DNA from: Paludisphaera mucosa
Lineage (GTDB): Bacteria; Planctomycetota; Planctomycetia; Isosphaerales; Isosphaeraceae
Length of the DNA: 64,000 bases
Direction: 5' to 3'
Assembly: GCF_029589435.1 (NCBI RefSeq)
Contig: NZ_JARRAG010000001.1
Location: 1,912,808 to 1,976,807 of the forward strand
The notes beneath the pieces are model-generated. The model was not told where the DNA came from. It did not search any database and saw only the letters and a list, made by a program, of their open reading frames with translations. This document shows positions 1 through 64,000 of the stretch, piece by piece. Position numbers and translations under genes: made by a program. Position 1 is the stretch's first letter; every line of letters starts with the position of its first letter.

Positions 1-535
1 CCGGGCCGTCGTCCAATCCGTGCCCGTCCCCTGCCAGCTCGGCGGGGGCGTCCGCGACGAGAAGACGATCGAGACCTGGCTCGAAGCCGGGATCGAGCGG
101 GTCATCGTCGGGACGCAGGCGCTCCGGGATCCCTCGTGGTTCCGGTCGATGGCGGAGAAGCATCCCGGCCGTCTGGTCCTGGGCCTCGACGCCCGCGACG
201 GGATGGTGGCCACCGACGGCTGGCTCGAAACGTCGAACGTCTCCGCGGCCGAGCTGGCCGGGCGGTTCGACGACCTGCCGCTGGCGGCGATCATCTACAC
301 CGACATCGCGCGCGACGGGACTTTGGAAGGCCCCAATCTCGACGCGACGGCCGCGCTGTGCCGCCGCGTGAAGACCTCGGTGATCGCCTCCGGGGGCGTC
401 GGCGAGCTGGCCGACGTCGATCGCCTGGCGGCCCTCCCGGTGGTCGGCTGCATCGTTGGTCGAGCCCTGTACGAGGGCAAGTTCTCTCTGGCGGACGCCG
501 TGGAACGCGCGGGACGGGCTTCGGCCCGCCCCTGA
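1..535 (+). CDS. hisA: HisA, phosphoribosylformimino-AICAR-phosphate isomerase (5' end missing)
   Basis: Histidine biosynthesis isomerase, cytoplasmic TIM barrel; it opens the ProFAR aminoaldose to the ketose PRFAR. The reading frame is already open at base 2, so the start lies outside the window. Seen: QLGGGVRD (first phosphate-binding loop region), the VIVGTQAL strand, a VLGLDARDG strand carrying an Asp, YTDIARDGTLEGPN (the conserved D-G-T loop) and the second phosphate loop VIASGGVGELADV, ending with VGCIVGRALYEGKFSL. These are HisA rather than HisF hallmarks. About 177 residues of a usual 240 are present. No his neighbour is visible downstream; the next gene is an EF-G paralogue 164 bases away. 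Confidence 0.93.
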   Translation, partial: RAVVQSVPVPCQLGGGVRDEKTIETWLEAGIERVIVGTQALRDPSWFRSMAEKHPGRLVLGLDARDGMVATDGWLETSNVSAAELAGRFDDLPLAAIIYTDIARDGTLEGPNLDATAALCRRVKTSVIASGGVGELADVDRLAALPVVGCIVGRALYEGKFSLADAVERAGRASARP

Positions 536-699
536 GCGAAGGGTCCTTTTTTCGCGCCTCGCTCCAAGGCGTCGGGACATTCTCCGATCGGGACTTCGAC
601 CCCGTCGCCGAGGCGGCGGGCGGGTCGCCGTACGCTCATGCTCGCACCCGCGCGGACCTCCGCGCGTTTCCACGCACCTCCCTGCTGAGGACACTCGCC

Positions 700-2778
700 A
701 TGACCACGACCTATCACATCGCGGATATCCGGAACGTCGCCCTCGCTGGACATGGGGCGTCGGGGAAGACCAGCCTCGCCGACGCCCTCCTCTTCGCCGC
801 CGGCGCCACCACGCGCAAGGGCTCGGTGGACGACGGGACGAGCACGCTGGATTTCGACGACGAGGAGAAGCGGCGGCACTTCACCATCGACTGCCACCTC
901 GGCCACCTCGCCTGGAACGGCCGGCAGGTCCACCTGATCGACTCGCCCGGCTACCCCGACTTCATCGGCAACGCCCTGAGCGCCCTGGCCGCCGTCGAGA
1001 ACGTCGTGCTCGCCGTCTCGGGCCCGGCCGGGATCGAGGTCAACACCCGCCGCCTGTTCAACGAGGCCCGGCGGATGGGCCTGGGCCGGTTCGTCGCCGT
1101 CACCAAGATGGACGCCGACAACGTCGACTACCGCGCCGACCTGGAAGCGATCCGCGAGACCTTCGGCCCGTCGGCCGTCCCCTTCAACGTGCCCGTCGGC
1201 CAGGGCCCCTCGTTCTCGGGCGTGATCGACGTCTTGCAGGCGCACGACGACGATCCGGCCGGCTGCCCGCTGCCCCCTTCCGAGGCCTACCAGATGCTCG
1301 TCGAGCAGATCGTCGAGAGCGACGAGGAGCTGATGAGCCGGTACCTCGAAGGCGAGTCGATCGGCGTCGAGGAGCTGCGCAAGGCGGCGCACGACGCCAT
1401 CGCGGCCGGCAAGCTGGTTCCGGTGCTCTGCGTCTGCACCAAGAAGGACCTGGGCGTCAAGGAGCTGCTCGACCTGGTCACGACGTGCGGCCTGAGCCCC
1501 GAGGACGTCCACCGCTTCGGCACCCGCGGCGACGAGCCCGAGGCCCCCGAGGAGGAAATCCTTCCCGCCGAGGACGGCACGCTCGTCGCCCAGGTCTTCA
1601 AGACGGCCAACGACCAGTTCATGGGCAAGCTCAGCTTCCTCCGCATCCTCACCGGCAAGCTCACCCCCGAGACCAACCTGGTCAACCTCCGCAGCGGCAA
1701 GACCACCAAGGCCGGGCACGTCTACGTCCTGCAGGGCAAGGCGCAGGAGGAGGTCCCGGAGGCCATCGCGGGCGACATCGTGGCCATCGCCAAGTTCGAC
1801 GACCTGCACGTCTCGGACACCGTCAGCAACGTCGGCGGCAACACCACGGTCGCCCGCCTGAAAGCGAGCCCGATCCACTTCCCGGCCCCCATGGTCCCCC
1901 GCGCCGTCGTCCCCAAGGCCCGCGAGGACGAGGCCAAGATCTCCGCCGGTTTGGCCAAGATCGCCGACGAGGACCCGACCTTCACGATCCGCCGCGACGC
2001 CCAGACCCACGAGCTGGTCATCTCGGGCATGAGCGACCTGCACCTCGATGTCGTCCAGCAGCGGCTCAAGAACCGCTACAAACTGGAGATGTCGACGCAC
2101 ATCCCCCACGTCCCGTACCTGGAGACCATCTCCGCCCCCGCCGAGGCCGACTATCGTCACAAGAAGCAGACCGGCGGCCGGGGCCAGTTCGCCGAGGTCC
2201 ACCTGCGCGTCCGCCCCGTCGAGCGCGGCAAGGGCTTCACGTTCACCGACGCGGTGAAGGGAGGCGTGATCCCCAACCAGTACATCCCGGCCGTCGAGAA
2301 GGGCGTGCGCGAGCGGCTCGACAAGGGCGTGATCTCGGGAAATCAGGTGGTCGACGTCGAGGTGGAAGTCTACTTCGGCAAGGACCACCCGGTCGACAGC
2401 TCGGAGCACGCGTTCAAGACGGCCGCCGCCAACGCCTTCCGCAAAGCGTTCGAGAAGGCCTACCCGGTCCTGCTGGAGCCGATCGTCTCGGTCGAGGTCA
2501 CCGCCCCCTCGTCGTTCTTCGGCGACCTCTCGGCCGACATGTCGACCCGCCGCGGCCACATCTCCGGCATGGACGCCCAGCCCGGCGGCCAGCAGACGAT
2601 CCAGGCCGTCGTGCCGCTCGCCGAAATGCTCTCGTACGCCTCGACCCTCAAGAGCATGACGTCGGGCCAGGGCGCGTTCACCATGGAGATGCGCGGCTAC
2701 GAGCCGGTCCCCCCCAACGTCCAGCAGCAGATCGTCGACCGCTACCAGAAGAGCCGGGCGGGCATCGAAGAGGAATGA
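700..2778 (+). CDS. Elongation factor G paralogue (EF-G2-like translational GTPase)
   Basis: A 692-residue translational GTPase of EF-G length. The frame is open further upstream, but ATG 700 follows a GAGG element and begins the family N-terminus (MTTTYHIADIRNVAL). Seen: P-loop GHGASGKTS at about residues 15-23, DSPGYPDF as the G3 motif, and TKMD as G4 in place of the usual NKMD; domain IV (GGRGQFAEV, GVIPNQYIPAVEKG) and domain V (RRGHISGMD) are complete. The GHGASGKT P-loop and TKMD box differ from the housekeeping form (AHIDAGKT, NKxD) and match the EF-G2/EF-G-like branch. It lies alone, away from rpsL/rpsG/tuf, which also argues for a paralogue. The role of this branch is not settled in general. 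Confidence 0.88.
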   Translation: MTTTYHIADIRNVALAGHGASGKTSLADALLFAAGATTRKGSVDDGTSTLDFDDEEKRRHFTIDCHLGHLAWNGRQVHLIDSPGYPDFIGNALSALAAVENVVLAVSGPAGIEVNTRRLFNEARRMGLGRFVAVTKMDADNVDYRADLEAIRETFGPSAVPFNVPVGQGPSFSGVIDVLQAHDDDPAGCPLPPSEAYQMLVEQIVESDEELMSRYLEGESIGVEELRKAAHDAIAAGKLVPVLCVCTKKDLGVKELLDLVTTCGLSPEDVHRFGTRGDEPEAPEEEILPAEDGTLVAQVFKTANDQFMGKLSFLRILTGKLTPETNLVNLRSGKTTKAGHVYVLQGKAQEEVPEAIAGDIVAIAKFDDLHVSDTVSNVGGNTTVARLKASPIHFPAPMVPRAVVPKAREDEAKISAGLAKIADEDPTFTIRRDAQTHELVISGMSDLHLDVVQQRLKNRYKLEMSTHIPHVPYLETISAPAEADYRHKKQTGGRGQFAEVHLRVRPVERGKGFTFTDAVKGGVIPNQYIPAVEKGVRERLDKGVISGNQVVDVEVEVYFGKDHPVDSSEHAFKTAAANAFRKAFEKAYPVLLEPIVSVEVTAPSSFFGDLSADMSTRRGHISGMDAQPGGQQTIQAVVPLAEMLSYASTLKSMTSGQGAFTMEMRGYEPVPPNVQQQIVDRYQKSRAGIEEE

Positions 2779-2825
2779 GTCGCGAATGACGCCGCGTGAG
2801 CGGACGAGCCCGTCGTCCGCTCACG

Positions 2826-2969
2826 CCTTCTCCCGCCGGGAGAAGGTGGTCCGGAGGGCCGGATGAGGGTTATGGCGCTTCGCGAACGTCTTCGCGGCCC
2901 GGTACGCCCTCCGAACTCCGTCGACCCTCATCCGCCGCTGCGCGGCACCTTCTCCCGAGGGGAGAAGGA
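2826..2969. repeat. Composite palindromic intergenic repeat, copy A
   Basis: Lies between convergent gene ends. The left part is a hairpin CCTTCTCCCGCCGGGAGAAGG followed by a GGCC-rich segment and GGATGAGGGT; the right part carries ACCCTCATCC, a GC-rich segment and a second CCTTCTCCC/GGGGAGAAGG hairpin. The two halves are inverted copies around a spacer of about 53 bases that begins with GCGCTTCGCGA and ends with CCGAACTCC. Related copies occur at 13719-13877 and 47824-47970. It may act as a bidirectional transcription stop. Confidence 0.75.
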
Positions 2970-2999
2970 CACTCGGCGGCGGCGACCGTGTTCGCCGCG

Positions 3000-3644
3000 T
3001 CAGGGGGCCTCGGCGGCCTTGGGGGCGATGCGGATGTCGAGGCCGATGCGGGTGGTCCAGATCTCCCAGTCGTCGCGGCTCCAGCCGACGACGATGCCCG
3101 AGCCTTCGAGGCGGTCGAACATCTGCTCGACGTAGGCGGGGACGCGGTCCTCGTACTCGGTCGTGAGGTCGAGCTTGCGGCCGATGAGGCTGAAGAGGCC
3201 GCGGATCGACGACGGGCCCTTGTCGCGGATCCATTCCCGTCCCTCGGGCGAGGCGGGGTCGGGGCCTTCGAGCGTCAGGCCCATCGAGCGGAGCAGGCGT
3301 CCGAACTGGCCGAACCACGAGTCGCCGAACCCGAAGTAGTCGCGGTGGATGATGTGGACCTCGCCGCGGCGGACGATGGCGGCCTGGTAGACCGACTCCA
3401 GGTAGTTCTCGCCGTAGTCGGTCTGGAAGGCGATGTTCACCGCCTTGGCCAGGTGCTGGAGCGCCGCCGGGACGCCCACCTTGCGGGGGTCGACGTCGAG
3501 CCCCATGTCGCGCAGCTCGCCGGCCTTGCGGGCCGTGACCTGGCCCCCCGGCCCGGGCGTCGTCGCGACCGACACGCCCACCGGGACGTTCCGCGACGCG
3601 CCCTCCTGAGCCCCTCCGCCGCCCTGATCCGCCGATTTCGCCAT
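3000..3644 (-). CDS. Hypothetical protein, 214 aa
   Basis: I do not recognise this family. No signal peptide or membrane segment is visible. The first 30 residues are a low-complexity Gly/Ala/Thr stretch; the rest reads as a folded soluble protein with patches such as NIAFQTDYGENYLESVYQA, EVHIIHRDYFGFGDSWFGQFGRLL and GSGIVVGWSRDDWEIWTTRIGLDI. Codon use matches its neighbours. It is the third minus-strand gene after the Y-family polymerase and the SRAP-like gene, but a 95-base gap to the latter leaves open whether it shares their transcript. Its 3' end faces the EF-G paralogue across the palindromic repeat. Confidence 0.7.
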   Translation of the reverse strand: MAKSADQGGGGAQEGASRNVPVGVSVATTPGPGGQVTARKAGELRDMGLDVDPRKVGVPAALQHLAKAVNIAFQTDYGENYLESVYQAAIVRRGEVHIIHRDYFGFGDSWFGQFGRLLRSMGLTLEGPDPASPEGREWIRDKGPSSIRGLFSLIGRKLDLTTEYEDRVPAYVEQMFDRLEGSGIVVGWSRDDWEIWTTRIGLDIRIAPKAAEAP

Positions 3645-3739
3645 GTCCGGCCCCCGCTTGAACCCGCCCGGCCCCGACCCTCAAGCCCGGTGCGTCGTCA
3701 TCATACCCGGCGGGCGCCGGGCGCGATACGCCCGGCGCG

Positions 3740-4207
3740 TCAGATGTGCTCGTCGATCAGGAGGGGCATGCGCGAGGACCGCGTCATGACCTGGTAGTAG
3801 TGGGTCGACGGCACGCAGATCATGTAGGCGACGGCGATCCCCCGCTCGTCGGGGACGAGGATCCCCCGGATCCCCTGGCGGATGCGGAACCAGACGCCGC
3901 GGTCGCAGCCCAGGGTGGCGGGGATGTCGACCCGGACCGCGCCGACTTGACGCCAGTAGCCCTGGTCGACGGTCGCCTTCCAGGTCCAGCCGGTGGGGGG
4001 CAGGAACCGGCTCTGGCCGCGGCCGTTGCCCCAGCGCACGACCTGGAGCCGGCCGTCGCGCAAAACCGGCAGCCGGGGGCGGCGGTCGCGGTACAGGAAG
4101 CGGACCTCGCCCTCGCCCCCCCGCTCGTGGCGGCGGCGGTCGAGGCCGTGGCGCCCGATCAGTTCCGTGGGCAGCTCGCTCCATGCCAGGGAGATTCCGA
4201 CGCACAC
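3740..4207 (-). CDS. Divergent SRAP-like (HMCES/YedK-related) protein, 155 aa
   Basis: The frame is open to an ATG at 4246, but starting at GTG 4207 gives Met-Cys-Val-Gly, putting a Cys at position 2. This is where SRAP proteins, which crosslink to abasic sites in single-stranded DNA, have their catalytic Cys. Further SRAP-like features: PVLRDGRLQVVRWGN resembles the conserved strand before RWGL, and the C-terminus THYYQVMTRSSRMPLLI resembles the terminal HDRMPVIL segment, although the His is not at its usual place. The Glu of the GFYEW motif is not obvious, so function is inferred, not shown. It lies 46 bases after the Y-family polymerase stop, which supports a joint role in damage tolerance. 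No clear ribosome binding site precedes the GTG. Confidence 0.6.
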   Translation of the reverse strand: MCVGISLAWSELPTELIGRHGLDRRRHERGGEGEVRFLYRDRRPRLPVLRDGRLQVVRWGNGRGQSRFLPPTGWTWKATVDQGYWRQVGAVRVDIPATLGCDRGVWFRIRQGIRGILVPDERGIAVAYMICVPSTHYYQVMTRSSRMPLLIDEHI

Positions 4208-4253
4208 GGTGGATACGACGCGACCGATGGATAGGGGGAGTTTCAAGGCTGGA

Positions 4254-5495
4254 TTAGAAGCACATCTTGTCGCGGACGTCGCAGATGTCGTAGGCGTTGG
4301 CCCCGTCGGCGTAGATCGCCGGCAGGTAGAGCGTGGCGGCGCTGCGGAGGGCGAACCGGCCGATCCGGTCGTTGATCTCGGCCTTGACCCGGGCCACGGC
4401 CTCGGCGCGGAGCCGGCGCGCCGGCGGGTCGAAGAAGGAGAGGGCGCTCTGGCCGCGGGGGGCGAGGTCCTCGGCGATCAGGTGCATGTGCGTGGCCGTC
4501 GCCCCCCGCGCCCAGGCCTGGCGGAGGCAGGGGCGGGCGGCCTCCAGCAGGACGTCGAACCGGTCGCTGGGGACCGCCAGCGTCCTCTGGCCGAACCCCG
4601 TGTGGCCGGTCTTGTACATGAGGAAGACCTTGATCCGGCCGGCGGCGACCTCGTGGTACCGCAGCTCCTCGATCAGGCGCTCGACGTTCCGCACCAGCCA
4701 GGCGTAGAGGAGCACCGGCTCGGAGGTCGCCTCGCCCAGGCTGCCGCCCCGCGAGAGCGTCTTGTGGGCCGGCCGCCGGCATTGGATCGCCTGGACCGGG
4801 TCGCCGTTGATCTCCCACCAGAGGGCCTCGCCCGAGGCCGTCAGCAGCCGCCGCACCAGCGCCCGGTCGGCGCGGGCCAGGTGCAGGCACGTGGTGATCC
4901 CCCAGGCCGACAGCCGCTCCGCCCGCCGGCCGGCGATCCCGGTGATCTCGGTCACGGGGAGGCCGGCCAGCAGCTCCTCCTCGGCGGCCGGGTCCAGCAC
5001 CGCGCGGGCCCCGGCGGGCTTGGCCGTGTCCGAGATCAGCTTGGCCAGCGTCCGCGTCCGGGCGATCCCCACCGTCACCGGCACGCCGACGCACTCCTCG
5101 ATGCGGTCCCGGAGCGCCTTCGCCAGGCCCTCGAACGTCTCGCCCCGGCCCGGCTCGGCCCGGAAGAAGAACTCGTCGATCGAGTAGTACTCGACCCGCC
5201 GCGAGGCGTCCTGCATCAGGCCCAGCATCAGCCGGCTCAGCACCTCGTACCAGCGGAAGTCGCGCTTGATGTAGATCCCCGACGGGCATTTCACCAGGGC
5301 CTCCCAGATCGGCTCGCCCGTCTTGACGCCCGCCGCCTTCATCTCGTAGCTCTTGGCGATGACGCACGCCCCCTGGTTCCCCAGCACGCCCACCGGCTTG
5401 TCCACCAGGAACGCGTCCCGCACCCGCTCCGCCGACACGTAGAAACAGTCCGCGTCGAGATGCCCCACCGCCGTCGCACGTCCGTCCATACCCAT
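4254..5495 (-). CDS. Y-family DNA polymerase (DinB/UmuC-type)
   Basis: Translesion polymerase of about 413 residues. Seen: catalytic motif HLDADCFYVSAERVRD near the N-terminus (first metal-binding Asp), SIDEFFF (Asp-Glu pair) with the tyrosine just before it, the VTVGIARTRTLAKLISD finger region, and a helix-hairpin-helix-like stretch GLPVTEITGIAGRRAERLSAWGI, followed by a little-finger region. The frame runs upstream to TTG 5531, but that part overlaps a good promoter, so the true start is ATG 5495 or ATG 5489 on a short or absent leader. It is not clearly Pol IV or UmuC; a KxxGCMLG-type UmuC tail is absent. It leads a probable two-gene unit with the SRAP-like gene. Confidence 0.88.
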   Translation of the reverse strand: MGMDGRATAVGHLDADCFYVSAERVRDAFLVDKPVGVLGNQGACVIAKSYEMKAAGVKTGEPIWEALVKCPSGIYIKRDFRWYEVLSRLMLGLMQDASRRVEYYSIDEFFFRAEPGRGETFEGLAKALRDRIEECVGVPVTVGIARTRTLAKLISDTAKPAGARAVLDPAAEEELLAGLPVTEITGIAGRRAERLSAWGITTCLHLARADRALVRRLLTASGEALWWEINGDPVQAIQCRRPAHKTLSRGGSLGEATSEPVLLYAWLVRNVERLIEELRYHEVAAGRIKVFLMYKTGHTGFGQRTLAVPSDRFDVLLEAARPCLRQAWARGATATHMHLIAEDLAPRGQSALSFFDPPARRLRAEAVARVKAEINDRIGRFALRSAATLYLPAIYADGANAYDICDVRDKMCF

Positions 5496-5502
5496 GGACA
5501 AA

Positions 5503-5531
5503 ACCATAGTTTGCACGTTTGAACAGGTCAA
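5503..5531 (-). promoter_or_regulatory. Candidate sigma-70-type promoter with tandem-octamer operator before the Y-family polymerase
   Basis: Read on the minus strand: TTGACC (5531-5526), a spacer of exactly 17 bases, then TATGGT (5508-5503). The spacer is almost filled by the tandem octamers GTTCAAAC and GTGCAAAC. Such a repeat between -35 and -10 is where a repressor such as LexA would block transcription. The position implies a transcript starting next to ATG 5495/5489. The repressor identity is inference. Confidence 0.5.
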
Positions 5532-7213
5532 GCTGAAAAGGCCCGCGGTCGCGAGAATCCCGGCCTCGCGGGGCGGATGCGACGAATGATCCAGAGATGA
5601 GCGTCCCCCGACGGGTGGCGGGCGAGCGTGTTGCGAGCCGCACCTCCCGCCCGCATGGCGATCCGCTCAGCGTCGGAATGCGCCCGTCGGGCCGCCGAGT
5701 TCCTGGAGCCGCTTCCCGACGGGCTCGAAAGGGTCCGAACTCAGCACGGCCCGCTTCGTCGCGGGATCGAGTTGGAGCAAAGGATACAACGGTACCGTGG
5801 CCCCGAATGGGTCCAGGGATGCCCTCGTGGCCGCCTCGATGGTCAGGCGAATCCGCTCGGGGGTGCCTTCGACGGGCGGGGGGATCTCCCAACGGACCAG
5901 GCCGTTCGCGTCGCCGATCATCAGGACGCCCCGGCCGTCGGGGGTGAACGAGACACTGCCCCCGGAGGATGTCGGCCAGGCCGGGCCCACCGGCAGGCCG
6001 AGGGATGCGTCCCAGAGCCGCACCGTGTGGTCCATCGAACTCGTGACCACGAGACGCCCGTCGGGGCTGAGGGCCGAAGAAACGACGACGTCATGATGAC
6101 GCAGGAGCGGAGTGACCGGTTCTCCCGTGCGGGCGTCGTAGAGCCTCGCGGCGTTCTCTTCGTCGTGACTGGCGAGCACCTTTCGCCCGTCGGCCGTGAA
6201 GGCCAGTTGTCGAATGCTCGAGGTCGACGGTGCCGTCCAGATCTTTCGGCTCGTCGTGGCGTCCCAGAGGGTCAATTGAAACGCACCCGTCGCGAAGGAC
6301 TTGCCGTCCGGGCTGAAGCGGGCGGCCCGGACCACGCCGGAGACCTCCGATTCCGGCCCGAGCGGTTGCCCGGTGGCCGTATCCCAGAGACGGGCGAACC
6401 CGTAGACGCCTCCGAGGCCACCTCCCGCGATCAGCAACGTCCGACCGTCGGGACTGAAGCGGATTCGCTCGATCGGTTGCGCGCGGAGGCTCGGGCCGGC
6501 GTTGCGCTGCTCGACCACGGGGGGCTGGGTCATCAACGGGCCGACGGCTTGCCCGGTGGCCGCGTTCCAGAGGCGGACCGCGCCCTGATCGTCGCCGGTG
6601 GCCAGCAGGTGACCGTCGGGCGAGAATGCGAGGGCCCTGATGCGGCGATCCATCGCCATCCGCGGGACCTGCTCGCGTCCTGTCGTCGTGTCCAGGATCT
6701 GGCAGTCATTCGACCCCACCACCGTGGCCACGCGCCGTCCGTCCGCGCTGAAGGACGGCTCCGGCGCCCGCTCGTAGCCTTGCTCGTATCCCTCGGTCTC
6801 GCGGGACTCACCGATGGCCTTGCCGTCGGACAGGTCGTACAGGCGGCAGAATTCCCGACGTTGCTCCGGGCGCAAGTACGTCCGGACCATCGTCCGCCCA
6901 TCGGGGGCGAAGGCCAAGCGATAGTATTCATCCCCGAATCCGGCACCAAGTGCGACGGGCTCCAGGCCCGGCGCCACATCGATGAGTTGCTTGTTCACGG
7001 AAGCGATGATATTACAATACTCGATCAGGACCTTGCCGTCCGGCAGGAACATCGGCCTCTCACCCCCCGTCATGGGCGCCACGGCTCCCAGGGGCTTGCC
7101 GGAGGGGACTTGCCAGATCCGGATCGGGCAACCGCCGGTGACGATCAACCGTCCGTCCGGCCGGAAGCAGGGCCGCTCGAACGACCCACCCTTGCTCATG
7201 TTGGAAATCCAGC

Positions 7214-9487
<2,274 letters not shown>

Positions 9488-9709
9488 GCCGGTCGCGAGC
9501 GACGTCGAGGGGTCGTCGGTCTCCGAGGAATCCTCGGGCGCGCGTGGCGTCCGACCGAGCGGGCCGCGGCTCCGGGCGTAGCCGGCCAGCAGCTACTCGA
9601 GGCGACGGCGGAGCTCTGGGTTCCCGGCGCATGCCTGATCGAGGAACGCGGTCCGTTCGGCCGGATCGCTGCGATTCAGGGCCTCGGCGAAGAGGTCGAG
9701 CTCGTTCAC

Positions 9710-10082
9710 GGGAACGCTCCTGCGGGTGGTTCGTCCCACCCGATGCGGAATCGGCTTCGAAACGCGCAGAAGATTTCGAACCAATTTTCACCCACGGGAC
9801 GGGCCGGCCGCCAGCCGGGACCGACAAGCGTCGGCGGCGAAAAAGCGACCCCGGCCGTCGAATTCCTGATCGCCGATCAGCCGCAGTCACTCTTCATGAA
9901 CGAGCGCCGTGCGCGCGGGCGACCTCCCGCGACTCGTTGCGTGCGGATCGACCTCGCGACGCTTGTGGGCGGCGGCGACCGCGAGACTCGGCCCGGGGCG
10001 ACGGTTATCATGGGCCGGGCGCGGGCCCTTCCCCGTCCGCCGTTTCCGCGCGGACCGGGCCCGCACGCCGGGAGGAAGAGCC
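9710..10082. other. Intergenic stretch between divergent genes
   Basis: 373 bases separating the disrupted kinase gene and the fucosidase gene. It must hold both promoters, but I see no convincing -35/-10 pair, hairpin or open frame with a ribosome binding site. Confidence 0.5.
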
Positions 10083-11450
10083 ATGAAGAATCGATCCGGG
10101 ATCGGCGTCGGCGTCGCGGCGACGCTCGCCTTCGGGGCGGCGCTCGCGGCCCTCGCGCCCCAGGTTCGGGGCCAGGCGGCCGCCGCGAAGCCGGAGGACT
10201 CGCCCAACGCCCTCGCCAGGAGGTGGTTCGAGGACGCGAAGTTCGGGCTGTTCGTCCACTGGGGCGTCTACTCGCTGCTGGGCAAGGGCGAGTGGGTCAT
10301 GAACAACGATAAGATCCCGATCGCCGAGTACCGCAAGCTGCCGCCCCAGTTCAACCCGGTCAAGTTCGACGCCGACGAGTGGGTGAAGCTCGCCAAGTCG
10401 GCCGGCATGCGCTACATCACCGTCACCACGAAGCACCACGACGGCTTCTGCATGTACGACAGCAAGCTGACCGACTACGACGTCGTCGACGCCACGCCCT
10501 ACGGCAAGGACCCGATCAAGGCCCTGGCCGCGGCCTGCCGGAAGCATCGCATCAAGCTGTTCTTCTACTACTCGCTGCTCGACTGGCACCACCCGGACTA
10601 CTACCCCTGGGGGATGACCGGGCACGACACGGGCCGCGAGAAGAAGGGCGACTGGGCGAAGTACGTCGCCTACTACCAGGGCCAGGTGCGCGAGTTGTGC
10701 ACCAATTACGGCGAGATCGGCGGCGTCTGGTTCGACGGCTGGTGGGACCTCCCCAAGGCCGCCTGGGATCTGGAGGGGACGTACCGGATCATCCACGAGC
10801 TGCAGCCCGGGGCGCTGGTGGGCAACAACCACCACGTGGCGCCCTTCCCGGGCGAGGACTTCCAGATGTTCGAGCAGGACCTCCCCGGCGAGAACTCGGC
10901 CGGGTTCAACAAGGCCGACGCGGCCGCGGCCCTGCCGCTGGAAACCTGCCTGACGATGAACGACTCCTGGGGGTACAATTCCAAGGACGACCACTTCAAG
11001 TCGCCCGAGCAGGTCGTCCACGCCCTCGTCGGCGCGGCGGGGCGGGGGGCGAACCTGCTGCTCAACGTGGGGCCGCGGCCCGACGGCGCGATCGGCCCGG
11101 AATTCGCCGAACGGCTGCTGACCGTGGGCCGCTGGCTCGAAGGCAGCGGCAAGACGATCTACGGCTCCCGCAGGGGGCCCATCCCCCCGAAGCCCTGGGG
11201 CGTGAGCACGGTCCGGGGCGCCCTGGGGGGCGAGGCGCCGGAGGTCTTCCTGCACATCCTCAAGCCCGACGTGAACGAGGTGACGCTCCCCGAGGTCCTG
11301 GCGACGTCCGTCGCCTTCCCGCTGGGGAAGTCGACGCCCCTGAAGACGACGGCCGCCGAGGGCGGCGTAAAGCTGACGATCCCCGCGGACGCCCGCGCCC
11401 CGTACGACACGATCCTCTCGGTCACGGCCCCCATGCCCGACCAGCGCTGA
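10083..11450 (+). CDS. Alpha-L-fucosidase, GH29 family, exported
   Basis: Releases terminal alpha-L-fucose from glycans by a retaining mechanism. 455 residues from ATG 10083, which follows GGAAGAG; longer upstream starts would bury the signal peptide. A signal peptide is visible (MKNRSGIGVGVAATLAFGAALAALAPQVRGQA). GH29 features in order: WFEDAKFGLFVHWGVYS, ITVTTKHHDGFCMYDS, the catalytic nucleophile Asp in GGVWFDGWWD, and LLLNVGPRPDGAIGPE near the end of the barrel, followed by a short C-terminal beta domain. Length agrees with the bacterial family. Planctomycetes often carry many sulfatases and fucosidases for algal polysaccharides; no sulfatase is present nearby, so the substrate is open. 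Confidence 0.92.
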   Translation: MKNRSGIGVGVAATLAFGAALAALAPQVRGQAAAAKPEDSPNALARRWFEDAKFGLFVHWGVYSLLGKGEWVMNNDKIPIAEYRKLPPQFNPVKFDADEWVKLAKSAGMRYITVTTKHHDGFCMYDSKLTDYDVVDATPYGKDPIKALAAACRKHRIKLFFYYSLLDWHHPDYYPWGMTGHDTGREKKGDWAKYVAYYQGQVRELCTNYGEIGGVWFDGWWDLPKAAWDLEGTYRIIHELQPGALVGNNHHVAPFPGEDFQMFEQDLPGENSAGFNKADAAAALPLETCLTMNDSWGYNSKDDHFKSPEQVVHALVGAAGRGANLLLNVGPRPDGAIGPEFAERLLTVGRWLEGSGKTIYGSRRGPIPPKPWGVSTVRGALGGEAPEVFLHILKPDVNEVTLPEVLATSVAFPLGKSTPLKTTAAEGGVKLTIPADARAPYDTILSVTAPMPDQR

Positions 11451-11484
11451 CGTCGGGGCGGCCCCCGGCCCCAGGAGTCCGACC

Positions 11485-12189
11485 ATGGCCAGCGATCCCG
11501 AATGGGCGGACGACGACGAGGCCGGGGGCGCGACCGAGTTCGAGACCGCGCGGCCCGACCGCGTCAGCCTCGTGCTGGCGGCCCTGACCGTCGCGCTGGT
11601 GGCGGCGGCCGCCTGGCTTCGGTTCGGCCCCGGGCTGTTCCCGAAGCCGGTCCAGGTCGGCGAGCCGATGCCGCCGACCCGGCTCGCCGCGCTCCACGAC
11701 CCCGGCTCTCGGCTGCTGCTGGGGGTGCAGGGCGAGGTCCTCTGGCTGGTCTTCCTGGCGGCCGACTCGACCGAGGCGAAGGCCGTCCTGCCGGAACTGG
11801 AGGCCGCCTGGAAGCGACTACGCCCCGACCGCCGCTTCGGGATGGCCGTGGCGGCGGTCGACGAGGCCGGACCCGACCGGGCGCGGGCCGCCCTGGAGAC
11901 CTACAAGGGGAAGATCCCCCTCTACCTGGCCGGGCGTGACGCGCCGCGATCGTTCGGGATCGAGCCGGCGGGGGCCCCCTGGCATTTCCTGGTCGACCCC
12001 CACGGCCGGGTCGCGGCCGTCGCGCGGGGGGCGGGGGCCGACACGGTCGACCGCCTCTCGAAAATGGCGTCCGACTGGCTGGGCGCCCTGGAGCCGGCGT
12101 CCGAGTCGCGGTTCTCGCTGACGCGCGTCGGCGCGCGGGCGGCCCCGGCGGCGGGGCACGATATTGTCGAGGCCGGCCCCCGGAGTTAA
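11485..12189 (+). CDS. Membrane-anchored thioredoxin-fold protein without a CXXC site
   Basis: 234 residues from ATG 11485, with CCAGGAG just upstream and 34 bases after the fucosidase. An acidic N-terminus of about 27 residues is followed by one membrane helix (VSLVLAALTVALVAAAAWL). The exported domain looks like a TlpA/peroxiredoxin-type thioredoxin fold: VQVGEPMPPTRLAAL entry, a strand EVLWLVFLAAD where the active site should be, then PLYLAGRDAPRSFGIEPAGAPWHFLVDPHGRV, with a cis-Pro-like APW and a DPHGRV strand. The usual Cys-X-X-Cys is replaced by AADST, so redox activity is unlikely. Fold assignment is inference from pattern. Confidence 0.65.
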   Translation: MASDPEWADDDEAGGATEFETARPDRVSLVLAALTVALVAAAAWLRFGPGLFPKPVQVGEPMPPTRLAALHDPGSRLLLGVQGEVLWLVFLAADSTEAKAVLPELEAAWKRLRPDRRFGMAVAAVDEAGPDRARAALETYKGKIPLYLAGRDAPRSFGIEPAGAPWHFLVDPHGRVAAVARGAGADTVDRLSKMASDWLGALEPASESRFSLTRVGARAAPAAGHDIVEAGPRS

Positions 12190-12371
12190 CGTGGAGGGCG
12201 AAGACCTCTCCCGTACCCCTGGTGAACGCACCAGGACGACCGCCGCCGCCCGGCCCGCCGGGGCCGATCGGCGATCGCCTCGGCTCGCCGCGGCGGGAAT
12301 ACGCCCGGCCCCGCCCGAGCCCTTGATCCGAATGCTCCCTTGAAGATCCAGAGAACCTGGACGGAGTCTTT

Positions 12372-13697
<1,326 letters not shown>

Positions 13698-13718
13698 GGA
13701 CGACCCGGACCACGACGG

Positions 13719-13877
13719 CCTTCCCCCCTCGCGGGGGAAGGTGGCCCGAAGGGCCGGATGAGGGGGAGACGAGCACGGAAGCCGCCGCTTCAACATCCGG
13801 CCTGACGGCGGACCCGACGGGGCCTCCCCCTCATCCGACCCTGCAGGGTCTGCCTTCCCCCGCGAGGGGGGGAGGCC
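13719..13877. repeat. Composite palindromic intergenic repeat, copy B
   Basis: Between the convergent pfp and ABC permease genes. Begins with CCTTCCCCCCTCGCGGGGGAAGG, then GGCCCGAAGGGCC and GGATGAGGGGGA; the mirror half contains CCCCCTCATCC, GACCCTGCAGGGTC and CCTTCCCCCGCGAGGGGGGGAGG. Same design as copies A and C but with a diverged spacer. It probably also ends transcription from both sides. Confidence 0.75.
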
Positions 13878-13914
13878 TTGCCTGAGCCCGCCTTTCGACC
13901 TTGAAAACGGCCTC

Positions 13915-15222
13915 TCACCCCTTCATCGCCCACTTCGCCATCTCGGCGAGGCTGGGCGTCTTGCCTTGCATCAAGAGGCCCGTCCGGAAGATCCGGGCGC
14001 CCGCCCAGACGCAGGCGACGGCCGTGGCGGTCGTGAGCGCGACGGAGAGGACGACCTGCCAGACCGGGGGGGAGGGCTGCATCGCCATCCGCATCAGCAT
14101 CAGGAACGGCGTCGCCGGCGGGAAGAGCGACATCCCCACCGACAGGGTGCTGGCCGGGTTCTTCAGGACGGACGTCCAGACGAAGACCGGCAGCATCGAC
14201 AGGATCATCACGGGCCACATCAGCGACTGCGCGTCCTTGAGGTCGTTGCACGCCGCGCCCACGGCCATGTAGAGCGACCCGAAGAGCAGGACCGCCAGGA
14301 AGAGGAACAGCACGAGCGCCCCCAGCAGGGCGGGCGAGATGACGTCGCCGTAGCCGTGGTAGGCCGCCACGCCGTAGCCCGCGCCCAGGTACAGGCTCGC
14401 CAGCAGCATGGCCACGCCGACGTTGCCGATCAGCTTGCCCAGCATCAGGTCGAAGGGCGAGACCGAGCCCAGCAGCACCTCGCTGATCCGGCTCATCTTC
14501 TCCTCGATGACGCTGTTGAGGAGCTGCGGCCCGCTGGTCATCACGATCATGAAGACGAGGAAGAGCAGCACGGCGGGGACCACCATGCTGCGGATCGGGT
14601 CGACCTTGCGCGCCCCGCCCGCGTCGTTCGCCTCGGCGAGCTGGAGGTTCTCGGTCTGCACCGGGCGTCCCAGGCGTTCGGCGAGCGCCTGGTCGATGCC
14701 GGCCGTGCGGAAGCGACGCGCGCGGACCTCGGCGTCGACCGTCTGGGACACCCAGCCGCGGAGGATGTCGTCGTTGGGGTTGTTGGAATGGTACTGGATC
14801 GTCGGCGAAGCATCCGGGCCGGCCCCGCCCGGGGCGATCTCGATGTAGGCGTCCAGCTCGCCGCGTCGGACCCGATCCGAGAGTTCGAGCGACCGCGCGG
14901 CCTCGCCGCCCGAGGCCGGGGCGGGGGGCGTCGGCTCCATCACGAAGCGCGGCATCGCGATCTTGCCGCCGGAGGCTTCGATGTGCGCGTTGTAGGCCTC
15001 CACGGCCTTCGTGATCGTCGGGGCGAACGCGCCGGACGGGTCGACGAGGACGAAGCGGCGGGGCTTCACGTCCACCTGCTTGCCCACGAAGACCTGGAGC
15101 AGGATCGACCCGCCCATGATGAGCGGCAGCGCCAGCAGGCTGATGATGAAGGACTTGGTCCGGACCGACGACGAGAACTCCGTCGCCGCGACGATCCGGA
15201 TCTTGCGGAGGTCAAGCGACAT
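13915..15222 (-). CDS. ABC-2 type transporter permease (NatB-like)
   Basis: Membrane part of an exporter. 435 residues: N-terminal helix (SFIISLLALPLIMGGSILLQVFVG), a large extracytoplasmic domain of about 190 residues, then five or six further helices (PAVLLFLVFMIVMTSGPQLL, VAMLLASLYLGAGYGV, LLGALVLFLFLAVLLFGSLYMAVG, MWPVMILSMLPVFVWTSVL, VVLSVALTTATAVACVWAG). The stretch NSVIEEKMSRISEVLLGSVSPFDLMLGKLIG is the typical ABC-2 coupling region of NatB/CcmB-like permeases. Its start overlaps the end of the ATPase gene by 11 bases, so the two are translated together. The NatA/NatB model suggests export of sodium or a drug, but the substrate is not known. Confidence 0.88.
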   Translation of the reverse strand: MSLDLRKIRIVAATEFSSSVRTKSFIISLLALPLIMGGSILLQVFVGKQVDVKPRRFVLVDPSGAFAPTITKAVEAYNAHIEASGGKIAMPRFVMEPTPPAPASGGEAARSLELSDRVRRGELDAYIEIAPGGAGPDASPTIQYHSNNPNDDILRGWVSQTVDAEVRARRFRTAGIDQALAERLGRPVQTENLQLAEANDAGGARKVDPIRSMVVPAVLLFLVFMIVMTSGPQLLNSVIEEKMSRISEVLLGSVSPFDLMLGKLIGNVGVAMLLASLYLGAGYGVAAYHGYGDVISPALLGALVLFLFLAVLLFGSLYMAVGAACNDLKDAQSLMWPVMILSMLPVFVWTSVLKNPASTLSVGMSLFPPATPFLMLMRMAMQPSPPVWQVVLSVALTTATAVACVWAGARIFRTGLLMQGKTPSLAEMAKWAMKG

Positions 15223-16141
15223 GGGCGGGCGACTCCTCGATGAGGGCCTCTTCCGGGGCCGCGATGCGGACGAAGATGTCGTGCAGCGAAGGCCGCGCGA
15301 CCTCGAACCGGGTGAGCCGCGTGCGGTCGATCAGGGTCCGCAGCAATTCCTGGGGGTCGCCCTGGAAGCGTAGCTCCTGGAAGTTCCCCCGGTCGTGCAG
15401 GTCCCGCACGCCCAGCAGGCCGTCGAAGGCGTCGAGGCCGGCGTCCGACGCGACGCGGATCGTGTCGAAGCCGTACTCGGCCTGGATCTGGTCGAGCGTG
15501 CCGTCGAGCACCTTGCGGCCCTTGTAGATCATGAAGATCCGGTCGCAGAGCCGCTCGGCGACGGACATGTCGTGGGTCGAGAAGACGACCGTCGTGCCGG
15601 CCCTGCGGAGGTCGAGCACCGCCTCGTTCAGCACCTCGGCGTTCACCGGGTCGAGGCCCGAGAAGGGCTCGTCGAGGATCAGCAGCTCGGGGCGGTTCAG
15701 CACCGCCGAGACGAACTGGACCTTCTGGGCCATGCCCTTCGACAGGGCGTCGACCCGCTTGTCGATCCACTCGGGGATCCGCATCGCCTCCATCCAGCGG
15801 ACGATCTGCTGGTCGAGGTCGGGCTGGCGGGCCCCCTTGAGCGAGCCGAAATAGCGGAGCAGGCGACGGACGGTCATCCGCTTGTAGAGCCCGCGCTCCT
15901 CGGGGAGGTAGCTGACCCGGTCGTGCGCCGCGCGAGTGTCGCGGTCGCCCAGGACCTCGACCTCGCCCTCGTCGGGCAGGAGGATCCGCATGATCATCCG
16001 CAGGGTCGTCGTCTTCCCCGAACCGTTGGGGCCGATGAACCCGTAGAGCGAGCCCCGCGGCACGGTCAGGTCGAGGCGGTGGACCGCCTGGACGTCGCCG
16101 AACCGCTTGGCGGCCCCTCGTATCGCTATCGCCGAGGTCAT
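15212..16141 (-). CDS. ABC transporter ATP-binding protein (NatA-like)
   Basis: 309 residues from ATG 16141 (MTSAIAIRGAAKRFGDVQAV); the frame is open upstream but without family character. Seen: Walker A GPNGSGKTT, the Q-loop region YLPEERGLYKRMTV, signature-like LSKGMAQKVQF in place of LSGGQ, Walker B LLILDEPFSGLDP, and the switch His in VVFSTHDM. A C-terminal part of about 80 residues is found in this exporter class. The LSKGM signature occurs in the NatA/ABC-2 exporter group. Upstream partner of the permease, with overlapping stop and start. Confidence 0.9.
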   Translation of the reverse strand: MTSAIAIRGAAKRFGDVQAVHRLDLTVPRGSLYGFIGPNGSGKTTTLRMIMRILLPDEGEVEVLGDRDTRAAHDRVSYLPEERGLYKRMTVRRLLRYFGSLKGARQPDLDQQIVRWMEAMRIPEWIDKRVDALSKGMAQKVQFVSAVLNRPELLILDEPFSGLDPVNAEVLNEAVLDLRRAGTTVVFSTHDMSVAERLCDRIFMIYKGRKVLDGTLDQIQAEYGFDTIRVASDAGLDAFDGLLGVRDLHDRGNFQELRFQGDPQELLRTLIDRTRLTRFEVARPSLHDIFVRIAAPEEALIEESPAHVA

Positions 16142-16355
16142 GGGAGATGGGAGATCCGTAAAATGGGTTGAATCCCGCCCGACGAAAGGCGTCGAGGCGA
16201 TCACGGGAGGGTTCGTCGGAGCGACGCCAGTATTGAATCGCCTGCGGACTTGGCGCGACTCGGGCCGCCGGCGATCATGTCCGTGCGAGTATCGCCGCTC
16301 GTGTTCGGATTGCAACCGAGATATTCGCGCGCCTCGACATCCGGGAGTGCGAACC

Positions 16356-18035
16356 ATGGCGTTCAAGGCCACGCATGAGACGTCCTCGGCCGGTCCGGCG
16401 AAGCCGATCGGCGGCGAGCAGGTCGTCGTCGACGGCATGCTCAAGGCGCGACGCCACGTCGATCGCAATAATCGTCGCGCCGTCGTCTTCGTCCACGGGT
16501 TCACCGGTGATCAGGACACGACCTGGACGAACGTGGCGGAGCACGTCCAGTTCGATTCGCTCCTGTTCGACGACGAGGATCTGGCGGATTACGACGTTTT
16601 CAAATTCAAGTTCGCCTCCAAGCTGTATCGAGGGAACGACGTCGACGGCCTCGCCCAGCGGCTGGGGCAGGCGATCAACGAGCTGCAGGCGTCGAGACGC
16701 GACGGGGGGAGGTACGAGGCGGTCCTCGTCGCCCACAGCCTGGGCGGCCTGATCTGCATGAGGTACATCCTCAACAACCTCATCGCGAACCAGATCCCGC
16801 CGGTCGTCGGATTGATGCTCTACGCGACCCCCACGACCGGCACAGGGCTCGTCACCGTGGCGAAGTGGGTCCTCGACGTCGTCGCGATCAGGTTCTCGGT
16901 CGTGCGATGGGTCTCGCGATGGTGGCTGGGGAGCCAGAAGCAGCTCAACGACCTCGAGACCGCGAGCGCCTTCCTGGGGCGGCTTCAGACCGACTGGGCC
17001 GCACGCGTCCTCAACGGCGGAGACCCGGCGGCCGGCCTGGGCCGCATGTGGCTCCCCGTGCGCGTCGTCAGCGCGGAGCGGGACGGCGTCGTCTCCGAGT
17101 CGTCCGCCAAGGGGGCCTACGGTGCGATCGACTGGCTTACGCTCGACTACAACCACGTCGACGTCTGCAAGCCCGCCACTCGAACCGACGACCGCTACCT
17201 GGCTGCAAGACGATTCCTCGAGGCCTGCCGGGATTCCAAGGGCCCCTCGATCCAGCAGGATGTCTGGACTCTCAGCCAGCGCGTCTGGGAGGAGCGACGC
17301 AAGCGTCTGGTGAAACGCCTCGAGTATCTCACCTCGATCCATGCCGACGGAGATGACGCCCGGCCGGTCGACCCGGTCCTCGTCGACTCAGGCTTCACGC
17401 CATGCATAACCCACTGCAAATTCTCGGCGATCCTGCGGCCGGGACCCGTCACGGTGGGCATCGCGTTCGGGCTCGGCGGGGAGCATGTCTGGAAGTGCGA
17501 CCCCGAACCGGAGGTGGTGCACGCCCTGTCGCTGGGCCTCGTGCCGACGGACGTTCGGGAGCAGCTGCGGCTCGGCCTGAAATCGGTGATGAGCCGAGGC
17601 GCGGATTCCGCCTGGAAAGCGCTCCTCCCCGTCTGTGAGGTCAAGGTCGACGGGCGGCCTCTCGTCGAGGACGCCGTCGAGCGGGCCCACGTGGCTCCCT
17701 ACGAGTGGATGCGGCGAAGGTTCCTCGTTCCCGCCGACCTCGCGAATCGGGCCGGCGAGGAAGTGGTGTACGAGTTGAAATATCAGTCCATCGTCCCCGA
17801 CGTGCTCGCGCACTTCCGCTTCGTCCACCGATGGATCACCAATGGCTCGACCTGCCGGATCACCGTCAATCGCAAGCTGGACTACCTGGTCGCGACCTCG
17901 GCCCTGGGACTGGGCCAGAAGGCGTCGGAATCGAAGGGAGACGACGGGCGGTCCGTGGAATTCTCCACCCAGGAGACGCTCCTCCCGGGAGCCCAGTTCG
18001 CCGCGAGCTGGTGGCTGGCCCGAGTCCAGGATTGA
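16356..18035 (+). CDS. Alpha/beta hydrolase (PGAP1/lipase-like) with unrecognised C-terminal domain
   Basis: 559 residues from ATG 16356. The first 290 residues form a serine hydrolase: oxyanion-loop motif VVFVHGFTGDQDTTW at 43-57, nucleophile Ser128 in VLVAHSLGGLICMRYI, a probable catalytic Asp243 in SAERDGVV, and His267 in LDYNHVDVC, so the triad is complete. No signal peptide is visible, so it acts in the cytoplasm. The layout resembles lipase/GPI-deacylase-like domains, which in other bacteria and in fungi also serve as effector modules. A Lys/Arg-rich helix (about 300-325) leads to a 200-residue C-terminal region that I do not recognise (from PCITHCKFSAILRPGPV to ASWWLARVQ). A 66-base gap separates it from the small cold-shock-like gene. 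Confidence 0.8.
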   Translation: MAFKATHETSSAGPAKPIGGEQVVVDGMLKARRHVDRNNRRAVVFVHGFTGDQDTTWTNVAEHVQFDSLLFDDEDLADYDVFKFKFASKLYRGNDVDGLAQRLGQAINELQASRRDGGRYEAVLVAHSLGGLICMRYILNNLIANQIPPVVGLMLYATPTTGTGLVTVAKWVLDVVAIRFSVVRWVSRWWLGSQKQLNDLETASAFLGRLQTDWAARVLNGGDPAAGLGRMWLPVRVVSAERDGVVSESSAKGAYGAIDWLTLDYNHVDVCKPATRTDDRYLAARRFLEACRDSKGPSIQQDVWTLSQRVWEERRKRLVKRLEYLTSIHADGDDARPVDPVLVDSGFTPCITHCKFSAILRPGPVTVGIAFGLGGEHVWKCDPEPEVVHALSLGLVPTDVREQLRLGLKSVMSRGADSAWKALLPVCEVKVDGRPLVEDAVERAHVAPYEWMRRRFLVPADLANRAGEEVVYELKYQSIVPDVLAHFRFVHRWITNGSTCRITVNRKLDYLVATSALGLGQKASESKGDDGRSVEFSTQETLLPGAQFAASWWLARVQD

Positions 18036-18101
18036 TTCCCGTCCGGCGGCGAACGGGGGGCCGCGGAGACCACGACTTCTCGAACAGAAAGGGAGTGCTA
18101 T

Positions 18102-18335
18102 ATGGCCAACGGCGTCTACAAACACGGCAGGATCGGTCGAATCAACCGTCCGCTGGGGATCGGCTCGATCCAGCCGGACGACGGCGGCGAGCCCGTGATC
18201 TTCCCATCGGTCTCGGTCCCGGGCGGGCGGGCCGGGTTCGACGACCTGAGGCCGGGGCAGAAGGTGAAATATCTACTCCGCCCCGCCGAGGGCTGGCCGG
18301 TCGGCATAGCCGAGGACGTGATCCCGGAAGAATAA
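18102..18335 (+). CDS. Small cold-shock-like (OB-fold) protein, 77 aa
   Basis: ATG 18102 follows AAAGGGAG with good spacing. The sequence reads like a diverged cold-shock domain: GRIGRINRPLGIGSIQPDDG corresponds to the first strands (GTVKWFN..KGYGFI..DDG), PVIFPSVSV to DVFVHFSAI, and FDDLRPGQKVKYLLR to the closing L.EGQ.V.F strand. The RNA-binding aromatic residues of true Csp proteins are largely missing, so nucleic-acid binding is uncertain. It follows the alpha/beta hydrolase in the same direction and may be co-transcribed. Confidence 0.68.
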   Translation: MANGVYKHGRIGRINRPLGIGSIQPDDGGEPVIFPSVSVPGGRAGFDDLRPGQKVKYLLRPAEGWPVGIAEDVIPEE

Positions 18336-18513
18336 TCCGCCCGGATTCGAGGGGTCGGGGGGGCCGATCGATCGGAAGCCGAGGCGCCCCCCGCTCGAAG
18401 GTGCATTGTGCGGCCCGCTCTCGGAACTTAGTCTAGGGAGGCCCCTGAGAATCGAACCGTCGCGTGCCGTCTCTGCGCGTCGATCGCAAGGCCTAGATGG
18501 AGTCTCCCGAGGT

Positions 18514-20610
<2,097 letters not shown>

Positions 20611-20635
20611 TCGAATCGCATCGGCGGGGGCGCGG

Positions 20636-21595
20636 ATGGACGTCTTCTACACGGACCAGTTCGTGCTCCCGCTGCCGGCGACCCACTCGTTCCCGGCGGC
20701 CAAATACGCGCTCCTCCGCCGCCGGCTCATCGACGACGGGATCATCCCGCCCGAGTGGCTGCGCGTCCCCGATCGGGCGACGCCCGAGGAGATCGTCCGC
20801 GTGCACGACCCCGCGTACCTCGCGCGCGTCGTCGAGGGCCGGCTGAGCGAGCGCGAGGTCCGCGAGCTGGGCCTGCCGTGGTCGCCGGAGCTGGTCGAGC
20901 GCTCGCTCCGATCCTGCGGCGCGACGGTCGCCGCGGCCCGCTCGGTGCTCGCGGAGGTCTCGCGGTGCGACGCCCGGCCCGACGGCCTTTGCGTCGCCAT
21001 GAACCTGGCGGGGGGCACGCATCACGCCTTTCGCGACCACGGCGCGGGCTACTGCGTCTTCAACGACGCGGCCGTGGCCGCTCGGGCGATGCAGGCCGAG
21101 GGCCGCTGCCGCAAGATCGTCGTCATCGACTGCGACGTCCACCAGGGGGACGGCACCGCCGCGATCTTCGCCGACGACCCCGACGTCTACACGTTCTCGA
21201 TCCACGGCGCCCGCAACTACCCCCTGCGCAAGCAGCGCAGCCGGCTCGACGTCGGGCTCGACGACGGCACGGGCGACGAAGCCTATCTCGCCGCGCTCGA
21301 GCCCGCGCTCGGCACGGCGATCGAGGAGTCCGAGGCCGAGCTGGCGATCTACCTGGCCGGCTCGGACCCGTTCGCCGGCGACCGCCTGGGCCGCATGAAG
21401 CTCAGCCGCGAGGGCCTCGCCGCCCGCGACCGCATGGTCTTCGAGGCCTGCCGCGAGGCCGGCCTGCCGGTCGCGACGGCCATGGCCGGCGGCTACGCCC
21501 GCGACGTAAACGACACGGTCGCGATCCAGGCCGAGACGGTCCGGATCGCCGCCGGCCTGAGCGCCGGCCGGTCGCCCGGCCTCACGGCCGGCTGA
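20636..21595 (+). CDS. Histone deacetylase-family (acetoin utilisation / acetylpolyamine deacetylase-like) protein
   Basis: Zinc hydrolase that removes acetyl groups from acyl-lysine or acetylpolyamines. 319 residues. Seen: the His pair in NLAGGTHHAFRDHGAGYCVFND (H129-H130), the zinc ligands in VIDCDVHQGDGTA (D167, H169) and SDPFAGDRLG, which supplies the third ligand Asp, and AMAGGYARDV at the C-terminus. All catalytic parts are in place. Bacterial members of this size act on small acetylated amines or on proteins; which applies here cannot be told. It is 25 bases after tkt and its 3' end overlaps the serpin gene by 14 bases, tail to tail. Confidence 0.9.
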   Translation: MDVFYTDQFVLPLPATHSFPAAKYALLRRRLIDDGIIPPEWLRVPDRATPEEIVRVHDPAYLARVVEGRLSEREVRELGLPWSPELVERSLRSCGATVAAARSVLAEVSRCDARPDGLCVAMNLAGGTHHAFRDHGAGYCVFNDAAVAARAMQAEGRCRKIVVIDCDVHQGDGTAAIFADDPDVYTFSIHGARNYPLRKQRSRLDVGLDDGTGDEAYLAALEPALGTAIEESEAELAIYLAGSDPFAGDRLGRMKLSREGLAARDRMVFEACREAGLPVATAMAGGYARDVNDTVAIQAETVRIAAGLSAGRSPGLTAG

Positions 21596-22841
21596 GGCGG
21601 CCGATGAACAGGATCGCACCCGACTTCATGTCGCGGATCAGGTAGAGGAACGGCCGATCGGCCCGGAAGACGACCTCTTTCGGGGGTGCCATCGCCGAGC
21701 TTCGGACCCCGACCACGGCGGTCGCCGCGGCGGCCTCGGTCCCCTTCTCCTCGACCTCGACGAACGCCTTGTGGACGACGGCCGAGATGAAAACGTCGCG
21801 GCTCCCCGTGATGCCCGAGAAGTCGGCCCGAGCCGCGTCGAACGCGTCGGGCATGCCGAGCCGGGAGAGGACTTCTTTGAGGTCGAACTCGGCCGTCGAT
21901 CGGAAGCGAGGAAGGCTCAACCGCACCCGCGAGGGCCGCATCCCCGTCGCCCAGGCCTGGACCGCCTCGGCGTCCAGGGAACGTTCCACCGCCGTCAGCC
22001 CGTCAGCCCGCCTGGGGAGCACGACCAACATGCTCAACGAGCCGTCCTTGTAGGGCAGGGCCACGGCCTGGACGTTCTCATCCTCGAAGTACGGCAGCCG
22101 GCTCACCGCCTGGTTCATCATCCGCACGGGCACGGGGCCGTCGGCGGTCTTGAACGTGTCGTCGGTCGTCGCCCTGGCGTCGAACGGGAAGGTCCAGACG
22201 CCCTTGAAGTAGATGGCGCTCGTCAGCACGAAGCTCGTGCCGGGTCGGATGTGGTCGGGCTTGAGGAGGTCCTGGATCTTGTCGCGGGTCTGGTCGGCGA
22301 CCCAGCGGTTGATCGTCTCGCGGGCCGCGTCGGGCGAGCCCCCGAAATCGACGAGCTGGGGCCGGGCGTGATACGAGCGTTCGAGCCGGGCGACGTAGTC
22401 GGGGAGGATCTTCTCGCGCTCGTCGAACCAGCCGGCGTTGGCCGCCCAGAGGCCCGAGGACTCGGCCTCGCCCTCGCCGCCGGCCACGGGCTTGAGCGCC
22501 CCGCGCACGGCCGCGACCAGGTCGCCTAGGCCGTCGTGGGCCGCGTCGCCCAGGCGGTCGAGGTGGAGCGTCCGGGCGATCTGCTCGGCGGTCCGCCCCT
22601 TCGCCCCGGCCGCCGTCATTTCGATCGCGGTGGCCACGTTCAGCGGCGAACAGAAGACGTTCCCGGAGCCCCCGGCGAGCGCGTTGTACAGATCGACGGT
22701 GAACTGAGAGACCCCGGCGACGACCTGCGGGTCGGCGGCGGGCGGCGGCGGCTCCGCGGCGGCCATGGCCCCTCCCATCACGCCGAGCGCGATCGCCGCG
22801 AAGGCGGCGACCCCTCCTGAAACGATCCTCATCGTTCTCAT
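21582..22841 (-). CDS. Serpin-family protease inhibitor, exported
   Basis: 419 residues, with a signal peptide (GGVAAFAAIALGVMGGAMAAA) ending near AEPPPP. Serpin features: SPLNVATAIEMTAAGAKGRTAEQI, NRWVADQTRDKIQDLL, SFVLTSAIYFKGVWTFPFD and the C-terminal VFRADRPFLYLIRDMKSGAILFIGRL. The reactive-centre hinge reads EEKGTEAAAATA, with Thr at P14 and four Ala at P12-P9, as in inhibitory serpins; counting onward places Arg-Ser-Ser at P2-P1', so a trypsin-like or elastase-like target is possible. Two starts (22841 and 22832) are possible; the second has the better-placed GAGG. Overlaps the deacetylase gene by 14 bases. Confidence 0.9.
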   Translation of the reverse strand: MRTMRIVSGGVAAFAAIALGVMGGAMAAAEPPPPAADPQVVAGVSQFTVDLYNALAGGSGNVFCSPLNVATAIEMTAAGAKGRTAEQIARTLHLDRLGDAAHDGLGDLVAAVRGALKPVAGGEGEAESSGLWAANAGWFDEREKILPDYVARLERSYHARPQLVDFGGSPDAARETINRWVADQTRDKIQDLLKPDHIRPGTSFVLTSAIYFKGVWTFPFDARATTDDTFKTADGPVPVRMMNQAVSRLPYFEDENVQAVALPYKDGSLSMLVVLPRRADGLTAVERSLDAEAVQAWATGMRPSRVRLSLPRFRSTAEFDLKEVLSRLGMPDAFDAARADFSGITGSRDVFISAVVHKAFVEVEEKGTEAAAATAVVGVRSSAMAPPKEVVFRADRPFLYLIRDMKSGAILFIGRLSRP

Positions 22842-23021
22842 CCTCGCATCGAAACCTGTTCGCGACCCGCACCTGTCGATCGAAAAACGGGCGCGGCGGG
22901 CGTCACGCGGCGATCATCGGCGGGCGCACTCCGCGGCTCCGATGAGGATGACGTCCATCGCGCCCCGATTTCCAGTCGGGGTCGCGAAAGGTCGAGGATT
23001 TTCCGGATCGCGCGGGTCGGC

Positions 23022-23912
23022 TCAGCGATGCGGGCCGTGGCGGCCTCGGCCGCGAGGCCCGGAATGGGGCGTCGGCAGCTTCTCGGGGCCCGCCGGCGGC
23101 CGGCCGCCGTCGCCCGAGCGCTCGCCGCTGACCCGGGTGACCATGTAGGTCCCGCTCTTGGGGTTGCGCTCGATGTCGACCAGCTCCAGGTTGTCGGCGT
23201 CTTCGAGCATGTGGGTGAAGCTGCGGTAGCCGAAATAGCTCTCGTCGAACGAGGGCATCTTCCGCTTCATCGTGTCCTTGATCATCGACGCGTAGAGGAC
23301 CTCGTGGTTCTCGCGACGGAGCGCCGCGCACGACTCCATGAGCAGGCTGAAGACCTCGCGTTGCTTCTCGGTCAGGTTGGCCGGCAGGTAGGCGTTCAGG
23401 TCGATGGCGAGCTGCTGCTCGTTCTGCTCCTGCCGCTCCAGGTCCTCGTAATAGATGAACTCGTCGCAGTTGTCGCGGAGCAGCTCCGAGGTCGAGCCCT
23501 TCATCCCCAGGCCGATGACGTGCTTGCCGTTCTCCTTGAGCTTGGAGACCAGCGGGGAGAAGTCGGAGTCGCCCGAGACGATCACGAAGGTGTCGACGTG
23601 GGGCTTGCTCCAGGCCAGGTCCATCGCGTCGACGACCAGGCGGATGTCGGCCGAGTTCTTGCCCGTCTGCGAGCGCTTGGGGATCTCGATCAGCTCGATC
23701 GCCGACTCGTGGAAGGGGGCCGTGTAGTTGGGGTATCGGCTCCAGTCGGCGTACGACTTCTTGACGATCAGCTTTCCCTTTTCGACCAGCCGCTCGAGCA
23801 CCTTCTGGACGTCGAACTTGACCTTGCGCTGGCTCTGGAAACCCATCGCCAGGTTCTCCAGGTCGATGAAGACGGCCAGGCTGCGTTCTCTCTCGTGTTC
23901 GGATTTTGACAT
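23022..23912 (-). CDS. NYN-domain (PIN-like nuclease) protein with OST-HTH/LOTUS-type domain
   Basis: 296 residues. N-terminal NYN domain: AVFIDLENLAMGF (first acidic residues), NSADIRLVVDAMDLAW (D at the metal site) and TFVIVSGDSDFSPLVSKLKENGKHVIGLG, the LabA/MARF1-like core with all acidic positions present. From about residue 175 a winged-helix region follows (REVFSLLMESCAALRRENHEVLYASMIKDTMKRKMPSFDESYFGYRSFTHMLEDADNLELVDIE), matching the OST-HTH/LOTUS pattern of RNA-binding helix-turn-helix. The tail is a Gly/Pro/Arg-rich linker. Such proteins are thought to bind and cut RNA; the target is unknown. Confidence 0.85.
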   Translation of the reverse strand: MSKSEHERERSLAVFIDLENLAMGFQSQRKVKFDVQKVLERLVEKGKLIVKKSYADWSRYPNYTAPFHESAIELIEIPKRSQTGKNSADIRLVVDAMDLAWSKPHVDTFVIVSGDSDFSPLVSKLKENGKHVIGLGMKGSTSELLRDNCDEFIYYEDLERQEQNEQQLAIDLNAYLPANLTEKQREVFSLLMESCAALRRENHEVLYASMIKDTMKRKMPSFDESYFGYRSFTHMLEDADNLELVDIERNPKSGTYMVTRVSGERSGDGGRPPAGPEKLPTPHSGPRGRGRHGPHR

Positions 23913-24534
23913 GGATGGCGACGCTCGCGACCTGCGACGTAGGGGATCGGAACCGGCGGGCCCTCCGCGACCCCCCGGCCCACCGGCCGCCCGAGAATCG
24001 TCCGTCCCGCCTAGACCGGCGCATGTTACGGCAATCCCGGCCCGGCCTCAACCCGACGACGCGGAATCGAGCGGCCGGGACGGGCCCCGCGGCGTCGCTT
24101 TGCGATTCTTGCGTGATAGCGCGAACATAGGAAATCAAAACGATATGAATCCCACCGCGACGGCGATCAATCCCCAGCTGCGTCCCCTTGAACGGAGGAC
24201 GCGGAGGTCTGCGGTAGCTGGAGTTCCTCGGGCATGAAGCCAGATCAAACATCAACGTGTTTTTTGCACGCATCAGCGTGAGGCCTCTCGATCGCCGAGG
24301 TTCCTGGAGGAAAAGATGGGTCGCGAAGAATCTTCGGGGTTTGCGACCTAGGCTGTGGAAAAGGCAGGTTGCAAAGCGTAGATTGATTACGCCTGGGAAT
24401 TCTAGGTCGACTGAAGACTTTGGATGAACGGGGACCTTGATGGCGGCCGGGAAAACAAGGAGGATTTCTCGCTCATGACACCTGAAAAAGGGATTTGAAA
24501 AACCTCTCTAACTTGGCACAGGGAGACGTTCAGA
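23913..24534. other. Long intergenic stretch between divergent genes
   Basis: 622 bases with lower GC than the surroundings from about 24100 onward. It holds the promoter of the YTV protein gene, which starts after GGGAGA at 24521-24526. I see no RNA gene, no clear -35/-10 pair and no good open frame. Confidence 0.5.
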
Positions 24535-26619
24535 ATGAGAGTCGATCGGGCAGTGTTCCGCCGCCTTTCGCTGGCGGGACTGGTCTTGGGTCTGAGCATG
24601 GCTCGCGCGGTGAGCGCGACCGAGGAGCCGACGGCGTCGGCCCAGGCGCCCGTCGCGACTGGTCAGGCCGCCGCGGCCGCCGCGACCACGACGGTCCTGG
24701 TGCCGCAGACCCAGGTGACCTACGAGACCGTGTATGACGTCCAGAGCGTCCAGGTCCCGGTGACGGTCAACCAGACCCAGTACAAGACCGAGTACCGCAC
24801 CCAGACCGTCCCGGTCACGCGGACGGTCGTCGAGAACGTCCCGGTGACGGTCAACTCGACCCAGTACAAGACCGAATACCGCACCCAGACCGTGCCGGTC
24901 ACGCGGACGGTCGTCGAGAACGTCCCGGTCACCGTCAACCAGACCCAGTACAAGACCGAGTACCGCACCCAGACCGTCCCGGTCACGCGGACGGTCGTCG
25001 AGAACGTCCCGGTCACCGTCAACCAGACCCAGTACAAGACCGAGTACCGCACCCAGACCGTCCCGGTCACGCGGACGGTCGTCGAGAACGTCCCGGTCAC
25101 CGTCAATCAGACCCAGTACAAGACCGAGATGCGGACCCAGACCGTGCCCGTCACGCGGACCGTGGTCGAGAACGTCCCGGTCACCGTCAATCAGACCCAG
25201 TACAAGACCGAGCTGCGCAGCCAGACCGTGCCGGTCACCCGGACCGTCGCCGAGGTCGTCAACGTCCAGCAGGTCTACACGGTCAACGTCCCCAAGCAGC
25301 AGACCGTCAACCAGACCGTGACCAAGACCGTCTACAACCCGGTGACGACGACCCAGCAGCAGCAGCAGTACGTGACCGTCCTCAAGCCGGTCGTCAAGAC
25401 GGTGCTCCAGCCCCAGACGAAGACGGTCATGACCTCGCAGGTCCAGACCAGCTACGTCAACCAGACCTACACCGAGAACGTCCCGGTCACGACCAATCGC
25501 CAGGTCGTCGAGGAGACGGGCGGCTACCAGACCCGCACCGTCCCGGTCTACACCGCGGCCGCCCCGGCCGTCGACGCCTGCGGCAACCCGGTCGGGGCCG
25601 CCATCGGCGGCGGGGCCGGCGGCTGCGGCCACAAGTGCGGCCATAAGCTGAGCCTCGGCAGGGGCTGCGGCCACTGCGGCGGCCACGGCAGCGCGGGCCT
25701 CTTCGGCGGCGTCCTCGGCGGCGGCGCCGCCCCGGTCGCGACGGCCGGCGGCTGCAACGTCTCCTACACCACCGAGCAGGTCTACGTCTCCCGCCCCGTG
25801 GTCCGTCTCATCCCCGAGACGACCTACGTCCCCCAGACCCGGACCCAGTCGGTCCCCGTCCAGAGCGTCATCCAGGTCCCCACGACGACGACCGAGATGG
25901 TCCCGGTGAGCGTCACCGAGAACGTCCCGACCCAGGAAGTCCGGACCATCAGCGTCCCGGTCACCACGATGCAGGCTTCGCAGGTCAGCGAGACGGTCCC
26001 CGTCACGACGACCGTCTACGTCGCCGAGCAGCGCACCCAGACCGTGCCCACCACGCAGTACAAGCAGGTGACCGAGAACGTCACGCAGCAGGTCGCTGTG
26101 CAGGTGCCGTACACGGTGCCCGTCACGACCTACCAGCAGCAGGCCAAGCAGGTGACCGAGAACACGACGCAGCAGTACGCCGTGCAGGTGCCGTACACGG
26201 TGCCCGTCACGACCTACCAGCAGCAGTCGAAGCAGGTCGTCGAGAACACGACGCAGCAGTATGCCGTCCAGGTCCCCTACACGGTGCCCGTCACATCGTA
26301 CCAGCAGCAGTCGCGCCAGGTGACCGAGAACACGACGCAGCAGTACGCCGTGCAGGTGCCGTACACGGTGCCCGTCACGACCTACCAGCAGCAGTCGAAG
26401 CAGGTCGTCGAGAACACGACGCAGCAGTACGCCGTCCAGGTGCCGTACACGGTGCCCGTCACGACCTACCAGACCCAGCAGACGCAGGTCGCCCGCCAGG
26501 TGCCGGTCTCGCGTCAGGTGCTCGTCCCGGTGACCGTCCCCGCGCCCGCCCCGGCCCCCGCCGCGGCCCCGGCCGCCTCGCCGCAGGCCTCGCGCGACGC
26601 CAAGAAGACCGTCCGCTGA
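24535..26619 (+). CDS. Exported YTV-motif repeat protein (planctomycete cell-wall type)
   Basis: 694 residues with a signal peptide (LSLAGLVLGLSMARAVSA). It consists of two repeat arrays. The first, residues about 74-241, is six copies of a 28-residue unit of the VPVTVNQTQYKTEYRTQTV type; the second, residues about 513-652, is five copies of another 28-residue unit with the core QVPYTVPVTTYQQQ. Both have an exact 84-base period. In between is a Gly/His/Cys-rich part with GCGHKCGHK and GCGHCGGHG, suggesting metal binding or disulfides. YTV-motif proteins are known from planctomycete cell envelopes. Thr, Val, Gln and Tyr dominate, implying a beta-rich fibrous structure. Confidence 0.88.
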   Translation: MRVDRAVFRRLSLAGLVLGLSMARAVSATEEPTASAQAPVATGQAAAAAATTTVLVPQTQVTYETVYDVQSVQVPVTVNQTQYKTEYRTQTVPVTRTVVENVPVTVNSTQYKTEYRTQTVPVTRTVVENVPVTVNQTQYKTEYRTQTVPVTRTVVENVPVTVNQTQYKTEYRTQTVPVTRTVVENVPVTVNQTQYKTEMRTQTVPVTRTVVENVPVTVNQTQYKTELRSQTVPVTRTVAEVVNVQQVYTVNVPKQQTVNQTVTKTVYNPVTTTQQQQQYVTVLKPVVKTVLQPQTKTVMTSQVQTSYVNQTYTENVPVTTNRQVVEETGGYQTRTVPVYTAAAPAVDACGNPVGAAIGGGAGGCGHKCGHKLSLGRGCGHCGGHGSAGLFGGVLGGGAAPVATAGGCNVSYTTEQVYVSRPVVRLIPETTYVPQTRTQSVPVQSVIQVPTTTTEMVPVSVTENVPTQEVRTISVPVTTMQASQVSETVPVTTTVYVAEQRTQTVPTTQYKQVTENVTQQVAVQVPYTVPVTTYQQQAKQVTENTTQQYAVQVPYTVPVTTYQQQSKQVVENTTQQYAVQVPYTVPVTSYQQQSRQVTENTTQQYAVQVPYTVPVTTYQQQSKQVVENTTQQYAVQVPYTVPVTTYQTQQTQVARQVPVSRQVLVPVTVPAPAPAPAAAPAASPQASRDAKKTVR
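24754..25257 (+). repeat. Tandem array of six 84-base units inside the YTV protein gene
   Basis: Units begin at 24754, 24838, 24922, 25006, 25090 and 25174. Several are identical over long stretches, others differ by a few synonymous or near-synonymous changes, so recent duplication or conversion is likely. The unit is an exact multiple of three and keeps the frame. Confidence 0.85.
26071..26490 (+). repeat. Tandem array of five 84-base units inside the YTV protein gene
   Basis: Units begin at 26071, 26155, 26239, 26323 and 26407, sharing the core Val-Pro-Tyr-Thr-Val-Pro-Val-Thr. Alternate units use ACCGAGAAC and GTCGAGAAC starts, so the array looks as if it grew by duplicating pairs. The unit length equals that of the first array although the sequence differs. 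Confidence 0.85.
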
Positions 26620-26649
26620 TCCAGGCTGGAAACTGAGTCGGATCCAACA

Positions 26650-26690
26650 AAACGCGCGGGGGAGGCCTCCTCCCCCGCGCGTTTCTGCGT
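26650..26690 (+). terminator. Rho-independent terminator after the YTV protein gene
   Basis: A perfect 16-base-pair stem (26650-26665 with 26669-26684), three-base loop CCT, arms built from AAACGCGCGGGGGAGG, followed by a short T-rich run. It sits 31 bases after the stop codon. Confidence 0.85.
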
Positions 26691-26827
26691 TTCGAAACGG
26701 CCAGCGGGATGCACAGCCCCAAAATCCTCTCGACATCCGACTCGAAACGTGGGAAATCCCTGACGGCTCGCCACGAGGCCGTTGTGAGGCCCGTGGTTCG
26801 GTGCGAACCATTTCCAGGAGGTTGGGG

Positions 26828-27262
26828 ATGACGCTCAGACTTCTCGCCGCAATCGCGATGATCGCCTCATGCTCGTCGGCCGCGTGGAGCGACGAGGACA
26901 AGAAAGATACTCTCGAGGGCACCTGGCTGGCGTCGAAGGCCGAACTCGGCGGGACGGCGTTGCCCGAAGAATTCTTGAAGGCCATCAAGCTGGACGTGAA
27001 GGGCGAGAATTACACGGTGACCCTCGGCCCGCAGACGGACAAGGGGACCTGCAAGCTGGACCCGGCCGCGAAGCCCAAGGCGGTGGACATCACCGGCGTC
27101 GACGGCCCCAACAAGGGCAAGACGATCCTGGCCATCTACGAACGCGACGGCGACACCCTGCGGATCTGCTACGAACTCGGCGCCAAGGGCCGTCCGACCG
27201 AATTCAAGACCACGACGGGGTCTCGCCTGTTCCTGGCCGAGTACCAGCTGCAGAAGCCCTGA
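26828..27262 (+). CDS. Exported TIGR03067-type planctomycete protein
   Basis: 144 residues from ATG 26828; AGGAGG at 26816-26821 decides this start over an upstream ATG at 26801. A signal peptide (MTLRLLAAIAMIASCSSAAWS) is present and could be a lipoprotein type because of the Cys. The mature part opens with LEGTWLASKAELGGTALPEEF and continues with LDPAAKPKAVDITGVDGPNKGKTILAIYERDGDTLRICYEL, the pattern of the TIGR03067 family, small beta-rich domains abundant in planctomycetes and of unknown function. The preceding gene ends in a strong terminator, so this one is transcribed alone. Confidence 0.8.
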   Translation: MTLRLLAAIAMIASCSSAAWSDEDKKDTLEGTWLASKAELGGTALPEEFLKAIKLDVKGENYTVTLGPQTDKGTCKLDPAAKPKAVDITGVDGPNKGKTILAIYERDGDTLRICYELGAKGRPTEFKTTTGSRLFLAEYQLQKP

Positions 27263-27287
27263 AAGGCCGGGGCGGAGCGGGGGACGC

Positions 27288-28148
27288 TCAGTCCACCGAC
27301 CAGCGCCGAGGGGGCGTGACCTCGAATCGCCCCTTGGGCGGGGCGAAGCGGACGCCGGTCTGCCAGAGCATGTCGGGCTGGTGCTTGGCGAGGAGGTACT
27401 TCATCACCACCTCGTCCGACGGGGGCATGCCCGGATCCTGGAAGACGACGCACAGGCGGCAGATCGCCCGCTTGGTCTCGACGTCCCAGACCTCGATCAG
27501 GCCGTGCGGCCGGCGCGGGATGCGGTAATACTTGTCGCCGTTGCGGACGGTGAGGCAGTCGAACTGGCAGAACTCGTGGAACTCGTCCGGCTCGACGACG
27601 TCGCGGACCAGCTCGGCGGCGACCAGCTCGGGGACGCCTTGCTGGTAGTCGGCGGCGTCGATGCGGATCGGCTCCTCGGAGGTCGCCTGGGGCTGGCTCT
27701 TGCCCTCGATGACCCGGAAGATCTCGTTCTCGACGAGCTTGGCGTAGCCCGACCGGAGGGCCTGGCTGGCGATCACCAGCTGAGTGAACGAGGAAGCCGC
27801 GGCGACGACCTCGTTGGCGAACGCGGCGGCCTCGCGCTGGAGCTTCTCCATCCAGTACCGGAGCATCTTCATCCGGTCGGATTCGGAGTAGCGATACCGC
27901 CGCGGGCCGACGTCGGGGATGGTCAGGTCGACCTCGCCCCGGCGGTTGTCGAACGTCTTGAGGACGCTGTCGTAGGCGGCCTCGCCGCGGACGAACCGCG
28001 CGGCCGCGTCGGCGTGATTCGTGGTCCGGACGCGGACGACGCGGTGCGTGGGCCGGGCGAGGAAGACGACCTCGCGGGCGTAGGGGTCCTGGGCGCAGCG
28101 CTCGTCGACGACGTCGATCTCCCAGCGCAGGTATCCGGTCCGGATCAT
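27288..28148 (-). CDS. Hypothetical protein, 286 aa
   Basis: Starts at ATG 28148 (MIRTGYLRWEIDVVDERC); the open frame extends upstream only as noise. I do not recognise it. No signal peptide or membrane helix is visible, so it is cytoplasmic. Features: YRYSESDRMKMLRYWMEKLQREAAAF, an amphipathic helical stretch; EFHEFCQFDCLTVRNGDKYYRIPRRPHGLIEVWDVETKRAICRLCVVF, which contains four Cys and reads like a small beta sheet with a metal or Cys cluster. It follows two smaller minus-strand genes, at 86 bases from the nearer one, and may share a transcript with them. Confidence 0.72.
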   Translation of the reverse strand: MIRTGYLRWEIDVVDERCAQDPYAREVVFLARPTHRVVRVRTTNHADAAARFVRGEAAYDSVLKTFDNRRGEVDLTIPDVGPRRYRYSESDRMKMLRYWMEKLQREAAAFANEVVAAASSFTQLVIASQALRSGYAKLVENEIFRVIEGKSQPQATSEEPIRIDAADYQQGVPELVAAELVRDVVEPDEFHEFCQFDCLTVRNGDKYYRIPRRPHGLIEVWDVETKRAICRLCVVFQDPGMPPSDEVVMKYLLAKHQPDMLWQTGVRFAPPKGRFEVTPPRRWSVD

Positions 28149-28234
28149 CGCGACGGTTCCTCGACCGGCGGGGGCCGCTCCGCGCGGGCGTCTGTGGGGA
28201 AGACGTCCCGCGCCCGGCCGAGTGGGCCCCGCCC

Positions 28235-28462
28235 TCAGCCGCCCTGGACGGCGGGGACGATGAGGATCTCGGGGGCCGTGGCGTCGAACTGCTTGATCAG
28301 GCGGGTCTGTCCCGGGCCGTCGAGCCGGAAGGCCATGCGGCCGGGGGTGACGTGCTCGGCGAACTGCGCGGCGGCGGCCTCGACGGTCTCGGGCCGCTGC
28401 TTGTCCCACTCGGCGAGCATGAGGTCGCCGTGTCCGGTCTTGAGCAAGCGCAACTTGGCCAT
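28235..28462 (-). CDS. Small hypothetical protein, 75 aa
   Basis: ATG 28462 to TGA 28235. The product MAKLRLLKTGHGDLMLAEWDKQ... continues through VEAAAAQFAEHVTPGRMAFRLDG and ends ILIVPAVQGG. Composition and codon use fit a real gene, and the same-strand neighbours on both sides support it, but I know no family. Its partner is likely the 286-residue protein downstream. Confidence 0.6.
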   Translation of the reverse strand: MAKLRLLKTGHGDLMLAEWDKQRPETVEAAAAQFAEHVTPGRMAFRLDGPGQTRLIKQFDATAPEILIVPAVQGG

Positions 28463-28629
28463 GACGGTTGATCCTCGATCGGTCCTGGCTGGCGGCCGTC
28501 CCTGTCTCCTTCGACTCCAACACAATCGTAGGCCGTCTGCAACCCGAACCCGCGAGGGGCCGGGCCTACGGTGGGCGGGGGTCGCCGGAACGGCCCCGCC
28601 CGCCGGATCATGCGTCCGCGGGGCGGGCC

Positions 28630-28770
28630 TCAGGCCTGCGCCGGGGCCGCCGCGGCCGCGGCGGCGGTCGCCGCCTTGGTCTTCTTCAGCGTCTCCGGCT
28701 TGGGCCGCTTCTTGCCGTACGTGCCCCGGGAAACCTTGCCGCGCCTGCTCCGCCTGTCGCCCTTGCCCAT
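28630..28770 (-). CDS. Small ribosomal subunit protein bTHX
   Basis: 46 residues. The start MGKGDRRSRRGKVSRGTYGKKRPK matches the short basic Thx protein of the 30S subunit (family consensus [23 protein letters not shown]), which sits near the head of 16S rRNA. The C-terminal half is an Ala-rich extension (about 20 residues) not found in the Thermus protein. It is too short to appear as an independent frame but the N-terminal match is clear. It begins the minus-strand trio 28770 to 27288. Confidence 0.85.
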   Translation of the reverse strand: MGKGDRRSRRGKVSRGTYGKKRPKPETLKKTKAATAAAAAAAPAQA

Positions 28771-28930
28771 GATCGTCGTTCCCCCGGCGTCCCGCCGCCG
28801 GCCCTCGCGGGCGACGGCTCGGACGAGCCTCTTCGATTTTCGTTTGCGGTCGTGCGTTGGTACGATACAATCCATCCGACGTTTGTCGTTACGACGTCGA
28901 GTGGTTCGCGACGGGAAAGGAGCTGGTCCC

Positions 28931-31468
28931 ATGCCCCGCCGCCGGGTCGGTCCCATGATAGCGACCTGCGTCCTGGCCGCCCACGTCGGTTGCGGGCGAT
29001 CCACGCCGCCGGCCGGCGTGACGGTCGCCTCGCCGAAAGTCGCCTCGCCGTCGGGGGCCGTCGCGGCCAGGCCGGTCGTCGTCCCTCCGCCGAGGACGAT
29101 CGCGATCGACCCGACGCTCTTTACGATAGCGGCCGAGGCCCCGGGCCTGCAACTCCTCGCGATCGAGAAGACGGCCGAAGGCGCGAAACACGATCTCTCC
29201 ACCGGCCTTTCCTGGCGCGTCGAGCCGGCGGGAATCGCGGCGGTCGACGCGAACGGCTACGTCCGTCCCCTCGCCCCCGGCGCGGTCGAGGTCGTGGCCG
29301 CTTCCGACGGCGTCGAGGCCCGCGCCCGGGTCGTCGTCGAGCCCCGAACGGCTCGTTCCTGGGACTTCGCGCAGGACGTCGAGCCGATCCTGACGAAGGC
29401 CGGTTGCAACACCGGCGGTTGCCACGGCAAGGCCGACGGCCAGAACGGCTTCCACCTGTCCCTCTTCGGCTACGACCCCGACGGCGACCAGGTCGCACTG
29501 GCGCGCGACGCCGGCCAGCGGCGCGTCTCTCCCTTCGACCCCGAGCGCAGCCTGGTCGTCTTGAAGGCGATCGGCGAGGCCCCCCACGGCGGCGGCCGAC
29601 GGCTGGCGGTCGGGTCGTCGGAGTATCAGACGCTCGTCGAGTGGATCCGCGCCGGCGCGCCGCGAACCCTCGGGCCGCCCCGGGCGGCGGTCGCCAGGCT
29701 GGTGATCGAACCCTCGTCCGCCATGATGTCCGAGCCCGGGCGCCGGCAGTTGCGGGTGATCGCCGAGCACGCCGACGGCGGGCGTCGCGACGTGACGCGA
29801 CAGGCGATCTACAAGACCCTCGACGACTCCACCGCCGTGGTCGACGCCCAGGGCCGGGCCGAACTGCTCCACCGCGGCGAGGCCGACCTGGTCGTCCGGC
29901 TCGGCCCGCTGGTGGAGACGTTCCGGCTCTCCGCCCCGGTCAATCCCGACCTGACGTTCGATTTCGCGAAGCTCCCGCGGACGAACCTGATCGACGAGCA
30001 ACTGTTCAAGCGGTTGCAGGCCCTGAAGGTCCCGCCTAGCCCGCCGGCGACCGACGCGGCCTTCTTGCGACGCGTCTCGCTGGATTTGACGGGGAGCACG
30101 CCATCGCCCGAGGAGGTGCGCCGCTTCCTGGCCGACGCCGACCCCGAGAAGCGGTCGAAGCTCGTCGACAGTCTGCTGAAGCGCCCGGAGTTCGTCCAGT
30201 TCTGGCGGATCAAGTTCGGCGACCTGTTGCAGATCAGCGCGGCACGCCAAGGGAACGGGGCTTACCGCTATCAGGAATGGCTCGACGCCCGGCTGATCGA
30301 CCACACCCCCTGGGACTTGGTCGTCCGAAAACTGTTGACCGCCCTCGGCGACCCGAACGACCAGGAGTCGGGGGGGCCGGTCAACTACGCGGTCGACGCC
30401 CTCGAGCCGACGATCGCCGCCGAGCAGACAGCCCAGCGCTTCCTGGGACTCCGGATGCGCTGCGCCCAGTGTCACGACCATCCCTTCGACGTCTGGACGC
30501 AGGATGATTACTACGGCCTCGCCGCCTTCTTCGCCCGCGTCCAGCGGACGGGGCAGGGGATGGGCGGGATGATGATGGCGAGCCGGACGGGGATCAGCGT
30601 CAATCCGGCCGGGTTCGTAAATCACCTCCGAACAGGCAGGCCCGTCGCGCCGCGGCTGCTCGACGGCAAGCCGGCGACGATCGCCGAGGGCGGCGATCCT
30701 CGGGTCGCGCTGGCGGACTGGATCACCTCGAAGGACAACCCCTATTTCGCCCGCGCGACGGTCAACTGGGTCTGGTCGCAATTCTTCGGCAAGGGGATCG
30801 TCGACCCCGCCGACGACCTGAGCCGGGCGAACCCGCCGGTCCACCCCGAGCTGCTCGACGCCCTGGCCGCGCGGTTCGTCGAACGGAAGTACGACCTCCG
30901 CGACCTGATCCGGACGGTCGCGACCTCGCAGGCGTACGGCCTCTCGTCGGCCACCGTGGCCGGCAACGAGAAGGACGCGCGGTGGTTCTCGCACCACACG
31001 CCCCGGCCGCTCTCGGCCCACCAGATGGCCGACGCCCTGGCGCAGGCGACGGACGTCCCCAATCGCTTCCCGGGCGCATCGGCGACCCGGCGGGCGATCC
31101 GCGTGACCGACCCCGGCGTCGCGAGCCCGATCCTGGACACGTTCGGCCGCTGTCCGCGGACGACCGCCTGCGCCTCGGTGCAGACCGCGCCGCTGAGCCT
31201 CAAGCAATCGCTGCTGTTGATCGGCGGCGACGTCATCGAGAGCAAGGTGGGGAGCCTCAACGGCTACCTGGCGGCGGCGCTCAAGCTGGAGCTGGAGCCC
31301 GAGGAGCTGGTGGAGAACCTCTACTTCCGCACGCTCTGCCGGCCGCCCACCTCGGAGGAGTCGTCGCGGTGGACGGCCGAGCTGAAGCAGGCCTCCTCGA
31401 TCAACGAGGCGGCCCAGGACCTCTTCTGGGCGCTCCTCAACTCGCGGGAATTCGCGTTCAATCATTGA
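28931..31468 (+). CDS. DUF1549/DUF1553 secreted protein with Ig-like and planctomycete cytochrome-type domains
   Basis: 845 residues from ATG 28931, preceded by AAAGGAGCTGGTCCC. The N-terminus has a lipoprotein-type signal (MIATCVLAAHVGCGRS). Order: a bacterial Ig-like segment (LSTGLSWRVEPAGIAAVDANGYV), a cytochrome-c-like segment AGCNTGGCHGKADGQNGFHLSLFGYDP (a CxxCH-like heme site as CNTGGCHGK), a second Ig-like region, the DUF1549 part (NLIDEQLFKRLQALKVPPSPP, RRVSLDLTGSTPSPEEV), a CAQCHDHPFD site, then DUF1553 (LADWITSKDNPYFARATVNWVW). This architecture is common in planctomycetes and is paired with a DUF1501 gene. Function unproven. Confidence 0.88.
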   Translation: MPRRRVGPMIATCVLAAHVGCGRSTPPAGVTVASPKVASPSGAVAARPVVVPPPRTIAIDPTLFTIAAEAPGLQLLAIEKTAEGAKHDLSTGLSWRVEPAGIAAVDANGYVRPLAPGAVEVVAASDGVEARARVVVEPRTARSWDFAQDVEPILTKAGCNTGGCHGKADGQNGFHLSLFGYDPDGDQVALARDAGQRRVSPFDPERSLVVLKAIGEAPHGGGRRLAVGSSEYQTLVEWIRAGAPRTLGPPRAAVARLVIEPSSAMMSEPGRRQLRVIAEHADGGRRDVTRQAIYKTLDDSTAVVDAQGRAELLHRGEADLVVRLGPLVETFRLSAPVNPDLTFDFAKLPRTNLIDEQLFKRLQALKVPPSPPATDAAFLRRVSLDLTGSTPSPEEVRRFLADADPEKRSKLVDSLLKRPEFVQFWRIKFGDLLQISAARQGNGAYRYQEWLDARLIDHTPWDLVVRKLLTALGDPNDQESGGPVNYAVDALEPTIAAEQTAQRFLGLRMRCAQCHDHPFDVWTQDDYYGLAAFFARVQRTGQGMGGMMMASRTGISVNPAGFVNHLRTGRPVAPRLLDGKPATIAEGGDPRVALADWITSKDNPYFARATVNWVWSQFFGKGIVDPADDLSRANPPVHPELLDALAARFVERKYDLRDLIRTVATSQAYGLSSATVAGNEKDARWFSHHTPRPLSAHQMADALAQATDVPNRFPGASATRRAIRVTDPGVASPILDTFGRCPRTTACASVQTAPLSLKQSLLLIGGDVIESKVGSLNGYLAAALKLELEPEELVENLYFRTLCRPPTSEESSRWTAELKQASSINEAAQDLFWALLNSREFAFNH

Positions 31469-31499
31469 TCCTTCGGTCGTCCCCGGTCGGAGACTCGCC

Positions 31500-32828
31500 A
31501 TGCCGTCGAAATCGCGAATCATCGCCTGCTCGGGCCCCTCGCGGCGCGCGATCCTGAAGGCCGGCGCGCTCGGATTCCTGGGCCTGGGTCTCGACGAGGC
31601 GTTCCGCCTGCGGGCGCTCGGCGAAGGGCCGTCGACCAAACCGGCCGCCGCGCGCAACTGCATCCTGATCTGGCTCGCGGGGGGCGCGTCGCACATCGAT
31701 ACGTTCGACCCCAAGCCCGACGCGCCCGCCGACGTCCGCGGCGACTTCAAGCCGATCGCCACGTCGGTCGCCGGCGTGCAGGTCAGCGAGGTGCTGCCGA
31801 ACCTGGCCAGGATCCTCGACCGGGTCACGCTGATCCGCAGCATGACCTCGCCCGAGTCCGACCACGACCGGGCCTCGCACCACCTGCTGACGGGCTATCG
31901 GCCCTCGCCGGCCCAGGTCTACCCCAGCTACGGCAGCGTCGTCTCCAAGTGGCGCGAGGCGAGCCGGGGCCTCTTGCCGCCGTACGTCGCCGTCCCCGAT
32001 CCGCCTTCGTCGTCGATGAGCGGGTACCTGACGCCGGCGTACGACCCGTTCGCGGTCTCGGGCGACCCGAACCAGGAGAACTTCCGCGTCAGCAACCTTT
32101 CTCCGCCCGACAAGCTGACGCTCGAACGCCTGCTGCGACGCCGGGCGATGGTCAAGAGCCTCGACGACTTCGCGCGCGACGTCCCGCCCACCCCGCTGAC
32201 GCGCAGCCGCGACCAGTTCGCCGACCAGGCCTACAGCCTGATGACGTCGAGCGCGGCCCAGGCGGCGTTCCGGCTGGGGGACGAGTCGGCCGACGTTCGC
32301 ACCCGCTACGGCCGCAACACGTTCGGCCAGTCGTGCCTGCTGGCCCGACGGCTCGTCGAGGCCGGCGTCTCGTTCGTCACGGTCAACGATCGCGGCCCCG
32401 GCCCGCTGGGCTGGGACACCCACGCGCAGAACTTCCCGATGATCAAGGACACGCTGGCCCCGGCGCTCGACCAGGGCCTCGCCGCCCTGATCGCCGATCT
32501 CGGGGAACGCGGCCTGCTCGACGACACGCTCGTCGTGATGATGGGCGAGTTCGGCCGCACGCCCAAGATCAACGCCAACGCCGGCCGCGACCATCACGGC
32601 CGCGCCAACAGCGTGCTGCTGGCCGGGGCGGGCATTCCCGCGGGGCTCGTCCTCGGCAAGACCGACGCGAACGGCGACTCGCCGACCGAACGCCCCGTCA
32701 CGCCGGCCGACCTGGCGAGCGTGCTCTATACCAAGCTCGGGATCGACCCCGAGCACAAGTACGAGGCCCCCGACGGCCGGCCGATCCGGCTCGTCGAGGG
32801 CGCGACGCCGCCCCGGGAATTGCTCTGA
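31500..32828 (+). CDS. DUF1501 protein, Tat-exported
   Basis: 442 residues. The N-terminus SRRAILKAGALGFLGLGLDEAF is a Tat-type signal. DUF1501 features: NCILIWLAGGASHIDTFDPKPDAPADVRGDFKPIATSVAG, PNLARILDRVTLIRSMTSPESDH, LVEAGVSFVTVNDRGPGPLGWDTHAQNF and LVVMMGEFGRTPKINANAGRDHHGR. The domain belongs to the alkaline-phosphatase-like fold. It follows the DUF1549/1553 gene after 31 bases, the conserved planctomycete arrangement. Confidence 0.9.
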   Translation: MPSKSRIIACSGPSRRAILKAGALGFLGLGLDEAFRLRALGEGPSTKPAAARNCILIWLAGGASHIDTFDPKPDAPADVRGDFKPIATSVAGVQVSEVLPNLARILDRVTLIRSMTSPESDHDRASHHLLTGYRPSPAQVYPSYGSVVSKWREASRGLLPPYVAVPDPPSSSMSGYLTPAYDPFAVSGDPNQENFRVSNLSPPDKLTLERLLRRRAMVKSLDDFARDVPPTPLTRSRDQFADQAYSLMTSSAAQAAFRLGDESADVRTRYGRNTFGQSCLLARRLVEAGVSFVTVNDRGPGPLGWDTHAQNFPMIKDTLAPALDQGLAALIADLGERGLLDDTLVVMMGEFGRTPKINANAGRDHHGRANSVLLAGAGIPAGLVLGKTDANGDSPTERPVTPADLASVLYTKLGIDPEHKYEAPDGRPIRLVEGATPPRELL

Positions 32829-32855
32829 ACCGGGGCGGCGGAGGGTTCGAGGAGG

Positions 32856-33299
32856 TCAGGCCGTCGCGGAGCAGCAGGCGCGGCAGGCCCGCTCGCACTC
32901 GCGGCAGATCTCGGCGCACTTCTTCATCATCTCGCCCTGGCCCTTGTCGCAGGCCGCGGCGCAGTCGCGACAGGCGTCGGCGCAGGCCTTGTGGGCGTGC
33001 ATCGCCAGGAGGCTGTGACGCGCCATCAGCGTGACGGCCTGGACGCAGAATGTCTGGCAGTCGTTGGTGATCGCGGCCACCTTGGCGTGCAGGTCGCGAT
33101 TCTCGGTGGCGTCCTTCCCCAGCTCCATCAGGCAGTGGGCGGAAGTCATGTCGCAGATCATGGCGCACTCGCCCATGGTCTTCATGTGGGCGTGGTGCTC
33201 CTTCTTCTTCTCGTCCTGATCGTCGGCCCTCGCCGACCCGGTCATCATCAGGCCGGCCGCCCCGGCGCCCATCACGGTCAGAAGCTCGCGACGTACCAT
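32856..33299 (-). CDS. Exported four-helix Cys-rich protein (copper storage protein-like, DUF326)
   Basis: 147 residues from ATG 33299, with GAGGAGG just upstream. The N-terminus (MVRRELLTVMGAGAAGLMMTGSARA) is a Tat-like signal. The mature part has 15 Cys, mostly in CxxxC spacing on helices (GECAMICD, NDCQTFCVQ, KACADACRDCAAACD, KKCAEICRECERACRACC), which is the Csp1 arrangement that stores Cu(I) in the core of a four-helix bundle. His/Met residues near the N-terminus (KKKEHHAHMKTM) might add copper contacts. Confidence 0.85.
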   Translation of the reverse strand: MVRRELLTVMGAGAAGLMMTGSARADDQDEKKKEHHAHMKTMGECAMICDMTSAHCLMELGKDATENRDLHAKVAAITNDCQTFCVQAVTLMARHSLLAMHAHKACADACRDCAAACDKGQGEMMKKCAEICRECERACRACCSATA

Positions 33300-33497
33300 G
33301 ATCCGTCCTCCTCGTTGTCGTGCAGGGATCTCGAACGCAAGGACAGGGGCGAGCAAGGTGGACGCCCCGATCGGAGGAGCCAGGCAAAACCAGCGCCAAA
33401 GCGACCGATTCGGCGGGGTTGTGGGGCGATCGCCGAGAAGCCATGATGAGGCCATGGAGGCCGCGAGCGGCCCGATCCCACCGCGAGAGGACGGCTC

Positions 33498-35534
33498 ATG
33501 CCGATCGATGACGCGTCGGAAATCCCGGAATGGCGCAGCCTCGTCGACTCGCCCGAAGTCGATTGGAACGCCGTCGCCACCAACGCCGAAGGGCCGTCGG
33601 GCGCCCTGCCGCTGACCGACGAGATGCTCCGGCTCTGGCCGTCCGGCGACCTCTTCGGGCTCTCGCAGAACGCCGGCATGGGCTGGACGCCGTCGGAAAC
33701 GGCCCGCGACCCCTATCTGATTCTGAGCACCCAGGGAGGCCTCCGCGCCGCCGACGGCTCGCCGATCGCGCTAGGCTATCACACGGGCCACTGGGAGATC
33801 GGCCTGCTGGTGAAGGAGGCCGCGGAGGAGCTGAAGCGCCTCGGGACGGTCCCCTTCGCGGCCATGGTCTCCGACCCCTGCGACGGCCGCTCGCAGGGGA
33901 CGACGGGGATGATGGACAGCCTACCGTTCCGCAACGACGCGGCGATCGTCTTCCGCCGCCTGATCCGTTCGCTGCCGCTGCGGAAGGGCGTCCTGGGGGT
34001 CGCGACCTGCGACAAGGGGCTGCCGGCCATGATGCTGGCGCTCGCGGGGATGCCTCGGCTGCCTTCGGTGCTGGTCCCGGGCGGCGTCACGCTGCCGCCC
34101 CGGGTCGGCGAGGACGCGGGCAAGATCCAGACCATCGGCGCGCGCTACGCCCACGGCGAGATCGACCTGCAGGCCGCCGCCGACGCCGGCTGTCGCGCCT
34201 GCGCCAGCCCCGGCGGCGGCTGCCAGTTTTTGGGGACCGCCGCGACGGCCCAGGTCGTCGGCGAGGCGCTCGGGATGTCGCTGCCGCACTCGGCGCTCGC
34301 CCCCTCGGGCCAGCCCGTCTGGCTCGACATGGCGCGGCGGTCGGCTCGCGCGCTCGTCGGGCTCGCCCGCCACGGCCTGACGTCGCGGCACGTCGTGACC
34401 GACGCGGCCGTCCGCAACGCCATGATCGTGCACGCGGCGTTCGGAGGCTCGACGAACCTGCTGCTGCACATCCCGGCGATCGCCCACGCCGCGGGCCTCC
34501 GCCGGCCGGACGTCGGCGACTGGCACGAGATCAACACCCGCGTCCCCCGGCTGGTCAGCGTCCTGCCCAACGGGCCGATCCACCACCCGACCGTCCGCGT
34601 CTTCCTGGCGGGGGGCGTCCCCGAGGTCATGCTGCACCTGCGCGGGCTCGGGCTGCTCGACGAGACGGTCCTCACCGCCTCGGGGACGACCCTGGGACGG
34701 CTTCTGGACTGGTGGCGGGCGAGCGAGCGGCGCAAGCGTTCGCGGGATCGGCTGTATCAGGAGGACGGGGTCGACCCGGACGACGTCGTCATGAGCCCCG
34801 CGCGGGCGCTGGAGCGCGGCCTCACGAGCACCGTGACCTTCCCTCGCGGCAACCTCGCGCCGCACGGGTCGATCATCAAGAGCACGGCCATCGACCCGGG
34901 CGTGGTCGACGCCGACGGCGTCTACCGCAAGCTCGGGCCCACGCGGGTGTTCACGCGAGAGCACGACGCGGTCGCGGCGATCAAGGGGCAGGCCGAGGTC
35001 CCGATCCGCGCGGGGGACGTCGTCGTCCTCATCGGCCGCGGCCCCCTGGGGGCGGGGATGGAGGAAATCTACCAGGTGACGTCGGCGCTGAAGCACCTGC
35101 CGTTCGGCAAGGAGGTCGCCGTCCTGACCGACGCCCGGTTCTCGGGGGTCTCGACCGGGGCCTGCATCGGCCACGTCAGCCCCGAGGCGCTCGCCGGCGG
35201 GCCGCTGGGCAAGGTCCGCGACGGCGACCTGATCCGGATCGTCGTCGATCGGGTCAAGCTCGAAGGGACCGTCGACATGGTCGGGGACGAAGGGGTGGAC
35301 GTCGGGGCGGGGGAGGGGGGGCGGATCCTCGCCGGGCGATCGACGCACCCGTTGCTCTCGCCGGATCCCGACCTTCCCGACGACGCACGGCTCTGGGCGG
35401 CCCTCCAGGAGGTCTCGGGCGGGGTCTGGGGCGGCTGCGTCTACGACGTCGACGCGATCCTCGCGGCGCTCCGGCGCGGGATGGCTCCAAGTTCGAAGGC
35501 CGATTCGGCCGATGATGTCGGTAGAAAGGTGTGA
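33498..35534 (+). CDS. D-xylonate dehydratase, YagF/YjhG family
   Basis: Converts D-xylonate to 2-keto-3-deoxy-xylonate in the xylose-oxidation (Dahms/Weimberg-type) routes; cytoplasmic. 678 residues, family length about 650. Seen: [49 protein letters not shown] and [11 protein letters not shown] (Cys ligands of the Fe-S cluster), [44 protein letters not shown], and [25 protein letters not shown]. The line-up with E. coli YagF/YjhG is close throughout, so this is not IlvD or Edd. No xylose oxidase, aldolase or transporter is nearby. ATG 33498 follows GAGAGGA. Confidence 0.9.
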
Positions 35535-35775
35535 GACGGGCGATCGAACGGGGCTGGTGGGGCGTCAAGGGAATTTCGGGCGAATCCGGAAATTCCTCAC
35601 AGACCATGCGGGCCTCGAACGATAACTAGTCCACATGGACCGGTCGCGATGAGGAAGTCGCCGGACGATCGGTCGGCTCCGCTCGAACAGGATAGCGATC
35701 CCGGCGCCAGTAGGTCGGTGCGGCTGGAACGCCCGCCGGCGTGTTCGCGCACGTTCCCAAGGAGGGGATAAGACC

Positions 35776-36435
35776 ATGTTCCAATCCGCGCGGCACCTGA
35801 GCCATAAGACCCCGCGCTGGGTTCGCGGCCTTGCCATGGGTGCCCTTACGGCCGCACTCTGCACCACGCACGTCGGCTGCGGCCTGTCGTACGTCTTCCG
35901 CAACATCTCGCCGCTGCACCCGACCGGCTGGTCGTTCGCCTGGCCGATCTTCGCGTCGCAGTCGCAACGCCTCGAAGCGGACATGGAGCGCGAGGAGGTC
36001 GACGGCCGCGTCCCGATCCTCGACCCGATCCCGGGCGACTTCGCCCCCGCCGCCTGCCTCGACCCGCCCAGCGAGGACGAGGTCTGGAACAAGGTGCCGA
36101 AGTTCAAGAACGGCTCGCCCGTCTTCTACGAGACCCAGCGGAACAACGTCCGCTTCCTGATCGAGAAGATCGGCGAGAAGGTCGACCCCTGCCGCGTCTA
36201 CCCGCTGGCCGGGCCCTGCCAGCTCGTCCACTGCCACTACAAGTGCACGGTGTACTACGACGAGCTGTACTGGGCCGACTACCCGATCCCGTTCAACCAC
36301 GTGGATCACAAGGTCGAGGTCGTCTACATTGACAAGGACCACCTCCGTCGCTGTGCGGGCCCGCCGGCCATCGACGCCCCGCCCGCCGTGCTTCCGGTCA
36401 ACCCGTCGACCGGCGCCTCGATGAGCCCGAACTGA
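35776..36435 (+). CDS. Putative lipoprotein, 219 aa, unknown function
   Basis: ATG 35776 follows AAGGAGGGG. A signal with a lipobox-like LCTTHVGCGLSY end suggests lipid attachment. The mature part is rich in acidic and aromatic residues with eight or so Cys (DPCRVYPLAGPCQLVHCHYKCTVYYDELYWADYPIPFNHVDHKVEVVYIDKDHLRRC), perhaps forming disulfides. I know no named family; similar small secreted proteins occur in planctomycetes. A terminator follows, so it is a single unit. Confidence 0.75.
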   Translation: MFQSARHLSHKTPRWVRGLAMGALTAALCTTHVGCGLSYVFRNISPLHPTGWSFAWPIFASQSQRLEADMEREEVDGRVPILDPIPGDFAPAACLDPPSEDEVWNKVPKFKNGSPVFYETQRNNVRFLIEKIGEKVDPCRVYPLAGPCQLVHCHYKCTVYYDELYWADYPIPFNHVDHKVEVVYIDKDHLRRCAGPPAIDAPPAVLPVNPSTGASMSPN

Positions 36436-36923
36436 GCCGACGGCCGACCTGATCGCGACCGATTCCCGAGCTTCGAGCCGGCGTCCCGAGCGTAAAGCGT
36501 GGGACGTCGGCTCTTTTTGTTGCCCGAGTGAACCGTCGAGTCGCCTTTTTTGGATCCCCGGCGTCACACGATGCCTGGGTGCAACGAATCTAGAGCGTGT
36601 GGATCGAGTGCGACGAAGAGGTCGCGGTTCCACGACGGGAGCCCAGGAAGGTCGATCTTTCCCAACGCCGGGCACGGGACCACCGCATCCGCGGCCGCTG
36701 CATCGACGTGCCGACTTGGACCCACACCTTCGAATAGAGGAGCGACATCGTGAGGACTTACCAAGCTCACCGTAATCGTTCCGACAGTTGGCCCGCGAGG
36801 ACGGATCGCCTAGGTTCTATTCCGGACGAGTGGCGGCCGAGCCCGCCGCACAGTCAGTTGAAGGGTGGGACGATTCCGCACGCGGCGGGTGCTCCTCAGC
36901 CGGGAGCCAAGGAGTTCGGGACA
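36436..36923. other. Intergenic stretch before the kinase gene
   Basis: 488 bases. Contains the terminator at 36475-36519; the rest should hold the kinase promoter but shows no clear hexamers. An ATG at 36750 lies in frame with the kinase but lacks a ribosome binding site and codes for a non-family lead. Confidence 0.5.
36475..36519 (+). terminator. Rho-independent terminator
   Basis: 13-base-pair stem (36475-36487 with 36501-36513, one G-T pair), 13-base loop, followed by TTTTTGTT. It ends the lipoprotein gene transcript. Confidence 0.8.
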
Positions 36924-38564
<1,641 letters not shown>

Positions 38565-38667
38565 ACCCGCCCGGCCGGGTCGCCGACTTGCCCGCCACCG
38601 GGTTCGCGGCCTACAATCGGCGTCTCGAAGCAGACTCCGACAGGACGCGTACCGCAGGGGACCGGCG

Positions 38668-39567
38668 ATGACTCTGGAGACGACTGCGACCAACCCATCC
38701 GAGCCTCCCGAGGCGAAGCCCGCGGGAAGGCCCGCGCGGCGGCCGTCGGCCGATCAGGTCCCCGCTTCGCTCGTCCCCGCGAGCGGCTGGCACTTCCTCC
38801 ACCTCTTCTACACCGTGGACCGCGACGCCCTCCTGGACCTGGAACCTGAGGAGCTGAGCGAAGGGCGAGACGCCCTCGTCGCGATCCTCGGGACCAAGCC
38901 CGAGGGCGTCGAGCAGTTCCAGTGCTTCGCGGTCCCGGGCCACAAGGCCGACTTCGGGGTGATGCTCGCGGGGCCCGACCTCAAGGCGATCCACGGCGTC
39001 CAGAACGCGATCGCCGCCTCGACGCTGGGCGCGGCGCTGACGCCCTCCTACTCGTTCTATTCGATCACCGAGGTCTCGGAGTACGTCCCCGACGCAGAGC
39101 AGTACGCGGCGATCCTCCGCGACCGCGAGAAGCTCGACCCCGAGTCCAGCATGTTCAAGGCGAAGGTCGCCTCCTACGCCGAGCGGCTCGGGCCCATGAA
39201 CCAGCACCGGCTCTACCCCGAGTTCCCCGACTGGCCCTGCTTCTGCTTCTATCCCATGAGCAAGATGCGCCAGGCGGGCCAGAACTGGTACTTGCTGCCG
39301 TTCGCCGAGCGCTCCGAGCTGATGGCCCAGCACGGCCGATCCGGGATGGCGTACGCCGGCAAGGTCAGCCAGGTCATCACGGCGTCGACCGGCCTCGACG
39401 ATTGGGAGTGGGGCGTCACGCTCTGGGCGCGGAACCCGCTCTTCCTCAAGGACATCGTCTACACGATGCGGTTCGACGAGAGTTCCGCGAAGTACGCCCT
39501 GTTCGGCGACTTCTACTTCGGCTACATCGTGCCGCCCGCCGAGCTGGTCGAGGTGCTCAAGATCTGA
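38668..39567 (+). CDS. hemQ: Coproheme decarboxylase HemQ (chlorite dismutase family)
   Basis: Converts coproheme to heme b with hydrogen peroxide in the coproporphyrin-dependent pathway. 299 residues with an extra Pro/Ala-rich N-terminal lead of about 40. Family core: WHFLHLFYTVDRDAL, PMSKMRQAGQNWYLLPFAERSELMAQHGRSGMAYAGKVSQVITASTGLDDWEWGVTLWARNPLFLKDIVYTMRFDESSAKYALFGDFYFGY. The His in AQHGRSG would be the heme ligand. The Arg of chlorite-splitting Cld, which sits near the heme, cannot be placed with certainty, but the sequence follows the HemQ rather than the Cld branch. Confidence 0.9.
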   Translation: MTLETTATNPSEPPEAKPAGRPARRPSADQVPASLVPASGWHFLHLFYTVDRDALLDLEPEELSEGRDALVAILGTKPEGVEQFQCFAVPGHKADFGVMLAGPDLKAIHGVQNAIAASTLGAALTPSYSFYSITEVSEYVPDAEQYAAILRDREKLDPESSMFKAKVASYAERLGPMNQHRLYPEFPDWPCFCFYPMSKMRQAGQNWYLLPFAERSELMAQHGRSGMAYAGKVSQVITASTGLDDWEWGVTLWARNPLFLKDIVYTMRFDESSAKYALFGDFYFGYIVPPAELVEVLKI

Positions 39568-39598
39568 CGCCGAGCCGGCCGTAGCGAAGGGGGCCGAG

Positions 39599-40192
39599 AT
39601 GAACGCAAGTCGGCCGGCCGAGCTGGTCCTGGCCAGCACGTCGCCCTATCGCCGCGTTTTGCTGGAGCGGCTGGGCCTCCCTTTCCGCTGCGTCGCGCCG
39701 CCGTTCGACGAGGCGAGCCTGCCTCGCGAGGGGCTCGGCCCGCGCGAGCTGGCCGAGACGCTCGCCCTGCGCAAGGCCGAGACCGTTCGGGATCGCGAGC
39801 CCGCGGCCGTCGTGATCGGCTGCGACCAGCTCGTCTCGTTCGAAGGCCGGGTCTTCGGCAAGCCGGGCGACGCGGCGACGGCCCGGGACCAGCTCGAAGC
39901 GATGTCGGGAAAAACCCACGAGCTGATCACGGCGATGGCGGTGTTCGCCTCGGGCCGGGTCGTCGCGCACACCGACGTGACCCGCCTGACGATGCGGCGT
40001 CTCGACCGCCGGGCGATCGAACGCTACGTCGAGCGCGACCGGCCCCTCGACTGCGCGGGGAGCTACAAGCTGGAGCAGGGGGGGGTGGCCCTGTTCGAGC
40101 GGATCGCGTCGGAGGACCACACGGCGATCACGGGCCTGCCGCTGCTGGCCCTGACGCGAATCCTGGCGGAGCTGGGGTTCCAGACCCCTTGA
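39599..40192 (+). CDS. Maf-family nucleoside triphosphate pyrophosphatase
   Basis: Hydrolyses non-canonical or methylated nucleoside triphosphates (dTTP/UTP or m7GTP); cytoplasmic. 197 residues. Seen: ELVLASTSPYRRVLLERLGLPF (Maf signature), RKAETV, VIGCDQLVSFEGRVFGKPGD with the catalytic Asp, and GSYKLEQGGVALFERIASEDHTAITGLPLLAL. The sub-branch resembles YceF (SYKLE). It lies 31 bases after hemQ in the same direction and probably shares its transcript. Confidence 0.9.
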   Translation: MNASRPAELVLASTSPYRRVLLERLGLPFRCVAPPFDEASLPREGLGPRELAETLALRKAETVRDREPAAVVIGCDQLVSFEGRVFGKPGDAATARDQLEAMSGKTHELITAMAVFASGRVVAHTDVTRLTMRRLDRRAIERYVERDRPLDCAGSYKLEQGGVALFERIASEDHTAITGLPLLALTRILAELGFQTP

Positions 40193-40211
40193 TCCGGCCG
40201 ACGACGGCGGC

Positions 40212-40619
40212 TCAGGGCTCGTCGTCGAACCCGCCAGCACGCGGGCCGACGCCCAGGACCCGGTCGATGGAGCGCACGAGCTTCTCCATCGCGAACGGCT
40301 TGCGGATGTAGTCGCGGACGCCCAGCATCTCGGCGTAGGCGCGGTGCCGGCTGCCCTCGTTGCCCGTGATCATGATCGTGGGGATGAGGCCGCCGGGGCG
40401 GCTGCGGAGCTTCTCGAGCACGAGGAAGCCGCTCTTCTTGGGCATCATCATGTCGAGGATCAGCAGGTCGGGGTTCTCGCGCTCGGCCACCATCAGGCCG
40501 GAATTGCCGTCGCGGGCGACGAGGATCCGATAGCCTCGGTTCTCCAGGATCGTGCGCATCGACTCCACGATCTCGTGATCGTCGTCGACCAGCAGGATGG
40601 TGCGTTGTTGTGGATTCAT
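40212..40619 (-). CDS. Single-domain response regulator
   Basis: 135 residues, a receiver domain only. Acidic pair at VDDDHE, phosphorylated Asp in LLILDMMMPKKSG, TIMITGNEG for the Thr position and YIRKPFAM for the conserved Lys. No output domain, as in CheY-like or PilG-like proteins. It ends opposite maf (gap 19 bases). Confidence 0.9.
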   Translation of the reverse strand: MNPQQRTILLVDDDHEIVESMRTILENRGYRILVARDGNSGLMVAERENPDLLILDMMMPKKSGFLVLEKLRSRPGGLIPTIMITGNEGSRHRAYAEMLGVRDYIRKPFAMEKLVRSIDRVLGVGPRAGGFDDEP

Positions 40620-40923
40620 GGCGTTGGTTTCTCTAACTCGACCGCGTCGGCGCGAAGGGAGTTCACGAGGCGTGACCCCAGTTTATCCCCGGCCCGGCGG
40701 GGGGGCAAGGGGCGCAACGGGTCGCGACGCTTCAAGGTCTTGCGGAATGCGAATATGTGGAATCACCGGATGAATCGGGCCGATGCGCGCCGGAGGGGGG
40801 CAGCCCCTTCCCGGCGACCGCCCCGAAGGTCATAATCGAGGATGGCTTCGGCCGTTCACATCGAAAACAGACCTGATTTTGTGCGAGTCGCGATCGTCGA
40901 CGCGAGGGGGAGGGCGGGACGCC
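40620..40923. other. Intergenic stretch between divergent genes
   Basis: 304 bases between the response regulator and the lipoprotein gene; a promoter for each is expected. No clear hexamers or hairpins. Confidence 0.45.
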
Positions 40924-42000
40924 ATGAGACCTTGGAACGCCTGGCTGTACGGCCTCGGACTGACGGGGGTGCTGGTCTTCGGGCTGGCGGGGTGCGGCGG
41001 CGGGGACGTCCCCGACGCCGGCGACGATCAGGCGGCGACGGAAGAGGCCGGCGACGGCCCGACCGAACCGGCCCCGCCGCCGACGCCGGAGCCCGCTCCG
41101 GCCGCGACGAAGGGCGAGGCCGTCGCCGACGAGGCCGCGCCGGCCACGCCGACCGGCCTGCCGCAGAGACCGCCGGGACCGGACGGGACCCCCGGGGCCG
41201 TCGCGGCCGCCCCGTCCTCCTCGTCGGCGACGCCCGACGCCGCCCCCGCCGCCACGTCGCCGACCGACCCCGCCGCGGCCAACACCCGGTCCGACACGGC
41301 CGAGATGCTGGCGGCCGCCACCGGCGCGGCGGCCCCGCCGACCACCTCCGAAGCTCCCGCCACGCCGGGCGCCGCCGGGGCCACGCCTCCCGGCGCGCCT
41401 GGGCTGGAGCCGACCGCCGGCGACCTTCTGAACTCGCCCGGCATCCCTTCAAGCGGCCGGGGCCCCGGGGCCTCGGACAGCCTCGTCGGACGCGGGCCCG
41501 GAGGTGAGATGGGCCGCGGCGGCATGAGCGGCTTCCCGGGGGGTCCGGGAGGTTCCGGCGGGGCGGGTGGCGGCGCCAGCGACCCCGGCGACACCAATTC
41601 GCCCGACGGCGCGGTCAAGGCCTTCCTCCACGCGCTCCAGGCCAAGGACAAGGACCGCCTCCTCGAGGCGACCGCCCTGCGGGCCAACAGCGACGAGGGG
41701 GGCAAGTATCGCGAGATGTTCTCGAGGATCATCGACGGCAGCATGTCGGATTCCGAGATCGACGACCTCTCGACCAAGCTCGCCGGCTACACGGTCGCCG
41801 GCGAGAACCAGGTGAAGAGCACCGGCCGCCTGGGCGTGACGATCCGCAAGCAGCTCGAACAGAACGGCGGCTGGCTCCAGCGCACGGTCACCGTCCGCAA
41901 GGAAAAGAAGGGCTGGGGCGTCCTGGACATCTCGGGAGCGACCGAGTTCGACAACGCCCGCTCCTCCAACCCCAACGGCAATCGAGGCCGCCGACCCTGA
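40924..42000 (+). CDS. Putative lipoprotein with low-complexity linker and conserved C-terminal domain
   Basis: 358 residues from ATG 40924, preceded by GGGAGGGCGGG. The N-terminus LTGVLVFGLAGCGGGD is a clean lipobox. An Ala/Pro/Thr-rich then Gly/Pro-rich linker of about 200 residues leads to a C-terminal domain of about 130 residues (SPDGAVKAFLHALQAKDKDRLLEATALRANSD ... RTVTVRKEKKGWGVLDISG), which has the pattern of a NTF2-like/SnoaL-type fold with the usual VRKEKKGWGV closing strand. No enzyme site is visible. Followed by a terminator. Confidence 0.78.
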   Translation: MRPWNAWLYGLGLTGVLVFGLAGCGGGDVPDAGDDQAATEEAGDGPTEPAPPPTPEPAPAATKGEAVADEAAPATPTGLPQRPPGPDGTPGAVAAAPSSSSATPDAAPAATSPTDPAAANTRSDTAEMLAAATGAAAPPTTSEAPATPGAAGATPPGAPGLEPTAGDLLNSPGIPSSGRGPGASDSLVGRGPGGEMGRGGMSGFPGGPGGSGGAGGGASDPGDTNSPDGAVKAFLHALQAKDKDRLLEATALRANSDEGGKYREMFSRIIDGSMSDSEIDDLSTKLAGYTVAGENQVKSTGRLGVTIRKQLEQNGGWLQRTVTVRKEKKGWGVLDISGATEFDNARSSNPNGNRGRRP

Positions 42001-42304
42001 TCCCGACCCTCCAAAGGCGACCCGACGCGGGCCGATTTGGAGCTTTCTGCAAGCGCGTCGAGACTCGCAGTGTAAGAACGCCAAGGCCCGCCCCGAAATT
42101 TTCGGCGGCGGGCCGTTTTTTTCCTCAAGTTTCGCCTTGAACCCTGTCACAACGACCCGCTTTCGGCGACGTCGTCGGTTTGGTACGCGGCGTGCTTTAA
42201 TCCAAGTCTGAAAACTCCGACGATCCACATCATCCGATCCCGTCCGCCACACGTCTCCGACGAACTGAACCGAAACAGGAACCAAGGAAGGAGCCTGTCA
42301 GGCC
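42001..42304. other. Intergenic stretch with terminator and probable promoter
   Basis: 304 bases. The terminator at 42085-42122 is followed by about 180 bases before the next ATG, whose ribosome site AAGGAAGGAG lies at 42286-42295. Nothing else stands out. Confidence 0.5.
42085..42122 (+). terminator. Rho-independent terminator
   Basis: Stem GGCCCGCC (42085-42092) with GGCGGGCC (42107-42114), then G and seven T. Ends the lipoprotein gene transcript. Confidence 0.85.
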
Positions 42305-42622
42305 ATGTCCATCGCTCATTTCAATTTTTGCGGCGTGTTCGAGATGCTCGTCATGTTCTTCCAGACCTTCGGGGTCATGGGCCTCTTCCTCTACCGCCTG
42401 ACCGCCCACCATTCGTATTGGTCGAACGTGGGCCGTTACGGCGTGATCCTGGCCCTTTTCGGGTTGGGCATTTCGGGCGCCCTGTGCGGCCGCCACGATT
42501 CCGAGTTCGCCCTCTTCGCCGGCGGGACCATGACGCTCCTCCTGATCGGCATGACCATCGGGAACAGCAATATCGATGCCGTCGACGCCATGCCCTCGTT
42601 CGGCGAGGCCGAGGCGGCCTGA
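42305..42622 (+). CDS. Small integral membrane protein, 105 aa
   Basis: Three membrane helices are visible: FEMLVMFFQTFGVMGLFLY, YGVILALFGLGISGALC and FALFAGGTMTLLLIGMTIG. Preceded by AAGGAAGGAG and closed by a terminator, so a single-gene unit. The loop after the first helix, HHSYWSNVGR, is polar. No family known to me. Confidence 0.75.
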   Translation: MSIAHFNFCGVFEMLVMFFQTFGVMGLFLYRLTAHHSYWSNVGRYGVILALFGLGISGALCGRHDSEFALFAGGTMTLLLIGMTIGNSNIDAVDAMPSFGEAEAA

Positions 42623-43004
42623 ACCGGCGAGAATTTTCTGGATCATAAGTCCTTCCAAAAATTCGATTTGAAACGACCGGGGCCATTGGGCCCCGTTTTT
42701 TTTTGGGCGGTCGTTTGACCGCCCCCGAAGCGTGCGCCATAGTTCGGGCGAATCAGTTTCTGAATCGTCGGACTGGCGTATTGCGGCTCCCACCCCACCG
42801 ACTCCCATCTTGGTCCGCCAGTCCTTCGATCCGTCTCGTCTCGGCGATCCGCCCGTGACGGCGGGGGTTACCCCCGCCCGACTCGGCCGGTCGCGAGCCG
42901 CAGGCTGACCGTCACGAAGGATTGTTCACCGACCCGAACGACGCCCCGCTCGCCGTTCGCCCTCAGGTCGAGTCGGATCCATGCGGGAGAAGGACTTGCC
43001 CACA
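42623..43004. other. Intergenic stretch with terminator and promoter region
   Basis: 382 bases; terminator at 42678-42704, then a GC-rich region with no clear promoter hexamers. AAGGA lies about ten bases before ATG 43005. Confidence 0.45.
42678..42704 (+). terminator. Rho-independent terminator
   Basis: Stem CGGGGCC (42678-42684) with GGCCCCG (42689-42695), loop of four bases, then nine T. Ends the small membrane protein gene. Confidence 0.85.
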
Positions 43005-43772
43005 ATGGTTGGACTGAAACGGATTTCAACCGTGATCGGTCTCCTGGCCGTGACGGCCCCGATGGCGATGGGCCAGGCGACGACCAATCCGAACCAGCTC
43101 GTGGCCGACTCGGTCGCCGGGGCGCTGCGGAGCAGCCGGACTTTGGCCGCCACCCGGATCGAGATCGAAGCCCAGGCCGGCATGGTCACGCTCTCGGGCG
43201 TCGCCGCCAGCCCTGAGCTCAAGAACGAAGCCCTCGCCCGCGTCCAGCGGGTGGTCGGCGTCACCGGCGTCGTCGACCGCATCGTGGTCGGCGACCAGAC
43301 GGTCCGCCCGGCCCAGTACGTCCCGCAGCAGGTCGCCATGGGCGGCCACTTCGGCCACGGCGGCGTGGTCGGCGGCGGCGCGATCGGCGGCGCGCCGATC
43401 GGCCTCAACGAGGGCGTCCAGGGCGGGATGGTCGGCGGCCCGGTCGCCGGCGGCTTCGTCAACGACGGCAGCCCGCTGCCCGAAGGCCCGGCCGGCGGCG
43501 CCGGCGGCGGGGCCGGGGCCGTGCAGGGTCAGCCCAACTACGCCTGGCCCAGCTACGCCCCTCCCGGAAACTTCTCGGCCGTCGGCTACCCGACCGCGTA
43601 CCCCTGGCAGGCCTGGCCGAACATCGGCCCGTTCTACCCGTACCCGGAAGTGCCGCTCGACTGGCGCGCCGTGACCCTCCGCTGGGACGACGGCATCTGG
43701 TGGCTCGACTTCAAGAAGAACTACACCCGGCCGTTCTTCACCCCGTACCCCTTCGGCATCTTCGCCTACTGA
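43005..43772 (+). CDS. Exported BON-domain protein
   Basis: 255 residues from ATG 43005 (an in-frame ATG at 42981 is possible but lacks a good ribosome site). Signal peptide MVGLKRISTVIGLLAVTAPMAMGQA. The BON domain covers about residues 33-85: ADSVAGALRSSRTLAATRIEIEAQAGMVTLSGVAASPELKNEALARVQRVVGVTGVVDRIVV, a phospholipid- or envelope-binding fold. A Gly-rich linker follows, then a Trp/Tyr/Pro-rich C-terminal part (VPLDWRAVTLRWDDGIWWLDFKKNYTRPFF), probably a small beta domain at the cell surface. A strong terminator follows. Confidence 0.82.
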   Translation: MVGLKRISTVIGLLAVTAPMAMGQATTNPNQLVADSVAGALRSSRTLAATRIEIEAQAGMVTLSGVAASPELKNEALARVQRVVGVTGVVDRIVVGDQTVRPAQYVPQQVAMGGHFGHGGVVGGGAIGGAPIGLNEGVQGGMVGGPVAGGFVNDGSPLPEGPAGGAGGGAGAVQGQPNYAWPSYAPPGNFSAVGYPTAYPWQAWPNIGPFYPYPEVPLDWRAVTLRWDDGIWWLDFKKNYTRPFFTPYPFGIFAY

Positions 43773-43805
43773 GTGGGCTTGAAGGCCGAAAGGCCCGAAT
43801 CCTCC

Positions 43806-43840
43806 GGCCGGCTGGGCTCGTCCCAGCCGGCCTTTTTTTT
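43806..43840 (+). terminator. Rho-independent terminator
   Basis: 11-base-pair stem GGCCGGCTGGG (43806-43816) with CCCAGCCGGCC (43822-43832), five-base loop, then eight T. It ends the BON protein gene and faces the 3' end of the peptidase gene. Confidence 0.9.
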
Positions 43841-43858
43841 GCGCGCCGGCCGGCCGCC

Positions 43859-46800
43859 TCAGGGATGGTGGAAGCCCGCGCCGGCCGAGGCGGGGGAGGG
43901 GGACGCCGTCGGCGATGCGGCTTTCATCCCAGTCCCGGCAAGGTTGCGGCGGATGAAGTCGAGCCGCAGCCGGTTGTAGTGCGCACTCATGATGCCGTGC
44001 CTCGACCCGGGGTAGATCATCAGCTCGAAATCCTTGCCCGCGTCCTGGAGCGCCTCGACCAGCCGCATGGTGTTCCGCACCGAGACGTTGTCGTCGACCG
44101 CGCCGTGGCTGATCAGCAGCTTGCCGTGCAGGTTCCGGGCGGCGTCGACGACGGACGACGTCTTGTAGCCCTCCGGATTGTCCTGGGGGAGCCCCATCAG
44201 CCGCTCGGTGTAGATCGAGTCGTAGTCGCGCCAGTCGGTGACGGGCGCGCCGGCGATCCCGCAGGCGAAGAGGTCGGAGTGCGTCATGGCGAAGGCGGTC
44301 ATGTAGCCGCCGTAGCTGTGGCCGGTCATGCCGATCCGGTCGCCGTCGACGTAGGGGCGTTGCTTGAGCCAGGCGAGTGCGTCCTTGATGTCCTCCAGCT
44401 CCTGGACGCCGAGCCTCTTGTAGGCGGTCCAGGCCGAGGCCGTCCCCTTGCCGCTCGCCGGGCGGGGGTCGACGCGGAAGATGATGAACCCCTCCGACGC
44501 CAGGGCCTGGTCCCAGTCGCGGCCGCCCGACCAGACGTCGTTGACGACCGGCGTGTGGGGCCCGCCGTAGGTCGTGAACCAGACCGGATGCTTGACCTTG
44601 GGGTCGAGGTCGGCCGGCAGGATCAACTCGCCCTCCAGCACGAACCCGTCGCGGGCCGGGATCTGCACTCGCTCGCGAGGGCCGAAGCGGAACTCCTGAA
44701 TCTTGTGGACCGGGTTCGAGTCGACCGTCCGAATCAGGCTGCCGTCGGCGGCGTACAACTTCACGCGAGTCGGGGTCGTCAGGTCGGACCAGGCCGCCAT
44801 GAAGGATTTGCCGTCCTCGCTGAACTGGGTCTGGTAGCTCCCCGTCCCCGAGGTGATCCGCTCGACGGGCCCGCCGGGCTTGACCCGGTAGAGCTGCGTC
44901 GACATGGGCGCATCCTTCGTCCCCAGGAACAGCACCTCGCCCGAATCGCCGTCGACGTGCTGGACGCTGCGCACTTCCCAGGGCCCCTCGGTGAGCCGCC
45001 CCTTCGGAGTGCCGTCGGCCGCGTAATGGTAGAGGTGCGGCCACCCGTCGCGATCGCTGAGCCAGAGGAACGTGCCATCCTTCAGGAACGAGGGGGCCGT
45101 CGCGTTGGCGATCCAGGCCTTCGTCTTGTCGCGGAAGAGGACCTTCGGCTTGGCCCCGTCGACGGCGACTTCCAGCAGGTCGAGCCACGTCTGCACGCGA
45201 TCCTGGACGTAGGCGAAGACCGACTTCGAGTCGGGCTTCCACGAGACGCCGCTGATGAGGAAAGCCTCGGCCGAGTAGCCCGACAGGTCGGCCCACTGGA
45301 CCGGACCGCCCTGGGCGGCGACGATCCCCAGCCGGACCCGCGGGTTGGGCTCGCCTGAGCGGGGATAGCGGTTGACCTCGACCTGCCTCGGAGAATCCTC
45401 GTCGTGGAGCATCGTGAGGGTGGGGACCTCGGCGTCGTCGAACTCCAGGAAGGCGATCCGCTGCGAGTCGGGGCTCCACCAGTAGGCCGACCACGACCGA
45501 TCGAAGATCTCCTCGAAGTAGACCCAGTCGGCGCGGCCGTGCCGGAGGACGTCCTTGCCGCCGGTCGTCAGCGCCCGGTCGACGGGATTCGCGACGTCGA
45601 CGACGTGTACGTCGTAGTCGCGGACGAACGCCACCTGCTTGCCGTCGGGGCTGAATTGCGGGTCCGATTCCTCGGCCGCGTCGTTGGTCAGGCGCACGCC
45701 CTTCGAGCCGTCGAGGGCGAGGTAGTAGAGGTCGTGCTCGTGCGCGACGACGATGGCCTTGTGCTGGGGATCGACGACGGGGCGGGACCGCGCGAAGCGT
45801 CCCCCCGGGCCGACGCTCGTCGCGAGCCGACGGGCCAGGTCGCCGGCGGCCTTCTCGTCGAAGCCGGCGATGCGCTTGAGCGCCTGCAAGATTTGATCCG
45901 AGGTGACGAACGGCTCGGTGCGGCCCGTGCGAGCGTCCACCTTCAAGACGCCCCCGCGTCCGCCCCGCAGATAGTGGTCGTTGTCGAGCCATTCGGGGCT
46001 CGTGGGCGACCCGCCGAAATTCCCGTTGGCGACCTCGCCGCGATCGTTGAACCGGATCGGCTGGTCCGTCTTCCTCGCGACGAGCGACGCGGCCGCGGTC
46101 GTCAAAAGGTCGGCCGGCTTCAAGAGCCGCAGCACGGGGAAGTCGCCGCCGGCCTTCAGGTCCGGGAACGTCTTCCAGGTCGCCAGGCCGTCTTCGGAAC
46201 GCGGCTCCAGCAAGGTCGCGGCGAGCGCCCCGAGCGCCTGGGCGTCCTTCACGACGAGCGTCCCCGCCGGGATCCGCCGCGACTCCGTCCGGGGCGTCAC
46301 GCGGAGGTCCTGCACGTTCTGGCTGTCCCAGCCCGTCGACGACTTGCTGGAAACGTCGTCGATCCGATAGATCTCGACGTCGAGGTCGAGGTCTTCGCGA
46401 AGCTCCTGCACGACGACGCCGTGGCGCTGGAGGAGCGTCGCGGCCTCGACCTGATCGGCCGGGACGAGGTAGGCGTACGGCCGGGCGACCGACTCGACGG
46501 CCTCGAAGTCGACCATCACCTGCGAGGGATAATCGCGCGGCTCCTCGGTCGCGACGCGGCGGCCGTCCTGCTCCTTCTCGACGAAGCCCAGCAGCGGCTC
46601 GGCCTCCTTGAGCGGCCTCGACTCGGTCCGCAGGGCCACCTTGCGAGGCTCGGCCGGGGATTCGTCGACGGCCGCGGCGCGGGCGTTTTTGAGGAGCTTC
46701 TGGATCTCATCATGATTCGTCGATGCGTATTTCAGGCACTCGCGGACGAAGTCGCGGGTCGCCAGCACGCGGGTCTTGTAAGAGGCGTAGGCGTAGGCTT

Positions 46801-47674
46801 CCGAGAGGATGCCGATCCCGTTGCGGAGGCCGAAGTAGTTGGTGCCGAAACGGCCGAGCGCCGGGAAGCTTTCCCAGCGGGCGTGGTCGCCGCCGAAGCT
46901 GCCGTAGTAATAGGTCTCCAGCCCCGTCGCCTTTTCGAACGCGGTCGTGAGAGCGGGGAAGAGCCTGGTCCGCGCGTAGGTGATCAGGCTCGGGTCGCCG
47001 GCCGGGTTGCGGGGTCCGTCGTAGCTGATCGTGTAGCGGTGGTGCGAGCCATTGGTCGTGTGCGTGTCGATGAACAGGCCGGGCTGCCACTCGTTGAAGA
47101 AGCTGACGAGGGCCCGGGTCTCGGGGGCTTCGAGCTTGATGAAGTCGCGGTTGAGGTCGAGCCCGCGCGCATTGCCTCGGGTGCCCATCCCTTCCTCGGG
47201 GCCGACCTGGCCGGGCCGGTTGTCCTTCGACACACGCTCGTTGCCGTCGGCGTTGTAGATGGGCGCGAAGGCGATGATCAGGCTCTTCAGCAGCTCGGGG
47301 TGGGGCTCGGCGGCCAGCTCGCGGGCGAGCATGGGGAGGGCTTCCTTGCCGCAGACCTCGCCGCCGTGGATATCGCCGATCGCCAGCACGACGAGCTTGC
47401 CCGAGCGCGAGGCGTCCGCCGCCGACTTCACCGGGGGATCGGCGAAGATCAGGAGGGGCAGGGGACGACCCTCGGTCGTCTTACCCAGTTCCGTGTAGTG
47501 GGCGTTGGGCGACTTCTCGGCGATCTTCTTGCAAAGTGCGACGACGTCTTCATGGCGCGCGGTCGCCTTGTAGTCGCTCTTCTCGGCGACCGTCGCGAGT
47601 TCGTCGGACGGGACCGGGGCTTGGGTGACGAGGGCCGGGAGCAGGCCGAGCAGCAGGACCGACGAAAAGGGCAT
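43859..47674 (-). CDS. M14 metallocarboxypeptidase fused to S9 (DPP IV-type) prolyl peptidase, exported
   Basis: 1,271 residues. The frame reaches upstream to 47932 but ATG 47674 starts a signal peptide (MPFSSVLLLGLLPALVTQA). Residues about 35-350 are a zinc carboxypeptidase (M14): HGGEVCGKE gives His103 and Glu106, DTHTTNG gives His205, and the likely general base Glu292 is in GILSEAYAY. Residues about 570-1,050 form a DPP IV-like beta-propeller (PQFSPDGKQVAFVRD, YFEEIFDRSWSAYWWSPDSQRIAFLEFDD). The C-terminal hydrolase has Ser in GHSYGGYM (about 1120), Asp in AVDDNV (about 1195) and His in SRHGIM (about 1226). All catalytic residues of both enzymes are present. Acts outside the cytoplasm on peptides. 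Confidence 0.9.
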   Translation of the reverse strand: MPFSSVLLLGLLPALVTQAPVPSDELATVAEKSDYKATARHEDVVALCKKIAEKSPNAHYTELGKTTEGRPLPLLIFADPPVKSAADASRSGKLVVLAIGDIHGGEVCGKEALPMLARELAAEPHPELLKSLIIAFAPIYNADGNERVSKDNRPGQVGPEEGMGTRGNARGLDLNRDFIKLEAPETRALVSFFNEWQPGLFIDTHTTNGSHHRYTISYDGPRNPAGDPSLITYARTRLFPALTTAFEKATGLETYYYGSFGGDHARWESFPALGRFGTNYFGLRNGIGILSEAYAYASYKTRVLATRDFVRECLKYASTNHDEIQKLLKNARAAAVDESPAEPRKVALRTESRPLKEAEPLLGFVEKEQDGRRVATEEPRDYPSQVMVDFEAVESVARPYAYLVPADQVEAATLLQRHGVVVQELREDLDLDVEIYRIDDVSSKSSTGWDSQNVQDLRVTPRTESRRIPAGTLVVKDAQALGALAATLLEPRSEDGLATWKTFPDLKAGGDFPVLRLLKPADLLTTAAASLVARKTDQPIRFNDRGEVANGNFGGSPTSPEWLDNDHYLRGGRGGVLKVDARTGRTEPFVTSDQILQALKRIAGFDEKAAGDLARRLATSVGPGGRFARSRPVVDPQHKAIVVAHEHDLYYLALDGSKGVRLTNDAAEESDPQFSPDGKQVAFVRDYDVHVVDVANPVDRALTTGGKDVLRHGRADWVYFEEIFDRSWSAYWWSPDSQRIAFLEFDDAEVPTLTMLHDEDSPRQVEVNRYPRSGEPNPRVRLGIVAAQGGPVQWADLSGYSAEAFLISGVSWKPDSKSVFAYVQDRVQTWLDLLEVAVDGAKPKVLFRDKTKAWIANATAPSFLKDGTFLWLSDRDGWPHLYHYAADGTPKGRLTEGPWEVRSVQHVDGDSGEVLFLGTKDAPMSTQLYRVKPGGPVERITSGTGSYQTQFSEDGKSFMAAWSDLTTPTRVKLYAADGSLIRTVDSNPVHKIQEFRFGPRERVQIPARDGFVLEGELILPADLDPKVKHPVWFTTYGGPHTPVVNDVWSGGRDWDQALASEGFIIFRVDPRPASGKGTASAWTAYKRLGVQELEDIKDALAWLKQRPYVDGDRIGMTGHSYGGYMTAFAMTHSDLFACGIAGAPVTDWRDYDSIYTERLMGLPQDNPEGYKTSSVVDAARNLHGKLLISHGAVDDNVSVRNTMRLVEALQDAGKDFELMIYPGSRHGIMSAHYNRLRLDFIRRNLAGTGMKAASPTASPSPASAGAGFHHP

Positions 47675-48094
47675 CGCCGCAGGTTCCTCGGGTGGAAGAC
47701 TTCGAAGCCTCGCGCCCGGGGCCGAGGCCGGATAGGCCGTCTGGGAGAGGAGTTCCAGCGTATCGCGGCCGAACCGGCGTTGCGAGCGGGATTTCGCGAA
47801 AGGCGGCCCGGTCGGAGCCCATTCTCCTTCTCCCGCCGGGCGAAGGTGCCGCGCAGCGGCGGATGAGGGTTGTGGGAGTTCGGAAGACGTGGAGCAACCC
47901 CGACGGCGCTCGCGAAGCGCGACGACCCTCATCCGGCCCTGCGGGCCGCCTTCTCCCGGCGGGAGAAGGACGAGTGGGGAAAACGGACGCGGGCCGGAGG
48001 AGGGGGCGACGGCTCATCGCGCGTCTTACCCCTCGTCCGGCCCTGCGTCCACCTTCACCCGAGAGAGGGAAGGTCGTGATCGGGATCGCTCGGC
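47675..48094. other. Intergenic stretch carrying a composite palindromic repeat
   Basis: 420 bases between two minus-strand genes. The main content is repeat copy C (47824-47970) and a degenerate extra half (48029-48073). The promoter of the peptidase gene should lie in 47675-47820, but no clear hexamers are seen. Confidence 0.6.
47824..47970. repeat. Composite palindromic intergenic repeat, copy C
   Basis: Same design as copy A but inverted: read on the other strand its spacer opens with GCGCTTCGCGA and ends with CCGAACTCC, as in copy A. Outer hairpins TTCTCCCGCCGGGCGAAGG and CCTTCTCCCGGCGGGAGAAGG; inner GGATGAGGGT and ACCCTCATCC. A third, degenerate half follows at 48029-48073 (CCCCTCGTCC ... 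GGGAAGG). Confidence 0.75.
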
Positions 48095-48637
48095 TTACTC
48101 GTCGTCGTCGTCGTCCGCCTCTTCCTCGACCTCGACGTCGGCCTCGTCGTCGTCGTCCTCGACCTCTTCCTCGACGACGGGCTCGACGACTTCCTTCGCG
48201 GCGGCCGCGGCCTTGGCGGCCTTGGCGCGGGAGGGGGCGACCTCGGGGCGGGGGATGGAGGCGCCGATGCCGGGGGCGTCGGCGGGCATCTCTTCCTTGG
48301 TACGCTGGATGAAGTGGGTCCCCTTGCCCTTGGCCGTCAGCTCGGCGGCGCGGGCCTCGGCGGCCTCCCGCTGGTTGAACTCGAAGGTGCCGACGGCCTT
48401 GTAGGCGTCGTTCATGACGACCCACACGACCTTCATGCGGGCGGCCGGCTTGGGGGCGCGGGCGGACTTGGCCTTGGATTTCGCCGGGGCCTTGGCCTTC
48501 TTCTTGGGCTTCCGGTCGACGACCTCGTCATCGTCGACCTCGACGACCTCGTCGGTCTCGTCTTCCATGGGGTCGAGAGGCTCGGCGGCCTCGCTCTGTC
48601 GTCGCAATTCCAGCCGGTTCAGCGGTTTCCCAGCCAT
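48095..48637 (-). CDS. Highly charged hypothetical protein, 180 aa
   Basis: Acidic N-terminal stretch, then a Lys/Ala-rich basic segment (RKPKKKAKAPAKSKAKSARAPKPAA), a short folded part (MKVVWVVMNDAYKAVGTFEFNQREAAEARAAELTAKGKGTHFIQRTKEEM) and a very acidic tail (EEEVEDDDDEADVEVEEEADDDDDE). The folded part reads like one beta-alpha-beta unit. The mix of a polybasic and a polyacidic stretch suggests a nucleic-acid or ribosome contact, but this is inference. Similar short proteins occur in planctomycetes. Confidence 0.7.
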   Translation of the reverse strand: MAGKPLNRLELRRQSEAAEPLDPMEDETDEVVEVDDDEVVDRKPKKKAKAPAKSKAKSARAPKPAARMKVVWVVMNDAYKAVGTFEFNQREAAEARAAELTAKGKGTHFIQRTKEEMPADAPGIGASIPRPEVAPSRAKAAKAAAAAKEVVEPVVEEEVEDDDDEADVEVEEEADDDDDE

Positions 48638-48743
48638 GAAACCGTTCCTCGCATCTCAGAAGAAGGAGCCCAAGGCATCGCCTTGCGAAGAGTCTCGCGG
48701 AGGGCGACGGGTGGGCCGTCGCGACCGCGCACGATCCTTCAGC

Positions 48744-49232
48744 TTACTCCAACATGCGAGCTTCCGACAAGGCGGACGGCCGCAGCGTCGCGTGGGCCCG
48801 CCCGTCGGGCCGCCAGCCGCGGCGCACGGAGTCGGTGATCGCCGCCCCGGCCTGGACCCTCGCCATGATCATCCGGATGCGGGTCAGCAGCTCGGACGGG
48901 TGGTACGGCTTGCCCAGCGTGTCGAAGACCCCGAGCGTGTGCAAGGCTTCGATGTGCGACTCCAGCACGGCCGCGCTGCAGACCAGGAAGGGCTGGCGGG
49001 GGTTCATGAGCTTGATCTGCCGGCAGGCCTCCACGCCGGGGAGGACGGGCAGGTTGAGGTCGAGCAGGATGACGTCGTACGGCCCCCCGCACGCGTACGC
49101 GTCCACCGCGGCCTGGCCGTCGGCGACGGGCTCGACGTCGTAGTTCTCCAGCGTCAGGAACTGGTGGACGAGCCCGCGCAGCACGTTCTCGTCCTCGACG
49201 AGCAGCAGTCTCCCGAGCGGATCCATGCTCAT
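48744..49232 (-). CDS. Response regulator (receiver domain with short C-terminal tail)
   Basis: 162 residues. Receiver motifs: LLLVEDEN, phosphorylated Asp in VILLDLNLPVLPGVEA, LVCSAAV with Ser at the Thr/Ser position, and TLGKPYHPSEL with the conserved Lys. A C-terminal tail of 40 residues is unstructured in appearance. No kinase is adjacent. Confidence 0.88.
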   Translation of the reverse strand: MSMDPLGRLLLVEDENVLRGLVHQFLTLENYDVEPVADGQAAVDAYACGGPYDVILLDLNLPVLPGVEACRQIKLMNPRQPFLVCSAAVLESHIEALHTLGVFDTLGKPYHPSELLTRIRMIMARVQAGAAITDSVRRGWRPDGRAHATLRPSALSEARMLE

Positions 49233-49700
49233 GAGCGTCTCTCTCCGGCCGAAGGTCCACCCCGGGCGATGCGAAGCCGTCGGACGTCCCCCTCGATCCT
49301 GGGCGTCCCATGACCGACCTGTCGGGCGGGGGGCGAGGCGAATGCAGGCGTCCCCGGGATCCGTCCCGAGTCGCTGGGGGCGTGAGTCGTCGTCGACGCC
49401 GTCCGGGTCTTCCCCGGGCGCGGCGCGAGTCTAGCCGAAGGCACCGATTCGGGCCATGCGGAATTGCGGCCTCCCGAAACGGCGAACCGAGACCAACCTA
49501 TCCTGGGAGGCCGCGCCTGCGTCGGGGGCTGAGGCGGGATCGAGGGGAACCGGAAGAGGCCTGGAGCGGGGAAAAAACAAAAAACGCGGGACGACGAAAG
49601 GGCCTTAATTCTGAACCTATCCCCTTGAATACCAGAGGCTTGAGTCCGATGGGTTCGATGGTGAAAAGGGCGAAGGAAGCCGAAGCGAAGCCGAGCGCGG
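49233..49700. other. Intergenic stretch
   Basis: 468 bases between two minus-strand genes (uvrC ends at 49701, the receiver gene starts at 49232). Downstream of uvrC on its own strand are two T-runs, at about 49573-49588, without a clean stem ahead of them. I see no promoter hexamers and no tRNA-like fold. Confidence 0.45.
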
Positions 49701-51032
49701 TCACTCGTCGTCGCCGAGCACGCGCTTCTTGCGGAGCATGTGGTGGTAGTGCTGGGCGAAGCGGTGGGCCTCGTCGCGGACGTACTGCAAAAGCCGCAGG
49801 GCGTACGCGCGGCGGCGGAGGACGATGGGGTCGGACCGGCCGGGGACGTAGATCTCCTCCTCGCGTTTGGCGAGCGAGATGAGGGTCGGCGGCTGGACCC
49901 CTTTGGCCTCGAAGGCGTCGAGCGCGGCGCTGAGCTGGCCCTTGCCGCCGTCGATCAGGAAGATGTCGGGGAAGGGCTCGTCGCGCTCGCGGAGGCCGTC
50001 GATCCGGCGGCCGACGACCTCGCGGATCGAGGCGAAGTCGTCGACCCCGGCCACACTCTTGATCCGGTAGCGGCGGTAGCCCGGCTTGAAGGGGAGGCCG
50101 TCGACGAACGTCACGAGCGAGCCGACGGTCTCGGTCCCGCCCAGGTGGGCGATGTCGACGCCGTCGATCGTCCGGGGCGTCGACTCCAGGTGGAGCACCC
50201 GCTTGAGGCCCTTCAGCCCCTTGCGGGGGTCGATGTAGAAGACCTCGGGCTGGGCGTGCTTGGCGAGGTCGCCCCGCAGGTTGAGGTTCGCCAGGGCCTT
50301 GATCTCGTCGCGGATCCGCGCGGCCTTCTCGAACTGGAGGGCCTTGCCGGCCTCGCGCATCTCCTCGTTCATCTCCTTCAGCAGGACGTCCTTCTTGCCG
50401 TCCAGGAAGAGGCGGAGGCGGTGGATGTCGCGACGGTAGGTCTCGCGGTCGATCCGCATGTTGCAGGGGGCCGTGCACTGGTCGATCGACGCCAGCAGAC
50501 AGGGCCGGAACCAGCGCCAGCGGGGGTCGTCCTCGTCGATCTCCAGCGAGCAGGTGCGGAACTTGAAGATCCGCTGGAGCACCTGGATCGCCCCCCGCAG
50601 GCTCTTGGCACGGGGGAAGGGGCCGTAGAGCTTCACGCCGGAATCGAGGGGCTCGCGGGTGAAGTTGACCCGCGGGAAGTCCTCGCCGGTGGTGATCTGG
50701 AGGTACGGGAAGCTCTTGTCGTCCTTGAGGTCGCGGTTGTGCTTGGGCTGGATGTCCTTGATCAGCCGGGCTTCCAGGAGCAGGGCGTCGACCTCGCTGT
50801 CGGCGGGGAGGTGGTCGATGTCGGCCACCTCGCCGATCCAGTTGACGATCCGCTTGTCGGTCTCGGCGGCCTTATGGAAGTACGACCCGGCCCGCGCGCG
50901 GAGGTTCTTCGCCTTCCCGATGTAGATGACCCGCCCGAGGGCGTCTTTCATCAGGTAGATGCCCGGGGTGTTCGGGAACTTCCGGACCTTCTCGGCGGGA
51001 GAAAGCGCGTCCTCGGCTTGGGATTCGGACAT
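49701..51032 (-). CDS. uvrC: Excinuclease ABC subunit C, short form without HhH tail
   Basis: Nuclease subunit of nucleotide excision repair, cutting on both sides of the lesion. 443 residues against a usual 600-650. GIY-YIG domain: TPGIYLMKDALGRVIYIGKAKNLRAR, with the Arg and Tyr of the 3' cut in place; the UvrB-interaction (UVR) helix lies around EEMREAGKALQFEKAARIRDEIKAL. The second nuclease (RNase H fold) has DIAHLGG, DIFLIDGGKGQLSAA and RDEAHRFAQHYH as its Asp/Asp/His set. The protein ends right after HMLRKKRVLGDDE, so the C-terminal HhH2 DNA-binding part is missing. The stop codon is clean. Confidence 0.92.
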   Translation of the reverse strand: MSESQAEDALSPAEKVRKFPNTPGIYLMKDALGRVIYIGKAKNLRARAGSYFHKAAETDKRIVNWIGEVADIDHLPADSEVDALLLEARLIKDIQPKHNRDLKDDKSFPYLQITTGEDFPRVNFTREPLDSGVKLYGPFPRAKSLRGAIQVLQRIFKFRTCSLEIDEDDPRWRWFRPCLLASIDQCTAPCNMRIDRETYRRDIHRLRLFLDGKKDVLLKEMNEEMREAGKALQFEKAARIRDEIKALANLNLRGDLAKHAQPEVFYIDPRKGLKGLKRVLHLESTPRTIDGVDIAHLGGTETVGSLVTFVDGLPFKPGYRRYRIKSVAGVDDFASIREVVGRRIDGLRERDEPFPDIFLIDGGKGQLSAALDAFEAKGVQPPTLISLAKREEEIYVPGRSDPIVLRRRAYALRLLQYVRDEAHRFAQHYHHMLRKKRVLGDDE

Positions 51033-51092
51033 GCGGACTCCGGGTCGACGTGGGCCGTCCGGTCCGTGCGGTCCTTCCGCAAGGTTGTCGTG

Positions 51093-52919
51093 CTAGGCCA
51101 CGTCCTCGAGATATTTTTCGATGTCGGTGGTCATCCGGTCAAGGACCGCCTTGGTATCGGCCTTGGCCGAGGCCAGGGCGTCGGGGTCGGCGACCGGGCT
51201 GCGGGCGAAGAGGTAGAACTTGATCTTGGGCTCGGTGCCCGACGGCCGGGCGGCGAATCGGACCCCGTCGCGCTCGGTGTGGAAGATCAAGAGGTCGCCC
51301 GACGGCTCGGTGAGCGGCAGGGTCTTGCCCGAGCCGCTCAGGTCGCGGATCTCGTGCGTCCCGTAGTCGTAGACCTCGGTGACGGGGAAGCCGGCGACGG
51401 ACCTCGGGGGCGATTCGCGGAAGGCCTTCATGATCGAGCGGATCTTGCCGAGCCCCTCGCGGCCGGTGTAGGTCTTGTTGATCAGCCGCTCGCCGTAGTG
51501 GCCGACGTCGATGTAGAGGTCGTCCAGGTACTCGACGACCGTCTGCCTGCGGTCCTTGCAGGTGGCGGTCAGTTCGGCGAAGAGGAGCGAGGCGATGGAG
51601 GCGTCCTTGTCGCGGGCGTAGGTCCCCTTGAGGTAGCCGTGCGACTCCTCGAAGCCGAAGAGGAAGCCGACCGGCCCCTCGCGGTCGACGCGCTGGGCGA
51701 TCCACTTGAAGCCGACGAGCAGGTCGTCCTCGGTCCGGATCCCCTCGCGCTTGCCGAGGGCCTTGGTCATCTGGCTGGAGACCAGGGTGGTGACGAGGTA
51801 GTGGTCGGGCCGGAGCCGGCCCAGGTCGGCGTTCTGCTTCATGACGAAGGCCGCGAGCAGCACGCCGATCTGGTTGCCGTCGAGCGTGATCCACGCGCCG
51901 GACGGGTCGCCGGTCGCCGGCAGGCCGACGCCGATGCGGTCGGCGTCGGGGTCGCTGGCGAGCACCAGGTCGGCCCCGGTGGCCTTGGCCTCGGCGATGG
52001 CCGCCTGCAGGGCCGAGGGGTTCTCGGGGTTCGAGACGTGGTTGGGGACGTTCGGGAAGTCGCCGTCCTGGGTCCGTTGCGACGCCAGGATGTTGACGTC
52101 CAGGAATCCGTCCGCCTTGAGCACCGCGGCGACCGAGGTCTCGCCGACGCCGTGCAGCGGGGTGTAGACGATCGAGATCCCCCGCGCGTGGCTGACCGAC
52201 TCGCCCACGACCGAGGTGATGTAGGCCGTGTCGACCTCGGCTCCCGCGTAGACGATCGAGCCGTCCTTGAGGCCGTCTTCGAGGGACTTCTCGGGGATGT
52301 CGCGGTCGGAGGCGGCCTCGACGCAGGCGATGATCCCCGCGTCGTCGGGGGGGACGACCTGGCCGCCGTTGGCCGCATAGCACTTGAAGCCGTTGTCCGA
52401 GGGCGGGTTGTGCGAGGCCGTGATCATGATCCCCGCGTCGCAGCCCAGGTGCCGCACGGCGAACGAGAGCAGGGGGGTCGAGCGGGCGTCCTTGAACAGG
52501 TGGACCTTCACGCCGGCACCGGCCAGCACCCGAGCGCACAGCTCGGCGAACTCGGGCGAGTTGTGGCGGGTGTCGCGGGCGATCACGCACGAGCAGGCCG
52601 CGCCGGGACCTTTGGCGCGCTGGATGTAGTCGGCCAGGCCGCGGGCGCTCTCGGCGATGGTGCGGCTGTTGAGGACGTTCGTCCCGACCGGGTACATGAT
52701 CCCGCGACGGCCGCCGGTGCCGAACTCCAGGACCGCGAAGAAGGCGTCGTCGAGCGGCTTCCAGCGGCCGGCCTCGACGTCCTGCAGGAGCTTCTCGCGA
52801 TACTGCGCGAACGGGGCCTCGTCGAGCCACCGCTTGATCCCGGCCGCGGCCGACGACGACAGCTGCCCCCCCCGTTCGGCGTCTTCGATCTTCGCAAGGG
52901 CGGCGTCCACGGTGATCAT
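51093..52919 (-). CDS. Phosphohexomutase (phosphoglucomutase/phosphomannomutase family)
   Basis: 608 residues, the longer phosphoglucomutase-type form. Motifs: FGTGGRRGIM near residue 66, catalytic phospho-Ser in MITASHNPPSDNGFKCY, the Mg site DPDADRIGVG, the sugar-binding FGFEESHGYL, and the C-terminal phosphate-binding site FAARPSGTEPKIKFYLF. All four domains are present. It would interconvert glucose (or mannose) 1- and 6-phosphate, linking central metabolism and sugar-nucleotide supply; the GFEESHGY loop favours glucose. Confidence 0.92.
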   Translation of the reverse strand: MITVDAALAKIEDAERGGQLSSSAAAGIKRWLDEAPFAQYREKLLQDVEAGRWKPLDDAFFAVLEFGTGGRRGIMYPVGTNVLNSRTIAESARGLADYIQRAKGPGAACSCVIARDTRHNSPEFAELCARVLAGAGVKVHLFKDARSTPLLSFAVRHLGCDAGIMITASHNPPSDNGFKCYAANGGQVVPPDDAGIIACVEAASDRDIPEKSLEDGLKDGSIVYAGAEVDTAYITSVVGESVSHARGISIVYTPLHGVGETSVAAVLKADGFLDVNILASQRTQDGDFPNVPNHVSNPENPSALQAAIAEAKATGADLVLASDPDADRIGVGLPATGDPSGAWITLDGNQIGVLLAAFVMKQNADLGRLRPDHYLVTTLVSSQMTKALGKREGIRTEDDLLVGFKWIAQRVDREGPVGFLFGFEESHGYLKGTYARDKDASIASLLFAELTATCKDRRQTVVEYLDDLYIDVGHYGERLINKTYTGREGLGKIRSIMKAFRESPPRSVAGFPVTEVYDYGTHEIRDLSGSGKTLPLTEPSGDLLIFHTERDGVRFAARPSGTEPKIKFYLFARSPVADPDALASAKADTKAVLDRMTTDIEKYLEDVA

Positions 52920-53476
52920 GGCGGGAAGGCTCCAGCTGAGGCGGATTCCGGCGGCGGGCCCGCGCCCGGTCGGCGGCCCTCAAGGCTACTCAGAAAAGGG
53001 CCCACCGACAAGCAAACGGCGTCCCCTCGGGGCGGGAAAGCCGGCCCCTGAGCCGGCCCTTGCGGTCGGCGCAACTCGATTCTTTAGCAAAACTTTCGAC
53101 GGAATGGACCCGCATCGGGCCTTGTAAAAAGGGCGACTTTGTAATTTCCTCTTGACACGAGTTGGGCTCTCGCAACCAGGGACCTTCGCCGGAATCGCGG
53201 CATCGAGGTCCTCGCGAAGAAAAACGCGCGACGGAACCCCAACGGCATCGGGCGTTTGCGCCGGCTCTTTAAGACATGGGCAATCCTCTTCCCGGTCATG
53301 GCACGGTGGTTGCTCAATGAGTAATTCGCTGAGACGGAGACGACAATCATCGCCCCAGGCAGATTCATTAAAGTCGTCATGGTCGACCAGCACGATGATT
53401 AGGGCGGACACGGAAGATCGCCGACACCGGTCGGGTCCTCGGGACTCGCCGCTTGCCGATAGACAGGGAGGTCACG
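52920..53476. other. Intergenic stretch between divergent genes
   Basis: 557 bases. Lower GC from 53090 to 53200; a TTGACA occurs at 53152-53157 in the plus direction, but no good -10 is found 16-18 bases later. GGGAGG just before the ATG at 53477 is the ribosome site of the CAP protein. Confidence 0.5.
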
Positions 53477-54685
53477 ATGGCTCGACCGACGTCACGACGA
53501 TCGCTGCGATTCGAGAACCTTGAGGATCGCCAACTGCTGTCGTCGGTCGCCCCCAACAACGACCAGCAACTCGCCCTCCAGCTGATCAACATGGCCCGCA
53601 CGACCCCCCAGGCGGCGGCCCAGTGGATCTCGAAGAACGTCGGCTCGGACGTCTCCAAGACGCTCAAGGCCTACAACGTCGACGTCAACGCGGTGAAGGC
53701 CACGATCGCCAACAGCCGGCCCCTGCCCCCCGTGGCCTGGAACTCGAACCTCGCCGACGCCGCCCAGGCCCACAGCCAGGACATGGCCGACAACCAGTTC
53801 CAGTCGCACACCGGCTCGGACGGCTCCTCGGCCGACGCCCGGATCGCGAGCTCGGGCTACAAGGCCGCGACGACCGGCGAGAACGCCTTCGCCTACGCCA
53901 ACAGCGTCGACAACGCGATGCAGGCGTTCCTCTACGACTGGGGCGTCGCCGACGCCGGCCACCGCCGCAACCTGCTGCAGCCCGGCGTCTCGCCCGACGC
54001 CTCCTTCACCGACGTCGGCGTCGGCGTCGCCAAGTCGACCGGCAAGGTCGGCCCCGTCCTGGTGACCCAGGACTTCGGCAGCCGCAGCAACGCCCCGGCC
54101 CAGCTCGTCGGCGTGGTCTACGGCGACAGCGACGGCAACGACTTCTACACCCCCGGCGAAGGGCAGGGGGGCGTCGAGATCGACGCCACCAACCTCGACA
54201 GCGGCAAGACCGCCTCGACCAAGACCTGGGACTCGGGCGGCTACCAGATGCCGCTCTCGCCCGGCCGCTACCAGGTGACCGCCAGCGAGAACAACGTGGT
54301 CATCAAGCAGATCAACCTCTCGGTCGCGAACCTGAACGTCGCCCAGGACTTCCTCACCAGCGACGCCTGGGACGGCCGCTCGCTGTCCGCCGCGACCGCC
54401 AAGTCCACGCCCCCGGCGGCGCCCACGGTCCAGGCCGCCCGGGTCGCTCCGGCGGCCGTGACGATGGCCGCGACGTCGGCCCCGGCCCCGACGCCCACGC
54501 CGGCCCCGGTCACGGTCAGCGTCGCCTCGACGCCCGCTCCCTCGAACGGCTCCAAGGTGGCGGTCTTCGCCCCGAGCGACTGGAAGGGCCCGTCGGTCAC
54601 GGTCGCCTCGACGCCCGCCGACGACGCCGCCACGGCCAAGGCCCCGCTCGCCAACTGGACGACCTGGAAGGCCAACGCCCGCTGA
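53477..54685 (+). CDS. CAP-domain (SCP/PR1) extracellular protein with LEPR-XLL-like N-terminal motif
   Basis: 402 residues from ATG 53477, which follows GGGAGG (an upstream GTG/ATG at 53453 lacks this). N-terminus RRSLRFENLEDRQLLSS is the planctomycete/LEPR-XLL-type targeting motif of secreted proteins. CAP domain about residues 30-200: LNRARTTP-like helix LINMARTTPQAAAQW, LADAAQAHSQDMADNQFQSHTGSDGS, GYKAATTGENAFAYA and GVADAGHRRNLLQP, with the His and Glu of the CAP cavity. A SdrD/CNA-type beta segment follows (VVYGDSDGNDFYTPGEGQGGVEIDATNLDSG), then a Pro/Thr/Ala-rich tail. Ends in a bidirectional hairpin. Confidence 0.87.
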   Translation: MARPTSRRSLRFENLEDRQLLSSVAPNNDQQLALQLINMARTTPQAAAQWISKNVGSDVSKTLKAYNVDVNAVKATIANSRPLPPVAWNSNLADAAQAHSQDMADNQFQSHTGSDGSSADARIASSGYKAATTGENAFAYANSVDNAMQAFLYDWGVADAGHRRNLLQPGVSPDASFTDVGVGVAKSTGKVGPVLVTQDFGSRSNAPAQLVGVVYGDSDGNDFYTPGEGQGGVEIDATNLDSGKTASTKTWDSGGYQMPLSPGRYQVTASENNVVIKQINLSVANLNVAQDFLTSDAWDGRSLSAATAKSTPPAAPTVQAARVAPAAVTMAATSAPAPTPTPAPVTVSVASTPAPSNGSKVAVFAPSDWKGPSVTVASTPADDAATAKAPLANWTTWKANAR

Positions 54686-54742
54686 GGCGGCCGCCCGGCG
54701 ACCACCGAAACGCCGGCCCGCCTCGCGCGGGTCGAGTGAGAT

Positions 54743-54790
54743 CCACCCCTCCGACCATCTGGGGATCGTCGGAGGGGTGGTTCGTTTCGA
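54743..54790. terminator. Bidirectional hairpin terminator between convergent genes
   Basis: 13-base-pair stem CCACCCCTCCGAC (54743-54755) with GTCGGAGGGGTGG (54768-54780), 12-base loop, then TTCGTTT on the plus side. Between the CAP gene and the yjbQ-like gene, tail to tail. Confidence 0.8.
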
Positions 54791-54799
54791 AGGCGATGC

Positions 54800-55219
54800 T
54801 CAGGCGTCGCCCTGGACGGTGACGACCACCAACCGCCGGTGCGGCTGCGTCCGGTGCTCCCAGACAAAGACGCCCTGCCAGGTCCCGAGCGCCGGCGAGC
54901 CGTCGACGACGGGGATCGTGAGGGCCGTCTGGGTCAGGATCGACCGCACGTGGGCGGGCATGTCGTCGGGGCCTTCGAGCGTGTGCCGGAACAGCGGATC
55001 GCCGTCGGGAGCCAGCCGCGCCGCGAACCGTTCGAGGTCCTGGCGGACGCTCGGGTCGGCGTTCTCGCAGACGATCAGCGAGGCGCTCGTGTGCCGGATG
55101 AAGACGTTGCAAAGCCCCGTCCGAACGCCCGACGCGGCGACGATCTGCTCGACCTCGGCCGTGATCTCGATCGTCCCGCGACCGCGAGAGGGGACTGTCA
55201 GAGTCTGCTGGTGGATCAC
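54800..55219 (-). CDS. YjbQ/UPF0047 family protein (secondary thiamine-phosphate synthase type)
   Basis: 139 residues from GTG 55219, preceded by GGAG. Family motifs: LCNVFIRHTSASLIVCENADPSVRQDL (conserved His and Asp of the metal-like site), HVRSILTQTALTIPVVDGSPALGTWQGVFVWEHRTQPHRRLVVVTVQG. The family is small and conserved; some members show weak thiamine phosphate synthase activity, but the physiological role is not established. Length fits. Confidence 0.9.
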   Translation of the reverse strand: MIHQQTLTVPSRGRGTIEITAEVEQIVAASGVRTGLCNVFIRHTSASLIVCENADPSVRQDLERFAARLAPDGDPLFRHTLEGPDDMPAHVRSILTQTALTIPVVDGSPALGTWQGVFVWEHRTQPHRRLVVVTVQGDA

Positions 55220-55490
55220 GAGGCTCTCCGGGGGCGAAGCTGAGGGGTCGATCGGCCTGGGAAGCCCCGGAGGCTCGCGAAAGCGGTCCGGCCCCCCGAA
55301 TCGAACATAAGGTCTATTATCAGACCCAAGCCCGACGTCCGAAACCCCGGCCCTGCCGGTGCCGTCCGGTCGAACGATCCTGCCGACGGCGACGTCTCGC
55401 CCTCCCAGCTTGCCCGAGGTCGTTCCGTCGCGGTACCATCCCGCGCAGTGGTCCGCTCTCCGACGCTCCCGCCGCCGAGGATTCCCTCCC

Positions 55491-57581
55491 ATGACGTACC
55501 GACGAGTGCTCCTCGGCTTCGCGTGCCTGGGGCTCGGCCTCACGGCCGCTGCGGCCGATCCGCCGATGAAGCCCACGCTCCGCGTCCAGCCGCCGCATCT
55601 CTGGCGGCCGCCGTTCCACCTCGACCGCGTCGGCCGGCCGTCCACGGTCGTGATCGCCGTCGCCGAGGCCCCGAAGCCCGGGAGCCTCCAGCTCGCCGAG
55701 TTTCGCGTAGGCCGCGAGACGACCCGCCGCGACCTCGTCTTCCCTCCCCAGCCGCCGTTCGAGACCCGAGTCGAAGTCGACCCGACGGTCGCCGAGGTCG
55801 TCCTGTTCGCCGACCAGACCACGGAGGCGGCCCGCCTGGCCATTACTCGCCCCGACCTGGAAGCCGAGGCCGTCGCCCGCGCCGAGCCGGTCGTGAACCC
55901 CGTCGACCTGGACGCGATCCTCCCGCCCGCCGACTGGATCCTCCTGGGACCCGGCCAGACCGCGGTCGTCGAGGTCGCCGGGCTCGTTCGGAACCACGAC
56001 GAGCCCGAGGCCCGCGTCGAGGCCGGCTTCGCCTCGGGGCCGGCGAGGCGATCGGTCTCCATGCCGCTGACCGCGGACCAAAGGGCGACCAGCCGGCTGG
56101 CACTCCCCCGGCCCGCGACCGCCGCCGATCGCGACGTCCTGCACATCGCCCTCCTCGGCCGCGAGGGCAAGACGCTCTGGAGCAAGGACGTCCCGGTGAT
56201 GCTTGTGAACCAGGTTCCCACGCGCCCGGCATTCGGGGCCTACGAGACGAAGCTGCGTTACGACGCCCCGATTTCGGTCCGGGACCCGGCGACGGGGACG
56301 TTTTCGTCGCTGGACTACGCCAAGGGCTGGGATCCGGGGCTCAAGGACGTCGTCGTCCGGCTGCCCAACGGCGGCCGTTACGTCTTCTGGCGAGGTTCGA
56401 GCTACATTCCCTTCTGGGCTGGCAAGCACAACACGGGTGCATGCTATGAATGGGCCGAGGTCATCTCCCCCCAGCCGGGCGCGGTCGACTGCGTCGAGCC
56501 TTTGATGGACAAGGAGTTGCGCTACGGTCGCGTGGCGATCGTCGAGTCCACCGAGGCCCGCGTCCACGTCCGCTGGACCTATCAGTCGACCGACCTGAAC
56601 TACAAGGTCTGGGGCGACCAGGCCGTGGAGGACTACTACTTCTACCCCGACGGCTTCGGCACGCGCGTGGTCAGTTTGAAGACCGATCCCGCGACCGAGT
56701 ACGAGCTGAACGAGTTGATCGTCCTGACCCCTCAAGGGGCTTTCCCGCTCGACGTCCTGCCCGACGACATCGTCGACGCGATCGCCCTGGACGGGACGAA
56801 ACGGGCCTATCGGATGCCGATCGCCAGCGAGGACGCCAAGCCGAAGGGGGGCGAGCCGCCGGCGATCTATCGGCTGCGTCTCAACCGTCGCGAGGAGCAG
56901 GCGGCCGTCTGTTTCAACCCGGGCGATCGGTCGTTCCCCACGGTGCTCTTCGGCCCTTTCCTAGATCAGGGCGTGCTGGTGACCCCCTGCTACTGGGGTA
57001 GCCACTGGCCGCTGGCCCGGGGCAACGCCACCGGCTCGAAGATCGACGACCGTGTCGCCGCCAGCCCCTGCCACAACAGCGTCATGAGCTGGGCCGCGGC
57101 GCGTCCCGAACCGATCGCCGAGAGCCGCCGGCTGATGGTCGACGCCGCCGGCAAGGCCCGGATGATGTCCATGAGGCGCTGGGCGTGGCTGATAGGCATG
57201 TCCGACGCGGCCGACGACCGCCTTCTGCAGTGGGCTCGAAGCTACGCCCGGCCCCCCTCGCTGGAGGTCGTCGGCGGGAAGGTCGGTTACGAGGGTTGGT
57301 CCGCCGAGCGTCGCGCCTTCGCGGTGACGGTCGAAGGGCCGAAGGTCGAGATCGGCGTTCGGCCCGACGTCCCCTGCGTGAACCCGGCCTTCGAGCTGAC
57401 CGGGGCCCCGAAAGGACGGCCGAAGGTGTCGCTCGACGGCGTCTCGCTCGGCCCGGAGGCCTTCGCCTGGGACGGCCGGACGCTCTGGCTCGACGCCACG
57501 ATCGTCGGGCCTTCGCGGCTGACCCTGGATTTCGGAACGCCGACCGGTTCCGATCCCGGCACGGAGGTCTTGAAGCCTTGA
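55491..57581 (+). CDS. Exported hypothetical protein, 696 aa
   Basis: ATG 55491 starts a signal peptide (MTYRRVLLGFACLGLGLTAAAA). I do not recognise the protein. The first 230 residues look beta-rich (Ig- or jelly-roll-like); the middle part has several conserved-looking Trp/Tyr clusters (GRYVFWRGSSYIPFWAGKHNTGACYEWAEV, WTYQSTDLNYKVWGDQAVEDYYFYPDGFGTRVV), resembling sugar-binding or glycoside-active beta folds. No catalytic motif can be named. Single gene; the following gene has its own ribosome site 150 bases on. Confidence 0.8.
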   Translation: MTYRRVLLGFACLGLGLTAAAADPPMKPTLRVQPPHLWRPPFHLDRVGRPSTVVIAVAEAPKPGSLQLAEFRVGRETTRRDLVFPPQPPFETRVEVDPTVAEVVLFADQTTEAARLAITRPDLEAEAVARAEPVVNPVDLDAILPPADWILLGPGQTAVVEVAGLVRNHDEPEARVEAGFASGPARRSVSMPLTADQRATSRLALPRPATAADRDVLHIALLGREGKTLWSKDVPVMLVNQVPTRPAFGAYETKLRYDAPISVRDPATGTFSSLDYAKGWDPGLKDVVVRLPNGGRYVFWRGSSYIPFWAGKHNTGACYEWAEVISPQPGAVDCVEPLMDKELRYGRVAIVESTEARVHVRWTYQSTDLNYKVWGDQAVEDYYFYPDGFGTRVVSLKTDPATEYELNELIVLTPQGAFPLDVLPDDIVDAIALDGTKRAYRMPIASEDAKPKGGEPPAIYRLRLNRREEQAAVCFNPGDRSFPTVLFGPFLDQGVLVTPCYWGSHWPLARGNATGSKIDDRVAASPCHNSVMSWAAARPEPIAESRRLMVDAAGKARMMSMRRWAWLIGMSDAADDRLLQWARSYARPPSLEVVGGKVGYEGWSAERRAFAVTVEGPKVEIGVRPDVPCVNPAFELTGAPKGRPKVSLDGVSLGPEAFAWDGRTLWLDATIVGPSRLTLDFGTPTGSDPGTEVLKP

Positions 57582-57732
57582 CGACCCGGACGGGTCCCTT
57601 GCGAAAGTGCTTGTGACCAACAAAGAATGATTCGTTGAGTCCGGTCGCGCGCCGACCGAAGGAGGCCGGGCCGGGAGGGCTGTCGGGGCCTGTTCGGGCG
57701 AGCGGAGCGGGTCCCTTCTGGAGAACATCATC

Positions 57733-58710
57733 GTGTCGACGTGGACTGTTAGACGAGGCGTCGCCCTGTCGGCGTCCTTCATCCTGGCTCTTTGCGCAGG
57801 CCCCGAAGTCGGGGCCCAGGTCGCGGCCGGGCCGACCTCGAAAACCGCGGCCGAGGCCGAGATCCGGGCCTTCGACGCCGCGTTCGTGGACTGGTACAAC
57901 AAGGGCGACGCCAAGGCGTTGGCCTCCCTGTACACCGAGGACGCCGATGTCTTCGAGGCCGACGGCGCGCGCTATCGGGGCCGCGACCTCATCGAGCGCA
58001 GCTATACCGAGACAATCGCCGCCCAGAAGGGGGCCAAACTCACCCTGGAGATCGAGTCGATCCGCCCCCTGTCGGCCGACGTCGTCAAAGAGGAGGGGCG
58101 CTCATTGACGACCCTCGCGACCGGTGCCGTGGTGCCCCGGTTCTACACGGCACTCTTCGTCAAGAGCGACGGCCGCTGGCTGATCGCGAGCGTCCGCGAG
58201 GAGACCGACTCGCTGGTCCGTCCTCACGATCGGCTCAAGGAGCTGGACTGGCTGATCGGCGACTGGGTCGCCGCGGGAACGGAATTGGACGCCCAGGTCC
58301 ACGGCGGCTGGTCGGCCGACGGCAACTTCCTAATCCTCGACTACAGCGTCAAGCGCGGGGTTAAGCCCATGATGCAGGTGACCCAACGGGTGGGCTGGGA
58401 CGCCGTGGCGAGCCAGTTCCACTCCTGGGAGTTCGATTCCGAAGGCGGTTTCGGAGAAGGTATTTGGAGCCGGGACGGAGAGCGCTGGGTCGTCAAGCAG
58501 ACCGGCGTCCGTCCCGAGGGCGTCACGGCCTCGTCGACCCGCATCCTGACCCGCAAACGCGCCTACCTCGTGTCATTGCTCGTCACCGATCAGGTCGTCG
58601 GCGGCGTCGCCATACCCGGAGAGGAAAGGTCGGCCCTGACCCGGGTTCCGCCGGTGCCGCAGCTCGGCGCCGGCCCCCCCCGCCCGATCAACGAAAAGAG
58701 CCCGCAATGA
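57733..58710 (+). CDS. Exported SnoaL/SgcJ-like (NTF2-fold) protein with extra C-terminal domain
   Basis: 325 residues from GTG 57733 (TGGAGAAC upstream). A signal peptide is present (RRGVALSASFILALCAGPEVGAQ). Residues about 40-155 are NTF2-like: AEIRAFDAAFVDWYNKGDAKALASLYTEDADVFEADGARYRGRDLIERSYTE and VKSDGRWLIASVREE, the SgcJ/EcaC pattern. A second beta-rich region of 130 residues follows (KELDWLIGDWVAAGTELDAQVHGGWSADGNFLILDYSV), like the DUF1579-type lipocalin-like domain. Enzyme activity is unproven. Its stop overlaps the start of the next gene (ATGA), so they are translated together. Confidence 0.82.
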   Translation: MSTWTVRRGVALSASFILALCAGPEVGAQVAAGPTSKTAAEAEIRAFDAAFVDWYNKGDAKALASLYTEDADVFEADGARYRGRDLIERSYTETIAAQKGAKLTLEIESIRPLSADVVKEEGRSLTTLATGAVVPRFYTALFVKSDGRWLIASVREETDSLVRPHDRLKELDWLIGDWVAAGTELDAQVHGGWSADGNFLILDYSVKRGVKPMMQVTQRVGWDAVASQFHSWEFDSEGGFGEGIWSRDGERWVVKQTGVRPEGVTASSTRILTRKRAYLVSLLVTDQVVGGVAIPGEERSALTRVPPVPQLGAGPPRPINEKSPQ

Positions 58711-60209
58711 TCCGCGCACGATCGATCCTCGCCGTCAGCCTCGTCTCGATCCTGTTCGTCGGTTCCGGTCTGGCGTTCGGACGCGGCTTCGGCGGCGGCG
58801 GACGCGGCGGCGGCGGCTTCCGCGGCGGCGGCTTCCGCGGCGGCGGCGGCTTCCGCGGCGGAGGCATGGGAGGCGGAGGCTTCCGCGGGGAGCTTTGGCG
58901 GGGGGGGCGGCTTCCGGGCGGATATGGCGGCGGCGGTTACCGCGGCGGGGCCGGCGGCTACGGAGGGGGGTATCGGGGCGGCTACGGCGGCTCGTCGTTT
59001 GCGCATACACCGTCGTTCAGCTCGGCCGGGACCTTCAATCGCGCCGGCGGCGAGTTCCGCGGCTACAACCCGTACGGCGGGGGCTTCGGCCGCGGCCGTG
59101 GCTATGGCGGCTACGGCGCGGACTACCGGACGATGGGCTATCGGCCCTACGGCTACAACGCCTACGGCGGCTACCACAACAATTGGATGCACGGCTACTG
59201 GAACGGCGGGAACTGGGGCTGGGGCGGCGGTTGGGGGCTCGCGGCCGGCGCGGGGCTGGGCTGGGGGCTTTCGAACTGGGGCTTCGGCTCGTCGCTCTAC
59301 GACATGGGGTACAGCTCGTACTCGAACCCCTACTACGCCATCAACGGCATCAACCCGACGACCGGGATCGCCTACGACTACGCGACCCCGATCGACACGA
59401 GCGCCCCGCCGGTCGCGGATTCCCTGGCCGATCAGGGCGTCGCCTCGTTCGATTCCGCCCGCGACTCGTTCTCGCAGGGCAACTACGATCAGGCCCTTCA
59501 ACAGGCCGACGCCGCGCTCAAGCAGACGCCCAACGACACGGCTCTCCACGAGTTCCGGGCCCTCTGCCTGTTCGCCCTGAAGAGGTACGACGAGGCGGCC
59601 ACCGTGCTCTACTCGGTCCTCTCGGTCGGGCCGGGCTGGAACTGGGCCACGCTGATCGGCCTCTACCCGAACGTCGACGTCTACACGGCGCAGCTCCGCG
59701 CCCTGGAAGAAGCGACCAAGGCGAACCCCCAATCGGCCGCCGACCGGTTCGTCCTGGCGTATCAATACCTGGCCCAGGGGCACGACGAGGCCGCCGCGAA
59801 CATCCTCAAGCAACTCGTGGCGATCAAGCCGGACGACACCCTCTCGGCCCGTCTTCTGGCCAAGCTTTCGCCACCGGCCGACGCCGCACCCACGGCGGCC
59901 GCGGCCCCGGCCGCCTCCGAGCCCCCCGCCGGAGCCACGCTGGCGGGCGACTGGACGGCCAAGCCCCGGCCCGACGGCGCGATCACCCTGGACGTCCAGC
60001 CCGACGGCAAGTTCACCTGGAGCGTCACGAAGGGCGGTCAGGTGAAGCGGTTCTCGGGGACGTCGACCTACGGCGAGGGGTTGCTGACGCTCGTGCAGAA
60101 CGAGGGCCCCGCCCTGGTGGGCAAGATCGACTGGACCGACGCCAACCACATCACCTTCCGCGTGGCCGGCTCGGGCGCCGAAGATCCGGGGCTCAGCTTC
60201 TCGCGCTGA
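58707..60209 (+). CDS. Exported Gly-rich protein with TPR-like repeats
   Basis: 500 residues from ATG 58707, overlapping the previous stop by four bases. Signal peptide (RSILAVSLVSILFVGSGLAFG). A 110-residue Gly/Arg/Phe/Tyr-rich stretch (GGGFRGGGF repeats) is followed by Tyr/Gly/Asn-rich sequence, then TPR-like helices from about residue 245 (DSFSQGNYDQALQQADAALKQTPNDTALHEFRALCLFALKRYDEAATVLYSVLSVGPGWNW, then ANPQSAADRFVLAYQYLAQGHDEAAANILKQL). The last 90 residues form a beta-rich domain (LAGDWTAKPRPDGAITLDVQPDGKFTWSVTKGG). Near residues 62-70 the Gly pattern is broken (see findings). Confidence 0.78.
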   Translation: MIRARSILAVSLVSILFVGSGLAFGRGFGGGGRGGGGFRGGGFRGGGGFRGGGMGGGGFRGELWRGGRLPGGYGGGGYRGGAGGYGGGYRGGYGGSSFAHTPSFSSAGTFNRAGGEFRGYNPYGGGFGRGRGYGGYGADYRTMGYRPYGYNAYGGYHNNWMHGYWNGGNWGWGGGWGLAAGAGLGWGLSNWGFGSSLYDMGYSSYSNPYYAINGINPTTGIAYDYATPIDTSAPPVADSLADQGVASFDSARDSFSQGNYDQALQQADAALKQTPNDTALHEFRALCLFALKRYDEAATVLYSVLSVGPGWNWATLIGLYPNVDVYTAQLRALEEATKANPQSAADRFVLAYQYLAQGHDEAAANILKQLVAIKPDDTLSARLLAKLSPPADAAPTAAAAPAASEPPAGATLAGDWTAKPRPDGAITLDVQPDGKFTWSVTKGGQVKRFSGTSTYGEGLLTLVQNEGPALVGKIDWTDANHITFRVAGSGAEDPGLSFSR

Positions 60210-60228
60210 TCCAGTCGTGAACAGGGAG

Positions 60229-60258
60229 GCGGAGAGGCGGTTTCGGCCGCCTCTCCGC
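60229..60258. terminator. Bidirectional hairpin terminator between convergent genes
   Basis: 12-base-pair stem GCGGAGAGGCGG (60229-60240) with CCGCCTCTCCGC (60247-60258), six-base loop TTTCGG. No strong T-run follows on the plus side. It lies between the Gly-rich/TPR gene and the minus-strand propeller gene. Confidence 0.65.
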
Positions 60259-60264
60259 GGATCC

Positions 60265-62241
60265 TCATTCCTGCGACGTCAGAAATCCGTGATAGACGCC
60301 CAGCCAGTAGGAGAGCGTCCAGGCCACGCCGTCGTCCTCGCGACGGCCGTCGCCGCCCCAGTCGGCCCGCCAGGGGTCGGCGTTCCAGCGCGCCTGGGTG
60401 CGTTCGGCGGGCGAGAGCACGCGGTCGAGCACCGTGTTGATCCGCCGGTGCCCGGGCTCGTGGCGGATCCGGATGTCGTGGCGCTGGGTGTTCTTCGTCG
60501 TCCAGGCGACCAGGTCCCAGGGCCATTCGCGGAGCGTCTCTCGGGCGTCCTCGACGTCGCAACGGCGGCCCGTCGAGGCGCCGTAGATGAAGTTGTAGAG
60601 CGGGCTCCGCTCGGCCCGGATCGACTGCTCGCCCTCGATCGGCTCCCACGTCCGGGCGATGCTTTGCACCAGGATCCGCCGCTTCGCCGGGTCCTTCTCC
60701 AGCATCAGCAGCGGGTAGTAGCAGAGGTAGAGCAGCTCGTCGTCGGAGTGGTTGATGTCGGCCCAGCGGCCCCCCTCGTGGCGACGCATGAGCAAGGTGT
60801 TGAGCAGGTAGTGGTGATCCTGGATCAGGCGGTCGGCGGCCTCGGCGTACTTGCGATCGCCGGTGATGTGCTCGGCCACCTTGAGGAACATCAGGATCTC
60901 GATCGAGTTGAGGGCGCGGAGGTCGTAATACAGCGGGTGCTCGTTGATGAGTTCCGGCGTCCAGATCCCCCAGCGCGTCTTGCGGCCCGTATGGTCGATC
61001 AGGGTGTAGTCGTTCTTGAGGATCCCGTCCGTGACGCGCCGGACGACCGCGGCGATCTCGGCCTTCTCACCTTGGTCGGCCACCAGGTCGTGGTACAGAT
61101 ACCAGGCGAAGTAGTGGCCGTCGAGCTCGTCGCTGCTGGTATCCCCCTTGCACCAGAGGTTGGGGTGCGTCGCCGAGCGATACCAGACCCGCGCGGTCTC
61201 ACCTGGGGCGTGGACCTTGTCCGTCGGCGTGAATCCGTTGACGCCGGCCGCGACCTCCTCGTCGGTCACGATCGCGCGGGCCGGGAAGCCGGGGATGCCC
61301 GACAGCCGCTCCAGGTCGAGCAGGGCGCTCATCGACCGCTGCGCCTCCCGTCGTGCGGCCGGGTCCTTCGTCGCTCCGAAGCGGAGAGCCTGGGCGCCGA
61401 CGTACATGGAGGTCCACAGGCCGTCGTTGTCGCTCACGTCGAAGACGGCGCCCCTGGACACGTCTCCCGGCGTCTTCAGGTCGATGGCGGCGATGTATCC
61501 GCGGCGGCTGTGGCGCTCCTGGACGATCCGGTCGAAATGGGCGGCCTTCTCGGCCAGCGTCGTAGGCAGGTCCTCGATGCAGGCGACGCCCGTCTTCGTT
61601 TCGAGCCAGGTCCGGCCCTTCGCATCGGTCCAGACGGCCTGGACCTCGTTGTCGGGCAGCCAGCGCAGGCCCCAGAAGTACTGAAAGACGCCGTCGCGGA
61701 GCCGCCACGCCCCCTCAGGCGTCCCGGCCCAGACGTCGCCGCCGGGGGCGAGGTGCAGGCAGTTGACGTTCTCGTAGGGCACGCCGTCGAGGCGGCCGAG
61801 CTTCTGCCACCACTGATCGCCGTCGCATAAGAAGACGCCGCGGTCGGTGCCGACCCAGAGCTGACCCAGCCGGTCGGCCGTCAGCGTCTTGATCTTCGTG
61901 TTCCAGGGGACTTGTTGCTGCCCGGGTTCCGGATGCCGCGGCCCGACTTCGAGGCGCTCGTAACCCGCTTCGGTCGAGCGGAAGGGGCCGTCTTCGGTGA
62001 GCACCCAGATCCGGCCGTTCGCGGCCCGAGCGGCCGAGAGCACTTTCAAACCTTCGGGCAGCTTCGACCGGTCGACGAAGTCGAACGAGGGCGAGGGCCG
62101 GCTCACGCCCTCGGGGAGGGAGGCGCCCTTCGCATACCTGGTCGCGACGAGCTGCGGATAGGTTGCGGACGTCGCGCGGCCCGGCGCAGACGCCAGGAGG
62201 AGCCCGGCGAGCACGGGCGCGAGGATGTTCCTGCACAACAA
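60265..62241 (-). CDS. Exported protein with regulator-propeller repeats and alpha/alpha-toroid-like domain
   Basis: 658 residues from TTG 62241 (GGGAG nine bases upstream); signal peptide NILAPVLAGLLLASAPGRATS. Residues about 60-230 carry propeller repeats of the two-component-regulator kind (ANGRIWVLTEDGPF, RLGQLWVGTDRGVFLCDGD, PGGDVWAGTPEGAWRL, AKGRTWLETKTGV), each with a GxxWxxT/GTxxG turn. From about 240 the sequence turns helical (RMSALLDLERLSGIPGFPARAIV, ELDGHYFAWYLYHDLVADQGEKAEIAAVVRRV, INSIEILMFLKVAEHITGDRKY), like alpha/alpha-toroid glycoside-active proteins. No catalytic pair can be named. Not linked to a sensor kinase. Confidence 0.78.
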   Translation of the reverse strand: MLCRNILAPVLAGLLLASAPGRATSATYPQLVATRYAKGASLPEGVSRPSPSFDFVDRSKLPEGLKVLSAARAANGRIWVLTEDGPFRSTEAGYERLEVGPRHPEPGQQQVPWNTKIKTLTADRLGQLWVGTDRGVFLCDGDQWWQKLGRLDGVPYENVNCLHLAPGGDVWAGTPEGAWRLRDGVFQYFWGLRWLPDNEVQAVWTDAKGRTWLETKTGVACIEDLPTTLAEKAAHFDRIVQERHSRRGYIAAIDLKTPGDVSRGAVFDVSDNDGLWTSMYVGAQALRFGATKDPAARREAQRSMSALLDLERLSGIPGFPARAIVTDEEVAAGVNGFTPTDKVHAPGETARVWYRSATHPNLWCKGDTSSDELDGHYFAWYLYHDLVADQGEKAEIAAVVRRVTDGILKNDYTLIDHTGRKTRWGIWTPELINEHPLYYDLRALNSIEILMFLKVAEHITGDRKYAEAADRLIQDHHYLLNTLLMRRHEGGRWADINHSDDELLYLCYYPLLMLEKDPAKRRILVQSIARTWEPIEGEQSIRAERSPLYNFIYGASTGRRCDVEDARETLREWPWDLVAWTTKNTQRHDIRIRHEPGHRRINTVLDRVLSPAERTQARWNADPWRADWGGDGRREDDGVAWTLSYWLGVYHGFLTSQE

Positions 62242-62434
62242 GGGCGGGGCTCCCGAGGGGGCTGGATCGATCGAGGGGAGACGGTGGGGAGAGGGGCCGG
62301 CGGCGACGCCAGGCTGACATGCTAAGGCCCATGGACGATCGATGCAACGACCGGCTCGGCTTGATCCCCGCCGCAGGCTCGGTCATGCTTGGCGATCATC
62401 CCGCCGGCCCACCCCTGGAGGTTGCAGAGCGATC

Positions 62435-63772
62435 ATGAGAGACACCGGACCTCCCGCCCCTGCGTCGAAGACCCTGCCCTGGGCGTGGCTGCTGCTCGCG
62501 CTGGTGGGCGCGGGGGCGGCCGACGACCGCGTCGCCGTCGGGGTCGACGCCGAGGGCTGCGTGGCGGTCTCGCGGATCGTCTCGGCCCTGGCCGGCGCGA
62601 CGGGGCAGGACGTCAAGGCGCCCGAGGCCGACCTGACGCTCCCCGTGCGAGGGCTGGCCGGCGCCCTGGGTCGTTCCCTGCTCAAAGATTGCCTGGGCGA
62701 CGACGTGGGGATCGACTTCACACGCGAGGCCGTGGTCTTCGTCGTCCCACAAGCCCTCGGCCGCGACGGCTCGCGGGCTGAGTGGCGCGAGCGGCTCGCC
62801 GCGCTGGCGAAGCGGACGGAGGAGGCGGCGGGCCGGCGCGCCCGACACGCCATGCGGGCCCGGCCGTCGTATCGCCCCAACGACCCGACGCGACCGACGA
62901 TCTGCCTGGTCCACGGCCTCAACTCCTCGTCGGGCGGGTTCGTGCATATGATCCCGCACCTGGAGGCCGCCGGATACGGGATCGTGATGTTCGACTACCC
63001 GTTCAACCAGAAGCTCGAGGAATCCTGCGAGGCGTTCCGGGCCGACTGGACGGCGTTCCGCGAGCAGGCCGGCGAGCGTCGGCCGTGGGCGATCCTGGCC
63101 CACTCGATGGGGGGGCTCGTGGCCCGCGACTACGTCGAGGGGCCGGGGCGAGGCGCGGGCGACGTCGATTCGCTGATCCTGATCGCCCCCGTCAACCAGG
63201 GGACCCACGTGGCCCGGCTCCAGCCCTTGCGGCAGATGATCTCCCAGATGTCGGCGGTCCGCTTCAAGCAGACGACCCAGGCCCTCGCCGAGCTGTCCGA
63301 AGGCCCCGGCCGATCGGCCGACGACATGCTGCCGGGGAGCGCGTTCCTGAAGCGGATCAACGCCCGGCCCCCGAACGAGGCGGTCCCCTATCACATCCTC
63401 TCCGGCAGCCTCGGGCTGCTCACGGCCGAGTCCCGAAAGCAGATCGAGGATCAACTCGAACAGTTGTCACGGAACGCCGGACCGTTCGCGATCCTGACCC
63501 GCGTCGCCGCGGGGGAATTCGCGCCGATCCTCGACGAGCTGACCGACGGCACCGGAGACGGGGCGATCAAGATCGAGGCCACGCGGCTGCCCGGCGCGCC
63601 CGATCCCGTCGTCCTCGCCGCCAATCACGCCGAGCTGATCCGGGCCCCCATCCTCTTCGCCGACCCCGGGCCGGTCGTCACCATGCCCTGGATCCTGCGC
63701 TGGCTCAAGGGGGACGGGGTCGGCGAGCCCGCCCCCCCCGCCCCGGCCGAGCCGGCTCCGAAGCCCGAGTAA
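62435..63772 (+). CDS. Exported alpha/beta hydrolase, lipase-like
   Basis: 445 residues from ATG 62435, with GGAGG 13 bases upstream. The N-terminus has a hydrophobic stretch (LPWAWLLLALVGAGAA) and looks like a signal peptide. After about 140 residues the hydrolase starts: TICLVHGLNSSSGGFVHM gives the oxyanion loop, AILAHSMGGLVARDYVEG holds the nucleophile Ser, and IKIEATRLPG/VVLAANHAELIRAP carries the His. An Asp is likely in the preceding loop. The pattern resembles triacylglycerol or PGAP1-like lipases. The C-terminal 15 residues are Pro/Ala-rich. Substrate unknown. Confidence 0.85.
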   Translation: MRDTGPPAPASKTLPWAWLLLALVGAGAADDRVAVGVDAEGCVAVSRIVSALAGATGQDVKAPEADLTLPVRGLAGALGRSLLKDCLGDDVGIDFTREAVVFVVPQALGRDGSRAEWRERLAALAKRTEEAAGRRARHAMRARPSYRPNDPTRPTICLVHGLNSSSGGFVHMIPHLEAAGYGIVMFDYPFNQKLEESCEAFRADWTAFREQAGERRPWAILAHSMGGLVARDYVEGPGRGAGDVDSLILIAPVNQGTHVARLQPLRQMISQMSAVRFKQTTQALAELSEGPGRSADDMLPGSAFLKRINARPPNEAVPYHILSGSLGLLTAESRKQIEDQLEQLSRNAGPFAILTRVAAGEFAPILDELTDGTGDGAIKIEATRLPGAPDPVVLAANHAELIRAPILFADPGPVVTMPWILRWLKGDGVGEPAPPAPAEPAPKPE

Positions 63773-63890
63773 GCGGCTCCGGTCCAAGGGCTTGGGTTCC
63801 CGCGCGGCTTCGGATAATCTGGTCAGGCCCAGGGAGAGGCCGCGTCGCGCACGGCCGACCAACCACCTCCGCGCCGAGGACCTGCCGCCC

Positions 63891-64000
63891 ATGTCGCAGA
63901 CCGTCGATACCACCGCCCTCGCCCCGGAACCACCCCCGAAGACCGAGTCTCATCCGCCGGGCCTCTACGCCCTGTTCACGACCGAGATGTGGGAGCGGTT
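63891..64000 (+). CDS. Peptide MFS transporter, POT/PTR family (N-terminal fragment)
   Basis: The window ends after about 36 residues. ATG 63891 begins MSQTVDTTALAPEPPPKTES; then GLYALFTTEMWERF matches the start of helix 1 in proton-coupled oligopeptide transporters (LF..E.WERFS.Y). The rest, including the E-x-x-E-R motif, lies outside. About 35 residues is too few for certainty beyond the family. Confidence 0.75.
   Translation, partial: MSQTVDTTALAPEPPPKTESHPPGLYALFTTEMWER

Follow-up and report, generated by a model that had tools for sequence, protein, structure and literature searches.

The window, that is, the whole 64,000-nucleotide stretch of DNA analyzed here, contains two adjoining minus-strand genes that we read, on balance, as a damage-inducible translesion polymerase and its dedicated small subunit, a shortened SRAP-fold protein that would hold a UmuD'-like place in the complex. 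Our computations gave a predicted SRAP fold and a Met-Cys start for the small protein, its pairing with the polymerase, a conserved polymerase tail and a repeated change of Cys2 across the family. Both genes, a Y-family polymerase and, 46 nt downstream of it, a small protein of 155 aa, were confirmed in the window, with the following extents:

4254–5531, minus strand: open frame of the polymerase, with its stop at 4254 and Pfam matches to IMS and IMS_C.
4254–5495, minus strand: Y-family DNA polymerase, likely started by ATG, with the catalytic Asp and Asp-Glu residues present.
3740–4207, minus strand: SRAP-fold small protein, 155 aa, with a GTG start, Cys2, Asp102, Ser144 and RMP at 146–148.

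The small-protein gene opens GTG-TGC, i.e. Met-Cys, in agreement with the initial annotation, which had placed a GTG at 4207 with Cys directly after it, and the two patches singled out there, PVLRDGRLQVVRWGN and SRMPLLI, are both present in the translated 155-aa product. The open ATG reported for position 4246 reads TTG. Translation of the polymerase probably begins at residue 13 of the listed frame, an ATG at 5495, because a promoter-like TTGACC-17-TATGGT overlaps the first codons of the frame and the related loci share the later ATG. Behind the cassette, the frame 3000–3644 (minus strand) encodes a 214-aa protein with no Pfam match. At 5667–9487 (minus strand), a Ser/Thr-kinase-like frame (7214–9487) overlaps a WD40-repeat-like frame (5667–7943) in a different frame of the same strand, as judged by eye, and the two have the look of a single kinase-repeat gene that a frameshift or a sequencing error has broken near 7214–7300.

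The start of the small protein was surveyed at 134 family loci, 133 of which gave a match; removal of 33 identical and 5 partial proteins left 95 distinct homologues. In the earlier homologue sets, the proteins were mostly 151–157 aa long, with a few at 137 or 161–194 aa. (The initial set used 66 of 70 loci, with L060, L061, L062 and L070 being partial.) Codon 1 was ATG in 65 homologues, GTG in 19 and TTG in 1, with some other codon in the remaining 10, and Cys2 was present in 74 of the 95 and missing in 21. Among the 74 Cys2 homologues, 29 have an in-frame stop within 20 codons upstream and no ATG, GTG or TTG between, and the residues of the window's frame upstream of 4207 show no conservation by eye. 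Because 74 of the 95 homologues have Cys2 and 29 of them lack an alternative start nearby, the sequence comparison indicates that the Met-Cys start is real, though not shared by every homologue. Of the two observations that the initial annotation had named as refuting its SRAP idea, a predicted fold unlike SRAP was not obtained (see below); as to the other, an upstream start of the homologues was not borne out, but homologues lacking Cys2 do exist.

The small protein has no match in Pfam, NCBIfam or PHROGs, and a search with the Pfam SRAP profile (PF02586), recommended in the initial annotation, came back empty for the own genome and for all 59 homologues at E values up to 10. An AlphaFold2 model built from a 59-sequence alignment reached a pLDDT of 93.4 and a pTM of 0.89. 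The top 8 chains retrieved with this model by Foldseek were all SRAP (E 1.0e-3 to 0.16, probability 1.00 to 0.72), with no match below E 0.001, and VIA-align returned 15 entries at Z 8.7–10.8 (124–141 residues aligned, rmsd 3.1–3.9), all of them identified as SRAP from their names or from a match to the SRAP profile, the next entry being at Z 3.3. The YedK and HMCES entries scored Z 9.0–9.8. Residues 2–153 of the model superpose on residues 2–169 of YedK (6nua), residue 2 on residue 2, and residue 153 falls on YedK 169 and on HMCES 219 (6oov), which places RMP on RMP. The structural overlay that had been proposed as a check thus points to a SRAP-like predicted fold, and the SRAP idea holds at the level of the modelled fold, where only SRAP structures match the model well. 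The C-terminal region that follows RMP in SRAP (about 55 residues) is missing, the protein ending 7 residues after Pro148. Searched against a viral structure library, the model gave no match below E 0.1.

At the sequence level, hhalign of the small-protein profile against canonical SRAP gave E 0.001 and a probability of 21%, over residues 103–153 only, and another comparison gave a probability of 4.5%. In a scan of 31,244 ungapped 10-column profile blocks against SRAP, RMP on RMP ranked best (z 6.5), RWG on RWG fifth and N-terminus on N-terminus 35th; these blocks are collinear with the structural match, but the scan is only suggestive, since off-register blocks also rank high (8, 15 and 19). 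The canonical SRAPs for the joint alignment were chosen by a Met/Val-Cys-Gly-Arg pattern (29 of 30 aligned, L079 omitted), and the invariant Cys2 of that alignment is a result of this selection. Taken with the modelled fold, the small protein is likely related to SRAP, with sequences far diverged. A single-sequence search of the PDB with the small protein yielded nothing below E 0.3. Beta-lactamase inhibitor protein II, which appeared in a PDB-sequence profile search (E 5.6e-5), was rejected as a chance match because the alignment spans 43 residues in which a WG...P pattern recurs, and its best single stretch reaches E 1.8.

Pairing of the two genes was assessed in 64 fetched loci (63 from genome contigs and 1 from a viral contig), 63 of which gave a tblastn match to the small protein. 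A polymerase, or a piece of one at a contig end, is found at 59 of these 63, in tandem with the small gene behind it in 53 cases and divergently in 6; several loci have overlapping stop and start, and one tandem pair is separated by a 2.7-kb gap. The other 4 had no polymerase in the surrounding DNA examined, which for one of them included only 240 nt upstream. Nearly all of the 63 contig loci are planctomycete-titled, and one is titled Candidatus Peribacteria. Across 99 related genomes, the own genome included, the small protein was matched in 59; with polymerase presence scored at E 1e-40, both genes occurred in 54, the polymerase alone in 2, the small protein alone in 5 and neither in 38. 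Both polymerase-only genomes hold fragments (a broken piece in G022, a part in G059), and two of the small-protein-only genomes (G041 and G044, the others being G043, G091 and G092) have polymerase pieces at contig ends. Both genes are also kept where they lie apart, by about 64 kb in G013 and about 52 kb in G030, or on separate contigs in G006. The association of a polymerase with a SRAP-like protein that the initial annotation had proposed is, by these counts, maintained across Planctomycetes.

A canonical SRAP gene lies near the pair at 5 of the 64 loci; among the genomes, this is seen in G067 (in the order polymerase, short protein, SRAP), on contig 3 of G042 and in G076; canonical SRAP had no match in the own genome or in five sampled congeners. 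A phylum-wide profile search found the small-protein family in 9 of 294 genomes, the own one included, a count not usable as a frequency because the window's own family is scarce among the rows listed. The plasmid and phage records searched for the small protein gave no match. One contig of a viral collection encodes the small protein (L164:6001–6465), and the 6 kb to each side of it gave no match to the polymerase. Some genomes have multiple small-protein matches, several of them broken (nine in G091, six in G042 and four in G070), in the manner of a gene that was multiplied and is now decaying.

The polymerase matches Pfam IMS (E 1.5e-33) and IMS_C (E 6.7e-13), and D26, D28, D119 and E120 (numbered in the listed frame) are 99% conserved in 76 distinct polymerase homologues; by its sequence, it is a catalytically intact Y-family enzyme. 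In NCBIfam, two Pol IV models (E 1.4e-48 and 2.6e-43) score ahead of the UmuC model (1.1e-42), all far below cut-offs. The polymerase is probably UmuC-like, judging by its tail and by a published module discussed below, although the NCBIfam scores do not favour UmuC over Pol IV. Two C-terminal features stand out by their conservation:

4254–4286, minus strand: C-terminal tail of the polymerase, ICDVRDKMCF, the last 10 residues plus the stop, delineated by conservation in 76 homologues.
4329–4385, minus strand: RecA-NT-like motif, residues 383–401, KAEINDRIGRFALRSAATL, delineated by conservation and by-eye likeness to the start of RecA.

Mean conservation over residues 416–425 is 0.82, compared with 0.65 overall, and C417, D418, K422, C424 and F425 are present in 97% of the homologues, giving a family tail of YDICDxxGKxCF in which the window polymerase has D421 where 93% have Gly. 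The Cys-Phe ending (97% of the 76, with a second Cys seven residues earlier) is also kept in lineages whose small partner lacks Cys2. In the upstream motif, K383, N387, G391, R392, F393, R396, S397, T400 and L401 are conserved at 95–99%, and the KAEINDRIGRFALRSAATL stretch looks, by eye, similar to the beginning of RecA from the own genome; following the description in PMC6511836, we infer that residues 383–401 form a RecA-NT-like motif. Pfam DUF4113 has no match in the polymerase. In modelled Pol V, the RecA-NT motif is described as binding RecA and the extreme C-terminus of UmuC as binding UmuD' (PMC11791011), and because of this the tail is, by analogy, likely a docking peptide for the small protein. 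The own genome encodes one further Y-family polymerase, DinB-like by eye. A search for S24-family proteins returned three matches there, LexA and two weaker ones elsewhere; no UmuD was seen among them, and no S24 gene lies at the cassette.

Upstream of the polymerase, two candidate control elements overlap:

5503–5531, minus strand: promoter-like stretch of the polymerase, TTGACC-N17-TATGGT, from reading the sequence and from a similar layout, by eye, in related loci.
5513–5525, minus strand: operator-like element TGTTCAAACGTGC, a candidate LexA site shared with the lexA upstream region.

The region upstream of lexA in the own genome carries TGTTCTGGCGTGC, the counterpart of the TGTTCAAACGTGC found upstream of the polymerase, and the 14-base form has one copy in the window, where 0.05 are expected by chance at up to 2 mismatches. 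A survey covered 30 lexA loci, 4 of them unreadable; of the 19 readable genomes belonging to the window's family, 11 have GTTC-N4-GTGC upstream of lexA, and of the 7 readable ones outside that family, none does. On the polymerase side, this element is clear only in the near relatives L001–L003, and the element shared with lexA was not seen in the recA upstream region of the own genome. More distant members have G[AT]AC-N4-GT[AT]C palindromes in 11 of 77 polymerase upstream regions, compared with a mean of 0.59 and a maximum of 4 in 200 rounds of a shuffled control, for a motif picked after viewing the sequences and counted on the same ones. LexA control of the polymerase is likely on this sequence evidence. 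Many genomes of the family to which the window belongs, among them those of L186, L191, L192, L197 and L204–L206, have a well-conserved element around TGTTCTCGCGTGCGCTAGACGACCTGTGTACATTAGC upstream of lexA, which could be the LexA operator of that group.

Regarding the active site, the chemistry of YedK is described as requiring Cys2 and Glu105, with His160 assisting ring opening; E105D is only modestly impaired, H160A is at least 10-fold slower, and at internal abasic sites the effect of N75A is only modest (PMC9436759). We counted the corresponding residues in a 59-row alignment comprising the window and 58 of 62 usable loci (L107, L108, L111 and L112 were omitted, of which L112 has no Cys2 and would be a 15th such row; L142 and L162 had been dropped earlier). 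Of its rows, 45 have Cys2, 52 have Glu or Asp at position 102 and 7 have His at 144, and 7 have all three; these seven complete members fall in a main branch other than that of the window, and three are Pirellulales records. The place of YedK His160 is taken by Ser144 in the window, and 52 of the 59 have no His there, in a register fixed by RMP through the best profile block, four MAFFT modes and the ends of the structural alignments.

The possible counterpart of Glu105 in the window is Asp102. Matching the strands of the model to what we take to be the SRAP strand order puts residue 102 at YedK Glu105; all four MAFFT modes set it opposite Gly127 of the canonical L089, with Glu105 falling after residue 75. 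The profile block with Glu105 at 102 ranks 203 over 10 columns, where the rival register, in one ungapped form, ranks 690; over 12 columns the two rank 1055 and 1098. Position 102 is thus slightly preferred by the shorter blocks and gains nothing from the longer ones. For a counterpart of YedK Asn75, the MAFFT and profile-block comparisons gave no firm register over residues 61–90. A model of fragment 1–104 (pLDDT 90.9), built for the Glu register, had no structural match at Z of 2 or more. On strand order, the Glu of the SRAP site may survive as Asp102.

The invariant residues of the small protein are R29, E34, F37, P47, W59, W85, W106, G112, Y137, Y138, M141, T142 and P148, a set that includes none of positions 2, 102 and 144. 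On a quick tree, in which 23 of 56 inner branches are weakly supported, Cys2 changed at least seven times, the direction of change left aside, with the polymerase neighbour retained. The small protein is thus not a canonical SRAP, having lost part of the site chemistry and the C-terminal region. Because the 14 of 59 homologues without Cys2 all still keep an adjoining polymerase, crosslinking cannot be the universal role of the family, nor can the whole family be kept for bond chemistry, should it have any. Of the damage-tolerance cassette envisaged in the initial annotation, the pair of a polymerase and a short, divergent protein of predicted SRAP fold stands, whereas its role as an abasic-site crosslinker is no more than possible. 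In lineages with Cys2, the small protein is possibly still able to bond abasic sites, because Cys2 and the acid at 102 are each widely kept, seven members have all three residues and the Glu-to-Asp change impairs YedK only modestly.

In the mechanism that we propose, the shortened SRAP domain would occupy the place of UmuD' in Pol V, docking on the C-terminal tail of the polymerase and acting together with it on a damaged template. In lineages with Cys2 and the acidic residue, the window included, the small protein may capture an abasic site at bypass via its N-terminal Cys; lacking the His, it would do so more slowly than YedK. The steps that we infer are the formation of a complex, docking on the tail, control by LexA and crosslinking of any kind. 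A more specific version, held only tentatively, casts the SRAP fold as a fixed polymerase subunit that, where Cys2 is present, captures abasic sites covalently and releases them for bypass and, where Cys2 is gone, serves as a structural, UmuD'-like part; if true, one family would show the step from a DNA-bonding enzyme to a polymerase subunit, with some members having Cys, Glu/Asp and His.

The small protein might instead be a purely structural or regulatory UmuD'-like module that forms no DNA bond even where Cys2 remains, which we regard as possible though doubtful. Such a role is consistent with the repeated change of Cys2 on the tree, with the polymerase beside every Cys2-less aligned member and with an invariant set that passes over the three site positions, most members having no His at 144. 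An idle site, however, would hardly be expected to keep Cys2, next to a residue 3 that varies, in 74 of 95 homologues, or an acid at 102 in 52 of 59. Independence from any complex seems unlikely to us: a free-standing abasic-site shield like YedK or HMCES, merely co-regulated with the polymerase, would agree with the predicted SRAP fold, and could be the only one of the own genome and its five congeners, which have no canonical SRAP match, but Cys2 is lost while pairing persists, and the canonical SRAP near the pair in G067, G042 and G076 argues against the short protein being a mere replacement.

We give very little weight to an autopeptidase switch, in which self-cleavage would expose Cys2 and the cleavage itself would signal damage. 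An autopeptidase role was once proposed for SRAP (PMC3765255), and both the Met-Cys start and the damage context would fit it; against this, Met alone precedes Cys2, YedK active-site mutants are reported to have all lost Met normally (PMC9436759), and Cys2 is absent from 21 of 95 homologues. Our preferred reading remains that of a translesion polymerase with a dedicated shortened-SRAP subunit.

A comparable pairing was already reported in 2026, when Timinskas et al. described UmuC-like polymerases specifically linked to SRAP-related proteins, proposed these partners as putative PolY-binding regulatory subunits and obtained AlphaFold complex models above threshold for all 11 module types (PMC12926913). 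Their module is probably the same or an overlapping family, or a near relation of the cassette, judging by its description; in the portions of that text consulted, we found no account of active-site loss, tail or operator. Canonical SRAP genes had been noted by Aravind et al. in 2013 beside UmuCD, DinB and ImuA-ImuB-DnaE2 genes (PMC3765255), and in the portions of the SRAP and PolY literature consulted, we found no description of active-site residue loss in the present family. Our analysis adds that the small protein starts Met-Cys, that its predicted fold is shortened, that Cys2, the acid and the His have been lost in a patchwork, that the polymerase tail is conserved and that the region upstream of the polymerase has an element in common with that of lexA. 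Abasic sites are dealt with in two contrary ways, SRAP proteins shielding them and translesion polymerases bypassing them, and a cassette joining a SRAP-fold protein to a polymerase makes their relation testable in a two-protein system, with the natural Cys2-less members as ready-made controls. The SRAP fold would also join the SH3-type fold described for UmuD'/YqjX and ImuB-C (PMC12926913) among the small subunits known for such polymerases.

Among known systems, E. coli YedK and human HMCES (PF02586) share with the small protein the predicted fold, over its entire length from residue 2 on, the Met-Cys start and the order of RWG then RMP. In contrast to these proteins of about 220–250 aa, the small protein has 155 aa and is missing the region after RMP, has no Pfam or NCBIfam match, carries Ser for His and belongs to a family in which Cys2 is not universal. 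The Pol V mutasome, UmuC-UmuD'2-RecA, resembles the cassette in its Y-family polymerase, a motif that by eye looks RecA-NT-like, the conserved C-terminal tail and the adjoining small gene, but here the partner is SRAP-like by predicted fold and not an S24-type UmuD, and the NCBIfam scores do not set the polymerase closer to UmuC than to Pol IV. The YqjW-YqjX(YolD)-RecA modules, as described in PMC6511836 and PMC12926913, likewise have a small subunit in the place of UmuD and a RecA-NT polymerase, with a subunit core that is SH3-like, unlike the predicted SRAP fold of the small protein described here.
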